DNA of 56,573 bases from Gemmatales bacterium. Lineage in GTDB: Bacteria; Planctomycetota; Planctomycetia; Gemmatales; HRBIN36. Positions 1 through 56,573 of the stretch are shown in pieces. The translations under genes and the position numbers were made by a program. Each line of letters opens with the position of its first letter. Within the stretch, counting starts at the first letter, position 1. The notes beneath the pieces were generated by a model, which did not search any database, was not told the DNA's origin, and saw only the letters and a list, made by a program, of their open reading frames with translations. The stretch is from assembly GCA_025055835.1 (NCBI GenBank), contig JANWWR010000126.1:1-56573 (forward strand), written 5' to 3'.

Positions 1-55
1 TCCCACCGAGAGATTCTACCAGACGGGCCAGCCGGTGGGCAGAGGGTTTCTCCAT
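1..55 (-). CDS. N-terminal fragment of a protein running off the left edge
   Basis: An ATG on the minus strand at 55 opens a frame that stays open for 18 codons to the window edge, reading MEKPSAHRLARLVESLGG. It begins 10 bases after the priA stop, in the same direction, so it may be the next gene of the priA operon. There is no clear ribosome-binding site directly in front. Too little is present to name a family. Confidence 0.35.
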   Translation of the reverse strand, partial: MEKPSAHRLARLVESLGG

Positions 56-65
56 CGGAATCCCG

Positions 66-2369
66 TCACAACAGATTGTACGGGTCCACGTCCACGGACA
101 CGTCCACGCCCCGGGACGGTTTGAAGTCGCTCCAGACTTCCCGCAGAAGTTCGTGCAGGGCGGAAGCGCTGGGCGACTGCAATTGAAAATGGTAGCGGTA
201 ATAGCCCTTGAGCCGGGCCACCGGCGTCTCGGCAGGGCCGAGGAGGCGGACGGTCGGTTTGCGCTTCGCAGTCCGGGCCAGTCGTTGCCGGAACGTCTCG
301 GCGAGCCGATCCGATTCCTGCCGCACCAGCTCGCCATCCTTGGCACGCAGCAGGATTCGCACCAGGCGAGTGAACGGCGGGTAGCCCAACTCCCTGCGAT
401 GCCGCAGCTCCGCTTCGGCAAAGGCAACGTAGTCATGCCGGGCCGCCAGATGGATGCAAGGTTGTTCGGGATTGAAGGTCTGGACCAGCACTCGCCCTCC
501 CGCCGGTCCTCGGCCGGTACGCCCGGCCACTTGAGCCAGCAGTTGGAAGGTCCGTTCGGCGGAACGAAAGTCGGGAATGTGCAGGGCGATGTCGGCATGG
601 ATGACGCCGACGAGCGTGACGTTGGGGAAGTCCAGTCCCTTGGCAATCATCTGGGTGCCGAAGAGGATGCGTACTTCGCCGCGGCGGAAGGCCTCGAAGG
701 CGCGGGCGTGTGCCCCGGCTCGCCGCATCGAGTCGCTGTCCATGCGAAGGGCCGACACGCCGGGAAACTTCTGACTCAATTCCGCTTCCAGACGCTCCGT
801 GCCCAGGCCGAGGAACTTCATCTGGCGCAGGCCGCAGTGGGGGCAACCGTCGGGCGGCAGTTGCTCGTAGCCGCAATAGTGGCATAACAGCACTTCGCGG
901 TCCCGGTGATAGGTCAGCGTCACGTCACAGAAGCGGCATTTCATCGCCTCGCCGCAGGCTGGGCAGAGCAGAAACGTCGAAAAACCGCGGCGATTCAGAA
1001 GCAGAAGGATCTGTCCGCCGCGGTCCAGCGTCTCCCGCATGGCCCGTTCCAGGGTCGGACTGATGGCCCGATACGGACCCCGGGCCGGGGGTTCGTGGCG
1101 GAGGTCAACCAGTTGCACGATGGGCATCGGCAATTCCAGGACGCGGCGAGGCAGCGAGAGGAGGCGGTAGCGGCCCTGCTGGGCGTTGTGCCAACTTTCC
1201 AGCGACGGCGTGGCCGAGCCGAGGACGACGGGAATCTTCTCGATCTTGGCCCGCAGCACTGCCAAGTCCCGAGCGTGGTAACGGGGCGTGATTTCCTGCT
1301 TAAAGCTGCTTTCATGCTCCTCGTCCACGACGATCAAGCCCAGTCGGCGGGTCGGGGCGAAGACAGCGCTGCGCGCTCCGACAATGACTTGCACCTCGCC
1401 GGCGGCAATCTGTCGCCAGTAGTGACCGCGTTCGCTGTCGCTGAGATGGCTGTGCAGCACGGCCACACGGGAGAATCGGCCTCGGAAACGCCGGATGGTT
1501 TGCGGAGTCAGGCTAATTTCCGGGACAAGGACCAAGGCCTCCCGGCCCTGGGCGACGCACTGTTCGATGGCCCGCAGATAGATTTCCGTCTTGCCGCTGC
1601 CGGTGACGCCGTGCAGAAGAAAGGGTTGGAAGCCGCCCTGAAGGAGGGCTTCGGATATGGCGGCGAGGACCCGGAGTTGATCGGTGTTGAGTTCCGGAGG
1701 CGGTTCGGCCTCGGGAGTCGGCTCGGGTCGGAAGCGGACCTTTTCCACGTCCTGCCTGAAACCGCGAGCCATGCCCTTGCGGATCAGTTCCTGAATCACC
1801 GTGACACCGCAACCGACACGCTGGGCCAGCACGGCAGCCTCGACGGGGGACGTTTCCAGCCGAAGCGTTTCGAGGGCTTCACGCTGACGAGGCGTCAACC
1901 GTGGCGGCGGGATGGGCAACTCGGTTTCGGGCACAGCTTCGACGAACAGTTTCTGACGCAATCCGACGCCGGTCTTGGCTCCGGCCGGCACGACGGCATC
2001 GAGCACCTGACCCCACGTGCAAAAGTAATAGTCCGCCATCCAACGGGTCAGTTCCAGAAGCGCCGGGGTAAGCAGGGGCTTCTCATCAACAATCGCCAGG
2101 ATCGGTTTGACCTCGCACTCGGGACGGTTTCGGGAGACGGCGACGCAGTAGCCGAGGGCTGGTCGGTTGCCTCGTCCCAACGGCACTTGCACGCGCTGTC
2201 CCGGTTGGAGCCGGTCTTCGAGATGGCGAGGAACGCCGTAGGTGAAGGATTGTTCCAGAGGCCGATTGAAAACGATCTCGGCGAACAGCGACGGAGGTTC
2301 GGCGGAAAGAGCGGTGTGTTGAGCAAATAAATCCCGTTGGGCTTTCACCCCGTCCAGCTCCAGTTCCAC
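66..2369 (-). CDS. priA: Primosomal protein N' (replication restart helicase PriA)
   Basis: PriA is a superfamily 2 3'-to-5' DNA helicase that recognises stalled forks and starts reloading of the replicative helicase. The 767 residues have the usual layout: N-terminal DNA-binding part, Walker A GVTGSGKT at about 254-261, DEEH box at about 349-352, then eight cysteines in four CxxC pairs (CPAC, CRFC, CHYC, CPHC) forming the two zinc sites, and the C-terminal helicase lobe with the QVAGRTGR motif. Length is typical. The longest frame starts at a GTG (2369) inside dgkA. A second GTG at 2348 overlaps the dgkA TGA as GTGA and has a GGAG about ten bases upstream, so the true start may be 2348. It probably shares a transcript with dgkA. 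Confidence 0.95.
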   Translation of the reverse strand: MELELDGVKAQRDLFAQHTALSAEPPSLFAEIVFNRPLEQSFTYGVPRHLEDRLQPGQRVQVPLGRGNRPALGYCVAVSRNRPECEVKPILAIVDEKPLLTPALLELTRWMADYYFCTWGQVLDAVVPAGAKTGVGLRQKLFVEAVPETELPIPPPRLTPRQREALETLRLETSPVEAAVLAQRVGCGVTVIQELIRKGMARGFRQDVEKVRFRPEPTPEAEPPPELNTDQLRVLAAISEALLQGGFQPFLLHGVTGSGKTEIYLRAIEQCVAQGREALVLVPEISLTPQTIRRFRGRFSRVAVLHSHLSDSERGHYWRQIAAGEVQVIVGARSAVFAPTRRLGLIVVDEEHESSFKQEITPRYHARDLAVLRAKIEKIPVVLGSATPSLESWHNAQQGRYRLLSLPRRVLELPMPIVQLVDLRHEPPARGPYRAISPTLERAMRETLDRGGQILLLLNRRGFSTFLLCPACGEAMKCRFCDVTLTYHRDREVLLCHYCGYEQLPPDGCPHCGLRQMKFLGLGTERLEAELSQKFPGVSALRMDSDSMRRAGAHARAFEAFRRGEVRILFGTQMIAKGLDFPNVTLVGVIHADIALHIPDFRSAERTFQLLAQVAGRTGRGPAGGRVLVQTFNPEQPCIHLAARHDYVAFAEAELRHRRELGYPPFTRLVRILLRAKDGELVRQESDRLAETFRQRLARTAKRKPTVRLLGPAETPVARLKGYYRYHFQLQSPSASALHELLREVWSDFKPSRGVDVSVDVDPYNLL

Positions 2370-2824
2370 TCCAGCAGTTGACCCAGCCGGTGGATGAAAA
2401 CGATGCAGCCGATGACGGCGGCGAAGATGCTGGCCAACAGCACGGCCCCGGCGGAGATGTCCAGGGCGGCGTGACCCCGGGCCTTGGTCTTGTCGTCGAG
2501 GCTGCGGAAGAGCGTCTCGATGGCGCTGTTGAACATTTCAGCCGTCAGCACGAAGCCGATGCACAGCAGGAGAATGGACCAGTGCGTCCAGCCGCAACGC
2601 AGCACCGTGGCAGCGATCACTACCAAGGCGGCGAAGAAGAAATGGACGAAAAAACTGGAGTGGCCGCGAACGCCGAGTTTCATCCCGCGAAAGGCGTCAG
2701 CGAATTTGGCACGCCAGGTCCGCGGCGGCCTTGGCGGCGGATCAGCAGAGCTGGATTCCCGGAGATTCACGACGACCTCGGACGCTTGCGGGAAGCCAGG
2801 TCTGTTCCGCACCGGGCTGGGCAT
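2345..2824 (-). CDS. dgkA: Diacylglycerol kinase / undecaprenol kinase, DgkA family
   Basis: This is a small integral membrane lipid kinase of 159 residues. The DgkA signature is visible: a glutamate- and asparagine-bearing helix (EMFNSAIETLFRSLDD) followed by a membrane helix beginning DISAGAVLLASIFAAVIG. Three hydrophobic helices are present, at roughly residues 59-78, 83-100 and 125-150. An extra proline-rich N-terminal stretch of about 35 residues precedes the conserved region, so the real start could be internal. Family members phosphorylate diacylglycerol or undecaprenol; which is used here cannot be told from sequence. Its stop codon overlaps the likely GTG start of priA, suggesting translational coupling. 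Confidence 0.88.
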   Translation of the reverse strand: MPSPVRNRPGFPQASEVVVNLRESSSADPPPRPPRTWRAKFADAFRGMKLGVRGHSSFFVHFFFAALVVIAATVLRCGWTHWSILLLCIGFVLTAEMFNSAIETLFRSLDDKTKARGHAALDISAGAVLLASIFAAVIGCIVFIHRLGQLLEWNWSWTG

Positions 2825-2863
2825 GGTTGGCGATCCCGAGAATGCCCCCTGAGTCGCTTGGGC

Positions 2864-4285
2864 CTATCCCGCCTGTTTGCGCTCTTCCTGAAGTTGATTG
2901 AGCTTATTGTACAGCGTCTTGAGACTGATGCCGAGTTCCGCCGCCGCCGCGGGCTTGTTGCCGCCGTGCTTTTCCAGCACACGCAGCAAGTGTTCCATCT
3001 CGATCTCCCGCAGGGTCCGGGCTGGAGCTGTGGAACCCGTTCCACTCCCCGCTGAACCGCCCAATCCGCCGGTTGCCACGGTCAGCCGTCGTGGGTGGCG
3101 GACGCTCTGGGGGAGATGCTCCGGGAGAATTGCCCCGCCTCCGCTGAGGATGAAGGCATGCTCCATGACGTTGGCCAGCTCGCGGACGTTGCCGGGCCAG
3201 TCATGTTCCAGAAGCGCGTCAATGGCTTCCGGTGTAAGCAGTTCGACGATCTGCTCCAGAGGCCGCCTCGCTGCTCGGCTGAGCAGATGGCGGGCCAGCT
3301 CGGGGATGTCCTCCCGGCGTTCTCGCAACGGCGGCAGGCGAATTTCGAAGGTGTTGATGCGGAAATACAGATCCTCGCGGAACTCGTCCCGTTCGATCAT
3401 GGCCCGCAGGTCCCGGTTGGTGGCGCACAGGACGCGAACATCGGTCTTGAAGGGTTCGTTTTCCCCGACGCGGCGAATTTCCCCCGATTCAAGAAAGCGC
3501 AGCAACTTGACCTGGATGTTCTTGTTCAGCTCGCCAAGCTCGTCGAGGAACACGGTGCCACCGTTAGCGACCTCGAAGAGGCCGCGGTGATCGCGGTCGG
3601 CTCCGGTGAATGCTCCCTTGCGGTGGCCGAACAGTTCGCTTTCCACCAGGTTTTCCGACAACGCCCCGCAATTGACCGGCACGAAGGGCATGTCGCAGCG
3701 GCGGCTCTGCTGGAAGATGGTACGGGCCGCCAGTTCCTTGCCCGTGCCGGTTTCGCCGAGAATAAGGACCGTCGAATCCGTCGGGGCGATGCGACTGATC
3801 AGGCGATGCACGGCCTGCATGGCCGGCGAGGAGCCAACCAGCACCGTCGGTCCCTCGGCCGCCTTGAGCCGACGCTGTAACGCCAGGTTCTTGTTGGTCA
3901 ATTCCCGCTTCTCGGCGACCCGCTGAAGCATGACCTCGATCTCGGCCAGCTTACAGGGCTTGGTCAGGTAGTCGAACGCCCCAAAGCGCAGTGCCTCCAC
4001 GGCCGTGTCCAGGCCGGGATGCCCGGTCAGCAGAATGGCTTCCGTGTGCGGAGAAATCTGCTTGAGTTGTTCGAGGACCTGGATGCCGGTCAGGCCGGGC
4101 ATGCGGATGTCGAGAATGGCCACGTCGAAGTTGCCGCGTTCGAGGGCTTTCAGCGCGGCCCGACCATCCGGGCAGACGGTCACTTCATGGCCCAGCCGAG
4201 GCAGTTCGGTGCGCATGAACTCCTGGAGCGACTTTTCATCGTCGGCGAAAAGCACCCTCAGGCTTTTGTGAACCGGCGTGTCCAA
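2864..4285 (-). CDS. Sigma-54-dependent response regulator, NtrC family
   Basis: This is a three-domain transcription activator that remodels sigma-54 RNA polymerase when phosphorylated. The receiver domain (about 9-120) has the acidic pair D15/D16, phosphoacceptor D59 in LDIRMPG, and conserved K109. The AAA+ domain has Walker A GETGTGKE at about 177-184 and the sigma-54 contact loop GAFTGA. The C-terminus carries a Fis-type helix-turn-helix (LGISLKTLYNKL). The open frame extends upstream to 4495 but would then overlap the partner kinase by 128 bases and encode non-homologous arginine-rich sequence. A TTG at 4285 with GGGAGGAA ten bases upstream is the better start (473 residues). It is the cognate partner of the adjacent sensor kinase; target genes are unknown. 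Confidence 0.93.
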   Translation of the reverse strand: MDTPVHKSLRVLFADDEKSLQEFMRTELPRLGHEVTVCPDGRAALKALERGNFDVAILDIRMPGLTGIQVLEQLKQISPHTEAILLTGHPGLDTAVEALRFGAFDYLTKPCKLAEIEVMLQRVAEKRELTNKNLALQRRLKAAEGPTVLVGSSPAMQAVHRLISRIAPTDSTVLILGETGTGKELAARTIFQQSRRCDMPFVPVNCGALSENLVESELFGHRKGAFTGADRDHRGLFEVANGGTVFLDELGELNKNIQVKLLRFLESGEIRRVGENEPFKTDVRVLCATNRDLRAMIERDEFREDLYFRINTFEIRLPPLRERREDIPELARHLLSRAARRPLEQIVELLTPEAIDALLEHDWPGNVRELANVMEHAFILSGGGAILPEHLPQSVRHPRRLTVATGGLGGSAGSGTGSTAPARTLREIEMEHLLRVLEKHGGNKPAAAAELGISLKTLYNKLNQLQEERKQAG

Positions 4286-4367
4286 AGCCTCGCTTCCTCC
4301 CTGGCCGCATCCGACCGTCGGGTTTCCGAAACCGCCTCTTTGCCCCGCTAACCGACCTTTTGGCGTC

Positions 4368-5930
4368 TCAGGCGGCCCGACGCAGACCCGCTTCCTGGGA
4401 CTGGGGCGGGTTGAGCGGCAGCCGCACCTCGAAGACGCTGCCCTGGCCCGGTCCCGGACTGCTGGCCTCGATTTCGCCGCCGTGCTGTGTAACAATGCGA
4501 TGGCTGATCGACAAGCCCAGCCCGATGCCCCGTCCCGATCGGCTCCGCGTAAAGAATGGCTCGAACAGGTTTTCCAACACCTCCGCCGTCATGCCGCAGC
4601 CGTTGTCGATGAACCGCAGCACCGCCATGCCATCTCGTGCATCCAACTCGATTCTCAGCTTTCCCCCGGCATCCATGCTTTCCAGGCCGTTGACCGCAAG
4701 ATTGAGCACCACCGACTTGATCTCCTCGGCGTTGACCAGCACACGCAACGGCTTGCGGGCCTCGAACTCGATCTGCTTGTCCTTGTAGCTTTGATGGTGG
4801 GCGAGCATGTCCAACACGCCACGGACGATCTCGCCCAGGTCCGCCCATTGCCGCTGCTTTTCCCCCACCCGGCTGAATTCCAACAGTTTCTGCGTGATCC
4901 CTTTGCAGCGGAAGGCTTCCTCCTGGATCATCTTCAGGTAATTGACCACCGTGGGGTACTCGGGATGATCGCGGCGGTCACGGAGGAGTTCCTCGAGCCG
5001 ACGTTCCAGCGCCTCGCTGCAAAAGGCGATGCTGGCCAGCGGATTGTTGATCTCATGAGCGACCCCGGCGGCGAGGAAACCGACTCCGGCAAGCCGTTCC
5101 GAGCGGACCAGCTGCCGACTGCGTTCGTTGACCTGCCGGGCCAGATCGGCGTACATGTGCTGAAGCCGTTCGGTCATGTCGTTGAACGCGGCAGCCAGGT
5201 CCTGCATCTCGTCGCCACTTTGGACCTCGATGCGGGAATCGAAATTGCCCTCGGCCACGCGGGATACCTTGTCATGCAGGTCGCGGATGGGATCGACGAT
5301 CCAGCGGTAGGCCAGCCGGGCCAGGCCGATCATCAGCAGCGCCCCCAACGCCGAGATGCCGCAAACGAGATACAGACTGGTACGGTAATCGTCCTTGGCG
5401 ATGTCGATGCGCCGCCGCAGGTCGGTGTCGATGTGGTCGCGGAGCGTGTCCACGGTCAGTTGCAGCCGTCGGATTTGTTCCACCAGGTCCTCTTGTCCGG
5501 CATGGGGAGGCGGAACGAAGGTGCTGCCGGTGGCCGGTTGCTCCTTGCGGACCAGGCGGGCCAGGTGTTCCAACTGCTCGGTCAGATCGCTGACCAGCGG
5601 AAGCTCATCGTGTCCGCGGTCGAGGTCCCGCTTGCGCAGCAGGGTGGCTCCCAGGAACTCGCGGTACACTTCGAGTTTTTCCCGGGCCAGCGCGATACGA
5701 GCTTCCAGATCGCGGGCATTGGGAGCCTCGGCGGCCAGGGTGATTTCGGCCACGGATTCGCGGAGGTCCTGGACGGCCTTGAGTTCGTTGAGCTTGCTGT
5801 CGATGCTCTTCATCGTCCAGCGGTAGGAGCGGAGGCCCAGCAGGGTGCCCACCAGCAGCAGGGCCATGATGCCTCCCACCAGAGCCAGACCGAGGCTGAG
5901 CTTGTGGCGGAACCGCCAACGCCGCGGCAC
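4368..5930 (-). CDS. Membrane sensor histidine kinase with HAMP domain
   Basis: This is the sensor of the two-component pair. From the chosen start the protein is 520 residues: a transmembrane helix at about 10-33, a helical extracytoplasmic sensor region, a second transmembrane helix near 185-210, a HAMP linker, a dimerisation domain with the phosphorylated histidine in GVAHEINNPLAS, and an HATPase domain with the N box (NLAVNGLE), DNGCGM and GRGIGLGLS boxes. The HEINNP form is typical of kinases paired with NtrC-type regulators, which agrees with the gene 82 bases downstream. The frame is open to 6026, but a GTG at 5930 sits six bases after GGAGG and directly before the first membrane helix, so it was chosen. 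The signal sensed is unknown. Confidence 0.92.
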   Translation of the reverse strand: MPRRWRFRHKLSLGLALVGGIMALLLVGTLLGLRSYRWTMKSIDSKLNELKAVQDLRESVAEITLAAEAPNARDLEARIALAREKLEVYREFLGATLLRKRDLDRGHDELPLVSDLTEQLEHLARLVRKEQPATGSTFVPPPHAGQEDLVEQIRRLQLTVDTLRDHIDTDLRRRIDIAKDDYRTSLYLVCGISALGALLMIGLARLAYRWIVDPIRDLHDKVSRVAEGNFDSRIEVQSGDEMQDLAAAFNDMTERLQHMYADLARQVNERSRQLVRSERLAGVGFLAAGVAHEINNPLASIAFCSEALERRLEELLRDRRDHPEYPTVVNYLKMIQEEAFRCKGITQKLLEFSRVGEKQRQWADLGEIVRGVLDMLAHHQSYKDKQIEFEARKPLRVLVNAEEIKSVVLNLAVNGLESMDAGGKLRIELDARDGMAVLRFIDNGCGMTAEVLENLFEPFFTRSRSGRGIGLGLSISHRIVTQHGGEIEASSPGPGQGSVFEVRLPLNPPQSQEAGLRRAA

Positions 5931-6160
5931 GACCGACCTCCCTGTCGTCGCTGATCCGTGAGTCGAAAAGTTCGTGCTTCCGTGCTTCCGGTTTGTACCA
6001 CAGGCGGAGGTGTTCGGGGAGAGCAATCACGGAGGCGGTTCGTGAACCTCTTCGCTCCGCAGTTTGATCTTGGCCGAATCCGGCAACTTGGGTAATTAGT
6101 CCGGCTCAAGTGAAGGCTGGTTGCATCCGATAAACGATCTGGGAGAACAGAGGAACCCTC

Positions 6161-6847
6161 ATGCTGGAAAAGACAGGCAATCTGGCGAGCCGAGGGCATC
6201 GGCCCTCCGCTTCCTCCCTCGCCAGCATCCTTACCTTGGTCCTGTTCCTCGCCACGTTGCTCGCCGTCCCCTTCGCCTATTACCGCGACCGCTACACCAC
6301 GACCAAGCGCTTCCGCGTCGTCGCCGAGGGGGTTCTTTATCGCAGTGGACAGATGACCGCCGAAGGTTTAGCGGAAGTGATCGACCGCTACGGCATCCGC
6401 ACGGTGATCAATCTCCAGGACGAAACCCCCGATCCTTTGCTGGAGAACGGTCAGACGGAGAGCGAATTCTGCCGAGACCGCGGTATCCGGTATGTTTACA
6501 TGCCTCCCGATCTGATTCCCCGGCAATTCGTGCCGGAGCAACGGCCAGCCGCCATCGACCGCTTTTTAGACATCATGAACGACCCGCAGAATCATCCGGT
6601 TTTGCTGCATTGTCGGGCTGGTCTGCATCGGACGGGAGTGCTGGCAGCAGTCTATCGCATGGAATATGACGGCTGGACAACCCGACAGGCGCTGGAGGAG
6701 CTGAAAGCCAATGGTTTCGGCGACAGCAAGGCCATCGCCAGCAACGATTACATCATGCAGTACATCTTGACCTACACTCCGAGTTCCGACCGGAACCGAC
6801 CATTGTCCCTCACCCCGTCCTTTTGCCCAGAAAAGCGGGTGGAGTAA
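6161..6847 (+). CDS. Membrane-anchored dual-specificity/tyrosine phosphatase-like protein
   Basis: The product is a 228-residue protein with one N-terminal membrane helix (about residues 22-42) followed by a phosphatase domain. The P-loop signature HCRAGLHRTG contains the nucleophilic cysteine and the conserved arginine, and an upstream aspartate in YMPPDLIP could serve as general acid. The segment FRVVAEGVLYRSGQM is typical of the bacterial DSP-like / cyanobacterial-type tyrosine phosphatase group. The start is supported by AGAGGAA in front of the ATG. Active-site residues appear intact. It is followed 40 bases later by the LptF-type permease, and both may be co-transcribed. The substrate (phosphoprotein or phosphoinositide-like) cannot be assigned. 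Confidence 0.85.
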   Translation: MLEKTGNLASRGHRPSASSLASILTLVLFLATLLAVPFAYYRDRYTTTKRFRVVAEGVLYRSGQMTAEGLAEVIDRYGIRTVINLQDETPDPLLENGQTESEFCRDRGIRYVYMPPDLIPRQFVPEQRPAAIDRFLDIMNDPQNHPVLLHCRAGLHRTGVLAAVYRMEYDGWTTRQALEELKANGFGDSKAIASNDYIMQYILTYTPSSDRNRPLSLTPSFCPEKRVE

Positions 6848-6887
6848 GGCTGACCCGAGTCGGAACGCGCCGTGGCCGACTCGTGGC

Positions 6888-7991
6888 ATGACCCGCATCG
6901 ACCGCTACCTGCTGCGCACGTACCTGCAAGCGTGGTTCATCTGCTTTTTCAGTCTGGTCAGCCTCTACGTCGTCATCGACTTGTTCAACAAACTCGATGA
7001 ATTCGTCACGGCTGCCGAGGCGACCCGGCTGGGCTTTCCCCGCGTCGTTGCCGCCTATTATGCAGTCCAGCTGGCGGCGATTTTCGACCGCCTGTACGGC
7101 GTCATCGTTCTGCTGGCGGCCATGTTCACGCTGGCCTGGATGATCCGCAACAACGAACTGCTGCCGCTATTGTCCGCGGGGGTGCCGACCCGCCGGGTGC
7201 TGTATCCGGTGTTGTTTGGCAGTCTGGTCATGATCGGTCTGGGCGTACTCAATCGGGAGACGATTCTGCCCCAGGTCGCCGAGCAGATCGAAATGCCTGC
7301 CCATGATCCGCTGGGCCGCGAAGCCGTGCCGGTGCAGGGGGCGTATGAACCCAACGGCATTCTTATCGCCGGGCAATTCGCCCGCCGCTCCGAGGGCATC
7401 GTGGAAAACTTCACCTGCACTTTTCCGGAGCGAATCGGCGGCGGCCTCTTCAATCTGACGGCCCGGGAAGCGCGGTATGTTCCCCCGTCGCAGGACCGGC
7501 TCAGCGGCGGCTGGCTGCTCACGGAGACGAAACCGGCCCGGCTGCCGACCACCTGGCAGTCCGAAGTCCTTGAGGAACTCGACGACGGCAAGTTTTTCCT
7601 GCGCACCGAGCGGGTTACATTCGACCGGCTGACCCGCCAGCGCGGTTGGCTTCAGTACGCCTCGACGAGCCGACTCCTCGACGAGTTGAACGGCGGAGGT
7701 GTGGGACGCTTGACGCCCTTGGCAGTGCAACTCCACTTGCGATTCGTCGTCCCGTTGCTGGTCCTTATCATGGCGTGGATGGGTTCGGCCCTGTTGCTCC
7801 GTGATCAGTACCGCAACGTCTTTCTCAATGCCGGGCTGTGTCTCGTCCTGGCCGGATGCTTCTACGCCGTCTGCTACGCTACCCGCTACCTCGGCGACAG
7901 CGAGTACCTCCCTCCGCTCCTGGCAGCGTGGCTGCCGGTGCTGCTGTTCGGCCCGGCGGCGTTCGTGCTCCACGAAGGCATCCATACCTGA
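6888..7991 (+). CDS. LptF/LptG (YjgP/YjgQ) family permease
   Basis: This is a 367-residue inner-membrane protein of the family whose best-known members, LptF and LptG, form the membrane part of the LptB2FG transporter that extracts lipopolysaccharide. The start MTRIDRYLLRTYLQAWF is characteristic of the family. Membrane helices are seen near residues 13-33, 55-85, 100-118 and three at the C-terminus (about 280-365). The middle 130 residues form the periplasmic beta-jellyroll region. Only one such gene is present here, and no LptB ATPase is adjacent, so whether it is the F or G partner is unresolved. There is no clear ribosome-binding site before the ATG. Confidence 0.85.
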   Translation: MTRIDRYLLRTYLQAWFICFFSLVSLYVVIDLFNKLDEFVTAAEATRLGFPRVVAAYYAVQLAAIFDRLYGVIVLLAAMFTLAWMIRNNELLPLLSAGVPTRRVLYPVLFGSLVMIGLGVLNRETILPQVAEQIEMPAHDPLGREAVPVQGAYEPNGILIAGQFARRSEGIVENFTCTFPERIGGGLFNLTAREARYVPPSQDRLSGGWLLTETKPARLPTTWQSEVLEELDDGKFFLRTERVTFDRLTRQRGWLQYASTSRLLDELNGGGVGRLTPLAVQLHLRFVVPLLVLIMAWMGSALLLRDQYRNVFLNAGLCLVLAGCFYAVCYATRYLGDSEYLPPLLAAWLPVLLFGPAAFVLHEGIHT

Positions 7992-8084
7992 GGGCCAACA
8001 GCGAGGAAAGCTGCCGCCTTGCGGTTCGTCACAGAATCGCCACAATGCCTTTCATCATCACACAGTCAGCCTAGGGGATTCGCC

Positions 8085-9089
8085 ATGAGTCGTGTCATGC
8101 AGTCAGGGTTCATGGGTCTGTTTAGCGTGCTGATCGGTCTCGGGATACTGACGGCGGACGAACCGAGCTGGCCGAAGGTGGACGTAGCCATCAGTTACCG
8201 CGTCGATCCGGATTGGCCGCAGCGGCCGGAGGGGATGCGCTGGGCCGACATGGCCGGCATCGCCGTGGATGCTCATGACAACGTATACTGCTTCACCCGC
8301 ACCGATCCGCCGGTGCAGGTGTTTGACCGGGAAGGCCGCTTCCTCCGGGCCTGGGGACGCGATCTGATCAAGTCCGCCCATCACCTCAAGATCGACCGGG
8401 AAGGCAATGTCTGGACAACCGACGTCGAATGGCACCTTGTCCGCAAGTTCACGCCGGAGGGGAAATTACTGTTGACCCTGGGCACGCCGCAGGTCGCCGG
8501 CAGCGACGAACGACACTTCAACATGCCGACCGACGTCGCCTTCGCCTCGAACGGCGACGTCTTCGTGGCTGACGGCTACGGCAATGCCCGCATTGTGCAC
8601 TTCGACAAGGACGGCAAGTTCATCAAACAGTGGGGTGAACTGGGCAGTCGTCCGGGACAATTCAGCATTCCGCACGCCATCGCCATCGACTCCAAGGACC
8701 GCATCTACGTCGCCGACCGCAACAATGTCCGCATTCAGGTCTTCGACACCAGCGGCAAGCTGCTCGACGTGTGGAACAATCTCGTGACTCCCTGGGGCCT
8801 GTGGATGCTGCCCAACGACGAATTATGGGTGTGCGGCTCCTCGCCGATGACCTGGCGGCCGGAGGATAGCACCCTGGGCGTGCCGCCCAAGGATCAGCTG
8901 TTCATGCGGTTCAACAGTCAGGGCAAACTCCTGCAACTGTGGACGGTGCCCAAGGGAATCGACGGGCTGGAACGCCCCGGTGAACTCAACTGGGTCCACT
9001 GCATCGCCGTGGATTCTCAGGGCAATCTCTACGCCGGGGACATCCGCGGCAAACGCGCCCAGAAGTTCCGCAGGATCGTACCGCAGTGA
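8085..9089 (+). CDS. Secreted NHL-repeat beta-propeller protein
   Basis: The product is 334 residues with an N-terminal signal peptide (hydrophobic stretch MGLFSVLIGLGILTA) and a six-bladed propeller built from NHL repeats. Repeats are visible as IAVDAHDNVYCF, LKIDREGNVWTT, VAFASNGDVFVADGYGNARI, IAIDSKDRIYVADRNNVRIQ and IAVDSQGNLYAGDIRGKRAQ. The arrangement resembles the peptidyl-alpha-hydroxyglycine alpha-amidating lyase-like group, but enzymatic activity is not established; planctomycetes encode many such proteins of unknown role. The frame is open from 8019, but the ATG at 8085 has AGGGG upstream and is followed directly by the signal peptide. The gene converges on the FHA gene, 26 bases away. 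Confidence 0.85.
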   Translation: MSRVMQSGFMGLFSVLIGLGILTADEPSWPKVDVAISYRVDPDWPQRPEGMRWADMAGIAVDAHDNVYCFTRTDPPVQVFDREGRFLRAWGRDLIKSAHHLKIDREGNVWTTDVEWHLVRKFTPEGKLLLTLGTPQVAGSDERHFNMPTDVAFASNGDVFVADGYGNARIVHFDKDGKFIKQWGELGSRPGQFSIPHAIAIDSKDRIYVADRNNVRIQVFDTSGKLLDVWNNLVTPWGLWMLPNDELWVCGSSPMTWRPEDSTLGVPPKDQLFMRFNSQGKLLQLWTVPKGIDGLERPGELNWVHCIAVDSQGNLYAGDIRGKRAQKFRRIVPQ

Positions 9090-9115
9090 CAGGAAAAGGT
9101 CACTGGCTGCCGCTC

Positions 9116-9586
9116 TCAATCCTCCGGCTCAGCCAAAGGGAGATCCTCGGACAAGGCGGGGAGCTGGGGCGGGGTGGGCGAGTCGAGCGGTTCGGCCCAC
9201 GGCAAATCCTGGGGTTGAGGGCTGAAGACGGCGGGGGCGGGAATGGTCACGTCCAAGGATTCCGGGGAAACCGGATGGGGCGGGTGACTGTCCGGGTCGT
9301 AAACGAACAGGAACTCGACGGGGCCGATGCGGAGCCGGTCCCCGGGCATCAACCAGGCAGCATCCCGACGTCGAACCCCGTTGACGACGAAACCGTTGAC
9401 GCTGCCCAGGTCTTCGACTCGAAGCCGATCCCCCGTCAGGGTCAGGAGGCAATGGCGGCGACTGACGTCGCTGGCCATGAGGCGGAGCTTGCAGCCCTTG
9501 GCCCGACCGACCAGGGTTTCACCGTCGCGCAGGGCGATCATGCGTCCCTTGGGACCGCCTTTGACAATCACCAGTCCGACGTGCAT
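9116..9586 (-). CDS. FHA-domain protein
   Basis: This 156-residue protein has a forkhead-associated domain over roughly residues 1-95. The phosphothreonine-binding signature is seen as TLVGRAKGCKLRL, the conserved SRRHC, and LGSVNGFVVNG. FHA domains read phosphothreonine marks, so it may act downstream of the Hanks-type kinases found elsewhere in this window; that link is inference. The C-terminal 60 residues are proline-, leucine- and acid-rich and look disordered. An ATG at 9586 preceded by GGGAGGGG was chosen over the more upstream ATG at 9622. It lies downstream of the TPR and exosortase genes on the same strand. Confidence 0.85.
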   Translation of the reverse strand: MHVGLVIVKGGPKGRMIALRDGETLVGRAKGCKLRLMASDVSRRHCLLTLTGDRLRVEDLGSVNGFVVNGVRRRDAAWLMPGDRLRIGPVEFLFVYDPDSHPPHPVSPESLDVTIPAPAVFSPQPQDLPWAEPLDSPTPPQLPALSEDLPLAEPED

Positions 9587-9685
9587 CGCCCCTCCCGCCC
9601 CGCAAGCCCATCCGCTTCCCAAACCCGGCTTCCTCGGTTGTCATCCTAGCCGAGAAAGCCGGGTCGAAGCTAGAGGCAGCGGAAA

Positions 9686-12600
9686 TTACCGGGGCAGAGC
9701 GCTTTGCTTGGCCTTGGCCTCCTCGATCACCGCCTTGCGATCCTCATCCTTGAGCATCGAGCGGGCCGGCTGATTGGCCAGGCTGATCGCCGCGGCGTAC
9801 ATGGAGCGGGCCTTGGCGGCGTCGCCCAGACCGGCATAAGCATTGCCCAGGTGCAGGAACATGCGGGGATCATTCGGATAGCGCAGGCGGGCCGCCTCGA
9901 ACATGTCCCGCATGGCCGTGAAGTGCTCCGGCTTGTTGAGGGCTTCGTACACTTCGCCGAAGGTGTCGAGCAGGTCCGCCGGCAGCCGTTCCGGCGCGAT
10001 CGGCTGTTTGCTGAACCGGCCTGTCCGCACTTCCTGGAGGTAACGCAGGGCCGCTTCGGGATCCTTCTCTTCCTTGACCAGCAGCCAGGCGAGGTTGTTC
10101 CCCGCGATGAAGTGGCCCTTGTGGGCAGCGTAAACCGCCTCATAGGACCGCTTCGCCTGCTGGAGCCAGGCCTTGCGGTCGGGATGATCCTTCTGCTCAT
10201 CAGCCTTGGTCAGATAGATGTCGGCGAGCCGTAGCTGGGCCTCGACGGATTCCGGTTGCCGGGCCAAGACATCCCGTACCAGCGCTTCGGCGTCGTCCCA
10301 CATCTTGGCCCGGAAGAAACCGCCAGACAGGGCCAGTTTGACCAGGTCCATCTGAGCGTCCACGAGCTGCTTCTTCTGCTTTTCGAACTCCTCGGCAGGG
10401 ACGGCCCCGGTGGGCTTGAGGTTGGCGGCCCGTTCCTTCCAGAGCTTATCCTGCTCGGCGAGGAAGTTGGCGGCGGCCTGCTTCGCCTCGGCGGTGCGAC
10501 CCATCATGCCCAGCACCTGCACGAGGTAATGGCCGATGTTCGGATCGGTGGGGATGCGTGTCTTCCAACGCTGGATCCATTCCAAGGCCCGTTCGTAGAG
10601 ACTGGCCTTGATAAGCGCGGAGACGAGCGGCCCGTAGCCGGTCGAAATCGTCGGGGTACGATCCACGAAGGATTCGTAGGACTTGATGGCGTCGTTCAGT
10701 TTGCCGTCCCGCTCGAGGAGCTGCCCTTCGAGCAGCAAGGCTTCAGCGGGGGGATTCTCCTTTTCTTTGAGCCACTTGACGTACTCCAGTCCCAAGCCGA
10801 TGTCGGCGGCATCGGTCGATTCGGCGGCAAGCCGGGCACCGAGGAGAAGGGCCTGTGTGTTGCGGGCTTCGATGGCCAAGGCCCGCTTGACCTCAGTCCG
10901 GGCCAAGTCAGGCCGACCCGCCCACATCCAGAACCGCGCCTTGGCCAACGGGCCGGAAATGCGGTCGTTGCGATTCACCGTGAAGGCCCGCTCCGCCTGA
11001 TCCAGGGCGCTGCTCATGTCCTTGGGCCGATCCGAACGCTGCTTGGGATCGCCGATTCGATCCAGCAGCAGACAGGCGTAGGCATAGCCCAGCAGGAGTT
11101 CCGGTTCACCCGGGTAGTCCTGAAGCATCTGCGTGCTGAGGTCGAGGGCCTTTTCCGGATTCTCCTGGGCCAAGGCCAGGAGGGCGTTCAGGACGCCCTG
11201 CCGAGCCGCCCCGCGAACGCGGGTGAACTCCATCGCCTGGAGGTAGCCCTTGGCGGCGTCCACATAGTCCCGCTTGAGGAAGGACAGGTTGGCGTTCATG
11301 TAGGTCAGGACGGCGTTGCCCTCGGATCGGCTCATCTCCTCGCGGATCTGCTTTTGCATGTCCTCGACGGAGGTGGCGGCAAGGCGAATCTTGAGGGCCT
11401 CGGCCGCGGGATCGGGTGGCAGAAGCTGGGCGGCTTCCAGCGTCTTTTCCCGGTCGCCCAGACGGGAGTAGGCGACGACGCGGAGACCGTTGACACGCGG
11501 ATCATTCGCTCCCGTCGGGAAGTTGGCCGGGTCTTCAAGGTAGGCCACCGCCTGGGCTTCCCGTCCGGTCCGGATCAGCCACTCCGCCCACAGCAACCGG
11601 CCGCCGATTTCCTGCGGATAGTTCTTGAGGTAATCCTGAATCAACGCCTCGATGCGAGTCGGGGCTTCCTTGGGATCCTTGGCCACCTGCATCTGCATTT
11701 CCAGGCGAAGGACCTGAAGATTGTCCGGGTAATCCCGCTTGAGCGAGGCCAAGGCGGCCTCGGCATCGGCCAGGCGTCCAGTCGCGGACCAGTAAACGAC
11801 CTCGAGTTGCCGAGCCAGCCGTTCCATGGGACTGTTGGGCGGAAGTTTCTTCAGCAACTGTCCGGCGGCTTCTTCGTGAGGCCGCAGCGCGGCGGCGACG
11901 GCGGGAGTCGGCTTGGAACCGACCTTGGGAGCAATGCCGCTTAGAGCGGCGTCGGCCTCCGCTGAAGACTCACCGCCGGGCCGCCCGGTCACCGTCGGTC
12001 GTCCCGAAGCCACGGGACGGGTCCGAGGATTGCGCTGCTCCTGCTCGGCCGCCTTCATCAGGTTGACGTACTTCAACTGGGCGGTCTGCAAATGAGCCTG
12101 GAACTCCAGAAGATCGAGTTCCTTTTCATCGCGGATGAATTCCTTGGCCCAGGCCCGCTCCTCGGAGGAGAGCCGTTCCAATTGGCCGTAAGCGGCTCGA
12201 ACTGCGGCGATGCTCCGCAAGGCCAGGTCCGGCTTGCCCAGGGCCGTGTACACGTTGATAAGGACCAGATGGGAACGGACGTGATTCGGGCCGTTGCGGT
12301 CGAGGTTGGCCGCCTGCTCCAGAAGATTCTGAGCCTGTTCCAACTTGCCCTCCCGTTCCGCCAGCAACCCTTCGATCAGAAGTCCCGTGCTGCGCAGGTT
12401 GACGTCCTGGGACTGCTGCAAGGCCCGCAGATGGGGCATGATGTCGGCACGCTTGGCACCTTTGAGGAGCTTCATGCGGGCGGCCTGCTCGTGCAGTGGG
12501 AGCAGTTGGCCGGCGGGGATTTTTTCCGTTTCGGCGTAGGCGAGGGCCTTTTCGACCCAACGTTCGATCTCGGCGTCGAGGGCGGCCTTGCGGGCGCTTT

Positions 12601-13987
12601 GGCCTTCCTTGGCGGCCAGGGCGGCCTCCCGAGCCAGCAGTTCCGTCAGGCCCACGAAAGCCAGCGGAGTGGCGGCCTTGCGGCGGATGCAGGTATCCAC
12701 CAGCGTTTGCAGGCCCTCCAGATAACTGCTGAACGGATGGGCCGAATCGCCGGTCAGATAGGGCTGGGCCTGCCCGACGGCGATCACCGCAGTTTCCAGA
12801 ATGCGGCTCATGCCGTGGCGCGGCACGCTCTTGGCGGCGGCCATGCGGCGAGCGAGAGTCATGACGCTCTCCAGGGCCTCGATCAGGCGGGCATGGGTGG
12901 CCGGGTCAGCCCGACCGGCGATGCGGGCATCTTCGAGAGCCAGATCCACCGCCAACCGATGGAGACCGACCAGGCCGTCCTGGTCGGAGATGGTAAGCGT
13001 CATGAAGTCTTCGATCGACTCGGCCCGTTTGCGGATGCCCTGCACGGGATCGTAGAGCATGGCTCGCAAGGCAGCCTGCTGCTCGGCCGCCTGGGCCGGG
13101 GAGTTGCCTGCCGGTGAGCGGTAAAAGCCCAGCAGCCAAAGTCGTGCTTGGGCTTCCAGGTCCAGCGTCCGCCAGCGAATGTTCGGAGCCTCGACTTCCT
13201 TGAGCCGCGTCACGTATTCCAGCGATTTCTCCATCCGCTCTTTAGTTCGGCGTCCGACCGGACTCGGAGCGGCGGGGCCGCGGCTGCCACCTGAGCGCGG
13301 CACCGGCTGCTCGTACTCAAACCGGGCCAAGGCGTACAAGGCTCGAGCATCCTTCGGGTTTTGCTTGAGCACGTTGTCCGCGAACCGGGAAATCAGGTCC
13401 CAATTCCAGTTTTCCAGGGGATACTGAATCTCCGTGAAAAGGGCGGTTTCCTGAACGACCGGGTCGTCCGTCAGTCGCAAGGCGGCCTGCCGCGTGGCGA
13501 CGACGGCCTCCTTCTGCATTTCAGTGTCCGTGATGAAGGTCATGGGCACTTTGTTGATGTCGTCCGCGGAGGCCAGACGCTGGAGCGGCTCCCGGCCCAG
13601 CGGGGAAATTGCCTTGCCTTCGAGGATGGCGTCGGAGATGAAGATGCCGCGGAGAGCCAAGGCCCGCAGCCAGAACGCCTTGGCCGCATTGGTTCGGTCC
13701 GCCTCGATCGCTTCCTGCGGACGCTCCGTGCCCTGGCCCAGACGCTCCTGGAGCTTTTCGAGGACCTTGTTCGCCTCGGTCAGCGCTTCGGTGAACAGCG
13801 ACTTGGCCCGCTCCGCTTCGCCCGCTTCCAACTGACGCAGGCCGCTCTGGTAGCGCTCCTGCCCGCGGGTCAGCAGACTCTCCTCGCCCGGCGGGAAGAG
13901 GAAGAGATACCCGACATACAGGCCCAGGGCCAGAACGACGCCGAGCAAGACGCTCAGGACGATGGTGGACAAACTGTGCTTGAACAT
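9686..13987 (-). CDS. Very large TPR-repeat membrane-anchored protein (1433 aa)
   Basis: The product has a short N-terminus, one membrane helix (about residues 9-31), and then a long alpha-helical region of tetratricopeptide repeats to the C-terminus. TPR-like units are recognisable at the start (RYQSGLRQLEAGEAERAKSL), repeatedly in the middle, and at the end (MFLHLGNAYAGLGDAAKARS). The repeat domain is most likely extracytoplasmic, held by the N-terminal anchor. The start is supported by AGGGGAAG upstream of the ATG. It follows the exosortase/EpsI gene by 20 bases, so the two form an operon. Exosortase loci in other bacteria often include a large TPR protein (for example PrsT-type), which fits, but the function is unknown. 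It carries no obvious C-terminal sorting signal. Confidence 0.85.
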   Translation of the reverse strand: MFKHSLSTIVLSVLLGVVLALGLYVGYLFLFPPGEESLLTRGQERYQSGLRQLEAGEAERAKSLFTEALTEANKVLEKLQERLGQGTERPQEAIEADRTNAAKAFWLRALALRGIFISDAILEGKAISPLGREPLQRLASADDINKVPMTFITDTEMQKEAVVATRQAALRLTDDPVVQETALFTEIQYPLENWNWDLISRFADNVLKQNPKDARALYALARFEYEQPVPRSGGSRGPAAPSPVGRRTKERMEKSLEYVTRLKEVEAPNIRWRTLDLEAQARLWLLGFYRSPAGNSPAQAAEQQAALRAMLYDPVQGIRKRAESIEDFMTLTISDQDGLVGLHRLAVDLALEDARIAGRADPATHARLIEALESVMTLARRMAAAKSVPRHGMSRILETAVIAVGQAQPYLTGDSAHPFSSYLEGLQTLVDTCIRRKAATPLAFVGLTELLAREAALAAKEGQSARKAALDAEIERWVEKALAYAETEKIPAGQLLPLHEQAARMKLLKGAKRADIMPHLRALQQSQDVNLRSTGLLIEGLLAEREGKLEQAQNLLEQAANLDRNGPNHVRSHLVLINVYTALGKPDLALRSIAAVRAAYGQLERLSSEERAWAKEFIRDEKELDLLEFQAHLQTAQLKYVNLMKAAEQEQRNPRTRPVASGRPTVTGRPGGESSAEADAALSGIAPKVGSKPTPAVAAALRPHEEAAGQLLKKLPPNSPMERLARQLEVVYWSATGRLADAEAALASLKRDYPDNLQVLRLEMQMQVAKDPKEAPTRIEALIQDYLKNYPQEIGGRLLWAEWLIRTGREAQAVAYLEDPANFPTGANDPRVNGLRVVAYSRLGDREKTLEAAQLLPPDPAAEALKIRLAATSVEDMQKQIREEMSRSEGNAVLTYMNANLSFLKRDYVDAAKGYLQAMEFTRVRGAARQGVLNALLALAQENPEKALDLSTQMLQDYPGEPELLLGYAYACLLLDRIGDPKQRSDRPKDMSSALDQAERAFTVNRNDRISGPLAKARFWMWAGRPDLARTEVKRALAIEARNTQALLLGARLAAESTDAADIGLGLEYVKWLKEKENPPAEALLLEGQLLERDGKLNDAIKSYESFVDRTPTISTGYGPLVSALIKASLYERALEWIQRWKTRIPTDPNIGHYLVQVLGMMGRTAEAKQAAANFLAEQDKLWKERAANLKPTGAVPAEEFEKQKKQLVDAQMDLVKLALSGGFFRAKMWDDAEALVRDVLARQPESVEAQLRLADIYLTKADEQKDHPDRKAWLQQAKRSYEAVYAAHKGHFIAGNNLAWLLVKEEKDPEAALRYLQEVRTGRFSKQPIAPERLPADLLDTFGEVYEALNKPEHFTAMRDMFEAARLRYPNDPRMFLHLGNAYAGLGDAAKARSMYAAAISLANQPARSMLKDEDRKAVIEEAKAKQSALPR

Positions 13988-14007
13988 GGCTGCTTCCCCT
14001 AACGGTG

Positions 14008-15852
14008 CTATTCAGGACCGAGCCAACGCACCTGGACTCTGTCACAACCCATAACAACGTATTCCGGCAAGACCGCTTTTCGCAAAAAGCCGTCGATTTC
14101 CGGCAGCAAACTCCGTTCCACTTGCTCAGCGGTCTGTTCCGAACCGGTGGCTGTAATCTGAACCGTCAAGCTGGCCGGTCGGCGGCTCAGGCGTTGATGC
14201 AGGGCCTGAAGCAGCGTCTGGCCTTCCCGCAGCGGCGGTTCCACCGTGTAGTGCCAATACCACACATAGAGCCGACGTTCCGTTCCCGCGGGATACTCGA
14301 ACCGCTGAACCGGACGCTGGGAGGACTGGTTCAGGAATACGACGCGGCGACGGTCTCGCAGGTCGGGCATCCCGGCCACCTCGTTCATGCAAATCTCCGG
14401 GTGATGCTCCCGATCCTTGCCCGCGGCGGAGTACACCAGATAGAGGTTGGCTCCCAGGCGCGCCTGCGGTTCCACATATTGGCGAAGGAACAGATCGTCG
14501 GCGAAAGTGATGCGTTCTCGCAGCTTCGCGATATCGGCCCGTTCGCCGGCCTGCCAGGTTCCCAACTGCTCCGGCAAACGATCGAGCGGCACCGGCAGGG
14601 TCGGTCCGCGTCGCACTGCCCCGGCTTCCAGGTGCCACAGCAGCAGGGCCTGAACGACGACGCCAAGAAACACGGCCCCAGTGCCGCCGAGGACGCCGAG
14701 AGGCGACAATCGCAAGGTCAGGGGCCCGACCGGAGGGCTGACGCCCTCTGCTGGCTTCATCGGAGGGCTGACGCCCTCCGCTCGCCGGGGTCCTGCGTCT
14801 GACGCTGTTTCGTTGCCTCGAAGCGATGGACGCGACGGCGAGCGGGCAGCGTTAGCTGCCTGGTTCACGGCAGGGCTGACGCCCTCTGCTGGCTTCACCG
14901 GAGGGCTGACGCCCTCCGCTCGCCGGGGAGATTCGCCCTCCGCCTGGCTCAAGGTTTCAAGGCGTTGCAAGGCCCAGGTGAACAGCAACAACAACCCGAT
15001 GGCGACCGGGAAGGTAAACAACGCCGGGGCGCTGTGCAGCCAGGTGTCGATCCAGGCGGTGCCGAACCACTTCGCCGCCACGACCATGGCAATGACCCGG
15101 GCAACGTTCGCCAGGATCGCCACCGGCACGGTCGCCAGCATCAGCACGATTGTGGACCACCACCGCTTCAGACCCAGATGGGCCAGTAATGCGGACATGG
15201 CCAGCAGCGAAATCAGTTGCCGCAGCCCACTGCATTCCGCCCCCACGACCAGAGGGGCCGCCATGCCGGGCAACTCGATGGCATGACCACGCTGCCGAAC
15301 GACCCAGATCTGCTCCAGCACCAGACCACTCGCCCGGGCCACGAAATCCTGAAGCCACAACGCCGACGACGCCATGACGATGCCGGGCAAGGGGAACATG
15401 AAGAACAGGAACGCCAGCGGCACGGTCAACCCGTCGGCACAGGGTCGGCCATGCAGGGCCAGAGCCAGACCACGCAGGCACAGAAACAGGCCCACGAAAT
15501 CCACCAGCGGCCAGCCCAGCACCAGTGCGGCCCAATGAATCAGGACGCCGGCGCTGACTTCCAGCGTTCCCAGGGCCGGTTCCGGAACGAAGCGGGGACG
15601 GTTTTCCCGGAACCAGCGGTAAACCAGCCAGCCGGTCAACGGAAGGACCAGAAATCCATGCGAATATCCCGGATCGTCCCACCAGACCTGCGCCAGATTC
15701 GCTAGCGTCGGCCAGAAGAGCAGGGCGACCAGGGCCACCAGGACGGCGAAAATGCGGACGGCGTCGCGGCCCTGGATCGTCGGCCGCAGCAAACGGTCGC
15801 TGATCCGATGTCGGGCGGTCGCGGAAGGTGCCGTGGCCGTGCCTGCGCTCAT
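14008..15852 (-). CDS. Exosortase fused to an EpsI-type domain
   Basis: This 614-residue membrane protein has an N-terminal exosortase/archaeosortase domain (about residues 30-300, multiple helices) with the active-site cysteine in GAECSGLRQ, the arginine in NVARVIAM and the histidine in WLHSAPAL. A linker at about 305-377 consists of repeat-encoded sequence (AEGVSPP units). The C-terminal part (about 378-614) resembles the EpsI/DUF3485 domain, with HHPEICMNEVAG and YWYHYTVE-like motifs. Exosortases are transpeptidase-like enzymes that process C-terminal signals on exported proteins; EpsI is linked to exopolysaccharide assembly. Fusion of the two is known in other bacteria. Start is the ATG at 15852, with only a weak GGGAAG upstream. 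It is co-directional with the TPR gene. No PEP-CTERM-type substrate is visible in the window. Confidence 0.9.
   Translation of the reverse strand: MSAGTATAPSATARHRISDRLLRPTIQGRDAVRIFAVLVALVALLFWPTLANLAQVWWDDPGYSHGFLVLPLTGWLVYRWFRENRPRFVPEPALGTLEVSAGVLIHWAALVLGWPLVDFVGLFLCLRGLALALHGRPCADGLTVPLAFLFFMFPLPGIVMASSALWLQDFVARASGLVLEQIWVVRQRGHAIELPGMAAPLVVGAECSGLRQLISLLAMSALLAHLGLKRWWSTIVLMLATVPVAILANVARVIAMVVAAKWFGTAWIDTWLHSAPALFTFPVAIGLLLLFTWALQRLETLSQAEGESPRRAEGVSPPVKPAEGVSPAVNQAANAARSPSRPSLRGNETASDAGPRRAEGVSPPMKPAEGVSPPVGPLTLRLSPLGVLGGTGAVFLGVVVQALLLWHLEAGAVRRGPTLPVPLDRLPEQLGTWQAGERADIAKLRERITFADDLFLRQYVEPQARLGANLYLVYSAAGKDREHHPEICMNEVAGMPDLRDRRRVVFLNQSSQRPVQRFEYPAGTERRLYVWYWHYTVEPPLREGQTLLQALHQRLSRRPASLTVQITATGSEQTAEQVERSLLPEIDGFLRKAVLPEYVVMGCDRVQVRWLGPE
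14729..14937. repeat. Palindromic in-frame repeat cluster in the exosortase linker
   Basis: Two perfect copies of the 20-base palindrome CGGAGGGCTGACGCCCTCCG (8-base stems, TGAC loop) lie at 14761-14780 and 14899-14918. Diverged copies lie at 14731-14750 and 14870-14887. A second palindrome module, GGGCAGCGTTAGCTGCC, is at 14844-14860. All are translated on the minus strand as AEGVSPP-type peptides within the linker between the exosortase and EpsI domains, without breaking the frame. Confidence 0.9.
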
Positions 15853-16190
15853 GGACGAACTTCCCGGTGTTCCTTTGGCGTCAAATCTCAGCCGCGGCAG
15901 TAACCAGCAGGACTCTCAGGCTGGGATCATTCTACCCAGAATCCGCCCAGACTGACGGACCTCAACGGGGGAGGCTGTTCCGCGGCTTGTTCCTGTCTTG
16001 TGCGAGGGGAGAATAGGGGCCAGTCCCTGACACCCGCAGCCGATCGGTTAACCAGACCGTACAGCCCTGTTAATTTCGCTTAACACGGCTCCGGCAGGCT
16101 TCAGCGTCCCATGACGCCGTGCAAGGGCCATTTTTCACGGGAATTTACCAGCATCTGCCCTTGCAGCCCGATCAGCCACGTTCTAATCTC
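15853..16190. other. Divergent intergenic region, exosortase / sugar mutase
   Basis: This 338-base gap separates the divergently transcribed exosortase and mutase genes. A TAGAAT (minus strand, 15934-15929) could be a -10 element for the exosortase, but no convincing -35 is seen. Two inverted repeats sit in the right half: GGTTAACC at 16046-16053 and GTTAA-6-TTAAC at 16069-16084. Their shared GTTAA half-site might be an operator. TTAACC-N17-TAATTT is only a weak promoter candidate for the mutase. No open frame of note was found. Confidence 0.3.
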
Positions 16191-17564
16191 ATGCACATCA
16201 TGTGCCCAACCTCGGCCGATTTGCTGGTCAGCGTCTCGGGGATTCGGGGGATCGTTGGATCGGCCCTGACCCCCGAAACCGCCCTGCGCTTCGCACAGGC
16301 CTACGCCTCGACTCTTCCCGAAGGCCGTGTGCTTGTCGGAAGAGACAGCCGACCCAGCGGCGTCATGCTCGAACATGCCGTTTTGGCTGGGCTGCTGGCC
16401 ACGGGCTGCGAGGTCCTCCAGCTTGGCGTCGTTCCCACGCCAACGCTCGGCTTCGCCATCCGGCAGCATCACGCGGTCGGCGGCCTCCAGATCACCGCCA
16501 GCCACAATCCCGCGCCGTACAACGGCCTCAAACTGTTCAGTCCCGATGGCATGGTTCTGGATGAGGCGGAAGGAGCGAAAGTCCGCCAGAACTTCTACGA
16601 CGGCACCTTTCGCCGCATCGAGCCGGCTTCCCAACCGGTTGTTACCAGCCTGGAGGAGCCTTGGACCGGACATCTGGATCGGGTTCTGGAACGGGTGAAT
16701 GTTTCGCTCATCCGTTCCCGCCGGTTCCGAGTCTTGCTAGACGCCAACGGCGGAGCTGGCGGACTGCCCGGACTCGACCTCCTCGACCGGCTCACCTGGC
16801 AACATCTCATCACCGCGGTCGGCTGTGAAGCCGATGGAAACTTTGCCCATGAACCCGAACCGCTGGCCGAGCATCTCAGCGACATTGCTCCGCTGGTCCG
16901 GGAGAACGGCTGCGACGTCGGCTTCGCCCTCGATCCCGACGCCGACCGCCTGGCCATCATCGACGAGCAGGGTCGTTACATCGGCGAAGAATTGACCCTG
17001 GCCCTGGCCGCCGAGTGCCGACTGCGGCGGGAGAAAGGCCCGGTGGTCATCAACCTCTCCACCTCGCGAGTTGTGGAAGACGTCGCTGCTCGCCACGGTT
17101 GCCCGGTCCATCGCGTTCCCGTGGGGGAATTCCACGTCGCCAGGAAAATGCGGGAAATCAATGCCGTCATCGGCGGCGAAGGCAATGGTGGGGTGATCGA
17201 TCCTGCCGTCGGCTGGGTCCGCGATCCGTTCGTCGGCATGGCCTCGGTACTGGAACTTCTGGCCGAGACGGGCAAATCCGTCAGCGAACTTGTCGCCGAG
17301 CTGCCCGCCTATCACATCCACAAGGCGAAAGTAACCTTGGAACGGGACAAATTGCCGCGATATTATGAGGCTCTTGTTGCCCATTGGCCGGAAGCAACGG
17401 CGGTTGGCATGGATGGCTTGCGGCTCTCCTGGAACAACCGCTGGCTGCACGTCCGGCCCAGCAATACCGAGCCGGTGGTGCGGATCATCGCCGAAGCGCC
17501 CGAAGCCGAGATGGCCCGACAGTTGATTCACGAGGCCTTGAGCCTGGCCGATCAATCCAACTGA
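16191..17564 (+). CDS. glmM: Phosphoglucosamine / phosphomannomutase family enzyme
   Basis: The product belongs to the alpha-D-phosphohexomutase family, which moves phosphate between C6 and C1 of hexose phosphates; GlmM makes glucosamine-1-phosphate for cell-envelope precursors. Landmarks in order are SGIRGIVG near the N-terminus, the catalytic serine in TASHNPAPYNGLK, the metal-binding loop DPDADR, the sugar-specificity loop GEGNGG, and the phosphate-binding RPSNTEPVVRII. All catalytic elements look intact. Length from the chosen ATG is 457 residues. A GTG at 16119 would add 24 residues not expected in the family. The ATG at 16200 is also possible; none has a strong ribosome-binding site. 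GlmM versus phosphomannomutase specificity cannot be settled by eye. Confidence 0.88.
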   Translation: MHIMCPTSADLLVSVSGIRGIVGSALTPETALRFAQAYASTLPEGRVLVGRDSRPSGVMLEHAVLAGLLATGCEVLQLGVVPTPTLGFAIRQHHAVGGLQITASHNPAPYNGLKLFSPDGMVLDEAEGAKVRQNFYDGTFRRIEPASQPVVTSLEEPWTGHLDRVLERVNVSLIRSRRFRVLLDANGGAGGLPGLDLLDRLTWQHLITAVGCEADGNFAHEPEPLAEHLSDIAPLVRENGCDVGFALDPDADRLAIIDEQGRYIGEELTLALAAECRLRREKGPVVINLSTSRVVEDVAARHGCPVHRVPVGEFHVARKMREINAVIGGEGNGGVIDPAVGWVRDPFVGMASVLELLAETGKSVSELVAELPAYHIHKAKVTLERDKLPRYYEALVAHWPEATAVGMDGLRLSWNNRWLHVRPSNTEPVVRIIAEAPEAEMARQLIHEALSLADQSN

Positions 17565-17591
17565 GTCCGCTTGCTTTTCGGGAGCCGAACT

Positions 17592-17945
17592 ATGCCCAGA
17601 GGTAAGGACGAGGCCCCAGACGACTACGAGGAGGGGTACCAGCACGCCTCCTCAGACGACGGCGGCATCAGCAAGCTGATCCCATACAAGAACACCAGCG
17701 CCCTGACGGCGTACTACTGCGGTGTGTTCAGTCTGATTCCCTGCCTCGGCCTGATCCTCGGGCCTCTGGCAATGTATTTTGGATACTCCGGACTCAACTA
17801 CGCGAACCAGAACCCCCAAGCGCAGGGCAAGGTCCATGCCATCGTCGGCCTGGTTCTCGGCGGACTGACAGCCTTGGCCAACTGGGGCGTCATATTGATG
17901 GCCACTATTGGCTTTGTCTTGGCTGCCCTCGAAGGCCCACGCTGA
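17592..17945 (+). CDS. Small membrane protein, DUF4190-like
   Basis: The product is a 117-residue protein with an acidic, hydrophilic N-terminus of about 30 residues followed by two hydrophobic segments (about 43-66 and 84-110) rich in glycine. The pattern (YYCGVFSLIPCLGLILGPLAMYFGYSGL, split by a short AQGKVHAIVGLVLGG) resembles DUF4190-type two-helix proteins, whose function is not known. The ATG at 17592 has GGGAG upstream. It lies 27 bases after the mutase gene and may be co-transcribed, and it ends 16 bases before the convergent hpnE. Confidence 0.7.
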   Translation: MPRGKDEAPDDYEEGYQHASSDDGGISKLIPYKNTSALTAYYCGVFSLIPCLGLILGPLAMYFGYSGLNYANQNPQAQGKVHAIVGLVLGGLTALANWGVILMATIGFVLAALEGPR

Positions 17946-17961
17946 GAGGGAAAGCTGGCCG

Positions 17962-19500
17962 TCATGGACGACGGATCACGCCGTCGAGGTCCGGTTGCAA
18001 CAGCCGAGCCGATCGGCCAAACTCGTGCAGGATCGCCTCGGCTGCCAGATAGCCGCTGCGGACCGCGCCTTCCATCGTGGCCGGCCAGCCGGTTCGCGTC
18101 CAATCCCCCGCCAGGTACAGCCCGGGTAGCGTGGTTTTTTGCGGCGGTCGCACCTGATCTACACCGGGCCGAACGCTGAACGTCGCTGATTTTTCGACAA
18201 TGACCCGGGAACGGATCAGACGTGCTGATTTAACAGCAGGAAACAGACGGAGCATTTCGTCGGTGACGAGGTCGAGAATGGCTTGCGTCATCGAAGCACT
18301 AGCTGCTGACGACGGTGAGCGGGCAGCGCGAGCTGCCTGGGGGACCGGAGGGCTGACGCCCTCCGCTCTGCTCACCGGAGGGCTGACGCCCTCCGCATCC
18401 CCCGAAACCCGAAGCGTCAGCGAGGGCAAACCCGCTCGCCCATTTGAGAAGTGAGAGTCACTGATGACGATTTGCAGATAGTATTCCTCCGGCCCCGTCC
18501 TGCCGCGATTGAAAATCCACTGGCTGACGCCCCCCACCAACACGACGTGAGGCAGAGGCCGAGGTACTCCCCGACGCCCCGGCTCGTTCGGAAGCACAGG
18601 CCGGTCATACCACAAATGCACGCTGGTGATCGGCGACGTTTGCAGATGCCGCAAGCGGGACAATTCCTCACGGCCTTCGATGATTTCACCTGGAAGCAAA
18701 GTCAGGACGCGGTCAAACGGCACGGCCAAAAGACAGGCATCGGCCTCGAGGGTTTCACCGTTGCGCAGCCGCACCCCGACTGCCCGCCCCTCCGCGAAAA
18801 GTACCGCCTCAGCAGCCGTATTCAGCCGTACCGTGCCGCCTCGTTCTGCCAGATACTCGGGGACCCGTTTCCCGTACAACTCGACCAGCGGCACCGACGG
18901 CACCTGCACCACGCCGCCGCGTCGGTCCTTGAGAAACGCTTCGACGAACACCTGCCGGGCATACCGGAAGCCGACGTTTTCCGTCGCCTCGTTCAACGCG
19001 CTGACCAGCACCACGTCCCAAAACTTCCGGATCAGGTCCGACGTCTGTCCGTGCCTGGCTAACCACTCGGCGAACGGTGGATCATCGCTTCGGTCATCTC
19101 GCCACAGGGCCAATAGTGCCCGGCCGATCCGGATTTTTTCCCGAAGACTCAGAAAATGTGCTCCGGCAAAGGCGGGCAACTGGTGCAGCGGCGCGGGCCA
19201 AGGGGCCGTCTGCCAGCGGGTCACCCGGCCGTCCGGCGTCATGAAGAACAGGGCGGCCTGCGGTTGCAGAAAACGCTCGACACCCAGGCTCCGACAAAAG
19301 TATGCGAAGTTCGTGCAGCAGCCCATCGAGACGTGCTGGCAGGTGTCCAGCACTAACCCGCTGGCCGAGTCCGTGAAGGAACTCGCCCGGCCTCCCAGTC
19401 GTGGCCGCGCTTCAAGCAAAGTTACACGGCAGCCGTTGTCCGCCAGGGCGGTCGCCGCTGCCAGTCCCGCCAACCCTCCCCCCACGATGAGAACGTGCAT
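17962..19500 (-). CDS. hpnE: Hydroxysqualene dehydroxylase HpnE
   Basis: HpnE is an FAD-dependent amine-oxidase-fold enzyme that reduces hydroxysqualene to squalene, the last step of the HpnCDE route. The N-terminus has the dinucleotide-binding motif VLIVGGGLAGLAAATAL and the LLEARPRLGGRASSF motif, followed by the family-typical DTCQHVSMGCCTNF segment. The C-terminus has the FAD-closing motif GLYLAGDWTRTGWPATMEGAVRSG. Residues of about 354-401 are repeat-derived (SLTLRVS and AEGVSPP units plus an alanine/arginine/serine stretch) and form an extra loop, making the 512-residue protein longer than usual. It starts 6 bases after hpnD and is the last gene of the operon. Confidence 0.93.
   Translation of the reverse strand: MHVLIVGGGLAGLAAATALADNGCRVTLLEARPRLGGRASSFTDSASGLVLDTCQHVSMGCCTNFAYFCRSLGVERFLQPQAALFFMTPDGRVTRWQTAPWPAPLHQLPAFAGAHFLSLREKIRIGRALLALWRDDRSDDPPFAEWLARHGQTSDLIRKFWDVVLVSALNEATENVGFRYARQVFVEAFLKDRRGGVVQVPSVPLVELYGKRVPEYLAERGGTVRLNTAAEAVLFAEGRAVGVRLRNGETLEADACLLAVPFDRVLTLLPGEIIEGREELSRLRHLQTSPITSVHLWYDRPVLPNEPGRRGVPRPLPHVVLVGGVSQWIFNRGRTGPEEYYLQIVISDSHFSNGRAGLPSLTLRVSGDAEGVSPPVSRAEGVSPPVPQAARAARSPSSAASASMTQAILDLVTDEMLRLFPAVKSARLIRSRVIVEKSATFSVRPGVDQVRPPQKTTLPGLYLAGDWTRTGWPATMEGAVRSGYLAAEAILHEFGRSARLLQPDLDGVIRRP
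18316..18440. repeat. Palindromic in-frame repeat cluster inside hpnE
   Basis: Two perfect copies of CGGAGGGCTGACGCCCTCCG occur at 18346-18365 and 18376-18395. The second palindrome GGGCAGCGCGAGCTGCC is at 18321-18337. A third module of 24 bases at 18404-18427 (starting GAAACCCGAAGCG) is identical to one in hpnC at 20473-20496. The whole cluster is translated within hpnE without frameshift or stop. Confidence 0.9.
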
Positions 19501-19506
19501 CGGTCG

Positions 19507-20367
19507 TCACATCCACCCGAACCGCACTGGAATCGCTTCCATCACCAGGCCGATTTTTCGCCAAGGGCTGAGACTGGCTCGCTGTCGCAAGTGTTCGACT
19601 CCCCGGTGTGCCACGACGTCAAGAACGCCCCGATAGATGCGGGTCATGACCTGGAACACCGCTCGCCCCGCCGGTTCCAGTAAATCCCGCAAAGGAGCGG
19701 CAAGGTCGTAGTATTGGTAGGCTCGCTGCAATTGAAACTGCATGAACTCGCGAAACCGTGCATCAAGGCGTCCTTGGAGCAAATGCTCCTCGGAACAGCC
19801 AAAGGCGAGCAGCTCCTCCAACGGAAGATAGATACGTCCCCGTTGTGCGTCCTCGAACAGATCGCGGAGGATGTTTGTCAATTGAAAGGCGATGCCGGAC
19901 CATTCGGCGTAGTGCTTGGCTCGTTCGTCCCGGAACCCCCAGACGTGGATGCACGCCAGGCCGACCACGGAAGCGACCCGGTAACAGTAGCGGTACAGTT
20001 CGGCGAAGGTGGCATATCGGCTGCGAATCAGGTCTTCCTGCACGCCGTCGAGCAACTCCTGAAGGTATCCCGACGGGATGCGGTAGCGGTTGACCGTGTC
20101 CACCAAGGCCGGATGCACGAGATGGGTCGGACGTCCCTCCAGGGCGTCAACCAGTCCGCGCCGCCAGGCTTGCAGAGCGACCCATTTCTGCTCGACCGGA
20201 TCGGCCGAGTCGGCGATGTCGTCGGCGATGCGCATGAACGCATAGAGGGCGTGCATGGCCCGCTGCTGGGCGCGGGGCAGGATCAAAAAGGCGTAGGCGA
20301 AATTGCCCGCCCGGCTGCGGGTCAGTCGTTCGCACCACAAATAAGAGCTTGAGATGCCTGTCGTCAC
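19507..20367 (-). CDS. hpnD: Presqualene diphosphate synthase HpnD
   Basis: HpnD condenses two farnesyl diphosphates into presqualene diphosphate. It has the trans-isoprenyl diphosphate synthase, head-to-head type, fold with two aspartate-rich motifs: DDIAD in YAFMRIADDIADSAD near the N-terminus, and NILRDLFEDAQRGRIYLP in the second half. The longest frame starts at 20412 inside hpnC, but a GTG at 20367 overlaps the hpnC TGA as GTGA, has GAGG eight bases upstream, and removes residues encoded by the hpnC repeat tail. The resulting protein is 286 residues, normal for the family. Gene order hpnC-hpnD-hpnE matches the known three-enzyme pathway to squalene. Confidence 0.93.
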   Translation of the reverse strand: MTTGISSSYLWCERLTRSRAGNFAYAFLILPRAQQRAMHALYAFMRIADDIADSADPVEQKWVALQAWRRGLVDALEGRPTHLVHPALVDTVNRYRIPSGYLQELLDGVQEDLIRSRYATFAELYRYCYRVASVVGLACIHVWGFRDERAKHYAEWSGIAFQLTNILRDLFEDAQRGRIYLPLEELLAFGCSEEHLLQGRLDARFREFMQFQLQRAYQYYDLAAPLRDLLEPAGRAVFQVMTRIYRGVLDVVAHRGVEHLRQRASLSPWRKIGLVMEAIPVRFGWM

Positions 20368-21413
20368 GCTGTTGCCTCGTGCACCGGAGGGCTGACGCCC
20401 TCCGCTCGCCACATCTGTTCGCTGACGCCCTCCGCTCTGTTCACCGGAGGGCTGACGCCCTCCGCTCGCCTAGAAACCCGAAGCGTCAGCGAGGGCCAAC
20501 CCGCTCTACGTAGCCACCGACCCAGGACCGCTCTCACGATCAGGGCCGCTTTCTCGACCCGGCTCAGCGTCGGACGCCGTTTCCACACGTCATACCCCTG
20601 GGCCACGATCCGATCGAGAATCGCCTCACCCCCCCGGATGAACAACTCGATCTCGATCTGCATCTCCCTCGGCATTCGTTCGATCAGAGGCCGACCCCGC
20701 TCGAAGAAGTCTCGGGCACGCTCCACTTCGAACGCCATCAACTCCCGAAACGCCGGGGTAAACCGCCGCTGACGCAAATCGGCATCGGCGTATCGGAAGC
20801 GTTCCCGATCTTCCCGCGGAAGATAAATCCGTCCGATGTCCCAATCGCGGCGGACGTCTTGCCAGAAATTGGCCAGTTGCAGTCCGGTGCAGATGGCATC
20901 GGACAATGCCGCTCGCTCCGGGTTGTAACAGCCGGTGACGTGCAGAATCAATCGGCCGACGGGATTGGCCGAGCGTCGGCAGTAGTCAAGCAACTGCTCG
21001 AAGGTCTCGTACTCCTTGACCACCTGATCCTGCTCGAAAGCGGATAACAGGTCGAGGAAGGGATCCGGCGGAATGGCGAAGGTCCGGATCGTTTCCTGAA
21101 GGGCGATCAGGACCGGATGCCGCGGCGTGCCGTCGTAGCAATCGAGCAACTCCTGACGCCACCATCCCAGCAGTCGGCGTGCCTCGGCGGGATCAGTTTC
21201 GTCGCCGAGGTCGTCGGCCCAGCGGCAGAAGGCGTAAAGATGATGGAAATGCCGCAGCAAGCGACGCGGCAGCAACAGGGAAGCCACGCTGAAGTTTTCA
21301 TAGTGCGTCAGGGCAAGATGACGGCAATAGCTGCGAGCTTCGGGAAGACTCACGGGACGCAGCGGCTGATCGGGTCCGTAGCGCCGCAAATGTTCGGCAA
21401 ACGTTGTGCTCAT
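20364..21413 (-). CDS. hpnC: Hydroxysqualene synthase HpnC
   Basis: HpnC converts presqualene diphosphate to hydroxysqualene. It is a homologue of HpnD with the same fold: the first aspartate motif is in FCRWADDLGDETD and the second in NFWQDVRRDWDIGRIYLP. The catalytic core ends near residue 302. The last 47 residues are entirely repeat-derived (SLTLRVS followed by three AEGVS units) and are not expected in the family, so the C-terminus has been extended by repeat insertion. The stop overlaps the hpnD GTG. Squalene could feed hopanoid or sterol synthesis; no cyclase gene is in the window. Confidence 0.92.
   Translation of the reverse strand: MSTTFAEHLRRYGPDQPLRPVSLPEARSYCRHLALTHYENFSVASLLLPRRLLRHFHHLYAFCRWADDLGDETDPAEARRLLGWWRQELLDCYDGTPRHPVLIALQETIRTFAIPPDPFLDLLSAFEQDQVVKEYETFEQLLDYCRRSANPVGRLILHVTGCYNPERAALSDAICTGLQLANFWQDVRRDWDIGRIYLPREDRERFRYADADLRQRRFTPAFRELMAFEVERARDFFERGRPLIERMPREMQIEIELFIRGGEAILDRIVAQGYDVWKRRPTLSRVEKAALIVRAVLGRWLRRAGWPSLTLRVSRRAEGVSPPVNRAEGVSEQMWRAEGVSPPVHEATA
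20385..20506. repeat. Palindromic repeat cluster forming the hpnC tail
   Basis: Perfect copies of CGGAGGGCTGACGCCCTCCG lie at 20385-20404 and 20445-20464, with a half copy (CGCTGACGCCCTCCGCTC) at about 20420-20437. The 24-base module shared with hpnE lies at 20473-20496. The cluster occupies the last 47 codons of hpnC and ends about 18 bases before the hpnD start codon. Confidence 0.9.
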
Positions 21414-21548
21414 CCGCCGGTCTCCGCCGCGACGGCCCTTGCCGTCACGACGCTAGTCTATGATTTGACCAGGGAACGGTTCAGCCCGGCCACGTGGATC
21501 GCTGCCCCGGCGAACCTCGACCAGGCTCGCCCTTCGAGCCAGCCGCGG

Positions 21549-21576
21549 TTGACAGCTTAGCCGGTCGGACTAGAAT
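21549..21576 (+). promoter_or_regulatory. Sigma-70-type promoter for lysS
   Basis: TTGACA at 21549-21554 is followed after 16 bases by TAGAAT at 21571-21576 (6/6 and 5/6 matches). Transcription would begin near 21583, giving a leader of about 55 bases to the TTG start of lysS. This places any longer upstream reading of lysS outside the transcript. Confidence 0.6.
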
Positions 21577-21637
21577 CCATGCTTCACCGAAGTGCCATCA
21601 TCTCCGACGCCCCAGCAAGAGGAAAGTACGAACGACC

Positions 21638-23092
21638 TTGAGCACGCCAATCGACAAGTTTGAAGCGAACCGTCGGGAGAAGCTGGCCCGCATCGCGCAG
21701 ATGGGGCTGGATCCGTGGGGCGGCCGCTTCGACGGCACCCAGCCGATCGCGGCTATCCGCGCCTTGGCTGTTCCTGACGACCCCGCCAACGGTCCGCAGG
21801 TCCGCATCGCGGGCCGGATCATGACCATGAGGAAAATGGGCAAGATCCGCTTCATCGATGTCGCCGATCAATCCGGCCGCATCCAGGTTCTGGCCGGACA
21901 AAAGCAGATCGGCGAACAGGACTGGGAGTTGTCCGAGAACTTCGACCTTGGCGATCTCATCGGCGTGGATGGCCGGTTCGGAAAGACCAAGACCGGCGAA
22001 CTGACCGTGTTCGCCGAGCGGCTGCACTTTCTGACCAAGTCCCTCCTGCCGCATCCCGACAAGTGGGGCGGCATCGAGAACATCGAATTCGCCCTGCGGC
22101 ATCGCTATCTCGACCTCATCTACGATCCCGATCTGCGGGCCAAGGCGATCACCCGCGTCAGAATCATCCAGTTCATTCGCGAGTTTCTCAATGCCCGCGG
22201 TTATCTGGAGGTCGAAACCCCGGTGCTTCAGGCCATCGCCGGCGGAGCCGCGGCCCGGCCGTTCATCACCCACCACAATGCGCTCGACATCGACCTGTAC
22301 CTGCGCATTGCCCTCGAATTGCCCCTGAAGCGGCTGCTCGTGGCTGGGTTCGAGAAGGTGTACGAAATCGGCCGCGTCTTCCGCAATGAGGGCATCAGTC
22401 CCAAGCACAATCCTGAATTTACCATGCTGGAGCTCTACCAGGCTTATGGCGACTACCGCTCCATCATGGATCTGACGGAAAGTCTCATTGTCGGCTGCGT
22501 GGAGATGCTGGGAAAAGGGATGCGGCTCCCCTACGGGGAACGGGTCATTGATTTCACGCCGCCCTTCCAGCGGGCCAGCTACGCGGAGATGTTCGAGAAG
22601 TATGTCGGCGTCCCGCTGTCCGACACCGCCGCCGTCCTTCGCAAAGCCGCCGAACTCGGCATCGAAACCGCGGGCAAGGATCCCGAGGTCATCGTCCATT
22701 TTCTGTTCGAGGAACAGGTCGAAGACCATCTGACGGGGCCGATCTTCGTTCTGGACTACCCGGCTGCGTTGTGTCCTCTCACGAAGCGGAAGCGTGGTCA
22801 GCCGCACATCGCCGAGCGTTTTGAGTTGTACATCCTCGGCATGGAACTGGCGAACGCCTACACGGAACTGAACGACCCGGACACGCAGGAGGCGACGTTC
22901 CGCAAGCAACTGGCCGGGCTGCCCGAAGAGGAGTCGATGGCCCGCATGGACGAGGACTTTGTCAAGGCTCTTAAGTACGGCATGCCGCCCGCCGGCGGAC
23001 TGGGCATCGGCATCGACCGCCTGACCATGCTCTTGACCAACAGCCCGACCATCCGCGATGTCATCCTCTTCCCTCTGCTGCGTCCGCAATGA
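21638..23092 (+). CDS. lysS: Lysyl-tRNA synthetase, class II
   Basis: This enzyme charges tRNA-Lys. From the chosen TTG the protein is 484 residues, close to the usual bacterial length. It has an N-terminal OB-fold anticodon-binding domain (about 55-150) and a class II catalytic core with motif 1 (RIIQFIREFLNARGYLEVETP), motif 2 (FRNEGISPKHNPEFTMLE) and motif 3 (GLGIGIDRLTMLL). The frame is open back to 21494, but a strong promoter at 21549-21576 lies inside that extension. AGAGGA lies about 15 bases before the TTG, rather distant for a ribosome-binding site. The divergent neighbour is hpnC. Confidence 0.95.
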   Translation: MSTPIDKFEANRREKLARIAQMGLDPWGGRFDGTQPIAAIRALAVPDDPANGPQVRIAGRIMTMRKMGKIRFIDVADQSGRIQVLAGQKQIGEQDWELSENFDLGDLIGVDGRFGKTKTGELTVFAERLHFLTKSLLPHPDKWGGIENIEFALRHRYLDLIYDPDLRAKAITRVRIIQFIREFLNARGYLEVETPVLQAIAGGAAARPFITHHNALDIDLYLRIALELPLKRLLVAGFEKVYEIGRVFRNEGISPKHNPEFTMLELYQAYGDYRSIMDLTESLIVGCVEMLGKGMRLPYGERVIDFTPPFQRASYAEMFEKYVGVPLSDTAAVLRKAAELGIETAGKDPEVIVHFLFEEQVEDHLTGPIFVLDYPAALCPLTKRKRGQPHIAERFELYILGMELANAYTELNDPDTQEATFRKQLAGLPEEESMARMDEDFVKALKYGMPPAGGLGIGIDRLTMLLTNSPTIRDVILFPLLRPQ

Positions 23093-23126
23093 CGCCCGGG
23101 GAACGAGCAACCACGGAGAGGTTGCG

Positions 23127-24680
23127 ATGTACAAGCTGCTCTTGTCGTGGCGTTACCTGCTGACCCGCTATCTGGCGTTGGCCAGCATCGTCTCAGTGAT
23201 GCTGGGCGTGGCCACCCTGGTGGTCGTCAACAGCGTCATGGGTGGCTTTGCCGAGAAGCTGCGGAATCGTCTCCGCGGTCTGCAAGCGCACGTCATGATC
23301 GACGCCCGGTCGGCGGACGGCTTTTGCAACCTCGATTATCACATGCAGCGGGTGCGGGAAATCCTCGGCGACCGGCTTGAAGCCATGTCGCCGGTCATCG
23401 AAGGCTTCGCGATGGTGGAGTATCGCCGTCGGGAGTACACGAACTTCGAGACCGGCAGCCGGGATGATCCGATCCACGGGGTGATCACCGGGGAAAGTCC
23501 ACCGGTGGTGCGGACGGTTCGGCTCCTGGGCATCGACCCGGCGAGCCGCTCGCAGACCAGCGAATTCGCCCAGTTCCTGCAAAACCCGGAGAACCGCCGC
23601 GATCCCCGCCGCTGTTTCGAGTTGCGCGGTCAGGCTGCCGAGCATCATCGGCGTCATTTTCTGAGGAGTTTCGGGCCGTCTCCCTGGAATGCCTTCCCTC
23701 CCCCGAACCCCCTCGCAGCGGCAGAAGAAGAGGCAACCCGTCCGCCGCCGACCGATCCGGTGGAACTGCCGCCCCATCTCGTGCGTCCCTTCGGAGCCGT
23801 GGTCGGCCACGGCATCGCCACTTTCCGCAAGCCGGACGCCAAGTCCACCGACACCGACCGCGACATCCCGATCATCTACCCCGGCGATGAGATCGTCATC
23901 ACCACCGTCAGCCGCACCCAACTGGAAGGACACGCGGGGACGCGGGGCCATCCCCGACCCGTCAGTGCCACCTTCGTCGTCACCGACATCTTCAAGTCGG
24001 AAATGAGCGAGATCGACTCGAACATCATCTACATCGACCTCGCCGACATGCAGCGGCTGCGGACCATGGAAAACTGCGCCACGAGCTTGCAGTTGAAGAT
24101 TCGCGGCTACGACGACTACACGCCGGAGCAGAAGCGGCAGTTGCTCGCCGAACTGGCCCGGCACTTCGACGAGACCTTCTTCGCCATCGCCTCCTGGGAG
24201 CAGAAGCAGGGGCCCCTCCTGGCCGCCATCGCCATCGAACGCGGTCTGCTCAATGTGCTCTTGTTCCTCATCATCGCCGTGGCGGGTTTCGGCATCCTCG
24301 CCATCTTCTTCATGATCGTGGTCGAGAAGATGCGGGACATCGGCATCCTCAAGGCCCTCGGCGCGTCCAACAGCGGCGTCATGGGCATTTTTTTGACCTA
24401 CGGTCTGGCCCTCGGTCTGGTCGGGGCGGGGCTGGGCACCGTACTGGGACTAGCCATTACGGTGAACATCAACGAAATCGAACGCGGCCTGTCGGCCATG
24501 ACCGGCAACGACGTCTTCGACCGGAGCGTGTACTACTTCGACAAGATTCCCACCGTGATCGATCCCTTGAACATCCTGTTCTTGAATCTTGGGGCCTTGG
24601 CCATTGCCGTCGGTGCCAGCGTTCTCCCCGCTCTGCGGGCCGCCCTGCTGCATCCGGTCCAATGTCTGCGGTACGAGTAG
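23127..24680 (+). CDS. ABC transporter permease, LolC/LolE-FtsX type
   Basis: This 517-residue inner-membrane permease has one N-terminal membrane helix (about 15-42), a large extracytoplasmic domain, and three C-terminal helices (about 375-400, 425-450 and 470-510), the FtsX/MacB-like layout. The segment EKMRDIGILKALGASNSGVMGIF is the cytoplasmic coupling motif of the LolC/LolE family, which extracts lipoproteins for transport to the outer membrane. The extracytoplasmic domain is larger than in standard LolC and has a proline-rich stretch. The ATG at 23127 has GGAGAGG upstream. The ATPase gene follows after 14 bases. A MacB-like efflux or other lipoprotein-export role is possible. Confidence 0.87.
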   Translation: MYKLLLSWRYLLTRYLALASIVSVMLGVATLVVVNSVMGGFAEKLRNRLRGLQAHVMIDARSADGFCNLDYHMQRVREILGDRLEAMSPVIEGFAMVEYRRREYTNFETGSRDDPIHGVITGESPPVVRTVRLLGIDPASRSQTSEFAQFLQNPENRRDPRRCFELRGQAAEHHRRHFLRSFGPSPWNAFPPPNPLAAAEEEATRPPPTDPVELPPHLVRPFGAVVGHGIATFRKPDAKSTDTDRDIPIIYPGDEIVITTVSRTQLEGHAGTRGHPRPVSATFVVTDIFKSEMSEIDSNIIYIDLADMQRLRTMENCATSLQLKIRGYDDYTPEQKRQLLAELARHFDETFFAIASWEQKQGPLLAAIAIERGLLNVLLFLIIAVAGFGILAIFFMIVVEKMRDIGILKALGASNSGVMGIFLTYGLALGLVGAGLGTVLGLAITVNINEIERGLSAMTGNDVFDRSVYYFDKIPTVIDPLNILFLNLGALAIAVGASVLPALRAALLHPVQCLRYE

Positions 24681-24694
24681 GAAAGGAAGCGAAC

Positions 24695-25423
24695 ATGGCC
24701 GCCAAGCTGCTTGTCGCTCGGGACCTGTACAAGTCGTACCGCCGTCACAAGATCGTCATCCCCGTGCTTCAGGGTCTCGATCTCGACGTGGAGACGGGTG
24801 AATTTCTGTGCCTGGTCGGAGCATCTGGATCGGGCAAAACGACGTTGCTGCACGTCCTGGGCACGCTGGATCGTCCCGACAGCGGACGGATTCTTCTGGA
24901 AGGCAAACGCATCGACAACGTGCCGCTGGCCGAGCGGGATCGGCTTCGCAACCAGGTCTTCGGATTCATCTTCCAGTTCTACCACCTGCTGCCGGAACTC
25001 AACGTCCTGGAAAACGTGCTCATGCCGCAGATGATCCGCTCCTCGGTGCTGTCGTGGTGGTGGCACCGGCGGGAGGCACGTCGGCGGGCCTTGGCGTTGT
25101 TGGAACGGGTGGGCTTGAGTCATCGGCTGCGGCATCGGCCTCGGGAACTCAGCGGCGGCGAGATGCAGCGGGCAGCCATCGCCCGGGCCCTGCTGAGCCG
25201 ACCCCGGCTGCTCCTGGCCGACGAGCCGACCGGCAACCTCGACGCTCGCACCGGTTCCGAGATCGTCCGCCTCCTCCGCGACTTGAACCGCGAAGAGGGC
25301 CTGACTATCATCATGGTCACGCACAACCCCGAGATCGCCCGGCAGGCCGACCGCTGCGTCTGCATGACCGAAGGACGGGTCGAGCCGATCTCTCTCGGCG
25401 AACTCCATGCCCTTTCGTCCTGA
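24695..25423 (+). CDS. ABC transporter ATP-binding protein, LolD-like
   Basis: This 242-residue ATPase subunit has Walker A GASGSGKTT, Q-loop FGFIFQFYHLLPELN, signature LSGGEMQRAAIARAL, Walker B LLLADEPTGNLD and a switch histidine in MVTHN. These are complete and diagnostic of the LolD/MacB-ATPase branch. Between the Q-loop and the signature is a slightly longer arginine-rich helix (WWWHRREARRRAL). The ATG at 24695 follows GGAAAGGAAG; an upstream ATG at 24662 would overlap the permease. It works with the FtsX-type permease directly upstream. Confidence 0.92.
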   Translation: MAAKLLVARDLYKSYRRHKIVIPVLQGLDLDVETGEFLCLVGASGSGKTTLLHVLGTLDRPDSGRILLEGKRIDNVPLAERDRLRNQVFGFIFQFYHLLPELNVLENVLMPQMIRSSVLSWWWHRREARRRALALLERVGLSHRLRHRPRELSGGEMQRAAIARALLSRPRLLLADEPTGNLDARTGSEIVRLLRDLNREEGLTIIMVTHNPEIARQADRCVCMTEGRVEPISLGELHALSS

Positions 25424-25483
25424 CGCCGGATCGGTTCAAGCGGTGTCCCAGCGCTGGCCGACGCGGCCTCGACCGTTCAGCGG

Positions 25484-26344
25484 ATGCCAGTCATGAAGGT
25501 GTACATCAGCGGCAAGTTCTACGACAAGGCGGACGCCAAGATCAGCGTGTACGACCACGGGCTGCTCTACGGCGACGGCGTCTTCGAGGGCATTCGCTGC
25601 TACAGCGGCAAAGTTTTCAAGCTCGACGAGCATCTCGACCGGCTCTACGACGGAGCCCGGCACATTCATCTGGAAATCCCCTTGTCCAAACAGGCGTTCG
25701 CCGAGGCGATCCACGAGACGCTTCGCATCAACGGTCTGAAGGACGCCTACATCCGAGCCGTCGTCACCCGCGGGATCGGCACGCTGGGTCTGGATCCCCG
25801 CAAGTGCGGCAAACCCGAGGTCATCATCATCACCGATTCCATTCAGCTATATTCGCCGGAAACCTACGAAAAGGGCCTGGAACTGGCGACCGTGGCGACG
25901 ATCCGCAATCATCCCGCCGCCCTCGATCCGCGGATCAAGTCGCTCAATTACCTCAACAACATCCTGGCCCGCATCGAAGCGACCCTGTGCGGCTGCGAAG
26001 AGGCCCTCATGCTCAATCACAAGGGCGAAGTGGCCGAGTGTTCCGGTGACAACATCTTCATCGTCAAGCAAGGCGTGCTCAAGACGCCGCCCCCCGACGC
26101 CGGCATCCTCAAGGGCATCACCCGCGGCGTGGTCATCGACTTAGCCCGGCAAGCGGGCATCCCCGTTCAGGAAGTGCCGCTCACCCGGCACGACATCTAC
26201 GCCGCCGACGAGTGCTTCCTCACCGGCACCGCGGCCGAGATCATCGCCGTTTCCAAGGTGGATGGCCGCGTCATCGGTTCCGGCAAGCAGGGACCGATCA
26301 CCAAGCTGCTGCATCAACGCTTTCATGAACTGACCCGGCAGTGA
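25484..26344 (+). CDS. ilvE: Branched-chain amino-acid aminotransferase
   Basis: This is a fold-type IV PLP enzyme of 286 residues that transfers the amino group between glutamate and the branched-chain 2-oxo acids. Family marks are ISVYDHGLLYGDGVFEGIRCYSG near the N-terminus, the presumed PLP lysine in DPRIKSLNYLNNILA, EVAECSGDNIFIVK and the C-terminal ECFLTGTAAEIIAV. The start could be either ATG of MPVM (25484 or 25493). It lies 60 bases after the LolD-like gene in the same direction; the linkage may be incidental. D-amino-acid aminotransferase or 4-amino-4-deoxychorismate lyase are family alternatives, but the overall pattern favours IlvE. Confidence 0.9.
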   Translation: MPVMKVYISGKFYDKADAKISVYDHGLLYGDGVFEGIRCYSGKVFKLDEHLDRLYDGARHIHLEIPLSKQAFAEAIHETLRINGLKDAYIRAVVTRGIGTLGLDPRKCGKPEVIIITDSIQLYSPETYEKGLELATVATIRNHPAALDPRIKSLNYLNNILARIEATLCGCEEALMLNHKGEVAECSGDNIFIVKQGVLKTPPPDAGILKGITRGVVIDLARQAGIPVQEVPLTRHDIYAADECFLTGTAAEIIAVSKVDGRVIGSGKQGPITKLLHQRFHELTRQ

Positions 26345-26384
26345 CAGGCCCCTGTCAACCCAGACTCCAACGGCAATGCAGCGG

Positions 26385-27830
26385 TCAGACTGCGACCGGA
26401 TCGGCCCGATCGTCCGCATCGGAGATGCCGAGCGGGACAATGACCTCCTTCAGGAACTCGTCCACCTGCTGCGGGGCGCGGCCGACGAAGAGCCGAGGAT
26501 CTTTGAGCGATGAAAGGTCGAGGCCGGAGAAGATCGGTTCCCGCGACAAGCGTTCGAGCAGATCGTTCCGCCCCCCGGCGTGGACGGCGGCGGCGACGGC
26601 GAGGCTGTGTCGGCGAATGATTTCGTGAGCCTCTTGCCGATCCGCTCCCCGTTTCACCGCCTCCATCAGCAGCGTCTCCGTGGCCATGAACGGCAATTCC
26701 CGGGCAACATGGGCGGCGATCACCTCGGGATGGACCACCAGTCCTTCGACGATGTTCCGATACAGCCGCAGCAAGCCGTCGCAGGCCAGGAACGCCTGCG
26801 GCAGAACGAGGCGGCGGTTGACGCTGTCATCCAGGGTGCGTTCCAGCCACTGCACCGACGCCGTCTGGGCCGTGTTCACCGTCAAGCTGCTGACGAATCG
26901 AGCCAGTCCGCACAGCCGCTCGGCCCGCATCGGATTCCGCTTGTAGGCCATCGCCGAGGAACCGACCTGCTCGGTTTCAAACGGCTCCTCGATTTCGTGT
27001 CGATGCTGCAACAGGCGGAGGTCCGTGGCGAACTTGTGCCCCGACTGGGCGATGCCGGAAAGCACGTCAAGCACCTGGCTGTCCACTTTGCGGGAATAGG
27101 TCTGGCCGGTGACGGGATAGACCGAATCGAAGCCCATCTTGGCAGCAACGCGGCGATCCAGTTCCCGCACCTTGGCATGATCGCCGCGAAAGAGGATGAG
27201 GAAGCTGGCCTGCGTGCCCGTGGTGCCTTTGGCTCCGCGGAACTTCAGGTCGGCGATGCGGCGTTCAACCTCGGACAGATCGAGCACGAGGTCGTAGCAC
27301 CACAGCGTCGCCCGTTTGCCCACGGTGGTCAGCTGGGCCGGCTGGAAGTGGGTGAAGCCGAGCGTCGGCGTGTCTTTCCAGCGTTCGGCGAAGCGAGACA
27401 ACAAAGCGATACAGCTTCGCAGTCGGCGGGCCAGAATCCGCAGCCCTTCGCGCATGAGAATCAGATCGGCATTGTCCGTGACGTAGCAGCTGGTGGCCCC
27501 GAGGTGGATGATGCCGCGGGCTTCGGGGCAGAGGTCGCCGAAGGCGTGGATGTGGGCCATGACATCGTGCCGGAACCGTCGTTCGTAGGCCTCGACGGCG
27601 GCGAAATCGATATCGTCCAGATGGGCCCGCATCTGCTCCAACTGGGCCGGGGTGATCCGCGGGGTGACGCCGTCTTCCGCGGTCAGGCCCAGTTCGTGCT
27701 GGGCCTCGGCCAAAGCGAGCCAGAGCCGCCGCCACAGCCCGTAGCGTCGCTGAGGACTCCACAGCGCGGCCATCTCCGCCCCGGCGTAGCGGCTGACGAG
27801 CGGATTGTCCCAGACATCGGCAGGTTGCAT
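26385..27830 (-). CDS. purB: Adenylosuccinate lyase
   Basis: PurB acts twice in purine synthesis: it releases fumarate from SAICAR and from adenylosuccinate. It belongs to the fumarase/aspartase superfamily, whose signature loop is seen as [15 protein letters not shown]. The catalytic histidine region is [17 protein letters not shown], and the region around [13 protein letters not shown] binds substrate. From the chosen ATG the protein is 481 residues. The frame extends to 27938, but those 36 extra codons run into the guaB promoter region and look non-homologous. No strong ribosome-binding site is visible. It is divergent from guaB, putting the AMP-branch and GMP-branch enzymes side by side. 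Confidence 0.94.
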
Positions 27831-27893
27831 CGGTGGTGATCTATGTTCGTAGAAGGACTTCGGCGAGGGAATCCCCCAGGCTTGCGCTGGCCC

Positions 27894-27899
27894 TATAAT
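27894..27899 (+). promoter_or_regulatory. Candidate -10 element for guaB
   Basis: A perfect TATAAT lies 37 bases before the guaB ATG in the purB/guaB divergent gap. No recognisable -35 is found at the right distance, so an activator or an alternative sigma factor may be involved, or the match may be chance. Confidence 0.35.
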
Positions 27900-27936
27900 G
27901 CCCCAAAGCCACCTCGACCACGCGGGAGACCCAGCC

Positions 27937-29430
27937 ATGCACGAGCGGATCGCCTACCAGGGCATCACCTTCGACGATGTTCTCCTCGAGCCGGGATACA
28001 GCGATTTCCTGCCGCGGGATGCCGACGTCCGCACCTGGCTGACCCGCAACATCCGCATCAACATCCCGATCATCTCCTCGCCGATGGACACGGTCACGGA
28101 AAGCGAACTGGCCATCGCCCTGGCCCAGGAAGGCGGCATGGGCATCATCCACAAGAACATGTCCATCGAGCAGCAGACGCGGGAAGTGGACAAGGTCAAA
28201 CGGTCGGAGAACGGCATCATCACCGATCCGGTCACGCTGCCGCCGGATGAGTCGGTCGGAACGGCCCGCCGGGTCATGGAGCAGTACAAAGTCAGCGGCA
28301 TTCCCATCACGGTGAACGGCTACCTCAAGGGCATCCTGACCCGCCGCGACCTGCGTTTCCTGACTGATCAGAACCAGCGGATTTCGGAGGTGATGACCAA
28401 GGAGAACCTGGTCACGGCCCCGGAAAACACCACGCTGGAAGAGGCCGAACGGATCCTGATGGAGAATAAAGTCGAGAAACTGCTCCTGGTGGACGAAAAC
28501 TATAAACTGAAGGGTCTGATTACGATCAAGGACATTGATAAGATGCACAATTACCCCAACGCCTGCAAGGACAGCCGGGGTCGGCTGCGGGTCGGAGCGG
28601 CGGTGGGGGTGCGGGACTACGAACGGGCCGAGTCGCTGATCCGGGCCGGGGTGGATGTCCTGGTTGTGGATTCGGCCCACGGGCATTCCAGCAACGTCCT
28701 GGAGACGGTGCGGGAGTTGAAGCGCAGCGCCAAGGTCGAGATCATCGCCGGCAACGTGGCGACGCGCGAAGGGGCGTTGGCCCTGGCCAGGGCCGGAGCG
28801 GATGCGGTCAAGGTCGGCATCGGACCGGGTTCCATCTGCACGACCCGGGTCATCTCGGGTGTCGGCGTGCCACAGATCACGGCCATTTTCCAGGCGGCCC
28901 AGGCGCTGGAAGGCAGCGGCGTGCCGATCATTGCCGACGGCGGCATCCGCTACTCGGGGGACATCACCAAGGCCATCGCCGCCGGTGCGCACTCGGTCAT
29001 GATCGGCGGCCTCTTCGCCGGATTGGCTGAGAGTCCCGGCCAGATGATCATCTACAAAGGCCGCAGCTTCAAGGCGTATCGCGGGATGGGATCGCTCGGG
29101 GCGATGATGTCCGGCTCCAGCGACCGCTATCGCCAGGAGGACGTCAAAGAACGCGGCGCCCAGACCGGCAAGCTGGTGCCCGAAGGCGTCGAGGGCCGGG
29201 TGCCGTACAAGGGGCCCCTGGCTCCGTTCGTTTACCAATTGGTCGGCGGCTTGCGTGCCGGCATGGGTTATTGTGGCACGCGGAACATTGAAGAACTGCG
29301 GACCAAGACCCGGTTCATCCTGGTTAGCTCCGCCGGGGTGCAGGAGAGCCATCCCCATGACATCGCCATCACGCAGGAAGCACCGAATTACAGCGTCAGT
29401 GCGGACTACGGGGCCAACGATTACGCCTGA
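27937..29430 (+). CDS. guaB: IMP dehydrogenase
   Basis: GuaB oxidises IMP to XMP with NAD+, the committed step toward GMP. The 497-residue protein has the (beta/alpha)8 barrel interrupted by a Bateman module with two CBS domains (about residues 95-205). The catalytic cysteine is in [18 protein letters not shown], the NAD site in [14 protein letters not shown], and the flap and C-terminal loop in [20 protein letters not shown]. The start [17 protein letters not shown] is typical. The ATG at 27937 is preceded by GGGAG; the frame is open to 27898, but that extension lies over the -10 candidate. Confidence 0.97.
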
Positions 29431-29449
29431 CGCCAATCACCCGAAATGC

Positions 29450-30055
29450 TTGCTATTTCATGCGTTCCGATGCCTGTCCGGCATCCTGGCTGTCGTGCTG
29501 GCTCTGGCAGGTGCCTTGTCAGCCTTCGCCCAGGAGCCTGCCGGCCGTTATGACCCCCAGCAGGAATATCCCATTGAATTGGAACCGCCCGGACCCAAAC
29601 GGCTCTTCCGCCTGGAGTCCGAACAAGCCTTGATCGAGCGGGTCCGCCAGGAAGCCCGGGACCGTGGCGAACGAGCCATCTTTCCTCCTCCCGTGGAACT
29701 GCCGGACCAGGACCGTCCCTATCGTCCGGGTCGGCCCTGGCACGTCGGCGTCGTCCGCATCGTGCCCAATTACGTCTGCTATCATCCGCTCTATTTCGAG
29801 GAGAAAAACACGGAGCGGTACGGCTGGGACTGGTCCATTTTCCAACCCATCGTGTCCACCGGGGCGTTCTACGCGGACGTCCTGATCTTCCCCTACAACG
29901 TCGGGGTCCTGCCGCCGTGGGCCTGCGAGTGCAACGCTGGCTATTTCCTGCCCGGCGATCCCGTGCCGTATTACTTTTACGTTCCGCCTTTCAGCTGGAA
30001 GGGTGCGGCGTTGCAGACCTCCGTCATCGCGGGGGGCATAGCGGTATTCCCGTAG
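29450..30055 (+). CDS. Small secreted protein of unknown function
   Basis: The family is not recognised. The frame encodes a clear signal peptide (hydrophobic core LSGILAVVLALAGALSAFA, cleavage likely before QEPAG) and about 170 mature residues rich in proline, tyrosine, phenylalanine and tryptophan, with cysteines in PNYVCYH and WACECNAGYF. The C-terminus ends in a short hydrophobic stretch (TSVIAGGIAVFP). No ATG or GTG precedes the signal peptide outside guaB; a TTG at 29450 is the best available start, without a good ribosome-binding site. It is 19 bases downstream of guaB. It may be an envelope protein, but this is inference from the signal peptide only. Confidence 0.6.
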   Translation: MLFHAFRCLSGILAVVLALAGALSAFAQEPAGRYDPQQEYPIELEPPGPKRLFRLESEQALIERVRQEARDRGERAIFPPPVELPDQDRPYRPGRPWHVGVVRIVPNYVCYHPLYFEEKNTERYGWDWSIFQPIVSTGAFYADVLIFPYNVGVLPPWACECNAGYFLPGDPVPYYFYVPPFSWKGAALQTSVIAGGIAVFP

Positions 30056-30334
30056 CCCGTCGCTTTAGTCAGCAGATAAACATTCTGTCCTCAGCAGATA
30101 AGGTTTGTTGTTTGGCATCTCAAACTTAAACTTCTTACCGCAAACTCATTACAGGCATAAAGAAGCGGCAAACGTGCTGCTTTGCTTGCCCGTTCGTCGT
30201 GGGCTAGATTTCAGCGCTCGCAGTTGTGTGTCGCATGGCCCTGGCACGGCAAGGAGTCGAACTGTTGCCAGTATCCTCCGCCGTCATGGCCCGGCATCTT
30301 TAGCGCCCATGAGGTCCAGCCAAGGAACCCGTCC
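30056..30334. other. AT-richer intergenic leader before the kinase fusion gene
   Basis: This 279-base gap is less GC-rich than its surroundings. It contains a direct repeat of TCAGCAGATAA in the first 60 bases, about 24 bases apart. No good promoter hexamers were recognised and no gene is supported. Confidence 0.3.
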
Positions 30335-32647
30335 ATGACTTCCTCCAACATTCTCAGCCGTTTTCCCTCGGAAACCGGCAGTCGTCCCCCCGCTGTCACC
30401 GTGGAAACGTATCCCACGCAGGGACTGCTTCAGGAATTGTTGGAAACCAATCTGGTTCTGGCCGAGGATTGGGAAAAACTCTCGGCCTCCGATCGCGGAT
30501 TCGTCACCAGCTGTCGGGACCGCTCGCAACTGCTGGACATGCTCGTGGATCGGGGGTTACTGACGCCGTACCAGTCGGACCGCATCGCCGCGGGCAAAAC
30601 CTTCGGTCTGATCCTGGGGCATTATCGCGTTCTGGAACGCATCGGGGCCGGGGGCATGGGCATCGTGTTCAAGGCCGAACACATCCGCCTGCGGCAAACG
30701 GTGGCAATCAAAGTCCTGCCTCTGTTCATGACACGGGACCAATCGGCCCGAAACCTCCTCCGCTTTTACGCTGAGGTCCGGGCGATCGCACAATTGAATC
30801 ACCCGAACATCGTTCGGGCCTTTGACGCCGGCGAGGTCGTCAGTCCCGACAAGGACGGACCGATTTTGCATTATTATGTCATGGATTACATCGATGGGCG
30901 GGACCTGGAAGATCATGTTCGAGCCAAAGGCCCGCTGCATCCGGCGGAAGCCTGCGACATTATTTGTCAGATCGCCAGCGCCCTCGAAGAAGCTCATAAG
31001 CATAATCTTGTCCACCGCGACATTAAACCGTCGAATATCCTCATAGCTCCAGGCGGCAAGGCGATGCTGCTCGACTTCGGACTGGTCCGCGAGTTTCGCA
31101 ACCGAGTCACGGAACCGGGCACGATCCTGGGCACCGTGGATTACATGGCCCCAGAGCAGGCCATCGACGCCAGCACGGTGGACATCCGTGCCGACATCTA
31201 TAGCCTGGGCGCGACGCTGTTTTGGTGCCTGACCGCCCGTCCGCCATTCCAGCCGAAGTCCAACCTCGCCCAGGAAATGGTTTGCCGTCAGACCCAGCCG
31301 CCGCCCTCCGCTCGAAAATACCGGACCGATTTGCCCCCGGAACTCGATGCGGTTCTGGCCCGCATGATGGCTGTTAATCCCGACGACCGCTACGCCACCC
31401 CCCGGGCAGTCGTTCAGGTTCTTGGCCCGTTCCTTCATGCCGAGGGCCGAGAGAGTCTTTATGGTCAGCCAGGCAGTGTGAACCTCCGGCCCGGGGTGCA
31501 GGGCCTCAGCAACGTGTTGCGATCAACTGACAGCAATGCCTGTTTACACCAGCAGCGCGTTCTGGTGGTGGATGACGACTCATCAATCCGTAATCTATGC
31601 TGCCTGGCTTTGCGCAAAGAAGAAATCCTCTGTGATCAGGCAGACGACGGATTGCGGGCCTTGACCATGATTGGCAGCGAGCCTTACGACGTGGTCCTGC
31701 TGGACATGCACATGCCTGGCCTGAGTGGCCGGGAAGTCTGCCACCGTCTCCGACAGCATCCGCCCTGTCCAAACCTTAAAATTATCTTGTTAAGCGGAGA
31801 AGCCCATGCGGATTATCTGGCCCAGGAAATGCTTGCCGGAGCCGATGATTTCCTGGCCAAGCCATTTACCATCAGCCATCTGCTGGCCCGGGTTAAAACG
31901 GCTTTGCGTCTCAAAGCCGCACAGGACCGCACCGACCTCCTGACCCGCAATCTGCTGGCCATTAATCATCAACTGGAACAGAGCATCAACGTCAAGGACA
32001 GCGACCTGATCCATGCCCGCAACGCGCTGATCCTGGCTCTGGCCGAACTCGTGCTCCGCCGTGACGCCGAGGCCAACAGCGCTCACCTGCACCGGGTCCA
32101 GCGCTACGTCCGCTGCCTGGCCGAGCAGGCGGCTTCGATGCCGGCCTTTGCTAACCAGATCGACCCGCATTTCGTTCATTTATTGGAATGCTGCGCTCCC
32201 CTGAAGGACATCGGCAAGGTTGGCTTGCCCGATCACATTCTGCTCAAGCCTGGCAAACTCGACCCGGATGAGCGGATCATTATGCAAAGCCATACGATCA
32301 TCGGGGCCGAGACCCTCAAAAAAGTCGCCAAGCAGCATGGCAGCGCCGTGGCCTTTTTGCAGATGGCCATTGACATCGCCCGGCATCATCACGAGCGCTA
32401 TGACGGCCGCGGGTATCCGGATCGCCTTTCCGGCAACGCCATCCCGCTGGCCGCCCGCATTGTGGCTATCTGCGACGTGTACGACGCCCTGCGTTGCCGC
32501 CGGACCTACCGGCCCGCCCTGTCCCATTCCTCCGCTTTGCAGGTCATACTGGAGGCCTCGCCGGGGCATTTCGACCCGGTCCTTCTGACCGCCTTTCAAA
32601 AATGTGCCGACGAGTTCGACCGTATCTTCCGTGAAGTGACCGAGTGA
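30335..32647 (+). CDS. Ser/Thr kinase - receiver - HD-GYP-like fusion protein
   Basis: This is a 770-residue signalling protein with three modules. A Hanks-type kinase (about 97-370) has GAGGMG at 104-109, VAIK with K126, HRDIKPSN with catalytic D229 and DFG at 247-249, so it looks active. A receiver domain (about 407-525) has an acidic triplet near 413 and phosphoacceptor D457 in LLDMHMPGLSG. A C-terminal HD-GYP-like domain (about 560-765) has HHERYDGRGYP at 685-695, but the HD dyad reads KD (K624-D625 in PLKDIGKVGLPD). It lacks membrane helices and appears cytoplasmic. The ATG at 30335 has AAGGA upstream. It may couple phosphorylation to cyclic-di-GMP-type signalling; phosphodiesterase activity is doubtful given K624. 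Confidence 0.9.
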   Translation: MTSSNILSRFPSETGSRPPAVTVETYPTQGLLQELLETNLVLAEDWEKLSASDRGFVTSCRDRSQLLDMLVDRGLLTPYQSDRIAAGKTFGLILGHYRVLERIGAGGMGIVFKAEHIRLRQTVAIKVLPLFMTRDQSARNLLRFYAEVRAIAQLNHPNIVRAFDAGEVVSPDKDGPILHYYVMDYIDGRDLEDHVRAKGPLHPAEACDIICQIASALEEAHKHNLVHRDIKPSNILIAPGGKAMLLDFGLVREFRNRVTEPGTILGTVDYMAPEQAIDASTVDIRADIYSLGATLFWCLTARPPFQPKSNLAQEMVCRQTQPPPSARKYRTDLPPELDAVLARMMAVNPDDRYATPRAVVQVLGPFLHAEGRESLYGQPGSVNLRPGVQGLSNVLRSTDSNACLHQQRVLVVDDDSSIRNLCCLALRKEEILCDQADDGLRALTMIGSEPYDVVLLDMHMPGLSGREVCHRLRQHPPCPNLKIILLSGEAHADYLAQEMLAGADDFLAKPFTISHLLARVKTALRLKAAQDRTDLLTRNLLAINHQLEQSINVKDSDLIHARNALILALAELVLRRDAEANSAHLHRVQRYVRCLAEQAASMPAFANQIDPHFVHLLECCAPLKDIGKVGLPDHILLKPGKLDPDERIIMQSHTIIGAETLKKVAKQHGSAVAFLQMAIDIARHHHERYDGRGYPDRLSGNAIPLAARIVAICDVYDALRCRRTYRPALSHSSALQVILEASPGHFDPVLLTAFQKCADEFDRIFREVTE

Positions 32648-32648
32648 G

Positions 32649-32678
32649 TTGACATCTGCTCAGACTGTTTGATATAAT
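32649..32678 (+). promoter_or_regulatory. Consensus sigma-70-type promoter for the nuclease pair
   Basis: TTGACA at 32649-32654 and TATAAT at 32673-32678 are both perfect hexamers, spaced by 18 bases, starting two bases after the kinase-fusion stop codon. The start of transcription would be near 32685, about 60 bases before the ATG at 32746. The -10 runs into a tandem direct repeat ATAATTCG-ATAATTCG at 32674-32689, a possible regulator site. Confidence 0.7.
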
Positions 32679-32745
32679 TCGATAATTCGACTCGTCTCCT
32701 ACCTGAAATTCCGTGCTCAACTGCCATAATGACAGGATCGTAAAA

Positions 32746-34011
32746 ATGTTGCGCTTCCTGCATGCCGCTGACATTCACCTGGACAGCCCGTTGCAGGGCC
32801 TGGATCAATACCAGGGCCTGCCGGCCAAGCGGATTCGCCAGGCGGGCCGCAAGGCATTAGAAAACCTTGTCAAGCTGGCGATTAAACAGCGCGTCCGATT
32901 CGTGGTCCTGTCCGGCGATCTGTTCGACGGCGACTGGCCGGATGTCAACACCGGCTTGTTCTTTGTTGAGCAGATGGCTCGACTCAGCGAGCAGAATATC
33001 CCCGTTTATGTCATTTCGGGCAACCACGACGCCGCCAACCGCATGACCCGGTCTTTGCCCTATCCCAAGAACCTGCATATGTTCCCGGCAGACAAGCCGA
33101 TTTCCATGACGCTGGACGACGTGGCGGTCGTTTTGCACGGGCAAAGTTATCCGCAAGCTGCCTTTCACGATAATGTTGCGCGAAAGTATCCTCCTGCGGT
33201 GGCCGGTTCGCTCAACATCGGCCTGTTGCATACCGGGCTGGATGGGCGGGAAGGCCATGCCCGCTATGCTCCCTGCACTCCCGACGATTTGTTGCGCTGC
33301 GGCTACCACTACTGGGCCTTGGGCCACGTCCATCAGCGCGAGTCGGTGTCGTCCAACTCCCGCACCCTGATCGAATTTCCTGGAAACATTCAGGGCCGAC
33401 ACGCCCGAGAACTGGGTCCCAAAGGCTGTCTGATCGTGCATGTGGACAGCGACCGGACCATGACGCCAGAGTTTCATCCGCTCGATATCTGCCGCTGGGC
33501 CAGAATCGAGGTGGATTGCGAGGAGGTTGGCGATGCCGAGGACTTGATCGAGCGTGTCAAGGAACAGCTCGAGGAAGCGCTGGAAGACGCCGACGGACGT
33601 TTGCTCGTTGCCCGCATCGTATTAACAGGAGCCTGCCCCTTCCATGACGAGCTCAAAGCCCGCCAACAGGATTTTCGGGACGATTTCCGCGCGGCCGCCT
33701 TGGATGTCGATGCCGACCGCCTTGCCATTGAAAAACTGGAAGTGCGAACGCAGAGGCCCGAAGACGCCGCACCGGTGCCGACACTCGGCGAAGATGCCCG
33801 ATCCCTGATCCAGCAGGAATTGCAGGAACTCATGAAAGGCGGCACTTCTCTCCAAGAACTCATGCACGATGAGGGTTGGGAGAAATTGTTGCGCAGCCTG
33901 CCTCGGGAACTGCGCGACCACGCAGAAAAACTTAACGATCCGCAGTCGCAGGAAATACGCGAAATCCTCGAGCGGGCGGAAGCCATCCTCAACCTCGGAG
34001 TCGAGGAGTAG
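32746..34011 (+). CDS. DNA repair exonuclease subunit, SbcD/Mre11-like (YhaO type)
   Basis: This is a 421-residue metallophosphoesterase. Metal-binding motifs are in the expected order: D9 and H11 in HAADIHLDSP, GDLFDG, GNHDAANR, and the histidine pair in GHVHQRE. The gene order, with a large AAA protein directly downstream, matches YhaO/YhaN and SbcD/SbcC pairs that process DNA ends and hairpins. The C-terminal 150 residues are helical and probably bind the partner ATPase. The ATG at 32746 has AGGA upstream; the extension to 32713 would start before it without support. The start of the downstream gene is only 5 bases away. Confidence 0.88.
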   Translation: MLRFLHAADIHLDSPLQGLDQYQGLPAKRIRQAGRKALENLVKLAIKQRVRFVVLSGDLFDGDWPDVNTGLFFVEQMARLSEQNIPVYVISGNHDAANRMTRSLPYPKNLHMFPADKPISMTLDDVAVVLHGQSYPQAAFHDNVARKYPPAVAGSLNIGLLHTGLDGREGHARYAPCTPDDLLRCGYHYWALGHVHQRESVSSNSRTLIEFPGNIQGRHARELGPKGCLIVHVDSDRTMTPEFHPLDICRWARIEVDCEEVGDAEDLIERVKEQLEEALEDADGRLLVARIVLTGACPFHDELKARQQDFRDDFRAAALDVDADRLAIEKLEVRTQRPEDAAPVPTLGEDARSLIQQELQELMKGGTSLQELMHDEGWEKLLRSLPRELRDHAEKLNDPQSQEIREILERAEAILNLGVEE

Positions 34012-34016
34012 CCAAC

Positions 34017-37000
34017 ATGCGTTTCATTCGCCTGGCCTACCGCTGCTATGGGCCTTTCGAGGAAAAAGAGTTTGATCTGAATAACGGTGCCAAAGGCGTT
34101 CACATCTTCTACGGCCCCAATGAGGCGGGTAAGAGCACCGCTTTGCGCGGTTTAAAATGCCTCCTGTTTGGCTTTTCACGTCAGGCAGTGGATGATTTTG
34201 CCTTCGATGCTCGACATCAGGCCCTCGAGGCCGTGATCTGTGATGAACGCAATAAGCGGCTGCATTTCGTCCGTGTGCGGGGTCGAAGTCAACTTCGCGA
34301 GGCCGATGGCAAGACACCGCTCGATGACGACGCTCTGGACCGATTCCTTCACGGATTGACCAAGGAACAGTTCGACATGCTTTTCGGTCTGGACCATGCC
34401 CAACTGGTAGAAGGCGGACATGAAATCGCCGCAGGGGAGGGCGATCTTGGTCAGGCCCTCTTCACAGCCGGAGCCGGTTTCACCGGCTTAAACGACCTCC
34501 AGGAGGAACTGGAGCAGAAACGAGAAGAACTCTATAAGCCCCAGGGGCAAAAACCTCGTATCAACGCCACGCTGGCAGCAATTTCGGAAACACGCAGCTT
34601 GGAAGAGCAGGCCATGCTGGATATCGACCGCTATAAGAAGGTCGAGATTTCCTACCGCCGTGCTCGAAAGCGGCTTAAACGATTGAAGGACCGAAGACAG
34701 GCATTGCAGGATGAATTAGATCGGCTTACGGGATATGAATCAGCATTATCGCACATCCGGCGTCGGCAGCGGATTATGAGCGACCTGGCGCAATTGCCGG
34801 GCAGGGATCCCATCCTCGACGAGCAGCAGACCATTGACGACTTGCGTCAGGTCCTGGGTGCCATTCAGAAAGCCTTAAAAGATCAGGCGAATCTTCGCCG
34901 CGATTCGGAGAATAAAAAAGCCCTGGCCCGGGAACTCCTGCAACAGCATTTCCAACACTCCGACCTGGAAAAGGCTGCCGAATTACAGCCCAATCCGAGT
35001 GTGCGTCAAAAGATTCTTGCATTGGCGCAGCAGTATCAGGCATGTCGCCAGCAGGAGGAGCAGGCACGTCAGGCGGTCCTTCGCTACCAAGCCGAGTTGG
35101 AGAATTTAGAGCAGCGACTTGACCACTTGCCGCCGATGATCGAGGTGGCTGCCTTGCGGCAGGTCTATGATGCCGTGGTATCCCGCGGTCCGTTAGAAGA
35201 TCGCCTTACCGAAGTGGAAGCGGAACGGCACAAATGTTTGCAAAAGGCCGAGACGCTTTTAAACCGTCTCGCTGTGTGCTTTTCAGCCACGCTGGAGGAA
35301 GCGGTCCGACTCGTCGTGCCCTCGGCTGCAACCGTGGATCGCTTTAACCAACAGTTCAGGACGCTGACCGAAGAGCAACGACGGCTAACGCAGGAAGCCG
35401 AGGAGCAGCGACAGCGAAAATCCCGGGCGGAACAAGCTATCCAGGCCTTGGAAACCTCGGGACCGATTCCGACCGAAGAGGCACTTCAGGAAGCGCGGCT
35501 TCGCCGTGATCGGCTGGTACGACGGGTAGGCCGAGCATTATGCGAGCCGGATCAGTTTGCAAGCCGGGTCCAAGCCTCCGGTAAAGAGGTTAAGACAGTT
35601 CAGAAGGGACTGATTGCTCGGCTTCGTCGAGCCGTGGCACACTGCGACGAACTGGTGGATCAACTGCGGCGCGAGGCGGATCGGGTCGCTCAACGGGAAC
35701 GGTATGCCCAGGAACAACGCGAAGCTGAAAAAAGGCTCGAACAGCTTCAGCAACAGCTAACCGATCTGCAAGCTCGCCAGATTGCCTGTCAAACCGCGTG
35801 GGAATCCGAATGGGCCCGATGCGGAATCTCTCCCAAATCTCCTGTGGAAATGCTGGGATGGCTTCAAAGCCATGAACAGCTTGTGAATCTGATGCCGGAT
35901 TTCCGCTCGTTCTCCCATCGGGCCGATCAGCTGAGGGAGGAGATCGCCTCATGCCGTTCCCGTCTGACCGCGCTGCTGTACCCCGAGGGAACTGAAGACA
36001 GCCAATCGCTCAAGGAGCTGATCCTTGCCGCGCAAAAACGCATCGAGAACGCGGAACGCCAAGTCAAGGAGAAGGAAAAGCTCGAGCAGCAGCGGGAGGA
36101 AGCCCGCCGTCGGCTAGCGGAGGCCCGTCAGTTAGCCAATTCCGCTTCGCAGAAGCTGCGTGAGTGGGTGGAGGAATGGAGGTCGGCCGTGGAGGGTCTG
36201 GGGCTGGACCAGGACGCCCCGCCCGGCCTCGCTCAGCAGCGCCTCGAACAGATTGACCGCATTCTCGGCCTGCTGCGCGAAGTTCGCGATTTGGATCAGC
36301 GGATCGCCGACATTGAGCACGATCGGGAGGAATTCCTCAAGCGTCTCAATGCCGTGCTCCAGCGTCTCAGTCCCGAGACCGCCCCGGCCACTTCGGACAC
36401 TATGATCCGCGAAGTGGACGCCTTGCAGGCTCGACTCACCAAGGCGAGAACCACGGAAACGCAGCGAAGCCAGTTGGCCCAGGAAGAAGCCGATCTCACG
36501 GAGGAACTTCAGCAGCGTGCCGAGGGGCGTTCGCTGGACGAGTATTGCCAGGAGGTCCTGGCGCATGCGGATGGCCTCAGCGCACGGCTCCAGCAACTGC
36601 GTGAGGAAAGCAGGAAGCTTAACGAGGAAATCCTGCTGTTGGGCAAGAAGGTCGGAGCGAGGGCAAAACAGCTTGAGGAATGGCGAAAGGCCAGCGACTC
36701 CGCCGCCCAACAGCGGCAGCAGCGCGAAGCCTTGTTAGCGGAACTGACGGAGGACGTGGCGGACTACCTGGCTTACACCGTCGCCCAGGCCCTCCTGAGA
36801 CGGGCCGTTGAACGCTATCGGCAGTCCAATCAAAGCACCCTGCTGGACTCGGCCGGGGCCTACTTTGCCAAGTTGACTTGCGACTCGTTCTGCCGTCTCG
36901 AAGTGGACGACACCGAGGACGGCAACCGGCTCGTGGCCGTGCGAAGCCCTTCCCAGGACCGCGACGAGGAATTTCTGACGGTCGAAGAGCTTTCCGACGG

Positions 37001-37256
37001 CACCCGCGATCAGTTGTTCCTGGCCCTGCGTTTGGCGGGCATCGAGCAGCACCTGGCCCGCCACGGTCCCATGCCGATCATCGTGGATGACATCCTCGTC
37101 AATTTTGATGACGAGCGGGCGGCAGCTACCTTGCGGTGTCTGGCCGAGCTTGGCAAAAAGACGCAAGTGCTCATCTTCACCCACCATCGGCACCTGGTCA
37201 AGCTGGCCAAGCAGAACCTGGAGGAAGGGCGGAACCTGTTTTGCTACTCCTTCTGA
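34017..37256 (+). CDS. SMC-like AAA ATPase, YhaN/SbcC-Rad50 type
   Basis: The 1079-residue partner of the upstream nuclease has an N-terminal ABC-type ATPase half with Walker A GPNEAGKST at about 33-41. Long coiled-coil arms occupy about residues 170-940, and the C-terminal half carries the signature-like ELSDGTRDQLFLALRLAGIE and Walker B PMPIIVDDILVNFDDERA. No zinc-hook CxxC is evident in the coil, consistent with YhaN rather than Rad50/SbcC. The ATG follows GGAG of the preceding gene's end. The protein probably loads the nuclease on DNA ends. The stop lies 4 bases from the convergent protease gene. Gene symbol left blank because YhaN and SbcC cannot be separated with certainty. Confidence 0.88.
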   Translation: MRFIRLAYRCYGPFEEKEFDLNNGAKGVHIFYGPNEAGKSTALRGLKCLLFGFSRQAVDDFAFDARHQALEAVICDERNKRLHFVRVRGRSQLREADGKTPLDDDALDRFLHGLTKEQFDMLFGLDHAQLVEGGHEIAAGEGDLGQALFTAGAGFTGLNDLQEELEQKREELYKPQGQKPRINATLAAISETRSLEEQAMLDIDRYKKVEISYRRARKRLKRLKDRRQALQDELDRLTGYESALSHIRRRQRIMSDLAQLPGRDPILDEQQTIDDLRQVLGAIQKALKDQANLRRDSENKKALARELLQQHFQHSDLEKAAELQPNPSVRQKILALAQQYQACRQQEEQARQAVLRYQAELENLEQRLDHLPPMIEVAALRQVYDAVVSRGPLEDRLTEVEAERHKCLQKAETLLNRLAVCFSATLEEAVRLVVPSAATVDRFNQQFRTLTEEQRRLTQEAEEQRQRKSRAEQAIQALETSGPIPTEEALQEARLRRDRLVRRVGRALCEPDQFASRVQASGKEVKTVQKGLIARLRRAVAHCDELVDQLRREADRVAQRERYAQEQREAEKRLEQLQQQLTDLQARQIACQTAWESEWARCGISPKSPVEMLGWLQSHEQLVNLMPDFRSFSHRADQLREEIASCRSRLTALLYPEGTEDSQSLKELILAAQKRIENAERQVKEKEKLEQQREEARRRLAEARQLANSASQKLREWVEEWRSAVEGLGLDQDAPPGLAQQRLEQIDRILGLLREVRDLDQRIADIEHDREEFLKRLNAVLQRLSPETAPATSDTMIREVDALQARLTKARTTETQRSQLAQEEADLTEELQQRAEGRSLDEYCQEVLAHADGLSARLQQLREESRKLNEEILLLGKKVGARAKQLEEWRKASDSAAQQRQQREALLAELTEDVADYLAYTVAQALLRRAVERYRQSNQSTLLDSAGAYFAKLTCDSFCRLEVDDTEDGNRLVAVRSPSQDRDEEFLTVEELSDGTRDQLFLALRLAGIEQHLARHGPMPIIVDDILVNFDDERAAATLRCLAELGKKTQVLIFTHHRHLVKLAKQNLEEGRNLFCYSF

Positions 37257-37260
37257 CCGC

Positions 37261-38268
37261 TCACCGCCGGCCGCTGACCTGGACGCCACGAGGCTCGGCG
37301 AAGGTGATGTGGACCTGAACGATCTGGCCATTGCGGTCCACGACCACGGGCACTTTCGCTCCCGGTTTGCAGTCCCACAGCGCACGTTCCAGGTCGAAGC
37401 GGTTGGCGACGCTGCGGTCGGCCACCTGCACGATGTAATCGCCGGGTCGGATAGCATCTTCCGTTTTCGCAGCAGATGCCAGGCCCGTCACCTTGACCCG
37501 CTGGCGATTCGGACCTTCCGGCTTGACCACCTCCTCTGTGCAGGCCAGACCGTGATCAATGCCTACAACCTGCTTCGCGCTGAGGTGTTCGATGAGAATC
37601 GCTTTGACCGTGTCCGAGGGAATGGCAAAGGCGATCAGTTGCGCGCCGTCCCGCATGGCGACGTTGATGCCGATAAGTTCGCCGTTGATGTTCAACAACG
37701 GGCCGCCGGAACTGCCCGGATTGATGGCGGCGTCGATCTGGATCAGATTGCAGAGCTTGTCGCCGCTGGGCAGCACGATGTCCCGGCCGACGGCACTGAC
37801 GATGCCCCGCGTCACTGTGTTCTTATAACCGTAGGGATTGCCGATGGCGATCACGTCCTCGCCCTGCTCCAGATCGCTGCTGGGACCAAGCGGCATGGCC
37901 TTGAAGGAGGGTCGGCCGCTCAGTTGGAGGATGGCCAGATCGTGTTCCTTGACCTCCCGCACCACGACCGCCTGGACCGCCGTCCCGTCTTCGAAAAACG
38001 CCTGGACTTTGACAGCGTCGGCGATGACGTGGCGGTTCGTGATAGCGTAGCCGCGTTCGTCCACGATCACGGCCGTGCCCAGGGACTCGCCGGGTCTGCC
38101 GAACTGCGACCGCTTCTCGGCTCGCACCGTCAACACGCAGCCACGGGCCTTGCGGACGGCCTCGACAATCGGCGTGTGCCGCTGACTTTCGCCAGCGTCT
38201 CCAAATCCGCCAGGCCACAGGATGACGAGCAGGAAGACAGAGCAAACGATGCGACGGGAGCAAGACAT
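37261..38268 (-). CDS. HtrA/DegP-like trypsin-type serine protease with PDZ domain
   Basis: The product is a 335-residue exported protease. A signal peptide (about 1-25) precedes the trypsin fold with the catalytic triad visible: histidine in ITNRHVIA, aspartate in KEHDLAIL and serine in PGSSGGPL. A C-terminal segment (about 240-330) with IRPGDYIVQVADRSVANRFDLERAL is a PDZ-like domain. HtrA proteins degrade or refold damaged envelope proteins. The ATG has AGGATGAGG upstream. It is shorter than DegP and has one PDZ, closer to DegS/HtrB forms, but with a signal peptide instead of a retained anchor. It ends 4 bases from the convergent yhaN-like gene. Confidence 0.9.
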   Translation of the reverse strand: MSCSRRIVCSVFLLVILWPGGFGDAGESQRHTPIVEAVRKARGCVLTVRAEKRSQFGRPGESLGTAVIVDERGYAITNRHVIADAVKVQAFFEDGTAVQAVVVREVKEHDLAILQLSGRPSFKAMPLGPSSDLEQGEDVIAIGNPYGYKNTVTRGIVSAVGRDIVLPSGDKLCNLIQIDAAINPGSSGGPLLNINGELIGINVAMRDGAQLIAFAIPSDTVKAILIEHLSAKQVVGIDHGLACTEEVVKPEGPNRQRVKVTGLASAAKTEDAIRPGDYIVQVADRSVANRFDLERALWDCKPGAKVPVVVDRNGQIVQVHITFAEPRGVQVSGRR

Positions 38269-38566
38269 GGGACCTCATCCTTTCGGCAACCCGACTACCT
38301 CCGCAGTTCGCGGAGGCTCGTGGCTTTCCGTCCCCGCCTCGCGACGGGTTTGGCGTTTCGAGTCCGAGGCAGCAGTTGCTCGCCCCAGGACAGGATGTCC
38401 GATAATTCGATGCAAAACTAGCACGTCAATCGCCGATGTCCAGCGCCACGGCGATATTTCTTTTCGGGTGGACTTTGCTCCGAAATGAACCATTTCGCCG
38501 CGAGCAAGATTTCACGGCCTGACGAAAAGCAGAAATGCCGACGAGGCAAACCCCGCCCTTTGCAGG
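38269..38566. other. Intergenic region upstream of the protease gene
   Basis: This stretch of 298 bases separates the large kinase gene from the protease, both on the minus strand. It holds a perfect 7-base inverted repeat CCTCCGC-5-GCGGAGG at 38298-38316, about 30 bases before the protease start, without a following T run. On the minus strand TTGACG (38429-38424), N16, AATTAT (38407-38402) is a candidate promoter for the protease. No gene is supported here. Confidence 0.35.
38402..38429 (-). promoter_or_regulatory. Candidate promoter for the HtrA-like protease
   Basis: On the minus strand TTGACG (5/6) is followed after 16 bases by AATTAT (4/6), about 135 bases before the protease ATG. The GATAATTCGA sequence here also occurs within the tandem repeat at 32681-32690 beside the nuclease promoter, which may or may not be meaningful. 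Confidence 0.3.
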
Positions 38567-41437
38567 CTATTCCGGGACCACGTACGTCCCGGCCAGATAA
38601 TCATGCACGGAGCGACTGGGGTAATTCAGGGTCAAAGCCCCATAAACGAGCAGCAGAGCGACGACGATGCCCCATCCGGTGATCCACGATTTTTCCAGCC
38701 AACCATGAGGTCTTTCCGGGTCCATCAACATCGGCATCCAGAGGCTGAGCAGGAGAACGAGCACGATGGGTCCCCAGACGATCAACGAGCGCAGCCCGCA
38801 GCGCCAGACGGAGGCGGGTCGGCCTCGGGAATCGACCAGGGCTAACCCCATCATTCCGAAGCTGAGTCCGCCACGAAAGATCATGCTCCAGACGATCCAG
38901 CCAGCGACGATGATCAGCGTGGCAAGGATCGTCAACAGGGCGATGCGGGGATAGGGATCGCCTTCTTCAGCGACGCTGATGATACCCAGGCCGAAACCGA
39001 ACATGAGCACCAGCGAAGGAATGACGCCGGACGCCAGGATGGCCAACTGACCCATGCGGAGCGTCGCATCCACTTCAGAGGGAGCGTCCTGGGTGCGAAG
39101 CAGGTCGTCGTGGATTTCCTCCAGCGAATGATAAGTTGGTTCCTGGACGCCGAGGAGGCGGTCGAGGATGCGTCGGCCGTGCTCTGGCAGAGGTGCCTGG
39201 ATCGGTGATGGCGGGGCGGAGTCGTCCCGCGGTTTGCCTTCCAACGTCAGGACGGCGACGCGCCGCAGCAGTTCCAGGGCTTGCCGCTCCGGCGGCCGGT
39301 CGTCGGGAATCACCCACGGAGACGCCACGTCGGCGGCGGGCCAGTCAGCGATCTGGACCCGGCCATCCCGGCTAATCCAGACGTGATCAAGTCGCAGCGG
39401 CTGGGGAAACGTGCCGTCATGAAGCGATTCCAGAAGCTCATCGGAAAGCTGCTGAAGGATGGACCGCACTTCGCTCCAGGGCAGGCGGCCCTCGCTGGCG
39501 ATGAGATCGGGAAGCGGACAACCCTGGGGGGCGAGAAACGCATCCCATCGCCGTTTGGGGATGGTACCGGAAGCCACCCAGCGCGGCCGCGTGGTGCGGC
39601 TGATTTCCCGCCGCTTTGGCTCCAACGGCGGGGCATCCTCGGGGCGGACAAGGATTGCCACCTTGCGATCCAGACTCGAATCCTCGCCCAGCAGCAGCGT
39701 CGTCGTGGGCGACAGCCGGACGCCGCCTCGGATGCTGAATCCGCCGATGGTCGAGGGAAAATCATCCAGTTGGCTGCTTCCCTCGCCGAGCAACTGCCGA
39801 GTGCGCTTCAGGTAGAGAAACCAGCCCAGGGTGCTGATCGGGGCTGGTCGTCGCTTCAGCCAAGGCAATTGCACGACCCGCGTCCCACTGACCAGTTCGT
39901 GCAGTCCGCGGTAGCCGTTATCCCGGCGCATGGTCGAGGCCAGAACCAGACCGCCACCGACGTAGCCCAACAGCGGAAATAGGTTTTCGTACCACGGTCG
40001 CTCCGCCTCCAGGGCAGGCATCCATCCGACGAAACGAGCCGCGTCCAGGGCCAGTACGATCAGCGAACCGGCTTCGATGATAAACACGAAAGCGACTGTC
40101 CTCAGCAGAATCGCCAGGGGAGAAGCCGGACCTTCGGCGTCTGCATTCGTGACACGCAAGCTCAGAAGCAGCTTGCCCACCGACGCCTGCCAATAGGATT
40201 CCGTCAACCAAAAGTACGACAGATACAGGATCAGCAAAAGCAACTCGGAAACCGGTTCCACGGCCTTCCAGGCATCGGCGACGTTCACCCCCGACAAGGA
40301 CCAGACCAGCACGCCGAGGATTTCCAATCCAACCACGACAAGTTGCAGGGCGAGCAGGTCGATCACCCCCGCTGCGAAGCGGAAGCCGACCGTACGCAGA
40401 CGTGCTTCCGCAGCCAGAAGGCGAACCAGGTCGTCCCGCATCTCGGCGAGCGATTGGTAGCGGCGACGCCGGTCGCGCTGGAGACCCTTGAGGACGATGC
40501 GATCCAAGGCGGCGGGAATGTCCGGTCGCAGCTTCCGCATCGGTACGGGGTCTTCGCTGACGATTTTGGCCAGCGTCGAAGCCGGATCGGAACCGGCGAA
40601 GGGCGGTCGGCCGGTCAGCAGGTAGTAGAGCGTGGCGGCGACGGAGTACACGTCGGTCTGAGCGTCCAGGGGTTCGCCGCGGACCTGTTCCGGCGAGGCG
40701 AAATACGGTGTGCCGATGAAAGTTCCGGACCGAGTCAGGTGCGAAGAGCCTTTCTTGACCAGTGATTTCGCCAGACCAAAGTCGCCGATCTTGACCCGCC
40801 CCTGAGCATCCAGGAAGCAATTGGACGGTTTCACGTCGCGGTGGATGACGTCGAGGCGATGTGCTTCCATGAGGCCGTCAATGACGTCGAGGATCTTGGC
40901 GATGGCGTCCCGCACCGGCAACGGACCTTGCCGTTCGACCAGGTCTCTGAGCGTGTCGCCGGGCATCAGTTCCATGACGATGAACGGCTGATCGCCCTGG
41001 GTCTCGGCGGCATGGACGAAGACGCAGCGGGGGTGGTTGATCGCGGAGGCCAGGCGTCCTTCCTGGCGGAAGCGTTCGGCGGTGGTCGGCGACGCGGCGA
41101 ATTCCGGAGCGATGAGCTTCAGGGCGACGTGTCGGCCTGTCTGGCAATCCTCGGCTTCGTACACCGTGCCCATGCCGCCGCGGCCCAGAGCGCGGAGCAA
41201 TTGGAAATTGCCGACCTTCGTCGGGGGAGCCGACTGAAAGCCTGCCTGCTGCGTAGTACCCGGGACTGCGGGCAGCGTCGGCGCTTCAGCATCGACGGGA
41301 GTTTGCGGAAGCCCAACAATACTGGTCTTGTCGCTCAGCGGCTTGCCGCAGAAGGGGCAGAACGCGGCATCGGCAATCGGCAGGCTGCGATTGCACGAGG
41401 GACAAACGGATTGAAGGGGTCCAGCGGTTTCGTTCAT
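38567..41437 (-). CDS. Ser/Thr kinase - RDD - pseudokinase - RDD membrane protein
   Basis: This is a 956-residue protein. The N-terminus has a zinc ribbon (CPSC...CPFC, residues 12-30). A complete Hanks kinase follows (about 77-342) with GRGGMG at 85-90, VALK with K107, HRDVKPSN with D201 and DFG at 219-221. Next is a membrane RDD domain (about 350-525) ending GLHELVSGTRVV. Residues of about 562-785 look like a second kinase fold that has lost its catalytic residues: VAIL where VAIK is expected (L596), no HRD motif, and ADW for DFG near 697-699. A second RDD-type membrane domain follows (about 795-956), ending VHDYLAGTYVV. It is likely a sensor with two membrane blocks and a regulatory pseudokinase. 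The start ATG lacks a strong ribosome-binding site. Confidence 0.88.
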   Translation of the reverse strand: MNETAGPLQSVCPSCNRSLPIADAAFCPFCGKPLSDKTSIVGLPQTPVDAEAPTLPAVPGTTQQAGFQSAPPTKVGNFQLLRALGRGGMGTVYEAEDCQTGRHVALKLIAPEFAASPTTAERFRQEGRLASAINHPRCVFVHAAETQGDQPFIVMELMPGDTLRDLVERQGPLPVRDAIAKILDVIDGLMEAHRLDVIHRDVKPSNCFLDAQGRVKIGDFGLAKSLVKKGSSHLTRSGTFIGTPYFASPEQVRGEPLDAQTDVYSVAATLYYLLTGRPPFAGSDPASTLAKIVSEDPVPMRKLRPDIPAALDRIVLKGLQRDRRRRYQSLAEMRDDLVRLLAAEARLRTVGFRFAAGVIDLLALQLVVVGLEILGVLVWSLSGVNVADAWKAVEPVSELLLLILYLSYFWLTESYWQASVGKLLLSLRVTNADAEGPASPLAILLRTVAFVFIIEAGSLIVLALDAARFVGWMPALEAERPWYENLFPLLGYVGGGLVLASTMRRDNGYRGLHELVSGTRVVQLPWLKRRPAPISTLGWFLYLKRTRQLLGEGSSQLDDFPSTIGGFSIRGGVRLSPTTTLLLGEDSSLDRKVAILVRPEDAPPLEPKRREISRTTRPRWVASGTIPKRRWDAFLAPQGCPLPDLIASEGRLPWSEVRSILQQLSDELLESLHDGTFPQPLRLDHVWISRDGRVQIADWPAADVASPWVIPDDRPPERQALELLRRVAVLTLEGKPRDDSAPPSPIQAPLPEHGRRILDRLLGVQEPTYHSLEEIHDDLLRTQDAPSEVDATLRMGQLAILASGVIPSLVLMFGFGLGIISVAEEGDPYPRIALLTILATLIIVAGWIVWSMIFRGGLSFGMMGLALVDSRGRPASVWRCGLRSLIVWGPIVLVLLLSLWMPMLMDPERPHGWLEKSWITGWGIVVALLLVYGALTLNYPSRSVHDYLAGTYVVPE

Positions 41438-41536
41438 GGGGACGACTGCGGTCCTCGATGCACGCTCAAAATCGTCTGTCCACCCTTCATTCGTAATCGC
41501 CGTGCGACCATTTCCCCAGGCGCTTCGGACATGCCG

Positions 41537-42724
41537 TCAAGAAATCACTCCCAGTTCCCGACCGACGGCGATAAACGCCTCAGCAGCGCGATCCAGATGC
41601 TCTCGGGTGTGAGCGGCGGACAACTGGATGCGGATGCGGGCCTGTCCCTGTGGCACCACGGGGTAGCTGAAGCCAATCACATAGATGCCGCGTTCCAACA
41701 TCCGATCCGCCATGCGGGCAGCCAAAGTCGCTTCGCCAAGCATCAAGGCAAGGATTGGATGACGGCCCGGCTTCAGCGTGAACCCGGCCCGCGTCAAGCG
41801 TTCCCGCAAATAGGCCGCGTTGTCGTGCAGACGATGGCGCAACTCGCCGCTGCCTCCCGCCAATTCGAGAGCTTTGAGGGCCGCGTGGCAGACGAACGGC
41901 GGCAGCGAGTTCGAGAACAGATACGGCCGGGAGCGGTTTCGCAGCAGCTCGACCACTTCCCTGGGACCGCAGGTGAAGCCGCCGACGGCCCCGCCCAGCG
42001 TCTTGCCCAGAGTGCTGGTGATGATGTCCACGCGGTCCAGGACGCCAAGCTCCTCCGGGGTGCCGCGTCCCGTCGGGCCAAGGATGCCCGTCGCATGGCT
42101 GTCATCCACCACGACCAGCGCGTCATATTTGTCAGCCAGATCGCAAATCTCCGGCAGGCGCGCCAGGTCGCCATCCATCGAAAACACGCCGTCGGTCACG
42201 ATCAGGCGGAAGCGGGCCGATTGTGTCTCCTTCAATCCAGCTTCCAGGTCGGCCATGTCCGAATGCTTGAAACGCCGCCGCTGCGCTTTGCACAGCCGAA
42301 TACCGTCAATGATGCTGGCATGATTCAATTCGTCGCTGAGCACCGCGTCCTGATCGGTCAAGAGCGTCTCGAACAATCCGCCGTTGGCATCGAAGCACGA
42401 GGTGTACAGGATGGCGTCATCCTTGTTCAGGAAGCGGGCCAGGGCCGTTTCCAGTTCCTTATGCACTGTCTGGGTGCCACAGATGAAGCGCACCGAGGAC
42501 AGACCGTAGCCGTAGCGTTTCAGTCCTTCGTGGGCGGCAGCAACGACCTCGGGATGATTGGCCAGGCCAAGATAGTTGTTGGCGCAGAAGTTCAGCACTT
42601 TGCGGCCATGGACAACGATCTCAGCCCCTTGCGGACTTTCGAGTACCCGCTCGTTCTTGTACAAACCGCTCGCTCGGATGGAATCCAGCGTTTCCCGCAA
42701 ATGCTGAAGGAATCGTTCGCTCAT
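41537..42724 (-). CDS. kbl: Glycine C-acetyltransferase (2-amino-3-ketobutyrate CoA ligase)
   Basis: Kbl cleaves 2-amino-3-ketobutyrate with CoA to glycine and acetyl-CoA, the second step of threonine breakdown after Tdh. It is a fold-type I PLP enzyme of the alpha-oxoamine synthase family, 395 residues. The PLP lysine is in [24 protein letters not shown] and the N-terminal [16 protein letters not shown] are typical of Kbl rather than BioF or SPT. The ATG has a strong GGGAGGAG just upstream. It lies 50 bases downstream of tdh on the same strand, and the pair forms the tdh-kbl operon. Confidence 0.95.
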
Positions 42725-42774
42725 GTCTCCTCCCGCCGATGTGGCTGGAGCATCGCCTGACTATTGGGCCGCAC

Positions 42775-43797
42775 TCACGGAATCAGGACCACCTTGCCGC
42801 ATTGACCGCTGTGGATCAACTCGAAGCCGGTCCTGAATTCCTCCAGCGGCAGCGTGTGGGTCACGACAGGACGAATATCCAACCCCGCCTGAAACAAGCC
42901 ACCGAGGCGATACCAGGTGTCGAAGATGCGTCGGCCGGTGATTCCGTAGATGCGCAATCCTTTGAAAATGATCTCGTTGGCCAGGTCGAGAGGCACTTCC
43001 CGATTCGGGATGCCGAACAAGGCCACTCGACCGGCGTTTTTTACGCAGCGGAAGCACAGATGGACCGCCGAGGGATGCCCGGACATCTCGAAGGCATCGT
43101 CCACGCCTTCGCCGTCGGTCAAGTCGAGAATCCGTCCGGGGACGTCAGCCTGGGCCGGCAACGCCGCGGTCGCTCCAACTTTGCGGGCCAGCTCGAGGCG
43201 ATATTCGCTGACGTCGGTGGCCACGATCAAGGCTGCTCCCGCGGTGCGGGCCACGGCAATGGCGAACAGCCCCGTCGGACCGCAGCCCGTGACCAGCACC
43301 GTATGGCCGGTGACGTCTTCGGTCAGGACGGTATGCACCGAGTTGCCCAACGGCTCCTGAAGGCACGCCAATTCCGGCGGGATTTCCGGCGAGGTCCGCC
43401 AGCAGACTTTTTCCGGCAGGCTGACGTACTCGGCAAACGACCCATCGCGGTCGATGCCCAGGATCGTGTAGTTCTTGCAGACGTGGGCGTTTCCAGTGCG
43501 ACACTGGAAGCATTTGCCGCAGGTGACATGCGACTCCGCGGCGATCAGATCGCCGACCTTGAACGCTGTCACGCTCCGCCCCGTCTCTACGATCTCGCCA
43601 TACATCTCGTGGCCGAGGATTCGCGGCGGCCGGATGCGGCTCCGGGCCCAGTCATCCCATTGGTAGATATGGCTGTCGGTGCCGCACAGGGAAGTCGCTT
43701 TGACCCGGATGACCACCTCATCCGCCGCCGGGGTGGGATCGGGAACGGATCGCAATTCGAGTCCCGGCCCGGCGGCTGCCTTCATCACGGCCTTCAT
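42775..43797 (-). CDS. tdh: L-threonine 3-dehydrogenase
   Basis: Tdh oxidises threonine with NAD+ to 2-amino-3-ketobutyrate, the substrate of Kbl. The 340-residue zinc-dependent medium-chain dehydrogenase has the catalytic zinc cysteine in SLCGTDSHIYQWD, GHEMYGEIVE, the structural zinc cysteines in CGKCFQCRTGNAHVC, and the nucleotide-binding loop VTGCGPTGLFAIAV. Length fits the family exactly from the ATG at 43797 (GGGAG about 12 bases upstream). The open frame continues to 44361, but that is antisense to the GT87 gene and unlike the family. A palindromic -10 candidate lies 45 bases upstream. Confidence 0.96.
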   Translation of the reverse strand: MKAVMKAAAGPGLELRSVPDPTPAADEVVIRVKATSLCGTDSHIYQWDDWARSRIRPPRILGHEMYGEIVETGRSVTAFKVGDLIAAESHVTCGKCFQCRTGNAHVCKNYTILGIDRDGSFAEYVSLPEKVCWRTSPEIPPELACLQEPLGNSVHTVLTEDVTGHTVLVTGCGPTGLFAIAVARTAGAALIVATDVSEYRLELARKVGATAALPAQADVPGRILDLTDGEGVDDAFEMSGHPSAVHLCFRCVKNAGRVALFGIPNREVPLDLANEIIFKGLRIYGITGRRIFDTWYRLGGLFQAGLDIRPVVTHTLPLEEFRTGFELIHSGQCGKVVLIP

Positions 43798-43842
43798 ATG
43801 CAGTGCATCTCCCGGCCCGAGGGTAGGACAGACAAGGATGGC

Positions 43843-43848
43843 ATTATA
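43843..43848 (-). promoter_or_regulatory. Candidate -10 element for tdh, inside a small palindrome
   Basis: On the minus strand TATAAT lies within GGCATATAATGCC, a 13-base sequence with GGCAT/ATGCC arms, 45 bases before the tdh ATG. No good -35 is found. The arms could be a repressor site. Confidence 0.35.
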
Positions 43849-43886
43849 TGCCTGACCCCCCTTGTGATCGGCCGATGCAAGTGATC

Positions 43887-43916
43887 TTGGCAGATTCCGC
43901 CTCGATGTGCCATACT
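43887..43916 (+). promoter_or_regulatory. Candidate promoter for the GT87 gene
   Basis: TTGGCA (5/6) at 43887-43892 is followed after 18 bases by CATACT (4/6) at 43911-43916, with TGC directly before the -10 as in extended -10 promoters. Transcription would start about 12 bases before the first ATG. Confidence 0.4.
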
Positions 43917-43935
43917 CCCGGCGCGAAAGGCAAGG

Positions 43936-45501
43936 ATGCTGATGGCGAACCCACGGTTGAATCGTCTGGCACTCGGTCTGTATCTTGTCGCGGCCGTCGG
44001 ATTGACCGTTGCCGTTTCTGTGCCGTTCCTTCGCAAAACCGACAGCCAATTCGACAATGTCTACCTGCGAGCCGCCCAGCGGATGCAGGCCGGGCAGGAC
44101 ATCTATCCGCTCGAAGACGGGTATCTCTATCCGCCGTTGATGGCCTGGCTGGCCATCCCGCTGACGTGGCTTTCGCCGCAAACAGCCCGCGTGATCTGGC
44201 TTGGGATCAATCTCGCCGGTCTCGGGTACATTCTGCGAACCGCCTGGAAGCTGTCCGGCGGCGCTTCGGTTTTCCGCGGAAACGATGGGAAGGAGCATCT
44301 GATCCTGTGGGCCGGTTTGCTTTGTGCCCTGCGGTATGGCTTGGACTGCCTTCAGAACCAACAGACGGACATCGTCGTTATCGCTCTGGTCCTGGCCGGA
44401 TGCCGGCAGCTTGCGTTGACGTGCTGCGTTTCAAGCCGTTTCTCGTTGCCGCTCGCTGTCGGCTGTTTGGGCTTGGCGGCCGGCATGAAATGCACACCGC
44501 TCCTGTTCGCTCCCTATCTCGTGGGGCGGGGCCGCTGGGCAGCGGGGCTGGGAGTCGGCGTCCTAGCCGTGGTCCTGAATCTGCTGCCGAACCTGACCGC
44601 CTCACCTCCTGACGGTGGTCTGTGGTTTGGTGAATGGATCGAGCGGTACTTGTCGCTGCTGGCCCGTTCGGACCACCATCCGGGCGTGTGGGGCAGTGCG
44701 GTGACCCTGAACCAATCATGGTCGGGGGCCGTCTATCGCTGGCTGGCGACGACGTGGACCTGGGATACCGGCGGCGTGCGGGTTGTCACCGTGGAACCGT
44801 TGCTGACGCCGATGGCGATGAAGCTTGTGGTGTACGGCAGTGAATTAGCAGTGATCGCAATAATCGTTGGGATAGCGAGCGGGCAGGGTCATTGTTTCGT
44901 GACGGCAAGCGAGGAGGGTATTTGTTTCATGAGGGCGAGCGGGCAGCGTGGGCTGCCTGGTGAAGGCGCGGTTGCACGGAGGGCTGACGCCCTCCGCTCG
45001 GATCCTTCGAACGACGCCCTCCGCTCGGGTCCTTCAAATGACGCCCTGCGCTTGGATCTTTTAAATGAAAATGTCCGCTTGGTGGCGATTGAATGTGCGG
45101 TCGTGTTAACGCTCATGGTGTTACTGTCGCCCATGTCCAGCAAGCCCCATTTCTTCGTGCTTCTGTTACCGGCATGGATTCTCGCCCGACAAGCCGTTCG
45201 GCATCGGGATTGCATCAGCGGGGCGATTCTCGTCCTGGCCACTTTAACGGGGATGCTGACGATCAAAGACCTCGCTGGGCCGAACCTGGCCAACCTGGCC
45301 ATGTGGTACGGCGGAGTGACGTGGAGCACGATTCTACTTCTGATCGGAGTGGTGCGCTTGCTCTGGCGGGGAAAAGCTCACAGCGAACAGGACACCGACT
45401 CACGCCGAGCGGCCCGCGGACCAGGAGCGGTTCAGCCGATCGCCGTGCAACTCCGCCAACTCCCGCAGCCGGGCACAAAGGCCCTCGACATCGAGTCCTA
45501 G
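43936..45501 (+). CDS. GT87 (DUF2029) family polytopic glycosyltransferase-like protein
   Basis: The product is a 521-residue membrane protein with about ten hydrophobic helices. The first loop has DNVYLRAAQRMQAGQDIY and YLYPPLMAWLAIP, the aspartate and YPP motifs characteristic of the GT87/GT-C polyprenol-sugar-dependent mannosyltransferase family. Residues of about 313-375 are a repeat-encoded insert (ADALRS units) between helices. The last 34 residues overlap the convergent dxs gene and are hydrophilic, probably added by loss of an earlier stop. ATG 43936 and ATG 43942 are both possible starts. The likely role is transfer of a sugar to an envelope glycan; donor and acceptor are unknown. 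Confidence 0.82.
   Translation: MLMANPRLNRLALGLYLVAAVGLTVAVSVPFLRKTDSQFDNVYLRAAQRMQAGQDIYPLEDGYLYPPLMAWLAIPLTWLSPQTARVIWLGINLAGLGYILRTAWKLSGGASVFRGNDGKEHLILWAGLLCALRYGLDCLQNQQTDIVVIALVLAGCRQLALTCCVSSRFSLPLAVGCLGLAAGMKCTPLLFAPYLVGRGRWAAGLGVGVLAVVLNLLPNLTASPPDGGLWFGEWIERYLSLLARSDHHPGVWGSAVTLNQSWSGAVYRWLATTWTWDTGGVRVVTVEPLLTPMAMKLVVYGSELAVIAIIVGIASGQGHCFVTASEEGICFMRASGQRGLPGEGAVARRADALRSDPSNDALRSGPSNDALRLDLLNENVRLVAIECAVVLTLMVLLSPMSSKPHFFVLLLPAWILARQAVRHRDCISGAILVLATLTGMLTIKDLAGPNLANLAMWYGGVTWSTILLLIGVVRLLWRGKAHSEQDTDSRRAARGPGAVQPIAVQLRQLPQPGTKALDIES
44875..45060. repeat. Palindromic repeat cluster inside the GT87 gene
   Basis: One perfect copy of CGGAGGGCTGACGCCCTCCG lies at 44977-44996, with half copies at about 45013-45027 and 45040-45054. 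The second palindrome, here GGGCAGCGTGGGCTGCC, is at 44941-44957, with a partial copy (GCGAGCGGGCAGGG) at about 44877-44890. The gene is on the plus strand, so the element is read in the opposite sense to the other three host genes, giving ADALRS instead of AEGVSPP. Confidence 0.88.
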
Positions 45502-47331
45502 ATCCCGCAGCAGTTCATGCCGCTCGCCGTGCTCGATGAAACGATCGGGGATGCCGAGGCGGATGATGGAGCTCGTGTCCAGCCCGGCTTCATTGGCGGC
45601 TTCCAGAACAGCACTGCCGAAGCCGCCGGCCAGCGCCCCTTCTTCGACCGTCACGACGAAGGGCAGTTCCTGAACCGCCCGCAGGATCGTGTCGTGATCG
45701 AGCGGTTTGACGAAGCGGGCATTGATGACGGCCAAATCCAGCCCAGCTTCCTGCTTCATCCGCCGTGCCGCTTCCACGCAGGTCGGGAACAGGTTGCCCA
45801 ACGCGATCAAAGCGCCATCGTGGCCCCAGCAATAGACCTCGGCTTTGCCTAGTTCCACCTCCTGGAACGGCCGGGGGATGCATTCCAGGTTCGCCTTGGG
45901 ATAGCGGAGGGCAGTCGGATGGTTGTGGTCCAGGGCGAAGCGAAGCATGGGGGCGATATCGGCCTCGTCCCCGGGAGCCATCACGACCAGGTTCGGGAAG
46001 ATGCGAAGATAGCCGATGTCAAAGCAACCGTGGTGCGTCGGCCCGTCGGGTCCGGTCAGCCCAGCCCGGTCCAGGCAGAAGACGATGGGCAAATCCTGCA
46101 ACGCCACTTCCTGGAAGATCTGATCGTAGGCCCGCTGAAGGAAGGTCGAGTAGATGGCGACGATTGGCTTCAGGCCGGACTTTGCCAACCCCGCGGCAAA
46201 GGCGACGGCGTGGGACTCGCAGATGCCCACGTCAAAGAATCGGTCGGGAAAATCGTTGCGGACCTTTTCCAGCTTGTTGCCCTGACACATGGCTGCCGTG
46301 ATGGCCACCACTCGCGAATCGGCCTTCATGGCTGAATAGATGGCGGCGCTGACGGCGTCGGTGTAAGCCCGGCTGCTGCTTTTCTTGAATGCCAGCACGG
46401 TCCGCTGGGGTCCGACCTTCTCGAACACCGGCGGCGTGTGGAACGTGACCGGGTCTTCACAGGCCTGAGGAACGCCAGCCCCCTTCTTGGTGAGGACGTG
46501 CAGCAGAATCGGGCCTTTCTGGTCCTTGACGCTCCGCAGCCAGCGGCGCAGCCCGGGAAGGTCATGGCCGTCAATCGGGCCGAAATAACGGAGGCCCAGT
46601 TCCTCGAAGAGCATGCCGCCGTTGAGCAGGGCCTTGATGCCGTCGCGGATGTGGTTGACCGCCTGATTGGCAAGATTGCCGAACACGGGCAAGCGTCCCA
46701 CCAGCGCCTGGGCCATGTCCCGCGCGTCCTGATAGAGACTGGTCAGCCGTGCCCGGTCCAAAGTTGCGGCCAGAGCACCAGTCCGCGGGCAGATGGACAT
46801 CTGGTTGTCGTTGAGGATGACGAGCAGGTTCTTGTGCAACCCGCCGGCGTTATTCATGGCCTCGTAGGCGATGCCGGAGGGCAACGCCCCGTCGCCGATA
46901 ACCACGACGCAATGCCGATCCGCTTCGCCGCGTAAGTCGTCGCCGACTTTCAGACCCAATCCGCAGGAAATGCTGCACGCCGCATGGCCCGTCATGAACA
47001 AATCGTAGGGGCTTTCTGTCGGATTGGGATAGCCCATCAGGCCGCCCTTGGTGCGGATCGTGTGAAACTGGGAGTAGCGTCCCGTCAGCAGCTTGTGCGG
47101 GTAAATCTGATGGCCGGTGTCCCAGATGAGCCGATCCCGGCGAAAATCGAAGGTCAAATGCAGGGCGATGGCCAGTTCGACGACGCCGAGGTTGCTGGCG
47201 AAATGGGCCGGACGCAGGCTCAGCACCCGGACCAGTTCGTCGCGGATTTCCTGAGCGAGTTGCTCCAGTTGCACGTCGCTCAGGGAGTGCAGGTCGGCGG
47301 GAGACTGGATGCGCGGCAGCAGAGTGGCCAT
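45400..47331 (-). CDS. dxs: 1-deoxy-D-xylulose-5-phosphate synthase
   Basis: Dxs condenses pyruvate and glyceraldehyde-3-phosphate with thiamine diphosphate, the first step of the MEP isoprenoid pathway that supplies farnesyl diphosphate for hpnCDE. The 643-residue protein shows DTGHQIYPHKLLTGR, the thiamine-diphosphate motif GDGALPSGIAYEAMNNAG, the pyrimidine-domain DRAGLTGPDGPTHHGCFD, and the C-terminal transketolase domain. Length is typical. The ATG at 47331 follows GAGGACG. Its 3' end overlaps the convergent GT87 gene by 102 bases. Confidence 0.96.
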   Translation of the reverse strand: MATLLPRIQSPADLHSLSDVQLEQLAQEIRDELVRVLSLRPAHFASNLGVVELAIALHLTFDFRRDRLIWDTGHQIYPHKLLTGRYSQFHTIRTKGGLMGYPNPTESPYDLFMTGHAACSISCGLGLKVGDDLRGEADRHCVVVIGDGALPSGIAYEAMNNAGGLHKNLLVILNDNQMSICPRTGALAATLDRARLTSLYQDARDMAQALVGRLPVFGNLANQAVNHIRDGIKALLNGGMLFEELGLRYFGPIDGHDLPGLRRWLRSVKDQKGPILLHVLTKKGAGVPQACEDPVTFHTPPVFEKVGPQRTVLAFKKSSSRAYTDAVSAAIYSAMKADSRVVAITAAMCQGNKLEKVRNDFPDRFFDVGICESHAVAFAAGLAKSGLKPIVAIYSTFLQRAYDQIFQEVALQDLPIVFCLDRAGLTGPDGPTHHGCFDIGYLRIFPNLVVMAPGDEADIAPMLRFALDHNHPTALRYPKANLECIPRPFQEVELGKAEVYCWGHDGALIALGNLFPTCVEAARRMKQEAGLDLAVINARFVKPLDHDTILRAVQELPFVVTVEEGALAGGFGSAVLEAANEAGLDTSSIIRLGIPDRFIEHGERHELLRDLGLDVEGLCARLRELAELHGDRLNRSWSAGRSA

Positions 47332-47393
47332 CGTTTCGTCCTCGCTCCGTGACTAGATGGGATCCGCTCTCCTTGGGATCGCTGGGCAGCTTT

Positions 47394-47424
47394 ATTGTAG
47401 TCTGTGCCCTGGCCGACACGCCAA
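47394..47424 (-). promoter_or_regulatory. Candidate promoter for dxs
   Basis: On the minus strand TTGGCG (47424-47419), a 19-base spacer and TACAAT (47399-47394) match the sigma-70 consensus at 4/6 and 5/6. The spacer is slightly long. The leader would be about 55 bases. Confidence 0.35.
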
Positions 47425-47452
47425 CGCGGTTGCCGCGGGGTCAACGGCAGCT

Positions 47453-47492
47453 GGGGAAAAGCAAGCGAGCCGCCTCTGTTTCCAGAGACGGC
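47453..47492 (-). terminator. Likely intrinsic terminator after the cysteine-rich gene
   Basis: An inverted repeat at 47469-47492 has ten-base arms with one mismatch (GCCGCCTCTG / CAGAGACGGC) and a four-base loop. On the minus strand it is followed by TCGCTTGCTTTTCCCC, a moderately T-rich tail. It lies 54 bases after the stop of the cysteine-rich gene and upstream of the dxs promoter candidate. Confidence 0.5.
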
Positions 47493-47545
47493 CCGCGGGA
47501 AGGGAAAGCCATGCTCGCTAGAAGCTTGGCGTCAGGAGCGGAGGG

Positions 47546-48448
47546 TTACTTGCCGGCTTCCTTGGGAGCTTCGAGCTTCTCGGCAGCGGGGGCCGCCGGG
47601 GCCGCCGAACCGCCGCAGTCGCACGGAGCCGCATGGCAGCAATCGTCATGCCCGAGCAACCGGCCGCAGAGTCCGGTAAAGCGATCCTTGAGGCTGGTCA
47701 GGTGGCAGCCCAGACCGCCGAGGTCGAAGCAGCGGGGGGCCTCGCATTCGCAGACGGCGACCTTGACCGGAACCCGCTTGCAGACCTTCTCAACGACCTG
47801 CACCGGCACCTTCTCGCAGACGGTCACAGGAACCTTCTTGACGACTTCTTCCTGGACCATCTTGCACACTTTCACCTGGACCTTCTCGACGACCTCTTCC
47901 TGCACCATCTTGCAGACCTTGACGGTGCGGATTTCTTCACGCGGCACCCACACCTTGCGGCACTTGATGGTGCCCGGGCACTGCACGTACTCGGTGTAGC
48001 ACTGGCCGGGGATGCGGATCGTCTTGCAGGTGCACGGATCGAAGCAGCAGGTGGCCGGGGTGCGATGACGAACCGCCTTGACCGGACCCGGGCAGTAGTA
48101 CTGCTCTTCTTTCCATTCGCCCGTGCAGACCTTGACCTGCTTCTCTTCCCAGACCGGCTTGCAGACGATCTTCTTGACTTCCTTCTCGACCGTCTCATAA
48201 ACCGGCTTGCAGACGATGTAGCGGCACTCCTTCTCGACCGTCTTCTGGACGATCTGATACTGCGTCTTGATGCGGTCTTCGACGACCGTCTGGTAGCAGG
48301 TCTTGTAGCGCAGCTTCGGGGTGCAGCAGGGATCGGCAGCGCAGGGCGAGGCCGCCACGGCCCCACAATTGCCAGCCTGCACGCCGCTCACGCAGCCGAC
48401 GACCACCAGCAGGGCGGTCACCTTGGCGAGCATGACCTTCAGACTCAT
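47546..48448 (-). CDS. Cysteine-rich repetitive exported protein
   Basis: The product is a 300-residue protein with an N-terminal signal sequence (KVTALLVVVGCVSGVQA; the VVGC could also be a lipobox) and 31 cysteines. The mature part is made of short repeated beta-type units alternating valine, lysine and glutamate with a cysteine every 10-16 residues, such as VKVCKMVQEEVV, given twice almost exactly, and IVCKPVYETVEKEV / IVCKPVWEEKQVKV. The end is an alanine/proline-rich tail. It resembles the cysteine-rich cell-wall-type proteins described in planctomycetes and may be a cross-linked envelope component; this is inference. The ATG is preceded by a strong GAGGAGG. Confidence 0.78.
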   Translation of the reverse strand: MSLKVMLAKVTALLVVVGCVSGVQAGNCGAVAASPCAADPCCTPKLRYKTCYQTVVEDRIKTQYQIVQKTVEKECRYIVCKPVYETVEKEVKKIVCKPVWEEKQVKVCTGEWKEEQYYCPGPVKAVRHRTPATCCFDPCTCKTIRIPGQCYTEYVQCPGTIKCRKVWVPREEIRTVKVCKMVQEEVVEKVQVKVCKMVQEEVVKKVPVTVCEKVPVQVVEKVCKRVPVKVAVCECEAPRCFDLGGLGCHLTSLKDRFTGLCGRLLGHDDCCHAAPCDCGGSAAPAAPAAEKLEAPKEAGK

Positions 48449-48765
48449 GTTCTGCCTCCTCATTGGGTGTTGCACTGTTCCCAGCTTTCCTGGAGCGATC
48501 ACGGCGCGACCCGACCCAGGTCCGCGTTGCGCTCTTGAGGATGTCGTGGCAAGTCTGCCCGATGTTGGAAACTTGGCAAGGAACGTCGGCAGGTTTCTTG
48601 TCAAGACCCCACACCCGGCTTCGGCGCGATTCGTGCAACTGGCAGTGTCCTCATCCGTGGTCCCGTCGCTACAAATTCACGTCGCTTCGGTATTTTCGAT
48701 GGGACTCCCCACGCCCCGCGGTTCCGCCTACAACGGTCCTGAGCGTTCTTCGGAGGGCGGAACGG
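48449..48765. other. Divergent intergenic region, cysteine-rich protein / DapA-family gene
   Basis: This 317-base gap separates two divergent genes. A TTGACA is present on the minus strand near 48597 but has no matching -10. A small inverted repeat GGCA-AGTC-TGCC occurs near 48549. No convincing promoter or small gene was recognised. Confidence 0.3.
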
Positions 48766-49692
48766 ATGAATGTTTCCTGGCAGGGTGTTTTTCCTGCGGT
48801 CGCCACGCAGTTTCGTGCGGATGCCTCGGTTGATGCCGAGGCGACGCTTCAACTTATCGGCCGACTAGTTGACGACGGCGTGCATGGTCTCATTCTGCTG
48901 GGCACCGTCGGCGAAAACTGCTCGCTGGAGTACGCGGAAAAGCTCGACTTGTTGCGAGCCGTCATCGATCGGTTTCGCGGTCGGGCACCGATCCTGACCG
49001 GCGTGGCCGAGTGCTCTACCCGCCTTGCCTGCCGCTTCGCCGAAGATGCCGCCCGTCTCGGCGTGGATGGCCTCATGGTCCTGCCGGCGATGGTGTACAA
49101 GGCCGACGTCCGCGAAGCGGTTGCCCACTATCGGGCCGTCGCTTCCGCTTCGGATCGGCCAATCATGATCTACAACAATCCCGTCGCCTATCAGGTCGAT
49201 CTGCCTCCGGCGGCTCTGGCGGAACTGGCCGACGAGCCGCGCTTTGTCGCCGTGAAGGAATCCTCCGAAAACGTCCGTCGCATCACCGACATCAAGATCG
49301 CCTTGGGCGACCGCTATCGGATCTTCGTCGGCGTGGATGATCTTGTGCTGGAAAGCGTGCTTCTGGGTGCGTGCGGCTGGGTGTCCGGACTCGTCAACGC
49401 CTTTCCGCGGGAAAGTGTGGTGCTTTGGGAGTTGGCGACCTCGGGCCGCTGGCAGGAGGCACTGAAGCTCTACCGCTGGTTCACGCCGCTGTTGCACCTC
49501 GACACCCACGTCAAGCTCGTGCAGTACATCAAGCTGGCCATGGCGGAAACCGGCCTCGGATCGGAAACCGTTCGACCGCCGCGCCTGCCGCTGGTCGGTC
49601 GAGAACGGGAGGAAATCCTGGGCATCATTCGCCAAGCTCTTCTGACCCGGCCGACGCTGGCCGAAGGAGACGCCAGGCATGCGCGGTCGTGA
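48766..49692 (+). CDS. Dihydrodipicolinate synthase / N-acetylneuraminate lyase family protein
   Basis: The product is a 308-residue (beta/alpha)8 aldolase of the DapA superfamily, which forms a Schiff base with a pyruvate-like substrate. The lysine is in FVAVKESSENVRRI, the catalytic tyrosine in MIYNNPVAYQVDL, and the TVGENCSL segment corresponds to the GTTGE-type substrate loop with the second threonine replaced. The frame is open much further upstream, but the ATG at 48766 has GGAGGG and the family start WQGVFPAVATQF. True DapA is possible, but divergence in the loop allows other aldolase roles. Its 3' end overlaps the next gene by 14 bases. Confidence 0.85.
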   Translation: MNVSWQGVFPAVATQFRADASVDAEATLQLIGRLVDDGVHGLILLGTVGENCSLEYAEKLDLLRAVIDRFRGRAPILTGVAECSTRLACRFAEDAARLGVDGLMVLPAMVYKADVREAVAHYRAVASASDRPIMIYNNPVAYQVDLPPAALAELADEPRFVAVKESSENVRRITDIKIALGDRYRIFVGVDDLVLESVLLGACGWVSGLVNAFPRESVVLWELATSGRWQEALKLYRWFTPLLHLDTHVKLVQYIKLAMAETGLGSETVRPPRLPLVGREREEILGIIRQALLTRPTLAEGDARHARS

Positions 49693-51574
49693 GTTTCTGG
49701 CCCGGTTGCGTGAAGAAGTGCTCATCGGCGATGGGGCCATCGGTACGATGCTGAGTGAACGGGGCTTCGGCCGGGATAGCAGCTTCGAGCGGCTCAATCT
49801 CACCCACCCTGAAATCCTCCGCGATCTCCACCAGGCCTATCTGGACGCCGGGGCCGAAGTCCTGGAAACCAACACTTTCGGCGCCAACCGCACCAAGCTG
49901 GGTGAACGGCACGCCGGGGAAGTCGCGGACATCAATCGGGTTGGCGTCGCCCTGGTCCGTGAAGTCGCTGGAGATCGGGCTTACGTCGCCGGATCGGTCG
50001 GGCCGTTATCCGTCCGCCACGCCGGTCGGGAAACCGCTCCACTGACCGATGAGGAAGTCCGAGCCATTTTCCGCGAGCAAATCGTCGCCTTGGCGGACGC
50101 CGGGGCCGACCTGTTGATGCTTGAAACCTTTACCGACCTGCACCAACTCCTGCTTGCTCTGGAAACGGCCCGCTCTGTCTGCGATCTGCCTCTTGTGTGC
50201 ATGTTGGCCTTTCACGAGAAGGGGCACACTTACTCCGGCGTCCACGTCACCAGCGCGGTCGAGAGTCTTTTGCGGGCCGGTGCCGATGTCATCGGAGCCA
50301 ATTGCGGCCGAGGCGTTCGCAGCGTCGTCCACGCGGTCAAGGTTTTGACCTCGGCCACGGAGTTGCCCGTCGCTGCCTATCCCAACGCCGGGCTGCCGGA
50401 ATACGTGGATGGCCGCTACCTGTTTGGTGCGCCATTGCCCTACCTCACCGATCAGGCGGTGGCGATGGTCGAACAGGGCGTGAACCTGATCGGCGGCTGC
50501 TGCGGCACGACGCCGGCGTATGTGGCTCGACTGCGGGAGCGGCTCGGCAAACGAAAACCGGCCGTGCGCGTCACCATTCCTTCCCGCCCGGTGGTGGTCC
50601 CAACCACGGCCATGCCGGTCGGTCTTCCAAACAACTCGATGCTGCGGCGGCGTTCCGCAGGACCCTTCATCGTTGTGGAACTCGATCCGCCCCGGGATCT
50701 GCACTACGAGCCAGTGCTGCGCCGTGCCCAGGAACTCCGCGATCTCGGCGTGGATGCGATCACCATGGGCGACAACACCGTGGCCACGCTCCGCATGGGA
50801 AACATGGCCCTTGCCCAGATCGTGCAGGAACAAACCGACCTGCCCGTGATCGTGCATCTGACCTGCCGGGACCACAATCTTCTCGGGTTGCAGTCGCTCC
50901 TCATGGCGGCCCACGTCCAGGGACTCCATCACATTCTGGCCCTGACCGGCGACCCGGCCCGCGTCGGCGATCAGCCGGGAGCGACCAGCGTTTACGACCT
51001 CAACAGCTTCGGCCTCATCGAACTGATCGCCAAGTTCAACCGCGGCATCAACAATGCGGGGCTTCCCCTGGGCAGGCAGACCGAGTTCACCATCGGCGTC
51101 GCGTTCAATCCCAATGGTCGCAACCTGACCGCCCAGGTGGCCCGGCTGCGAAAGAAGGTCGCCCTCGGTGCCCACTTTGCCATGACCCAGCCGATCTACG
51201 ATCTCGACCGCTATCGCCAGATGCGGCAGGAGACGGCCGATCTGGGCATTCCGATCTTCGTCGGTGTCATGCCCCTGCTGAGTGAACGCAATGCCGAGTT
51301 CGTCCATAACGAAGTGCCAGGCATCGCCTTGACGGAAGCTGTGCGACAGCGCATGAAGGGGCTTAGCGGCAAAGCGGGCCGACAGATGGGCCTCGAAATC
51401 TGCAAGGAACTGATTGACGGCATGATCGAAACGGCCGATGGCTTTTACATCATTCCTCCGCAGACGCGCACCGAGATGGCCCTGGAACTGGCCGACCACA
51501 TTCACCAGCGCTGGAATGCTCGAGGCAATCGAGAAGCCGCCCTCGGGCTGCCCGCAACCCAGGCGGAGTCATGA
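49679..51574 (+). CDS. Bifunctional homocysteine S-methyltransferase / methylenetetrahydrofolate reductase
   Basis: This 631-residue fusion has two parts. Residues of about 1-295 form a homocysteine S-methyltransferase barrel with the zinc cysteines in GANCGRG and GGCCGTTP. Residues of about 325-615 are a methylenetetrahydrofolate reductase (MetF-like, with ITMGDNTVATLRM, CRDHNLLGLQSLLMAAH, LALTGDPARVGD and FAMTQPIYDLDRY). YitJ of Bacillus has the same fusion. The enzyme makes methyl-tetrahydrofolate and methylates homocysteine to methionine, although whether the methyl donor is the folate or another compound is not shown by sequence. The ATG follows AAGGAG within the end of the previous gene. 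The stop overlaps the RND adaptor start by 4 bases. Confidence 0.92.
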   Translation: MRGREFLARLREEVLIGDGAIGTMLSERGFGRDSSFERLNLTHPEILRDLHQAYLDAGAEVLETNTFGANRTKLGERHAGEVADINRVGVALVREVAGDRAYVAGSVGPLSVRHAGRETAPLTDEEVRAIFREQIVALADAGADLLMLETFTDLHQLLLALETARSVCDLPLVCMLAFHEKGHTYSGVHVTSAVESLLRAGADVIGANCGRGVRSVVHAVKVLTSATELPVAAYPNAGLPEYVDGRYLFGAPLPYLTDQAVAMVEQGVNLIGGCCGTTPAYVARLRERLGKRKPAVRVTIPSRPVVVPTTAMPVGLPNNSMLRRRSAGPFIVVELDPPRDLHYEPVLRRAQELRDLGVDAITMGDNTVATLRMGNMALAQIVQEQTDLPVIVHLTCRDHNLLGLQSLLMAAHVQGLHHILALTGDPARVGDQPGATSVYDLNSFGLIELIAKFNRGINNAGLPLGRQTEFTIGVAFNPNGRNLTAQVARLRKKVALGAHFAMTQPIYDLDRYRQMRQETADLGIPIFVGVMPLLSERNAEFVHNEVPGIALTEAVRQRMKGLSGKAGRQMGLEICKELIDGMIETADGFYIIPPQTRTEMALELADHIHQRWNARGNREAALGLPATQAES

Positions 51575-52737
51575 CCACCACAAATCCGGCAGGAACAAGG
51601 CCTTTAACACGCTCTTACGCCCTCGTCGGCAAACTGCTTCTGGCCGCGGTCCTGGTCGCCGCCGTGACCTTGATGCTGCTTGCCCTGGCCGGGGTGTTTC
51701 ATGGCAAGGTACCGATGGAAACAGCGAAACCCCCGCCATTCCATATTGCCGATCAGCCCGTGGCGGAGGTCCGCAAGATTCGGCTGCCCCGGTACGAAAC
51801 CGCAGTCGGCACAGTCCGTCCGGTGTACGAAACCGCGGTCGCCTCGAAGTTGCTGGCCCGGGTTGTTGAAGTGAAGGTCAAGGCGGGTCAGGCCGTCACT
51901 CGGGACGAAGTTCTGGTCCGTCTCGATGACGCCGAGTTGCAGGCTCGTCTCAAACAGGCCGAGGCCGCCTTGTCCGCCGCCAAATCCGCCCACGAGCTCG
52001 CCTCCATCGAGTTCCGCCGCGCTCAGCAACTCCTGGAAAACCGAGCCATTGCCCGGGCCGAGTACGACCAGTTTGAATCCGCCCTGCGGACGGCGACGGC
52101 GAACCTCGAACGCGCCCAGCAGGCTGTGCAGGAGGCCAAAGTCCTTCTCGACTACGCCACCATCCGTGCCCCGATGACTGGCATCGTCATCGACAAGCGT
52201 GTAGAAGCCGGTGACACCGTGGCACCCGGTCAGATTCTTCTGACGATTTACGATCCCACGCGGATGCAGATGGTGGTCACGGTCCGGGAGTCGCTGGCCG
52301 AGCGGCTCAAGGTCGGGCAAAAGGTGCGGGGACGGCTCGAAGCTCTCGGTTATGAGTGCGATGCCACGGTCAGTGAGATCGTGCCGGAAGCGCAGGCCGC
52401 CAGCCGCTCCTTCACGGTCAAAGTGACCGGACCCTGTCCACCCGGTGTGTACAGCGGAATGTTCGGCCGCATCTACATTCCGCTCGACGAGGAAGAGATC
52501 GTGGTTGTTCCCGAAGCCGCCGTCGTCAAAGTCGGCCAACTCGACATGGTGGATGTCCTGACCGACCGCACCGTGCAGCGACGCAGCGTCCAATTAGGCC
52601 GACGCTTCGATTCTGCCGACGCGACGGCTGCCCCTGATTCCGGAGCGCAAGGTTTGGTCCTACGTGAGGTGCTGGCAGGACTGGCAGTCGGAGAAAAAGT
52701 CGTTCTTCAGCAAGGAAAGCGAGTGTCTCAGCGATGA
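51571..52737 (+). CDS. RND efflux periplasmic adaptor (membrane fusion protein)
   Basis: This 388-residue HlyD/AcrA-type adaptor bridges an RND pump and an outer-membrane channel. It has an N-terminal membrane helix (about 15-40), a biotinyl-lipoyl-like half-domain (SKLLARVVEVKVKAGQAVTRDEVLVRLDD), a coiled-coil hairpin (about 125-195), the second lipoyl half (YATIRAPMTGIVIDKRVEAGDTVAPGQILLTIYD), then beta-barrel and membrane-proximal domains. It starts in an ATGA overlap with the preceding gene and overlaps the pump gene in the same way. No outer-membrane channel gene is present. Confidence 0.92.
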   Translation: MTTTNPAGTRPLTRSYALVGKLLLAAVLVAAVTLMLLALAGVFHGKVPMETAKPPPFHIADQPVAEVRKIRLPRYETAVGTVRPVYETAVASKLLARVVEVKVKAGQAVTRDEVLVRLDDAELQARLKQAEAALSAAKSAHELASIEFRRAQQLLENRAIARAEYDQFESALRTATANLERAQQAVQEAKVLLDYATIRAPMTGIVIDKRVEAGDTVAPGQILLTIYDPTRMQMVVTVRESLAERLKVGQKVRGRLEALGYECDATVSEIVPEAQAASRSFTVKVTGPCPPGVYSGMFGRIYIPLDEEEIVVVPEAAVVKVGQLDMVDVLTDRTVQRRSVQLGRRFDSADATAAPDSGAQGLVLREVLAGLAVGEKVVLQQGKRVSQR

Positions 52738-55700
52738 CGTCCGCTGCATCCGATCAGCCGCTTCATGGACAGGAAGACTGGCTGACCGCCATCGTCCGCA
52801 TCTTTCTGGAGTCCAAGCTTTCCATCATTCTGATCGTCTTTTCGCTCCTGCTCGGCATCGGGGCCTTGCTGGTCACGCCGCGCGAGGAAGACCCACAGAT
52901 CGTCGTCCCCTTGGCCGACGTGTTCGTGACCTTCCCAGGCCATTCCGCTTCGGACGTGGAACGCCTGGTCGCCACGCCGCTGGAACGCTTGCTCTTCCAG
53001 ATCGACGGCGTGGAGTATGTGTACAGCATGTCGCGGGAAAACCTGGCCATCGTCACGGTGCGCTTCTACGTCGGTCAGGATCGGGAACGCAGCCTGGTCA
53101 AGCTCTTCAAAAAGATCAATGAGAACTTGGATATCATTCCGCCGGGAGTATCGGGCTGGGTGGTCAAGCCAGTCGAGATCGACGACGTGCCCATCGTCAC
53201 CCTGACTTTGGCCCCCAAGGAATCCTCGGACTCTCGGCAATCGGACACCCGATCCGCCGACAGCTTCCTGCTCCGCCGTGTCGGGGAGGAGGTCGTCCAG
53301 CGTCTTGCTGTGATTCCTGAAATCTCGCGGGCTTACGCGATCGGCGGCGAACCGCGCGAAGTCCGGGTGGAGCTTGATCTGGATCGGCTCCAGGCTTACC
53401 AACTCACTCCCCTGGAAGTACGCCGAGCCATCACCGCTTCCAACGCCAGCATTCCTGGGGGGGAATTCACCCGCAACGACGTTGCCTTCCGGGTTCTGGC
53501 GGGGACCGGGTTCACCCGGCCTGATCAACTTCCCAATCTGGTTGTCGGCGTGTTCGACGATCGTCCCGTGTTCCTCAAGGACGTGGCAACGCTGCGGGAT
53601 GGCCCGGCCGAAGTCGCCAATTATGTGCGACATGGCTGGGGACCAGCACGCGGATTCGCCGCCCACCACGGCAGTCCAGGAACCCTGCTCGGCGCCGGTC
53701 TTCATGCCGAGGCTGGGCAGGAGCACGCTTCCCCGACCGAGCCTTATCCCGCCGTCACCCTGGCGTTTGCCAAGAAAAAAGGAACCAACGCCGTCACCCT
53801 CGCCGCGACCCTCTTGAAGGAGGCGGAGCAGCTACGACGGGATCGCGTCATCCCCGACGACGTGGACATCATCATCACGAGGAACTACGGCTTGACCGCC
53901 GATGAAAAAGTCAATGAACTCGTCGAGCATCTTGGCTTGGCGATCCTTATCGTCCTGGCCCTGTTGACGCTGGCAATGGGCTGGCGGGCCGCCTTCGTCG
54001 TCGCCATCGCCATCCCCGTGGTGTTCGGGCTGACGCTGGCGGTGAATCTCCTGTTCGGCTACACAATCAACCGCGTGACGCTGTTCGCCTTGATCGTCGC
54101 CCTTGGCCTGCTGGTGGACGATCCCATCGTGGACGTGGAGAACATCGAGCGGCATTTTGAAATGCGCCGGACCGCCTCCCCCCGCATCGTCCTGGAGGCT
54201 GTCGCCGAAATCCGACCGCCGCTCATCAGCGCGACCCTGGCCGTCATCGTCAGCTTTTTGCCGCTGTTTTTCATCACCGGCATGATGGGCCCCTACATGG
54301 CCCCGATGGCTCTCAATGTCCCGGTTTCGATGGTGATGTCGATGGTTGTCGCCTTCACCATCACGCCCTGGCTCAGCTATCACGTTCTCAAGGGGCAGTT
54401 TGGTCACGGACCGCATGCAGGGCCTCCGGTCGGAACGGAAAAGGATCACAACGTCGCCGAAGTGTACGACCCGGAGGCCGTCAAGCAGACCTTTTTGTAC
54501 CGCCTGTTTCGTCCAATCATGGCCCCGTTGTTGTCGTCTCGGCTGCGGGCCGCTCTGTTCCTCGGCGTCATGGCGGCGCTGACGATTGCCGCCGTTGCCC
54601 TGGCTGCTACTCGGTCCGTGCCGCTCAAGATGCTGCCCTACGACAACAAGAACGAGTTTTTGCTGGTTCTGGATTTGGACGAAGGCACGACGCTGGAACG
54701 GACCGACGCCGCGGTGCGGGAGTTTGAACGCTATCTCGCTCAGGTTCCTGAAGTCACGGACTTCACCAGCTACGTCGGCGTGCCGGGACCCATCGATTTC
54801 AACGGTCTTGTCAGGCATTACTATCTGCGTCAGGCTCCGCACCTGGCTGAGATACGGGTCAACCTCGCTCCGAAGAAGGCTCGTCGCCAGCAAAGTCACG
54901 GCATCGGCCTGCGCGTACGTGACGATCTGACTGCTCTGGCTCAGCGCCATCAGGCCAAGTTGAAGATCGTTGAAATCCCGCCCGGTCCGCCAGTGCTGGC
55001 CAGCGTCGTTGCCGAGGTCTACGGCCGTCCCGACCATAGCTACGACGACCTGCTGGCCGCCGCCGAGACCGTCGCCGCCCGTATGAACCGGGAACCGGGA
55101 CTGGCCGATGTCGATGACATCCGCGAAGCGCCCCAACGAAAGCTCATCTTCGTCCCCGATCAGGAAAAAGCCGCCCTTCACGGGGTTAGCGTGGCCGACA
55201 TCGCCGAAACCCTGCGCATCGGGTTGGACGGCACCCGGAACGACTTACTACGCTTGGAAGACGAACGCAACCCCCTGCGAATCGTGGTCCGGCTCCCGCG
55301 AGTTTCCCGATCCAGCGCCGCCGATCTCTCCCGGTTGGTGGTTAAAGGGAGAACCGGCCATGTGGTTCCGTTAGCTGAGTTGGGACAATGGCAAACGATG
55401 CGCGTCGATCAAACGATTTATCACAAAAACCTGGAACGGGTCGTTTATGTCCTTGCCGAAACTGCCGGCCGACCTCCCGCCGAATGCATCGTGGATATGA
55501 TGGCGGATCGCCTCGCCGAGCCAGACACCGATGCGAGAAATGCGTCGGGAATTGAGCGGGTCGGCAGCGGGTGGCTTTCGTCGGCCTCGCCTCGCCCCGT
55601 GGCTCAGCGGACCTACTTCCGCAACGGGAGCGGCATCGCCTGGGCCGTTCCCGAAGGCATCCGAGTTGAGTTCGCTGGCGAAGGCGAATGGGACATCACG

Positions 55701-56231
55701 CTCGACGTCTTCAGGGACCTGGGTTTGGCTTTCGGGGCGGCGCTGGTGATGATCTACATCATTCTCGTGGCTCAAACCAAATCGTTTCTGATCCCCGTCA
55801 TCGTCATGCTGGCCATTCCGCTGACACTGCTGGGTGTCATGCCCGGCTTCTGGCTGCTCAATGCCGTGGCGGGCCAGACAGTGGGTGGATATGCCGATCC
55901 CGTGTATTTCACGGCCACGGCCATGATCGGCATGATCGCCCTGGCCGGCATCGTCACGCGGGATTCGATCATTCTCGTGGACTTCATCGAGCTGGCAGTT
56001 CACCGCGGTCGAACCCTGTTCGATGCCATCATGGAAAGCCGAGTGGTTCGCCTTCGACCGATCCTGCTGACCGCCGGAGCTGCCACGCTGGCCAGCATCC
56101 CGATCACGCTTGATCCCATCTTCTCGGGCCTGGGTTGGTCGATCATCTTCGGTCTGGTCGCCTCGACCCTGTTCACCCTGTTCGTCATTCCGGTGACCTA
56201 CTGGCTGCTGTACGCGGGAAGAAAGCCGTGA
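52734..56231 (+). CDS. RND efflux pump, AcrB/HAE1-like
   Basis: This is a 1165-residue inner-membrane proton-driven pump with twelve expected membrane helices and two large periplasmic loops. In helix 4 the proton-relay aspartates are present (GLLVDDPIVDVENIE). In the helix-10 region, where AcrB has lysine 940, the sequence is GIVTRDSIILVDF, with arginine in place of lysine, as also seen in other RND branches. It is about 100 residues longer than AcrB, with extra hydrophilic sequence near residues 300-340 and 930-970. Start and stop overlaps (ATGA) show it is translated with the adaptor. The substrate is unknown; the link to the methionine/folate enzyme upstream is by position only. Confidence 0.92.
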   Translation: MTSAASDQPLHGQEDWLTAIVRIFLESKLSIILIVFSLLLGIGALLVTPREEDPQIVVPLADVFVTFPGHSASDVERLVATPLERLLFQIDGVEYVYSMSRENLAIVTVRFYVGQDRERSLVKLFKKINENLDIIPPGVSGWVVKPVEIDDVPIVTLTLAPKESSDSRQSDTRSADSFLLRRVGEEVVQRLAVIPEISRAYAIGGEPREVRVELDLDRLQAYQLTPLEVRRAITASNASIPGGEFTRNDVAFRVLAGTGFTRPDQLPNLVVGVFDDRPVFLKDVATLRDGPAEVANYVRHGWGPARGFAAHHGSPGTLLGAGLHAEAGQEHASPTEPYPAVTLAFAKKKGTNAVTLAATLLKEAEQLRRDRVIPDDVDIIITRNYGLTADEKVNELVEHLGLAILIVLALLTLAMGWRAAFVVAIAIPVVFGLTLAVNLLFGYTINRVTLFALIVALGLLVDDPIVDVENIERHFEMRRTASPRIVLEAVAEIRPPLISATLAVIVSFLPLFFITGMMGPYMAPMALNVPVSMVMSMVVAFTITPWLSYHVLKGQFGHGPHAGPPVGTEKDHNVAEVYDPEAVKQTFLYRLFRPIMAPLLSSRLRAALFLGVMAALTIAAVALAATRSVPLKMLPYDNKNEFLLVLDLDEGTTLERTDAAVREFERYLAQVPEVTDFTSYVGVPGPIDFNGLVRHYYLRQAPHLAEIRVNLAPKKARRQQSHGIGLRVRDDLTALAQRHQAKLKIVEIPPGPPVLASVVAEVYGRPDHSYDDLLAAAETVAARMNREPGLADVDDIREAPQRKLIFVPDQEKAALHGVSVADIAETLRIGLDGTRNDLLRLEDERNPLRIVVRLPRVSRSSAADLSRLVVKGRTGHVVPLAELGQWQTMRVDQTIYHKNLERVVYVLAETAGRPPAECIVDMMADRLAEPDTDARNASGIERVGSGWLSSASPRPVAQRTYFRNGSGIAWAVPEGIRVEFAGEGEWDITLDVFRDLGLAFGAALVMIYIILVAQTKSFLIPVIVMLAIPLTLLGVMPGFWLLNAVAGQTVGGYADPVYFTATAMIGMIALAGIVTRDSIILVDFIELAVHRGRTLFDAIMESRVVRLRPILLTAGAATLASIPITLDPIFSGLGWSIIFGLVASTLFTLFVIPVTYWLLYAGRKP

Positions 56232-56345
56232 GCGGTGGACTCGAATCCTCCGGCACCTCAGCCAAAGGAGGGGGGACATCTCTCCCGGAAATGCCCTGGA
56301 CGCAGCGGTGGCTATTTCCGCGCAGCCATGCCCCCGCCGGGCCGG

Positions 56346-56374
56346 TTGACGGCACGGGCAGCCGGGCATATCGT
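56346..56374 (+). promoter_or_regulatory. Promoter for tRNA-Glu
   Basis: TTGACG (5/6) at 56346-56351, a 17-base spacer and TATCGT (4/6) at 56369-56374 end 11 bases before the mature 5' end of the tRNA gene, the expected geometry for a bacterial tRNA promoter. Confidence 0.5.
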
Positions 56375-56385
56375 GAGAATGGCTT

Positions 56386-56458
56386 GCCCCCATCGTCTAG
56401 GGGCCTAGGACATAGCCCTCTCAAGGCTAAGACAGGGGTTCGAATCCCCTTGGGGGCA
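56386..56458 (+). tRNA. tRNA-Glu (anticodon CTC)
   Basis: The 73-base sequence folds as a complete cloverleaf: acceptor stem GCCCCCA/TGGGGGC, D-arm with TCTAGGGGCCTAGGA, anticodon stem TAGCC/GGCTA with loop CTCTCAA giving anticodon CTC at 56420-56422, and T-arm CAGGGGTTCGAATCCCCTT-type with GTTCGAAT. The discriminator base is A, and the 3' CCA is not encoded. It decodes GAG. Confidence 0.95.
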
Positions 56459-56573
56459 GTAATCGGCCGTACACTTCCTGGCGCGGCATCACCCGATGTG
56501 ATAGTTAACTGGTTTTCAAAGCCATCCGGACAAAAACACACCTCCCCGTCAATTAGTTTCACTTTTTGTTGCA

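Follow-up and report, generated by a model that had tools for sequence, protein, structure and literature searches.

The short repeat that lies inside four genes of a stretch of a Gemmatales genome is likely a REP element, usually arranged in inverted REPIN pairs, and its transposases are likely Y1 (HUH) enzymes of class 3 (TnpA_Y1). The window analyzed here is the whole stretch of 56,573 nucleotides (contig C220) of a draft assembly that comprises 3.86 Mb in 221 contigs. Hundreds of hairpin copies have probably been spread by a dedicated transposase, as judged from the analysis of copies, flanks and transposase loci presented below.

Seven exact copies of the 20-mer CGGAGGGCTGACGCCCTCCG were found in the window, together with three copies that carry 1–3 mismatches, against a chance expectation of 0.02. 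The 20-mer consists of CGGAGGGC-TGAC-GCCCTCCG, that is, an 8-bp stem and a 4-nt loop. The first-pass annotation, made from the letters of the window, had called it a perfect palindrome of 20 bases; this reading is ruled out, as the TGAC loop has no pairing and only 8 bases pair across the stem. Its report of seven intact copies, with diverged and half copies, in four unrelated genes was borne out. The exact copies are distributed as two in the exosortase/EpsI gene, two in hpnE, two in hpnC and one in the gene of a GT87 glycosyltransferase, and half copies and inverted partners accompany them. Read with its flank as a 28-mer, the repeat has five open frames out of six, and only the plus frame with TGA in it is closed, which agrees with the earlier count of three minus and two of three plus frames; the in-gene copies are real and keep the frame of their hosts, as had also been claimed. 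Chance hairpins are ruled out by the reversed-sequence controls and by the chance expectation. No Rfam family matched the window's REPs or either of the transposase loci described below. The features of the window are the following, with G001 denoting a congener of the source organism:

6190–6209, minus strand: diverged REP (3 mismatches) in the N-terminal end of a small ORF, whose true start may be further downstream.
14008–15852, minus strand: exosortase with a C-terminal EpsI-type domain, 614 aa (Pfam PF09721 and PF11984; NCBIfam 8TM_EpsH).
14729–14937, no strand assigned: REP cluster coding for the exosortase–EpsI linker within the minus-strand gene 14008–15852; the G001 orthologue is about 53 aa shorter here.
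14731–14750, plus strand: REP hairpin with 1 mismatch to the 20-mer, exosortase/EpsI gene.
14761–14780, plus strand: exact REP hairpin, exosortase/EpsI gene.
14837–14864, minus strand: inverted REP with another stem (GGGCAGC/GCTGCC) and the foot GGCGAGC; left half of the REPIN 14837–14924.
14869–14888, plus strand: REP hairpin with 3 mismatches, exosortase/EpsI gene.
14899–14918, plus strand: exact REP hairpin; its foot CTCGCC closes the REPIN 14837–14924.
17962–19500, minus strand: hydroxysqualene dehydroxylase HpnE with an internal REP-coded insert at about residues 352–397 (TIGR03467, 461 bits).
18314–18341, minus strand: diverged inverted REP in hpnE.
18346–18365, plus strand: exact REP hairpin in hpnE.
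18376–18395, plus strand: exact REP hairpin in hpnE.
18408–18426, plus strand: second repeat CCCGAAGCGTCAGCGAGGG, adjoining the REPs in hpnE.
20364–21413, minus strand: squalene synthase HpnC with a REP-coded C-terminal tail (TIGR03464, 350 bits); the tail is absent in G001.
20385–20404, plus strand: exact REP hairpin in the hpnC tail.
20445–20464, plus strand: exact REP hairpin in the hpnC tail; a half copy (20423–20438) lies between both exact copies.
20477–20495, plus strand: second repeat CCCGAAGCGTCAGCGAGGG in hpnC.
43936–45501, plus strand: GT87 family glycosyltransferase with an insert between hydrophobic segments (PF09594); the insert is absent in G001.
44934–44961, minus strand: inverted REP in the GT87 gene, where it forms the left half of a REPIN-like pair.
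44977–44996, plus strand: exact REP hairpin in the GT87 gene, followed by half copies at 45012–45027 and 45039–45054.

The linker that joins the exosortase domain to the EpsI domain is encoded by the REP cluster of that gene, in agreement with the earlier proposal that the copies fill it. In HpnE, the REP-coded insert is the only stretch of the AlphaFold2 model that is predicted to be disordered (mean pLDDT of 82; residues 352–397 are the sole segment below 50). The window also contains a c-di-GMP-I-GGC riboswitch aptamer on the minus strand (38281–38363; Rfam RF03167, 66.8 bits) and a tRNA gene on the plus strand (56386–56458; Rfam RF00005).

The genome-wide search with mismatches that had been proposed for the 20-mer returned 123 copies within 2 mismatches; the reversed pattern gave no match. 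The wider family was surveyed in 59 stretches of the same genome plus the window (641 kb) using a general definition of the hairpin: an 8-bp stem in which 7 or more positions pair, a TNAC loop and then CTCG. This definition gave 207 matches versus a single one in the reversed sequence. The 207 hairpins comprise 45 different stems, the commonest of which is that of the 20-mer, and three or four types of Watson–Crick pair occur at several stem positions. Their flanks define two subfamilies, AC...CTCGCC and CA...CTCGG, with the feet GGCGAG and CCGAG on the opposite strand. The foot is conserved, and the GTAG or GTGG head of classical REPs is absent next to the hairpin. The repeated unit is an inverted REP doublet with a short spacer: 29 doublets with outward, matching feet span 58–88 nt, feet included. 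Their two arms often differ in stem, and their anatomy is that of REPINs. Many inverted pairs, at 42–47 bp, were also found in the related genomes G010 and G099. A second repeat, CCCGAAGCGTCAGCGAGG(G), lies beside many REP clusters, and the stretches fetched from the source genome contain 75 copies of it when 2 mismatches are allowed; in the form CCCGAAGCGTCAGCGAGGG it is an imperfect hairpin with a GTCA loop, as in the REPs, which it often adjoins. REP copies often lie close to contig ends (e.g., C4:82, C96:8, C183:121 and C204:1180), so that their number is probably underestimated in the draft assembly.

Two genes of the genome match the Pfam family Y1_Tnp, here termed RAYT1 (contig C10) and RAYT2 (contig C193). 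The two are 44% identical and each gene is present as a single copy, which differs from the multi-copy mobile transposase gene of IS200/IS605 elements. RAYT1 is flanked on both sides by several REPs of subfamily 1, including the exact 20-mer, and RAYT2 by REPs of subfamily 2 with the stem CGGCGGGC, one upstream and two at the downstream end. Because hairpins of the family flank both transposase genes, the repeats and the transposases are taken to form a REP/RAYT system. The best matches of RAYT1 are Pfam Y1_Tnp and NCBIfam REP_Tyr_transpos, the latter with 33 bits, below the curated cut-off of 80. An alignment of RAYT1, RAYT2 and 30 homologues shows that H98, H100, Y160 and Q165 are invariant in all 32 proteins; in RAYT1 the HUH motif is THVH and the Y----Q motif is YVLERQ. 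The Y---NP motif of Class 2 RAYTs is absent, with no NP after Y160 and the invariant Q instead. The distance from Y to Q is one residue shorter in RAYT2 and many relatives. At the level of its sequence motif, RAYT1 fits the class 3 TnpA_Y1 proteins. The C-terminal tail of RAYT2 (L099, 8771–9382) is itself REP-coded (RSAEGESPSGG...).

The hairpins are widespread in the order. A search of 102 of its genomes for the pattern GCTNACGCNNNNNGCTCGCC was positive in 69, with up to 318 copies, against 0–3 control matches per genome. Median REP counts are 19 in genomes with a strong RAYT match, 5 with a weak one and 0 with none, and the count is higher with any RAYT match than without (Mann–Whitney p ~5e-7, a value that is not corrected for phylogeny). 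Across 84,980 species genomes, matches to the exact 24-mer CGGAGGGCTGACGCCCTCCGCTCG were confined to Gemmataceae and other planctomycete MAGs. Hairpins with the feet GGCGAG or CCGAG and other stems flank the transposase homologues of G058, G060, G044 and G001, and that of G078 on one side only; a constant foot with varying stems is expected if the foot and the loop are recognized while the stems drift. Many other RAYT loci of relatives have no GGCGAG-footed hairpin within 1.5 kb. One genome, G042, matches the 20-mer at 72 sites with up to 2 mismatches (loci L175–L183; feet CCGAG or CTGAG), and no Y1 transposase was found in its assembly. It either harbors an orphan REP population or lacks the gene in the assembly.

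The location of the copies bears on a proposal of the first-pass annotation, namely that the repeat is adapted to life inside genes. According to a home-made codon-usage gene finder, on which the in-gene calls rest, 39 of the 207 hairpins lie in genes and 168 (~81%) outside, in sequence that is ~85% coding. Hairpins are thus strongly depleted in genes, and the window, in which every exact copy lies in a gene, is atypical of a genome where the majority is intergenic; the count of coding versus intergenic copies, which had been suggested as a check, speaks against the in-gene reading. Adaptation to in-gene life has been suggested for the Rickettsia palindromic elements, and here it would mean a selfish element whose sequence has been shaped for open frames and tolerable peptides. 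We consider this very unlikely. It would accommodate the use of all six frames by the in-gene copies, which occupy the TGA/TAA-reading plus frame only through TTAC or TCAC loops, and the presence of essential-type enzymes among the hosts (RuvC, Fmt, UvrA and HpnE), but it conflicts with the depletion just described. Moreover, 89% of 28-mer shuffles have 5 or 6 open frames, so that composition alone accounts for the openness and no adaptation needs to be assumed, and the lack of stop-reading loops in genes is a requirement of any open reading frame. The spacing of neighboring copies on the same strand is a multiple of 3 in 11 of 11 cases within genes versus 15 of 37 in intergenic sequence. In-gene copies are probably translated as extra floppy linkers that leave the protein unbroken. 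In G010 and G099, raw ORFs in GC-rich DNA are uninformative on in-gene status, and the stem filter missed the G010 variant. Several matches in large genes (L091, L093, L095 and L101) that had 4–5 mismatches and lacked the CTCG flank were taken as chance and excluded.

Further hosts of in-gene copies are RuvC, a DnaE-type polymerase, UvrA (at three places), Fmt, a PDH-type E2, an aldehyde ferredoxin oxidoreductase, a histidine kinase, an ATP-grasp protein and a protein that we take to be Tex from our own reading of its sequence with an S1 domain. On inspection, DNA-repair genes appeared frequent among them. The uvrA gene (L085 on contig C153, 3–5720) encodes repeated domains, of which more than 1,900 aa are seen, with REP arrays at the three places; its orthologues in the order have open frames of ~2,300 aa. 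The sequences L067 1–2910 (C72) and L068 1–348 (C76) are probably one DnaE-type polymerase gene split over two contigs, and the break between them may be due to the repeats.

Alignment of the host genes with orthologues reveals empty or shorter sites. In G001, the exosortase, HpnE, HpnC and GT87 genes lie on one contig and lack all four inserts, and the HpnE orthologues of other families have a short linker at the insert site. The claim that a repeat family has spread into reading frames without breaking them is upheld. The precise ends of the insertions and any target duplications could not be resolved by DNA alignment with G001 because its linkers are too diverged. At other sites, G001 shares the insertion in a decayed form: REP remnants with 7/8 pairs occur in Fmt and at site 3 of UvrA, the latter with a CTCGCTG flank; E2, RuvC and Tex each retain half copies. 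Relatives of other genera have neither insert nor remnant at the UvrA, Fmt, E2, RuvC and Tex sites. The shared remnants indicate that some insertions probably took place before the two species diverged, and the sequence comparison suggests that these have probably decayed in one congener and expanded in the other since then. Two observations had been named beforehand as arguments against the reading of the first-pass annotation. One of them, that copies are mostly intergenic, is what was found; the other, the same peptide at the same place in distant relatives, is not seen, with G001 remnants at shared sites other than those of the window.

Such old sites could also be read as arrays that have been co-opted, with linker peptides or mRNA hairpins that have a selected function, e.g., in flexible spacing or translation control. 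The decayed remnants in UvrA, Fmt, PDH E2, RuvC and Tex and the position of arrays at linkers, such as those of exosortase–EpsI and lipoyl-E2, would be compatible with it. However, the G001 remnants have mostly lost both the peptide and the hairpin sequence, as neutral linkers would, an equivalent insert is absent in other families, and the two congeners differ in how many copies an array contains. A selected function of the arrays is therefore highly improbable.

A further explanation dispenses with the transposases, which would be relics or serve another function, and attributes the spread of the repeats, above all in genes, to homologous recombination, gene conversion and replication slippage at hairpins. 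Several observations are in line with this: tandem arrays with a 30-bp spacing occur, near-identical REP array segments are found at two different protein positions of the DnaE-type polymerase gene (C72 and C76), the inserts of hpnE and hpnC have a flanking repeat sequence in common, and G042 is rich in copies with no Y1 transposase found. By contrast, the many unrelated sites, the covarying stems, the feet at the ends of the units and the flanked transposase genes are features of a transposase substrate, and transposition is compatible with local growth of arrays. Spread by recombination alone is thus considered unlikely.

In the preferred reading, the repeats are REPs and REPINs mobilized by class 3-type Y1 transposases, and we infer the mobility of the family from the analysis as a whole. 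By analogy with RAYT biology, the transposase would recognize the foot and the hairpin in single-stranded DNA during replication and would mobilize the foot-to-foot pair. Most copies would settle between genes; a copy in a gene would survive only when it is divisible by three in length, adds no stop to the frame and sits in a linker or loop that tolerates it. As suggested by the spacing and the identical segments, arrays would then grow and shrink through in-frame tandem duplication, often of 30 bp, and local copying, and the product would be a disordered linker rich in Ala, Gly, Ser, Pro and Arg that is tolerated rather than selected. A more far-reaching reading is that a REPIN/transposase lineage of this order's own (GGCGAG foot, GTNA loop, class 3 Y1) has repeatedly entered conserved enzymes, where it became long-lived, in-frame, expanding disordered linkers; this is put forward tentatively, as somewhat doubtful. 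If true, a selfish hairpin read in all six frames would be a regular source of protein linkers. Conserved enzymes show a graded series, with empty sites, single remnants and expanded arrays, in which the conversion of a mobile hairpin into a protein linker can be studied.

The closest known proteins are the class 3 TnpA_Y1, which, in the short section devoted to them (BMC Genomics 2018, PMC6006769), are described as mainly from Planctomycetes and flanked by atypical high-copy hairpins, with the remark that "Further experimental analyses are required". The system described here agrees with that section in its planctomycete host, the HUH and Y----Q motifs, the several flanking hairpins and the high copy number. 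The feet found here are not a clear case of the class 3 foot CnGA: the CCGAG of subfamily 2 contains CCGA, and the GGCGAG of subfamily 1 contains GCGA. The system differs in the Y–Q distance, shorter by one residue in RAYT2 and many relatives, and in the REPIN pairing and in-gene arrays, features that the class 3 section does not include. Beyond that section, a description of the family in Planctomycetes was not found in the literature consulted. With the present hairpins, class 3 TnpA_Y1 proteins gain candidate substrates, with a foot, a loop, a foot-to-foot pair and many covarying stems, and together with genomes across the order that have or lack the gene these make binding and cleavage directly testable.

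The inverted doublet as repeated unit, the REP-flanked transposase and the hundreds of mostly extragenic copies are shared with the REPINs of Pseudomonas fluorescens (PMC3116915) and their RAYTs (PMC2817692), from which the present system is distinguished by the lack of a GTAG head and of the Y---NP motif and by doublet stems that often differ.

The resemblance to Rickettsia palindromic elements noted in the first-pass annotation holds, in that palindromic repeats are inserted in frame within unrelated proteins and are absent from orthologues. The sequence is different, according to the description given in that annotation, and the repeats of the present system flank transposase genes and have a REPIN architecture.

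Intragenic REPs with GTAG and CGTC tags have been reported, most of them in O. terrae and R. conorii, those of R. conorii being equated with RPE-4 and RPE-6, and their hosts are often DNA-repair genes, including uvrA and DnaE-type genes (BMC Genomics 2013, PMC3733652). As in that study, the copies described here are mostly intergenic, and those inside reading frames are single, dimeric or clustered and lie in unrelated genes, among them uvrA and DnaE-type genes. Unlike those REPs, they have a foot without a GTAG or CGTC tag, a transposase of another class and in-frame tandem arrays in which one hairpin recurs every 30 bp. Intragenic REPs are already published, and here they are found with another transposase class and another foot.
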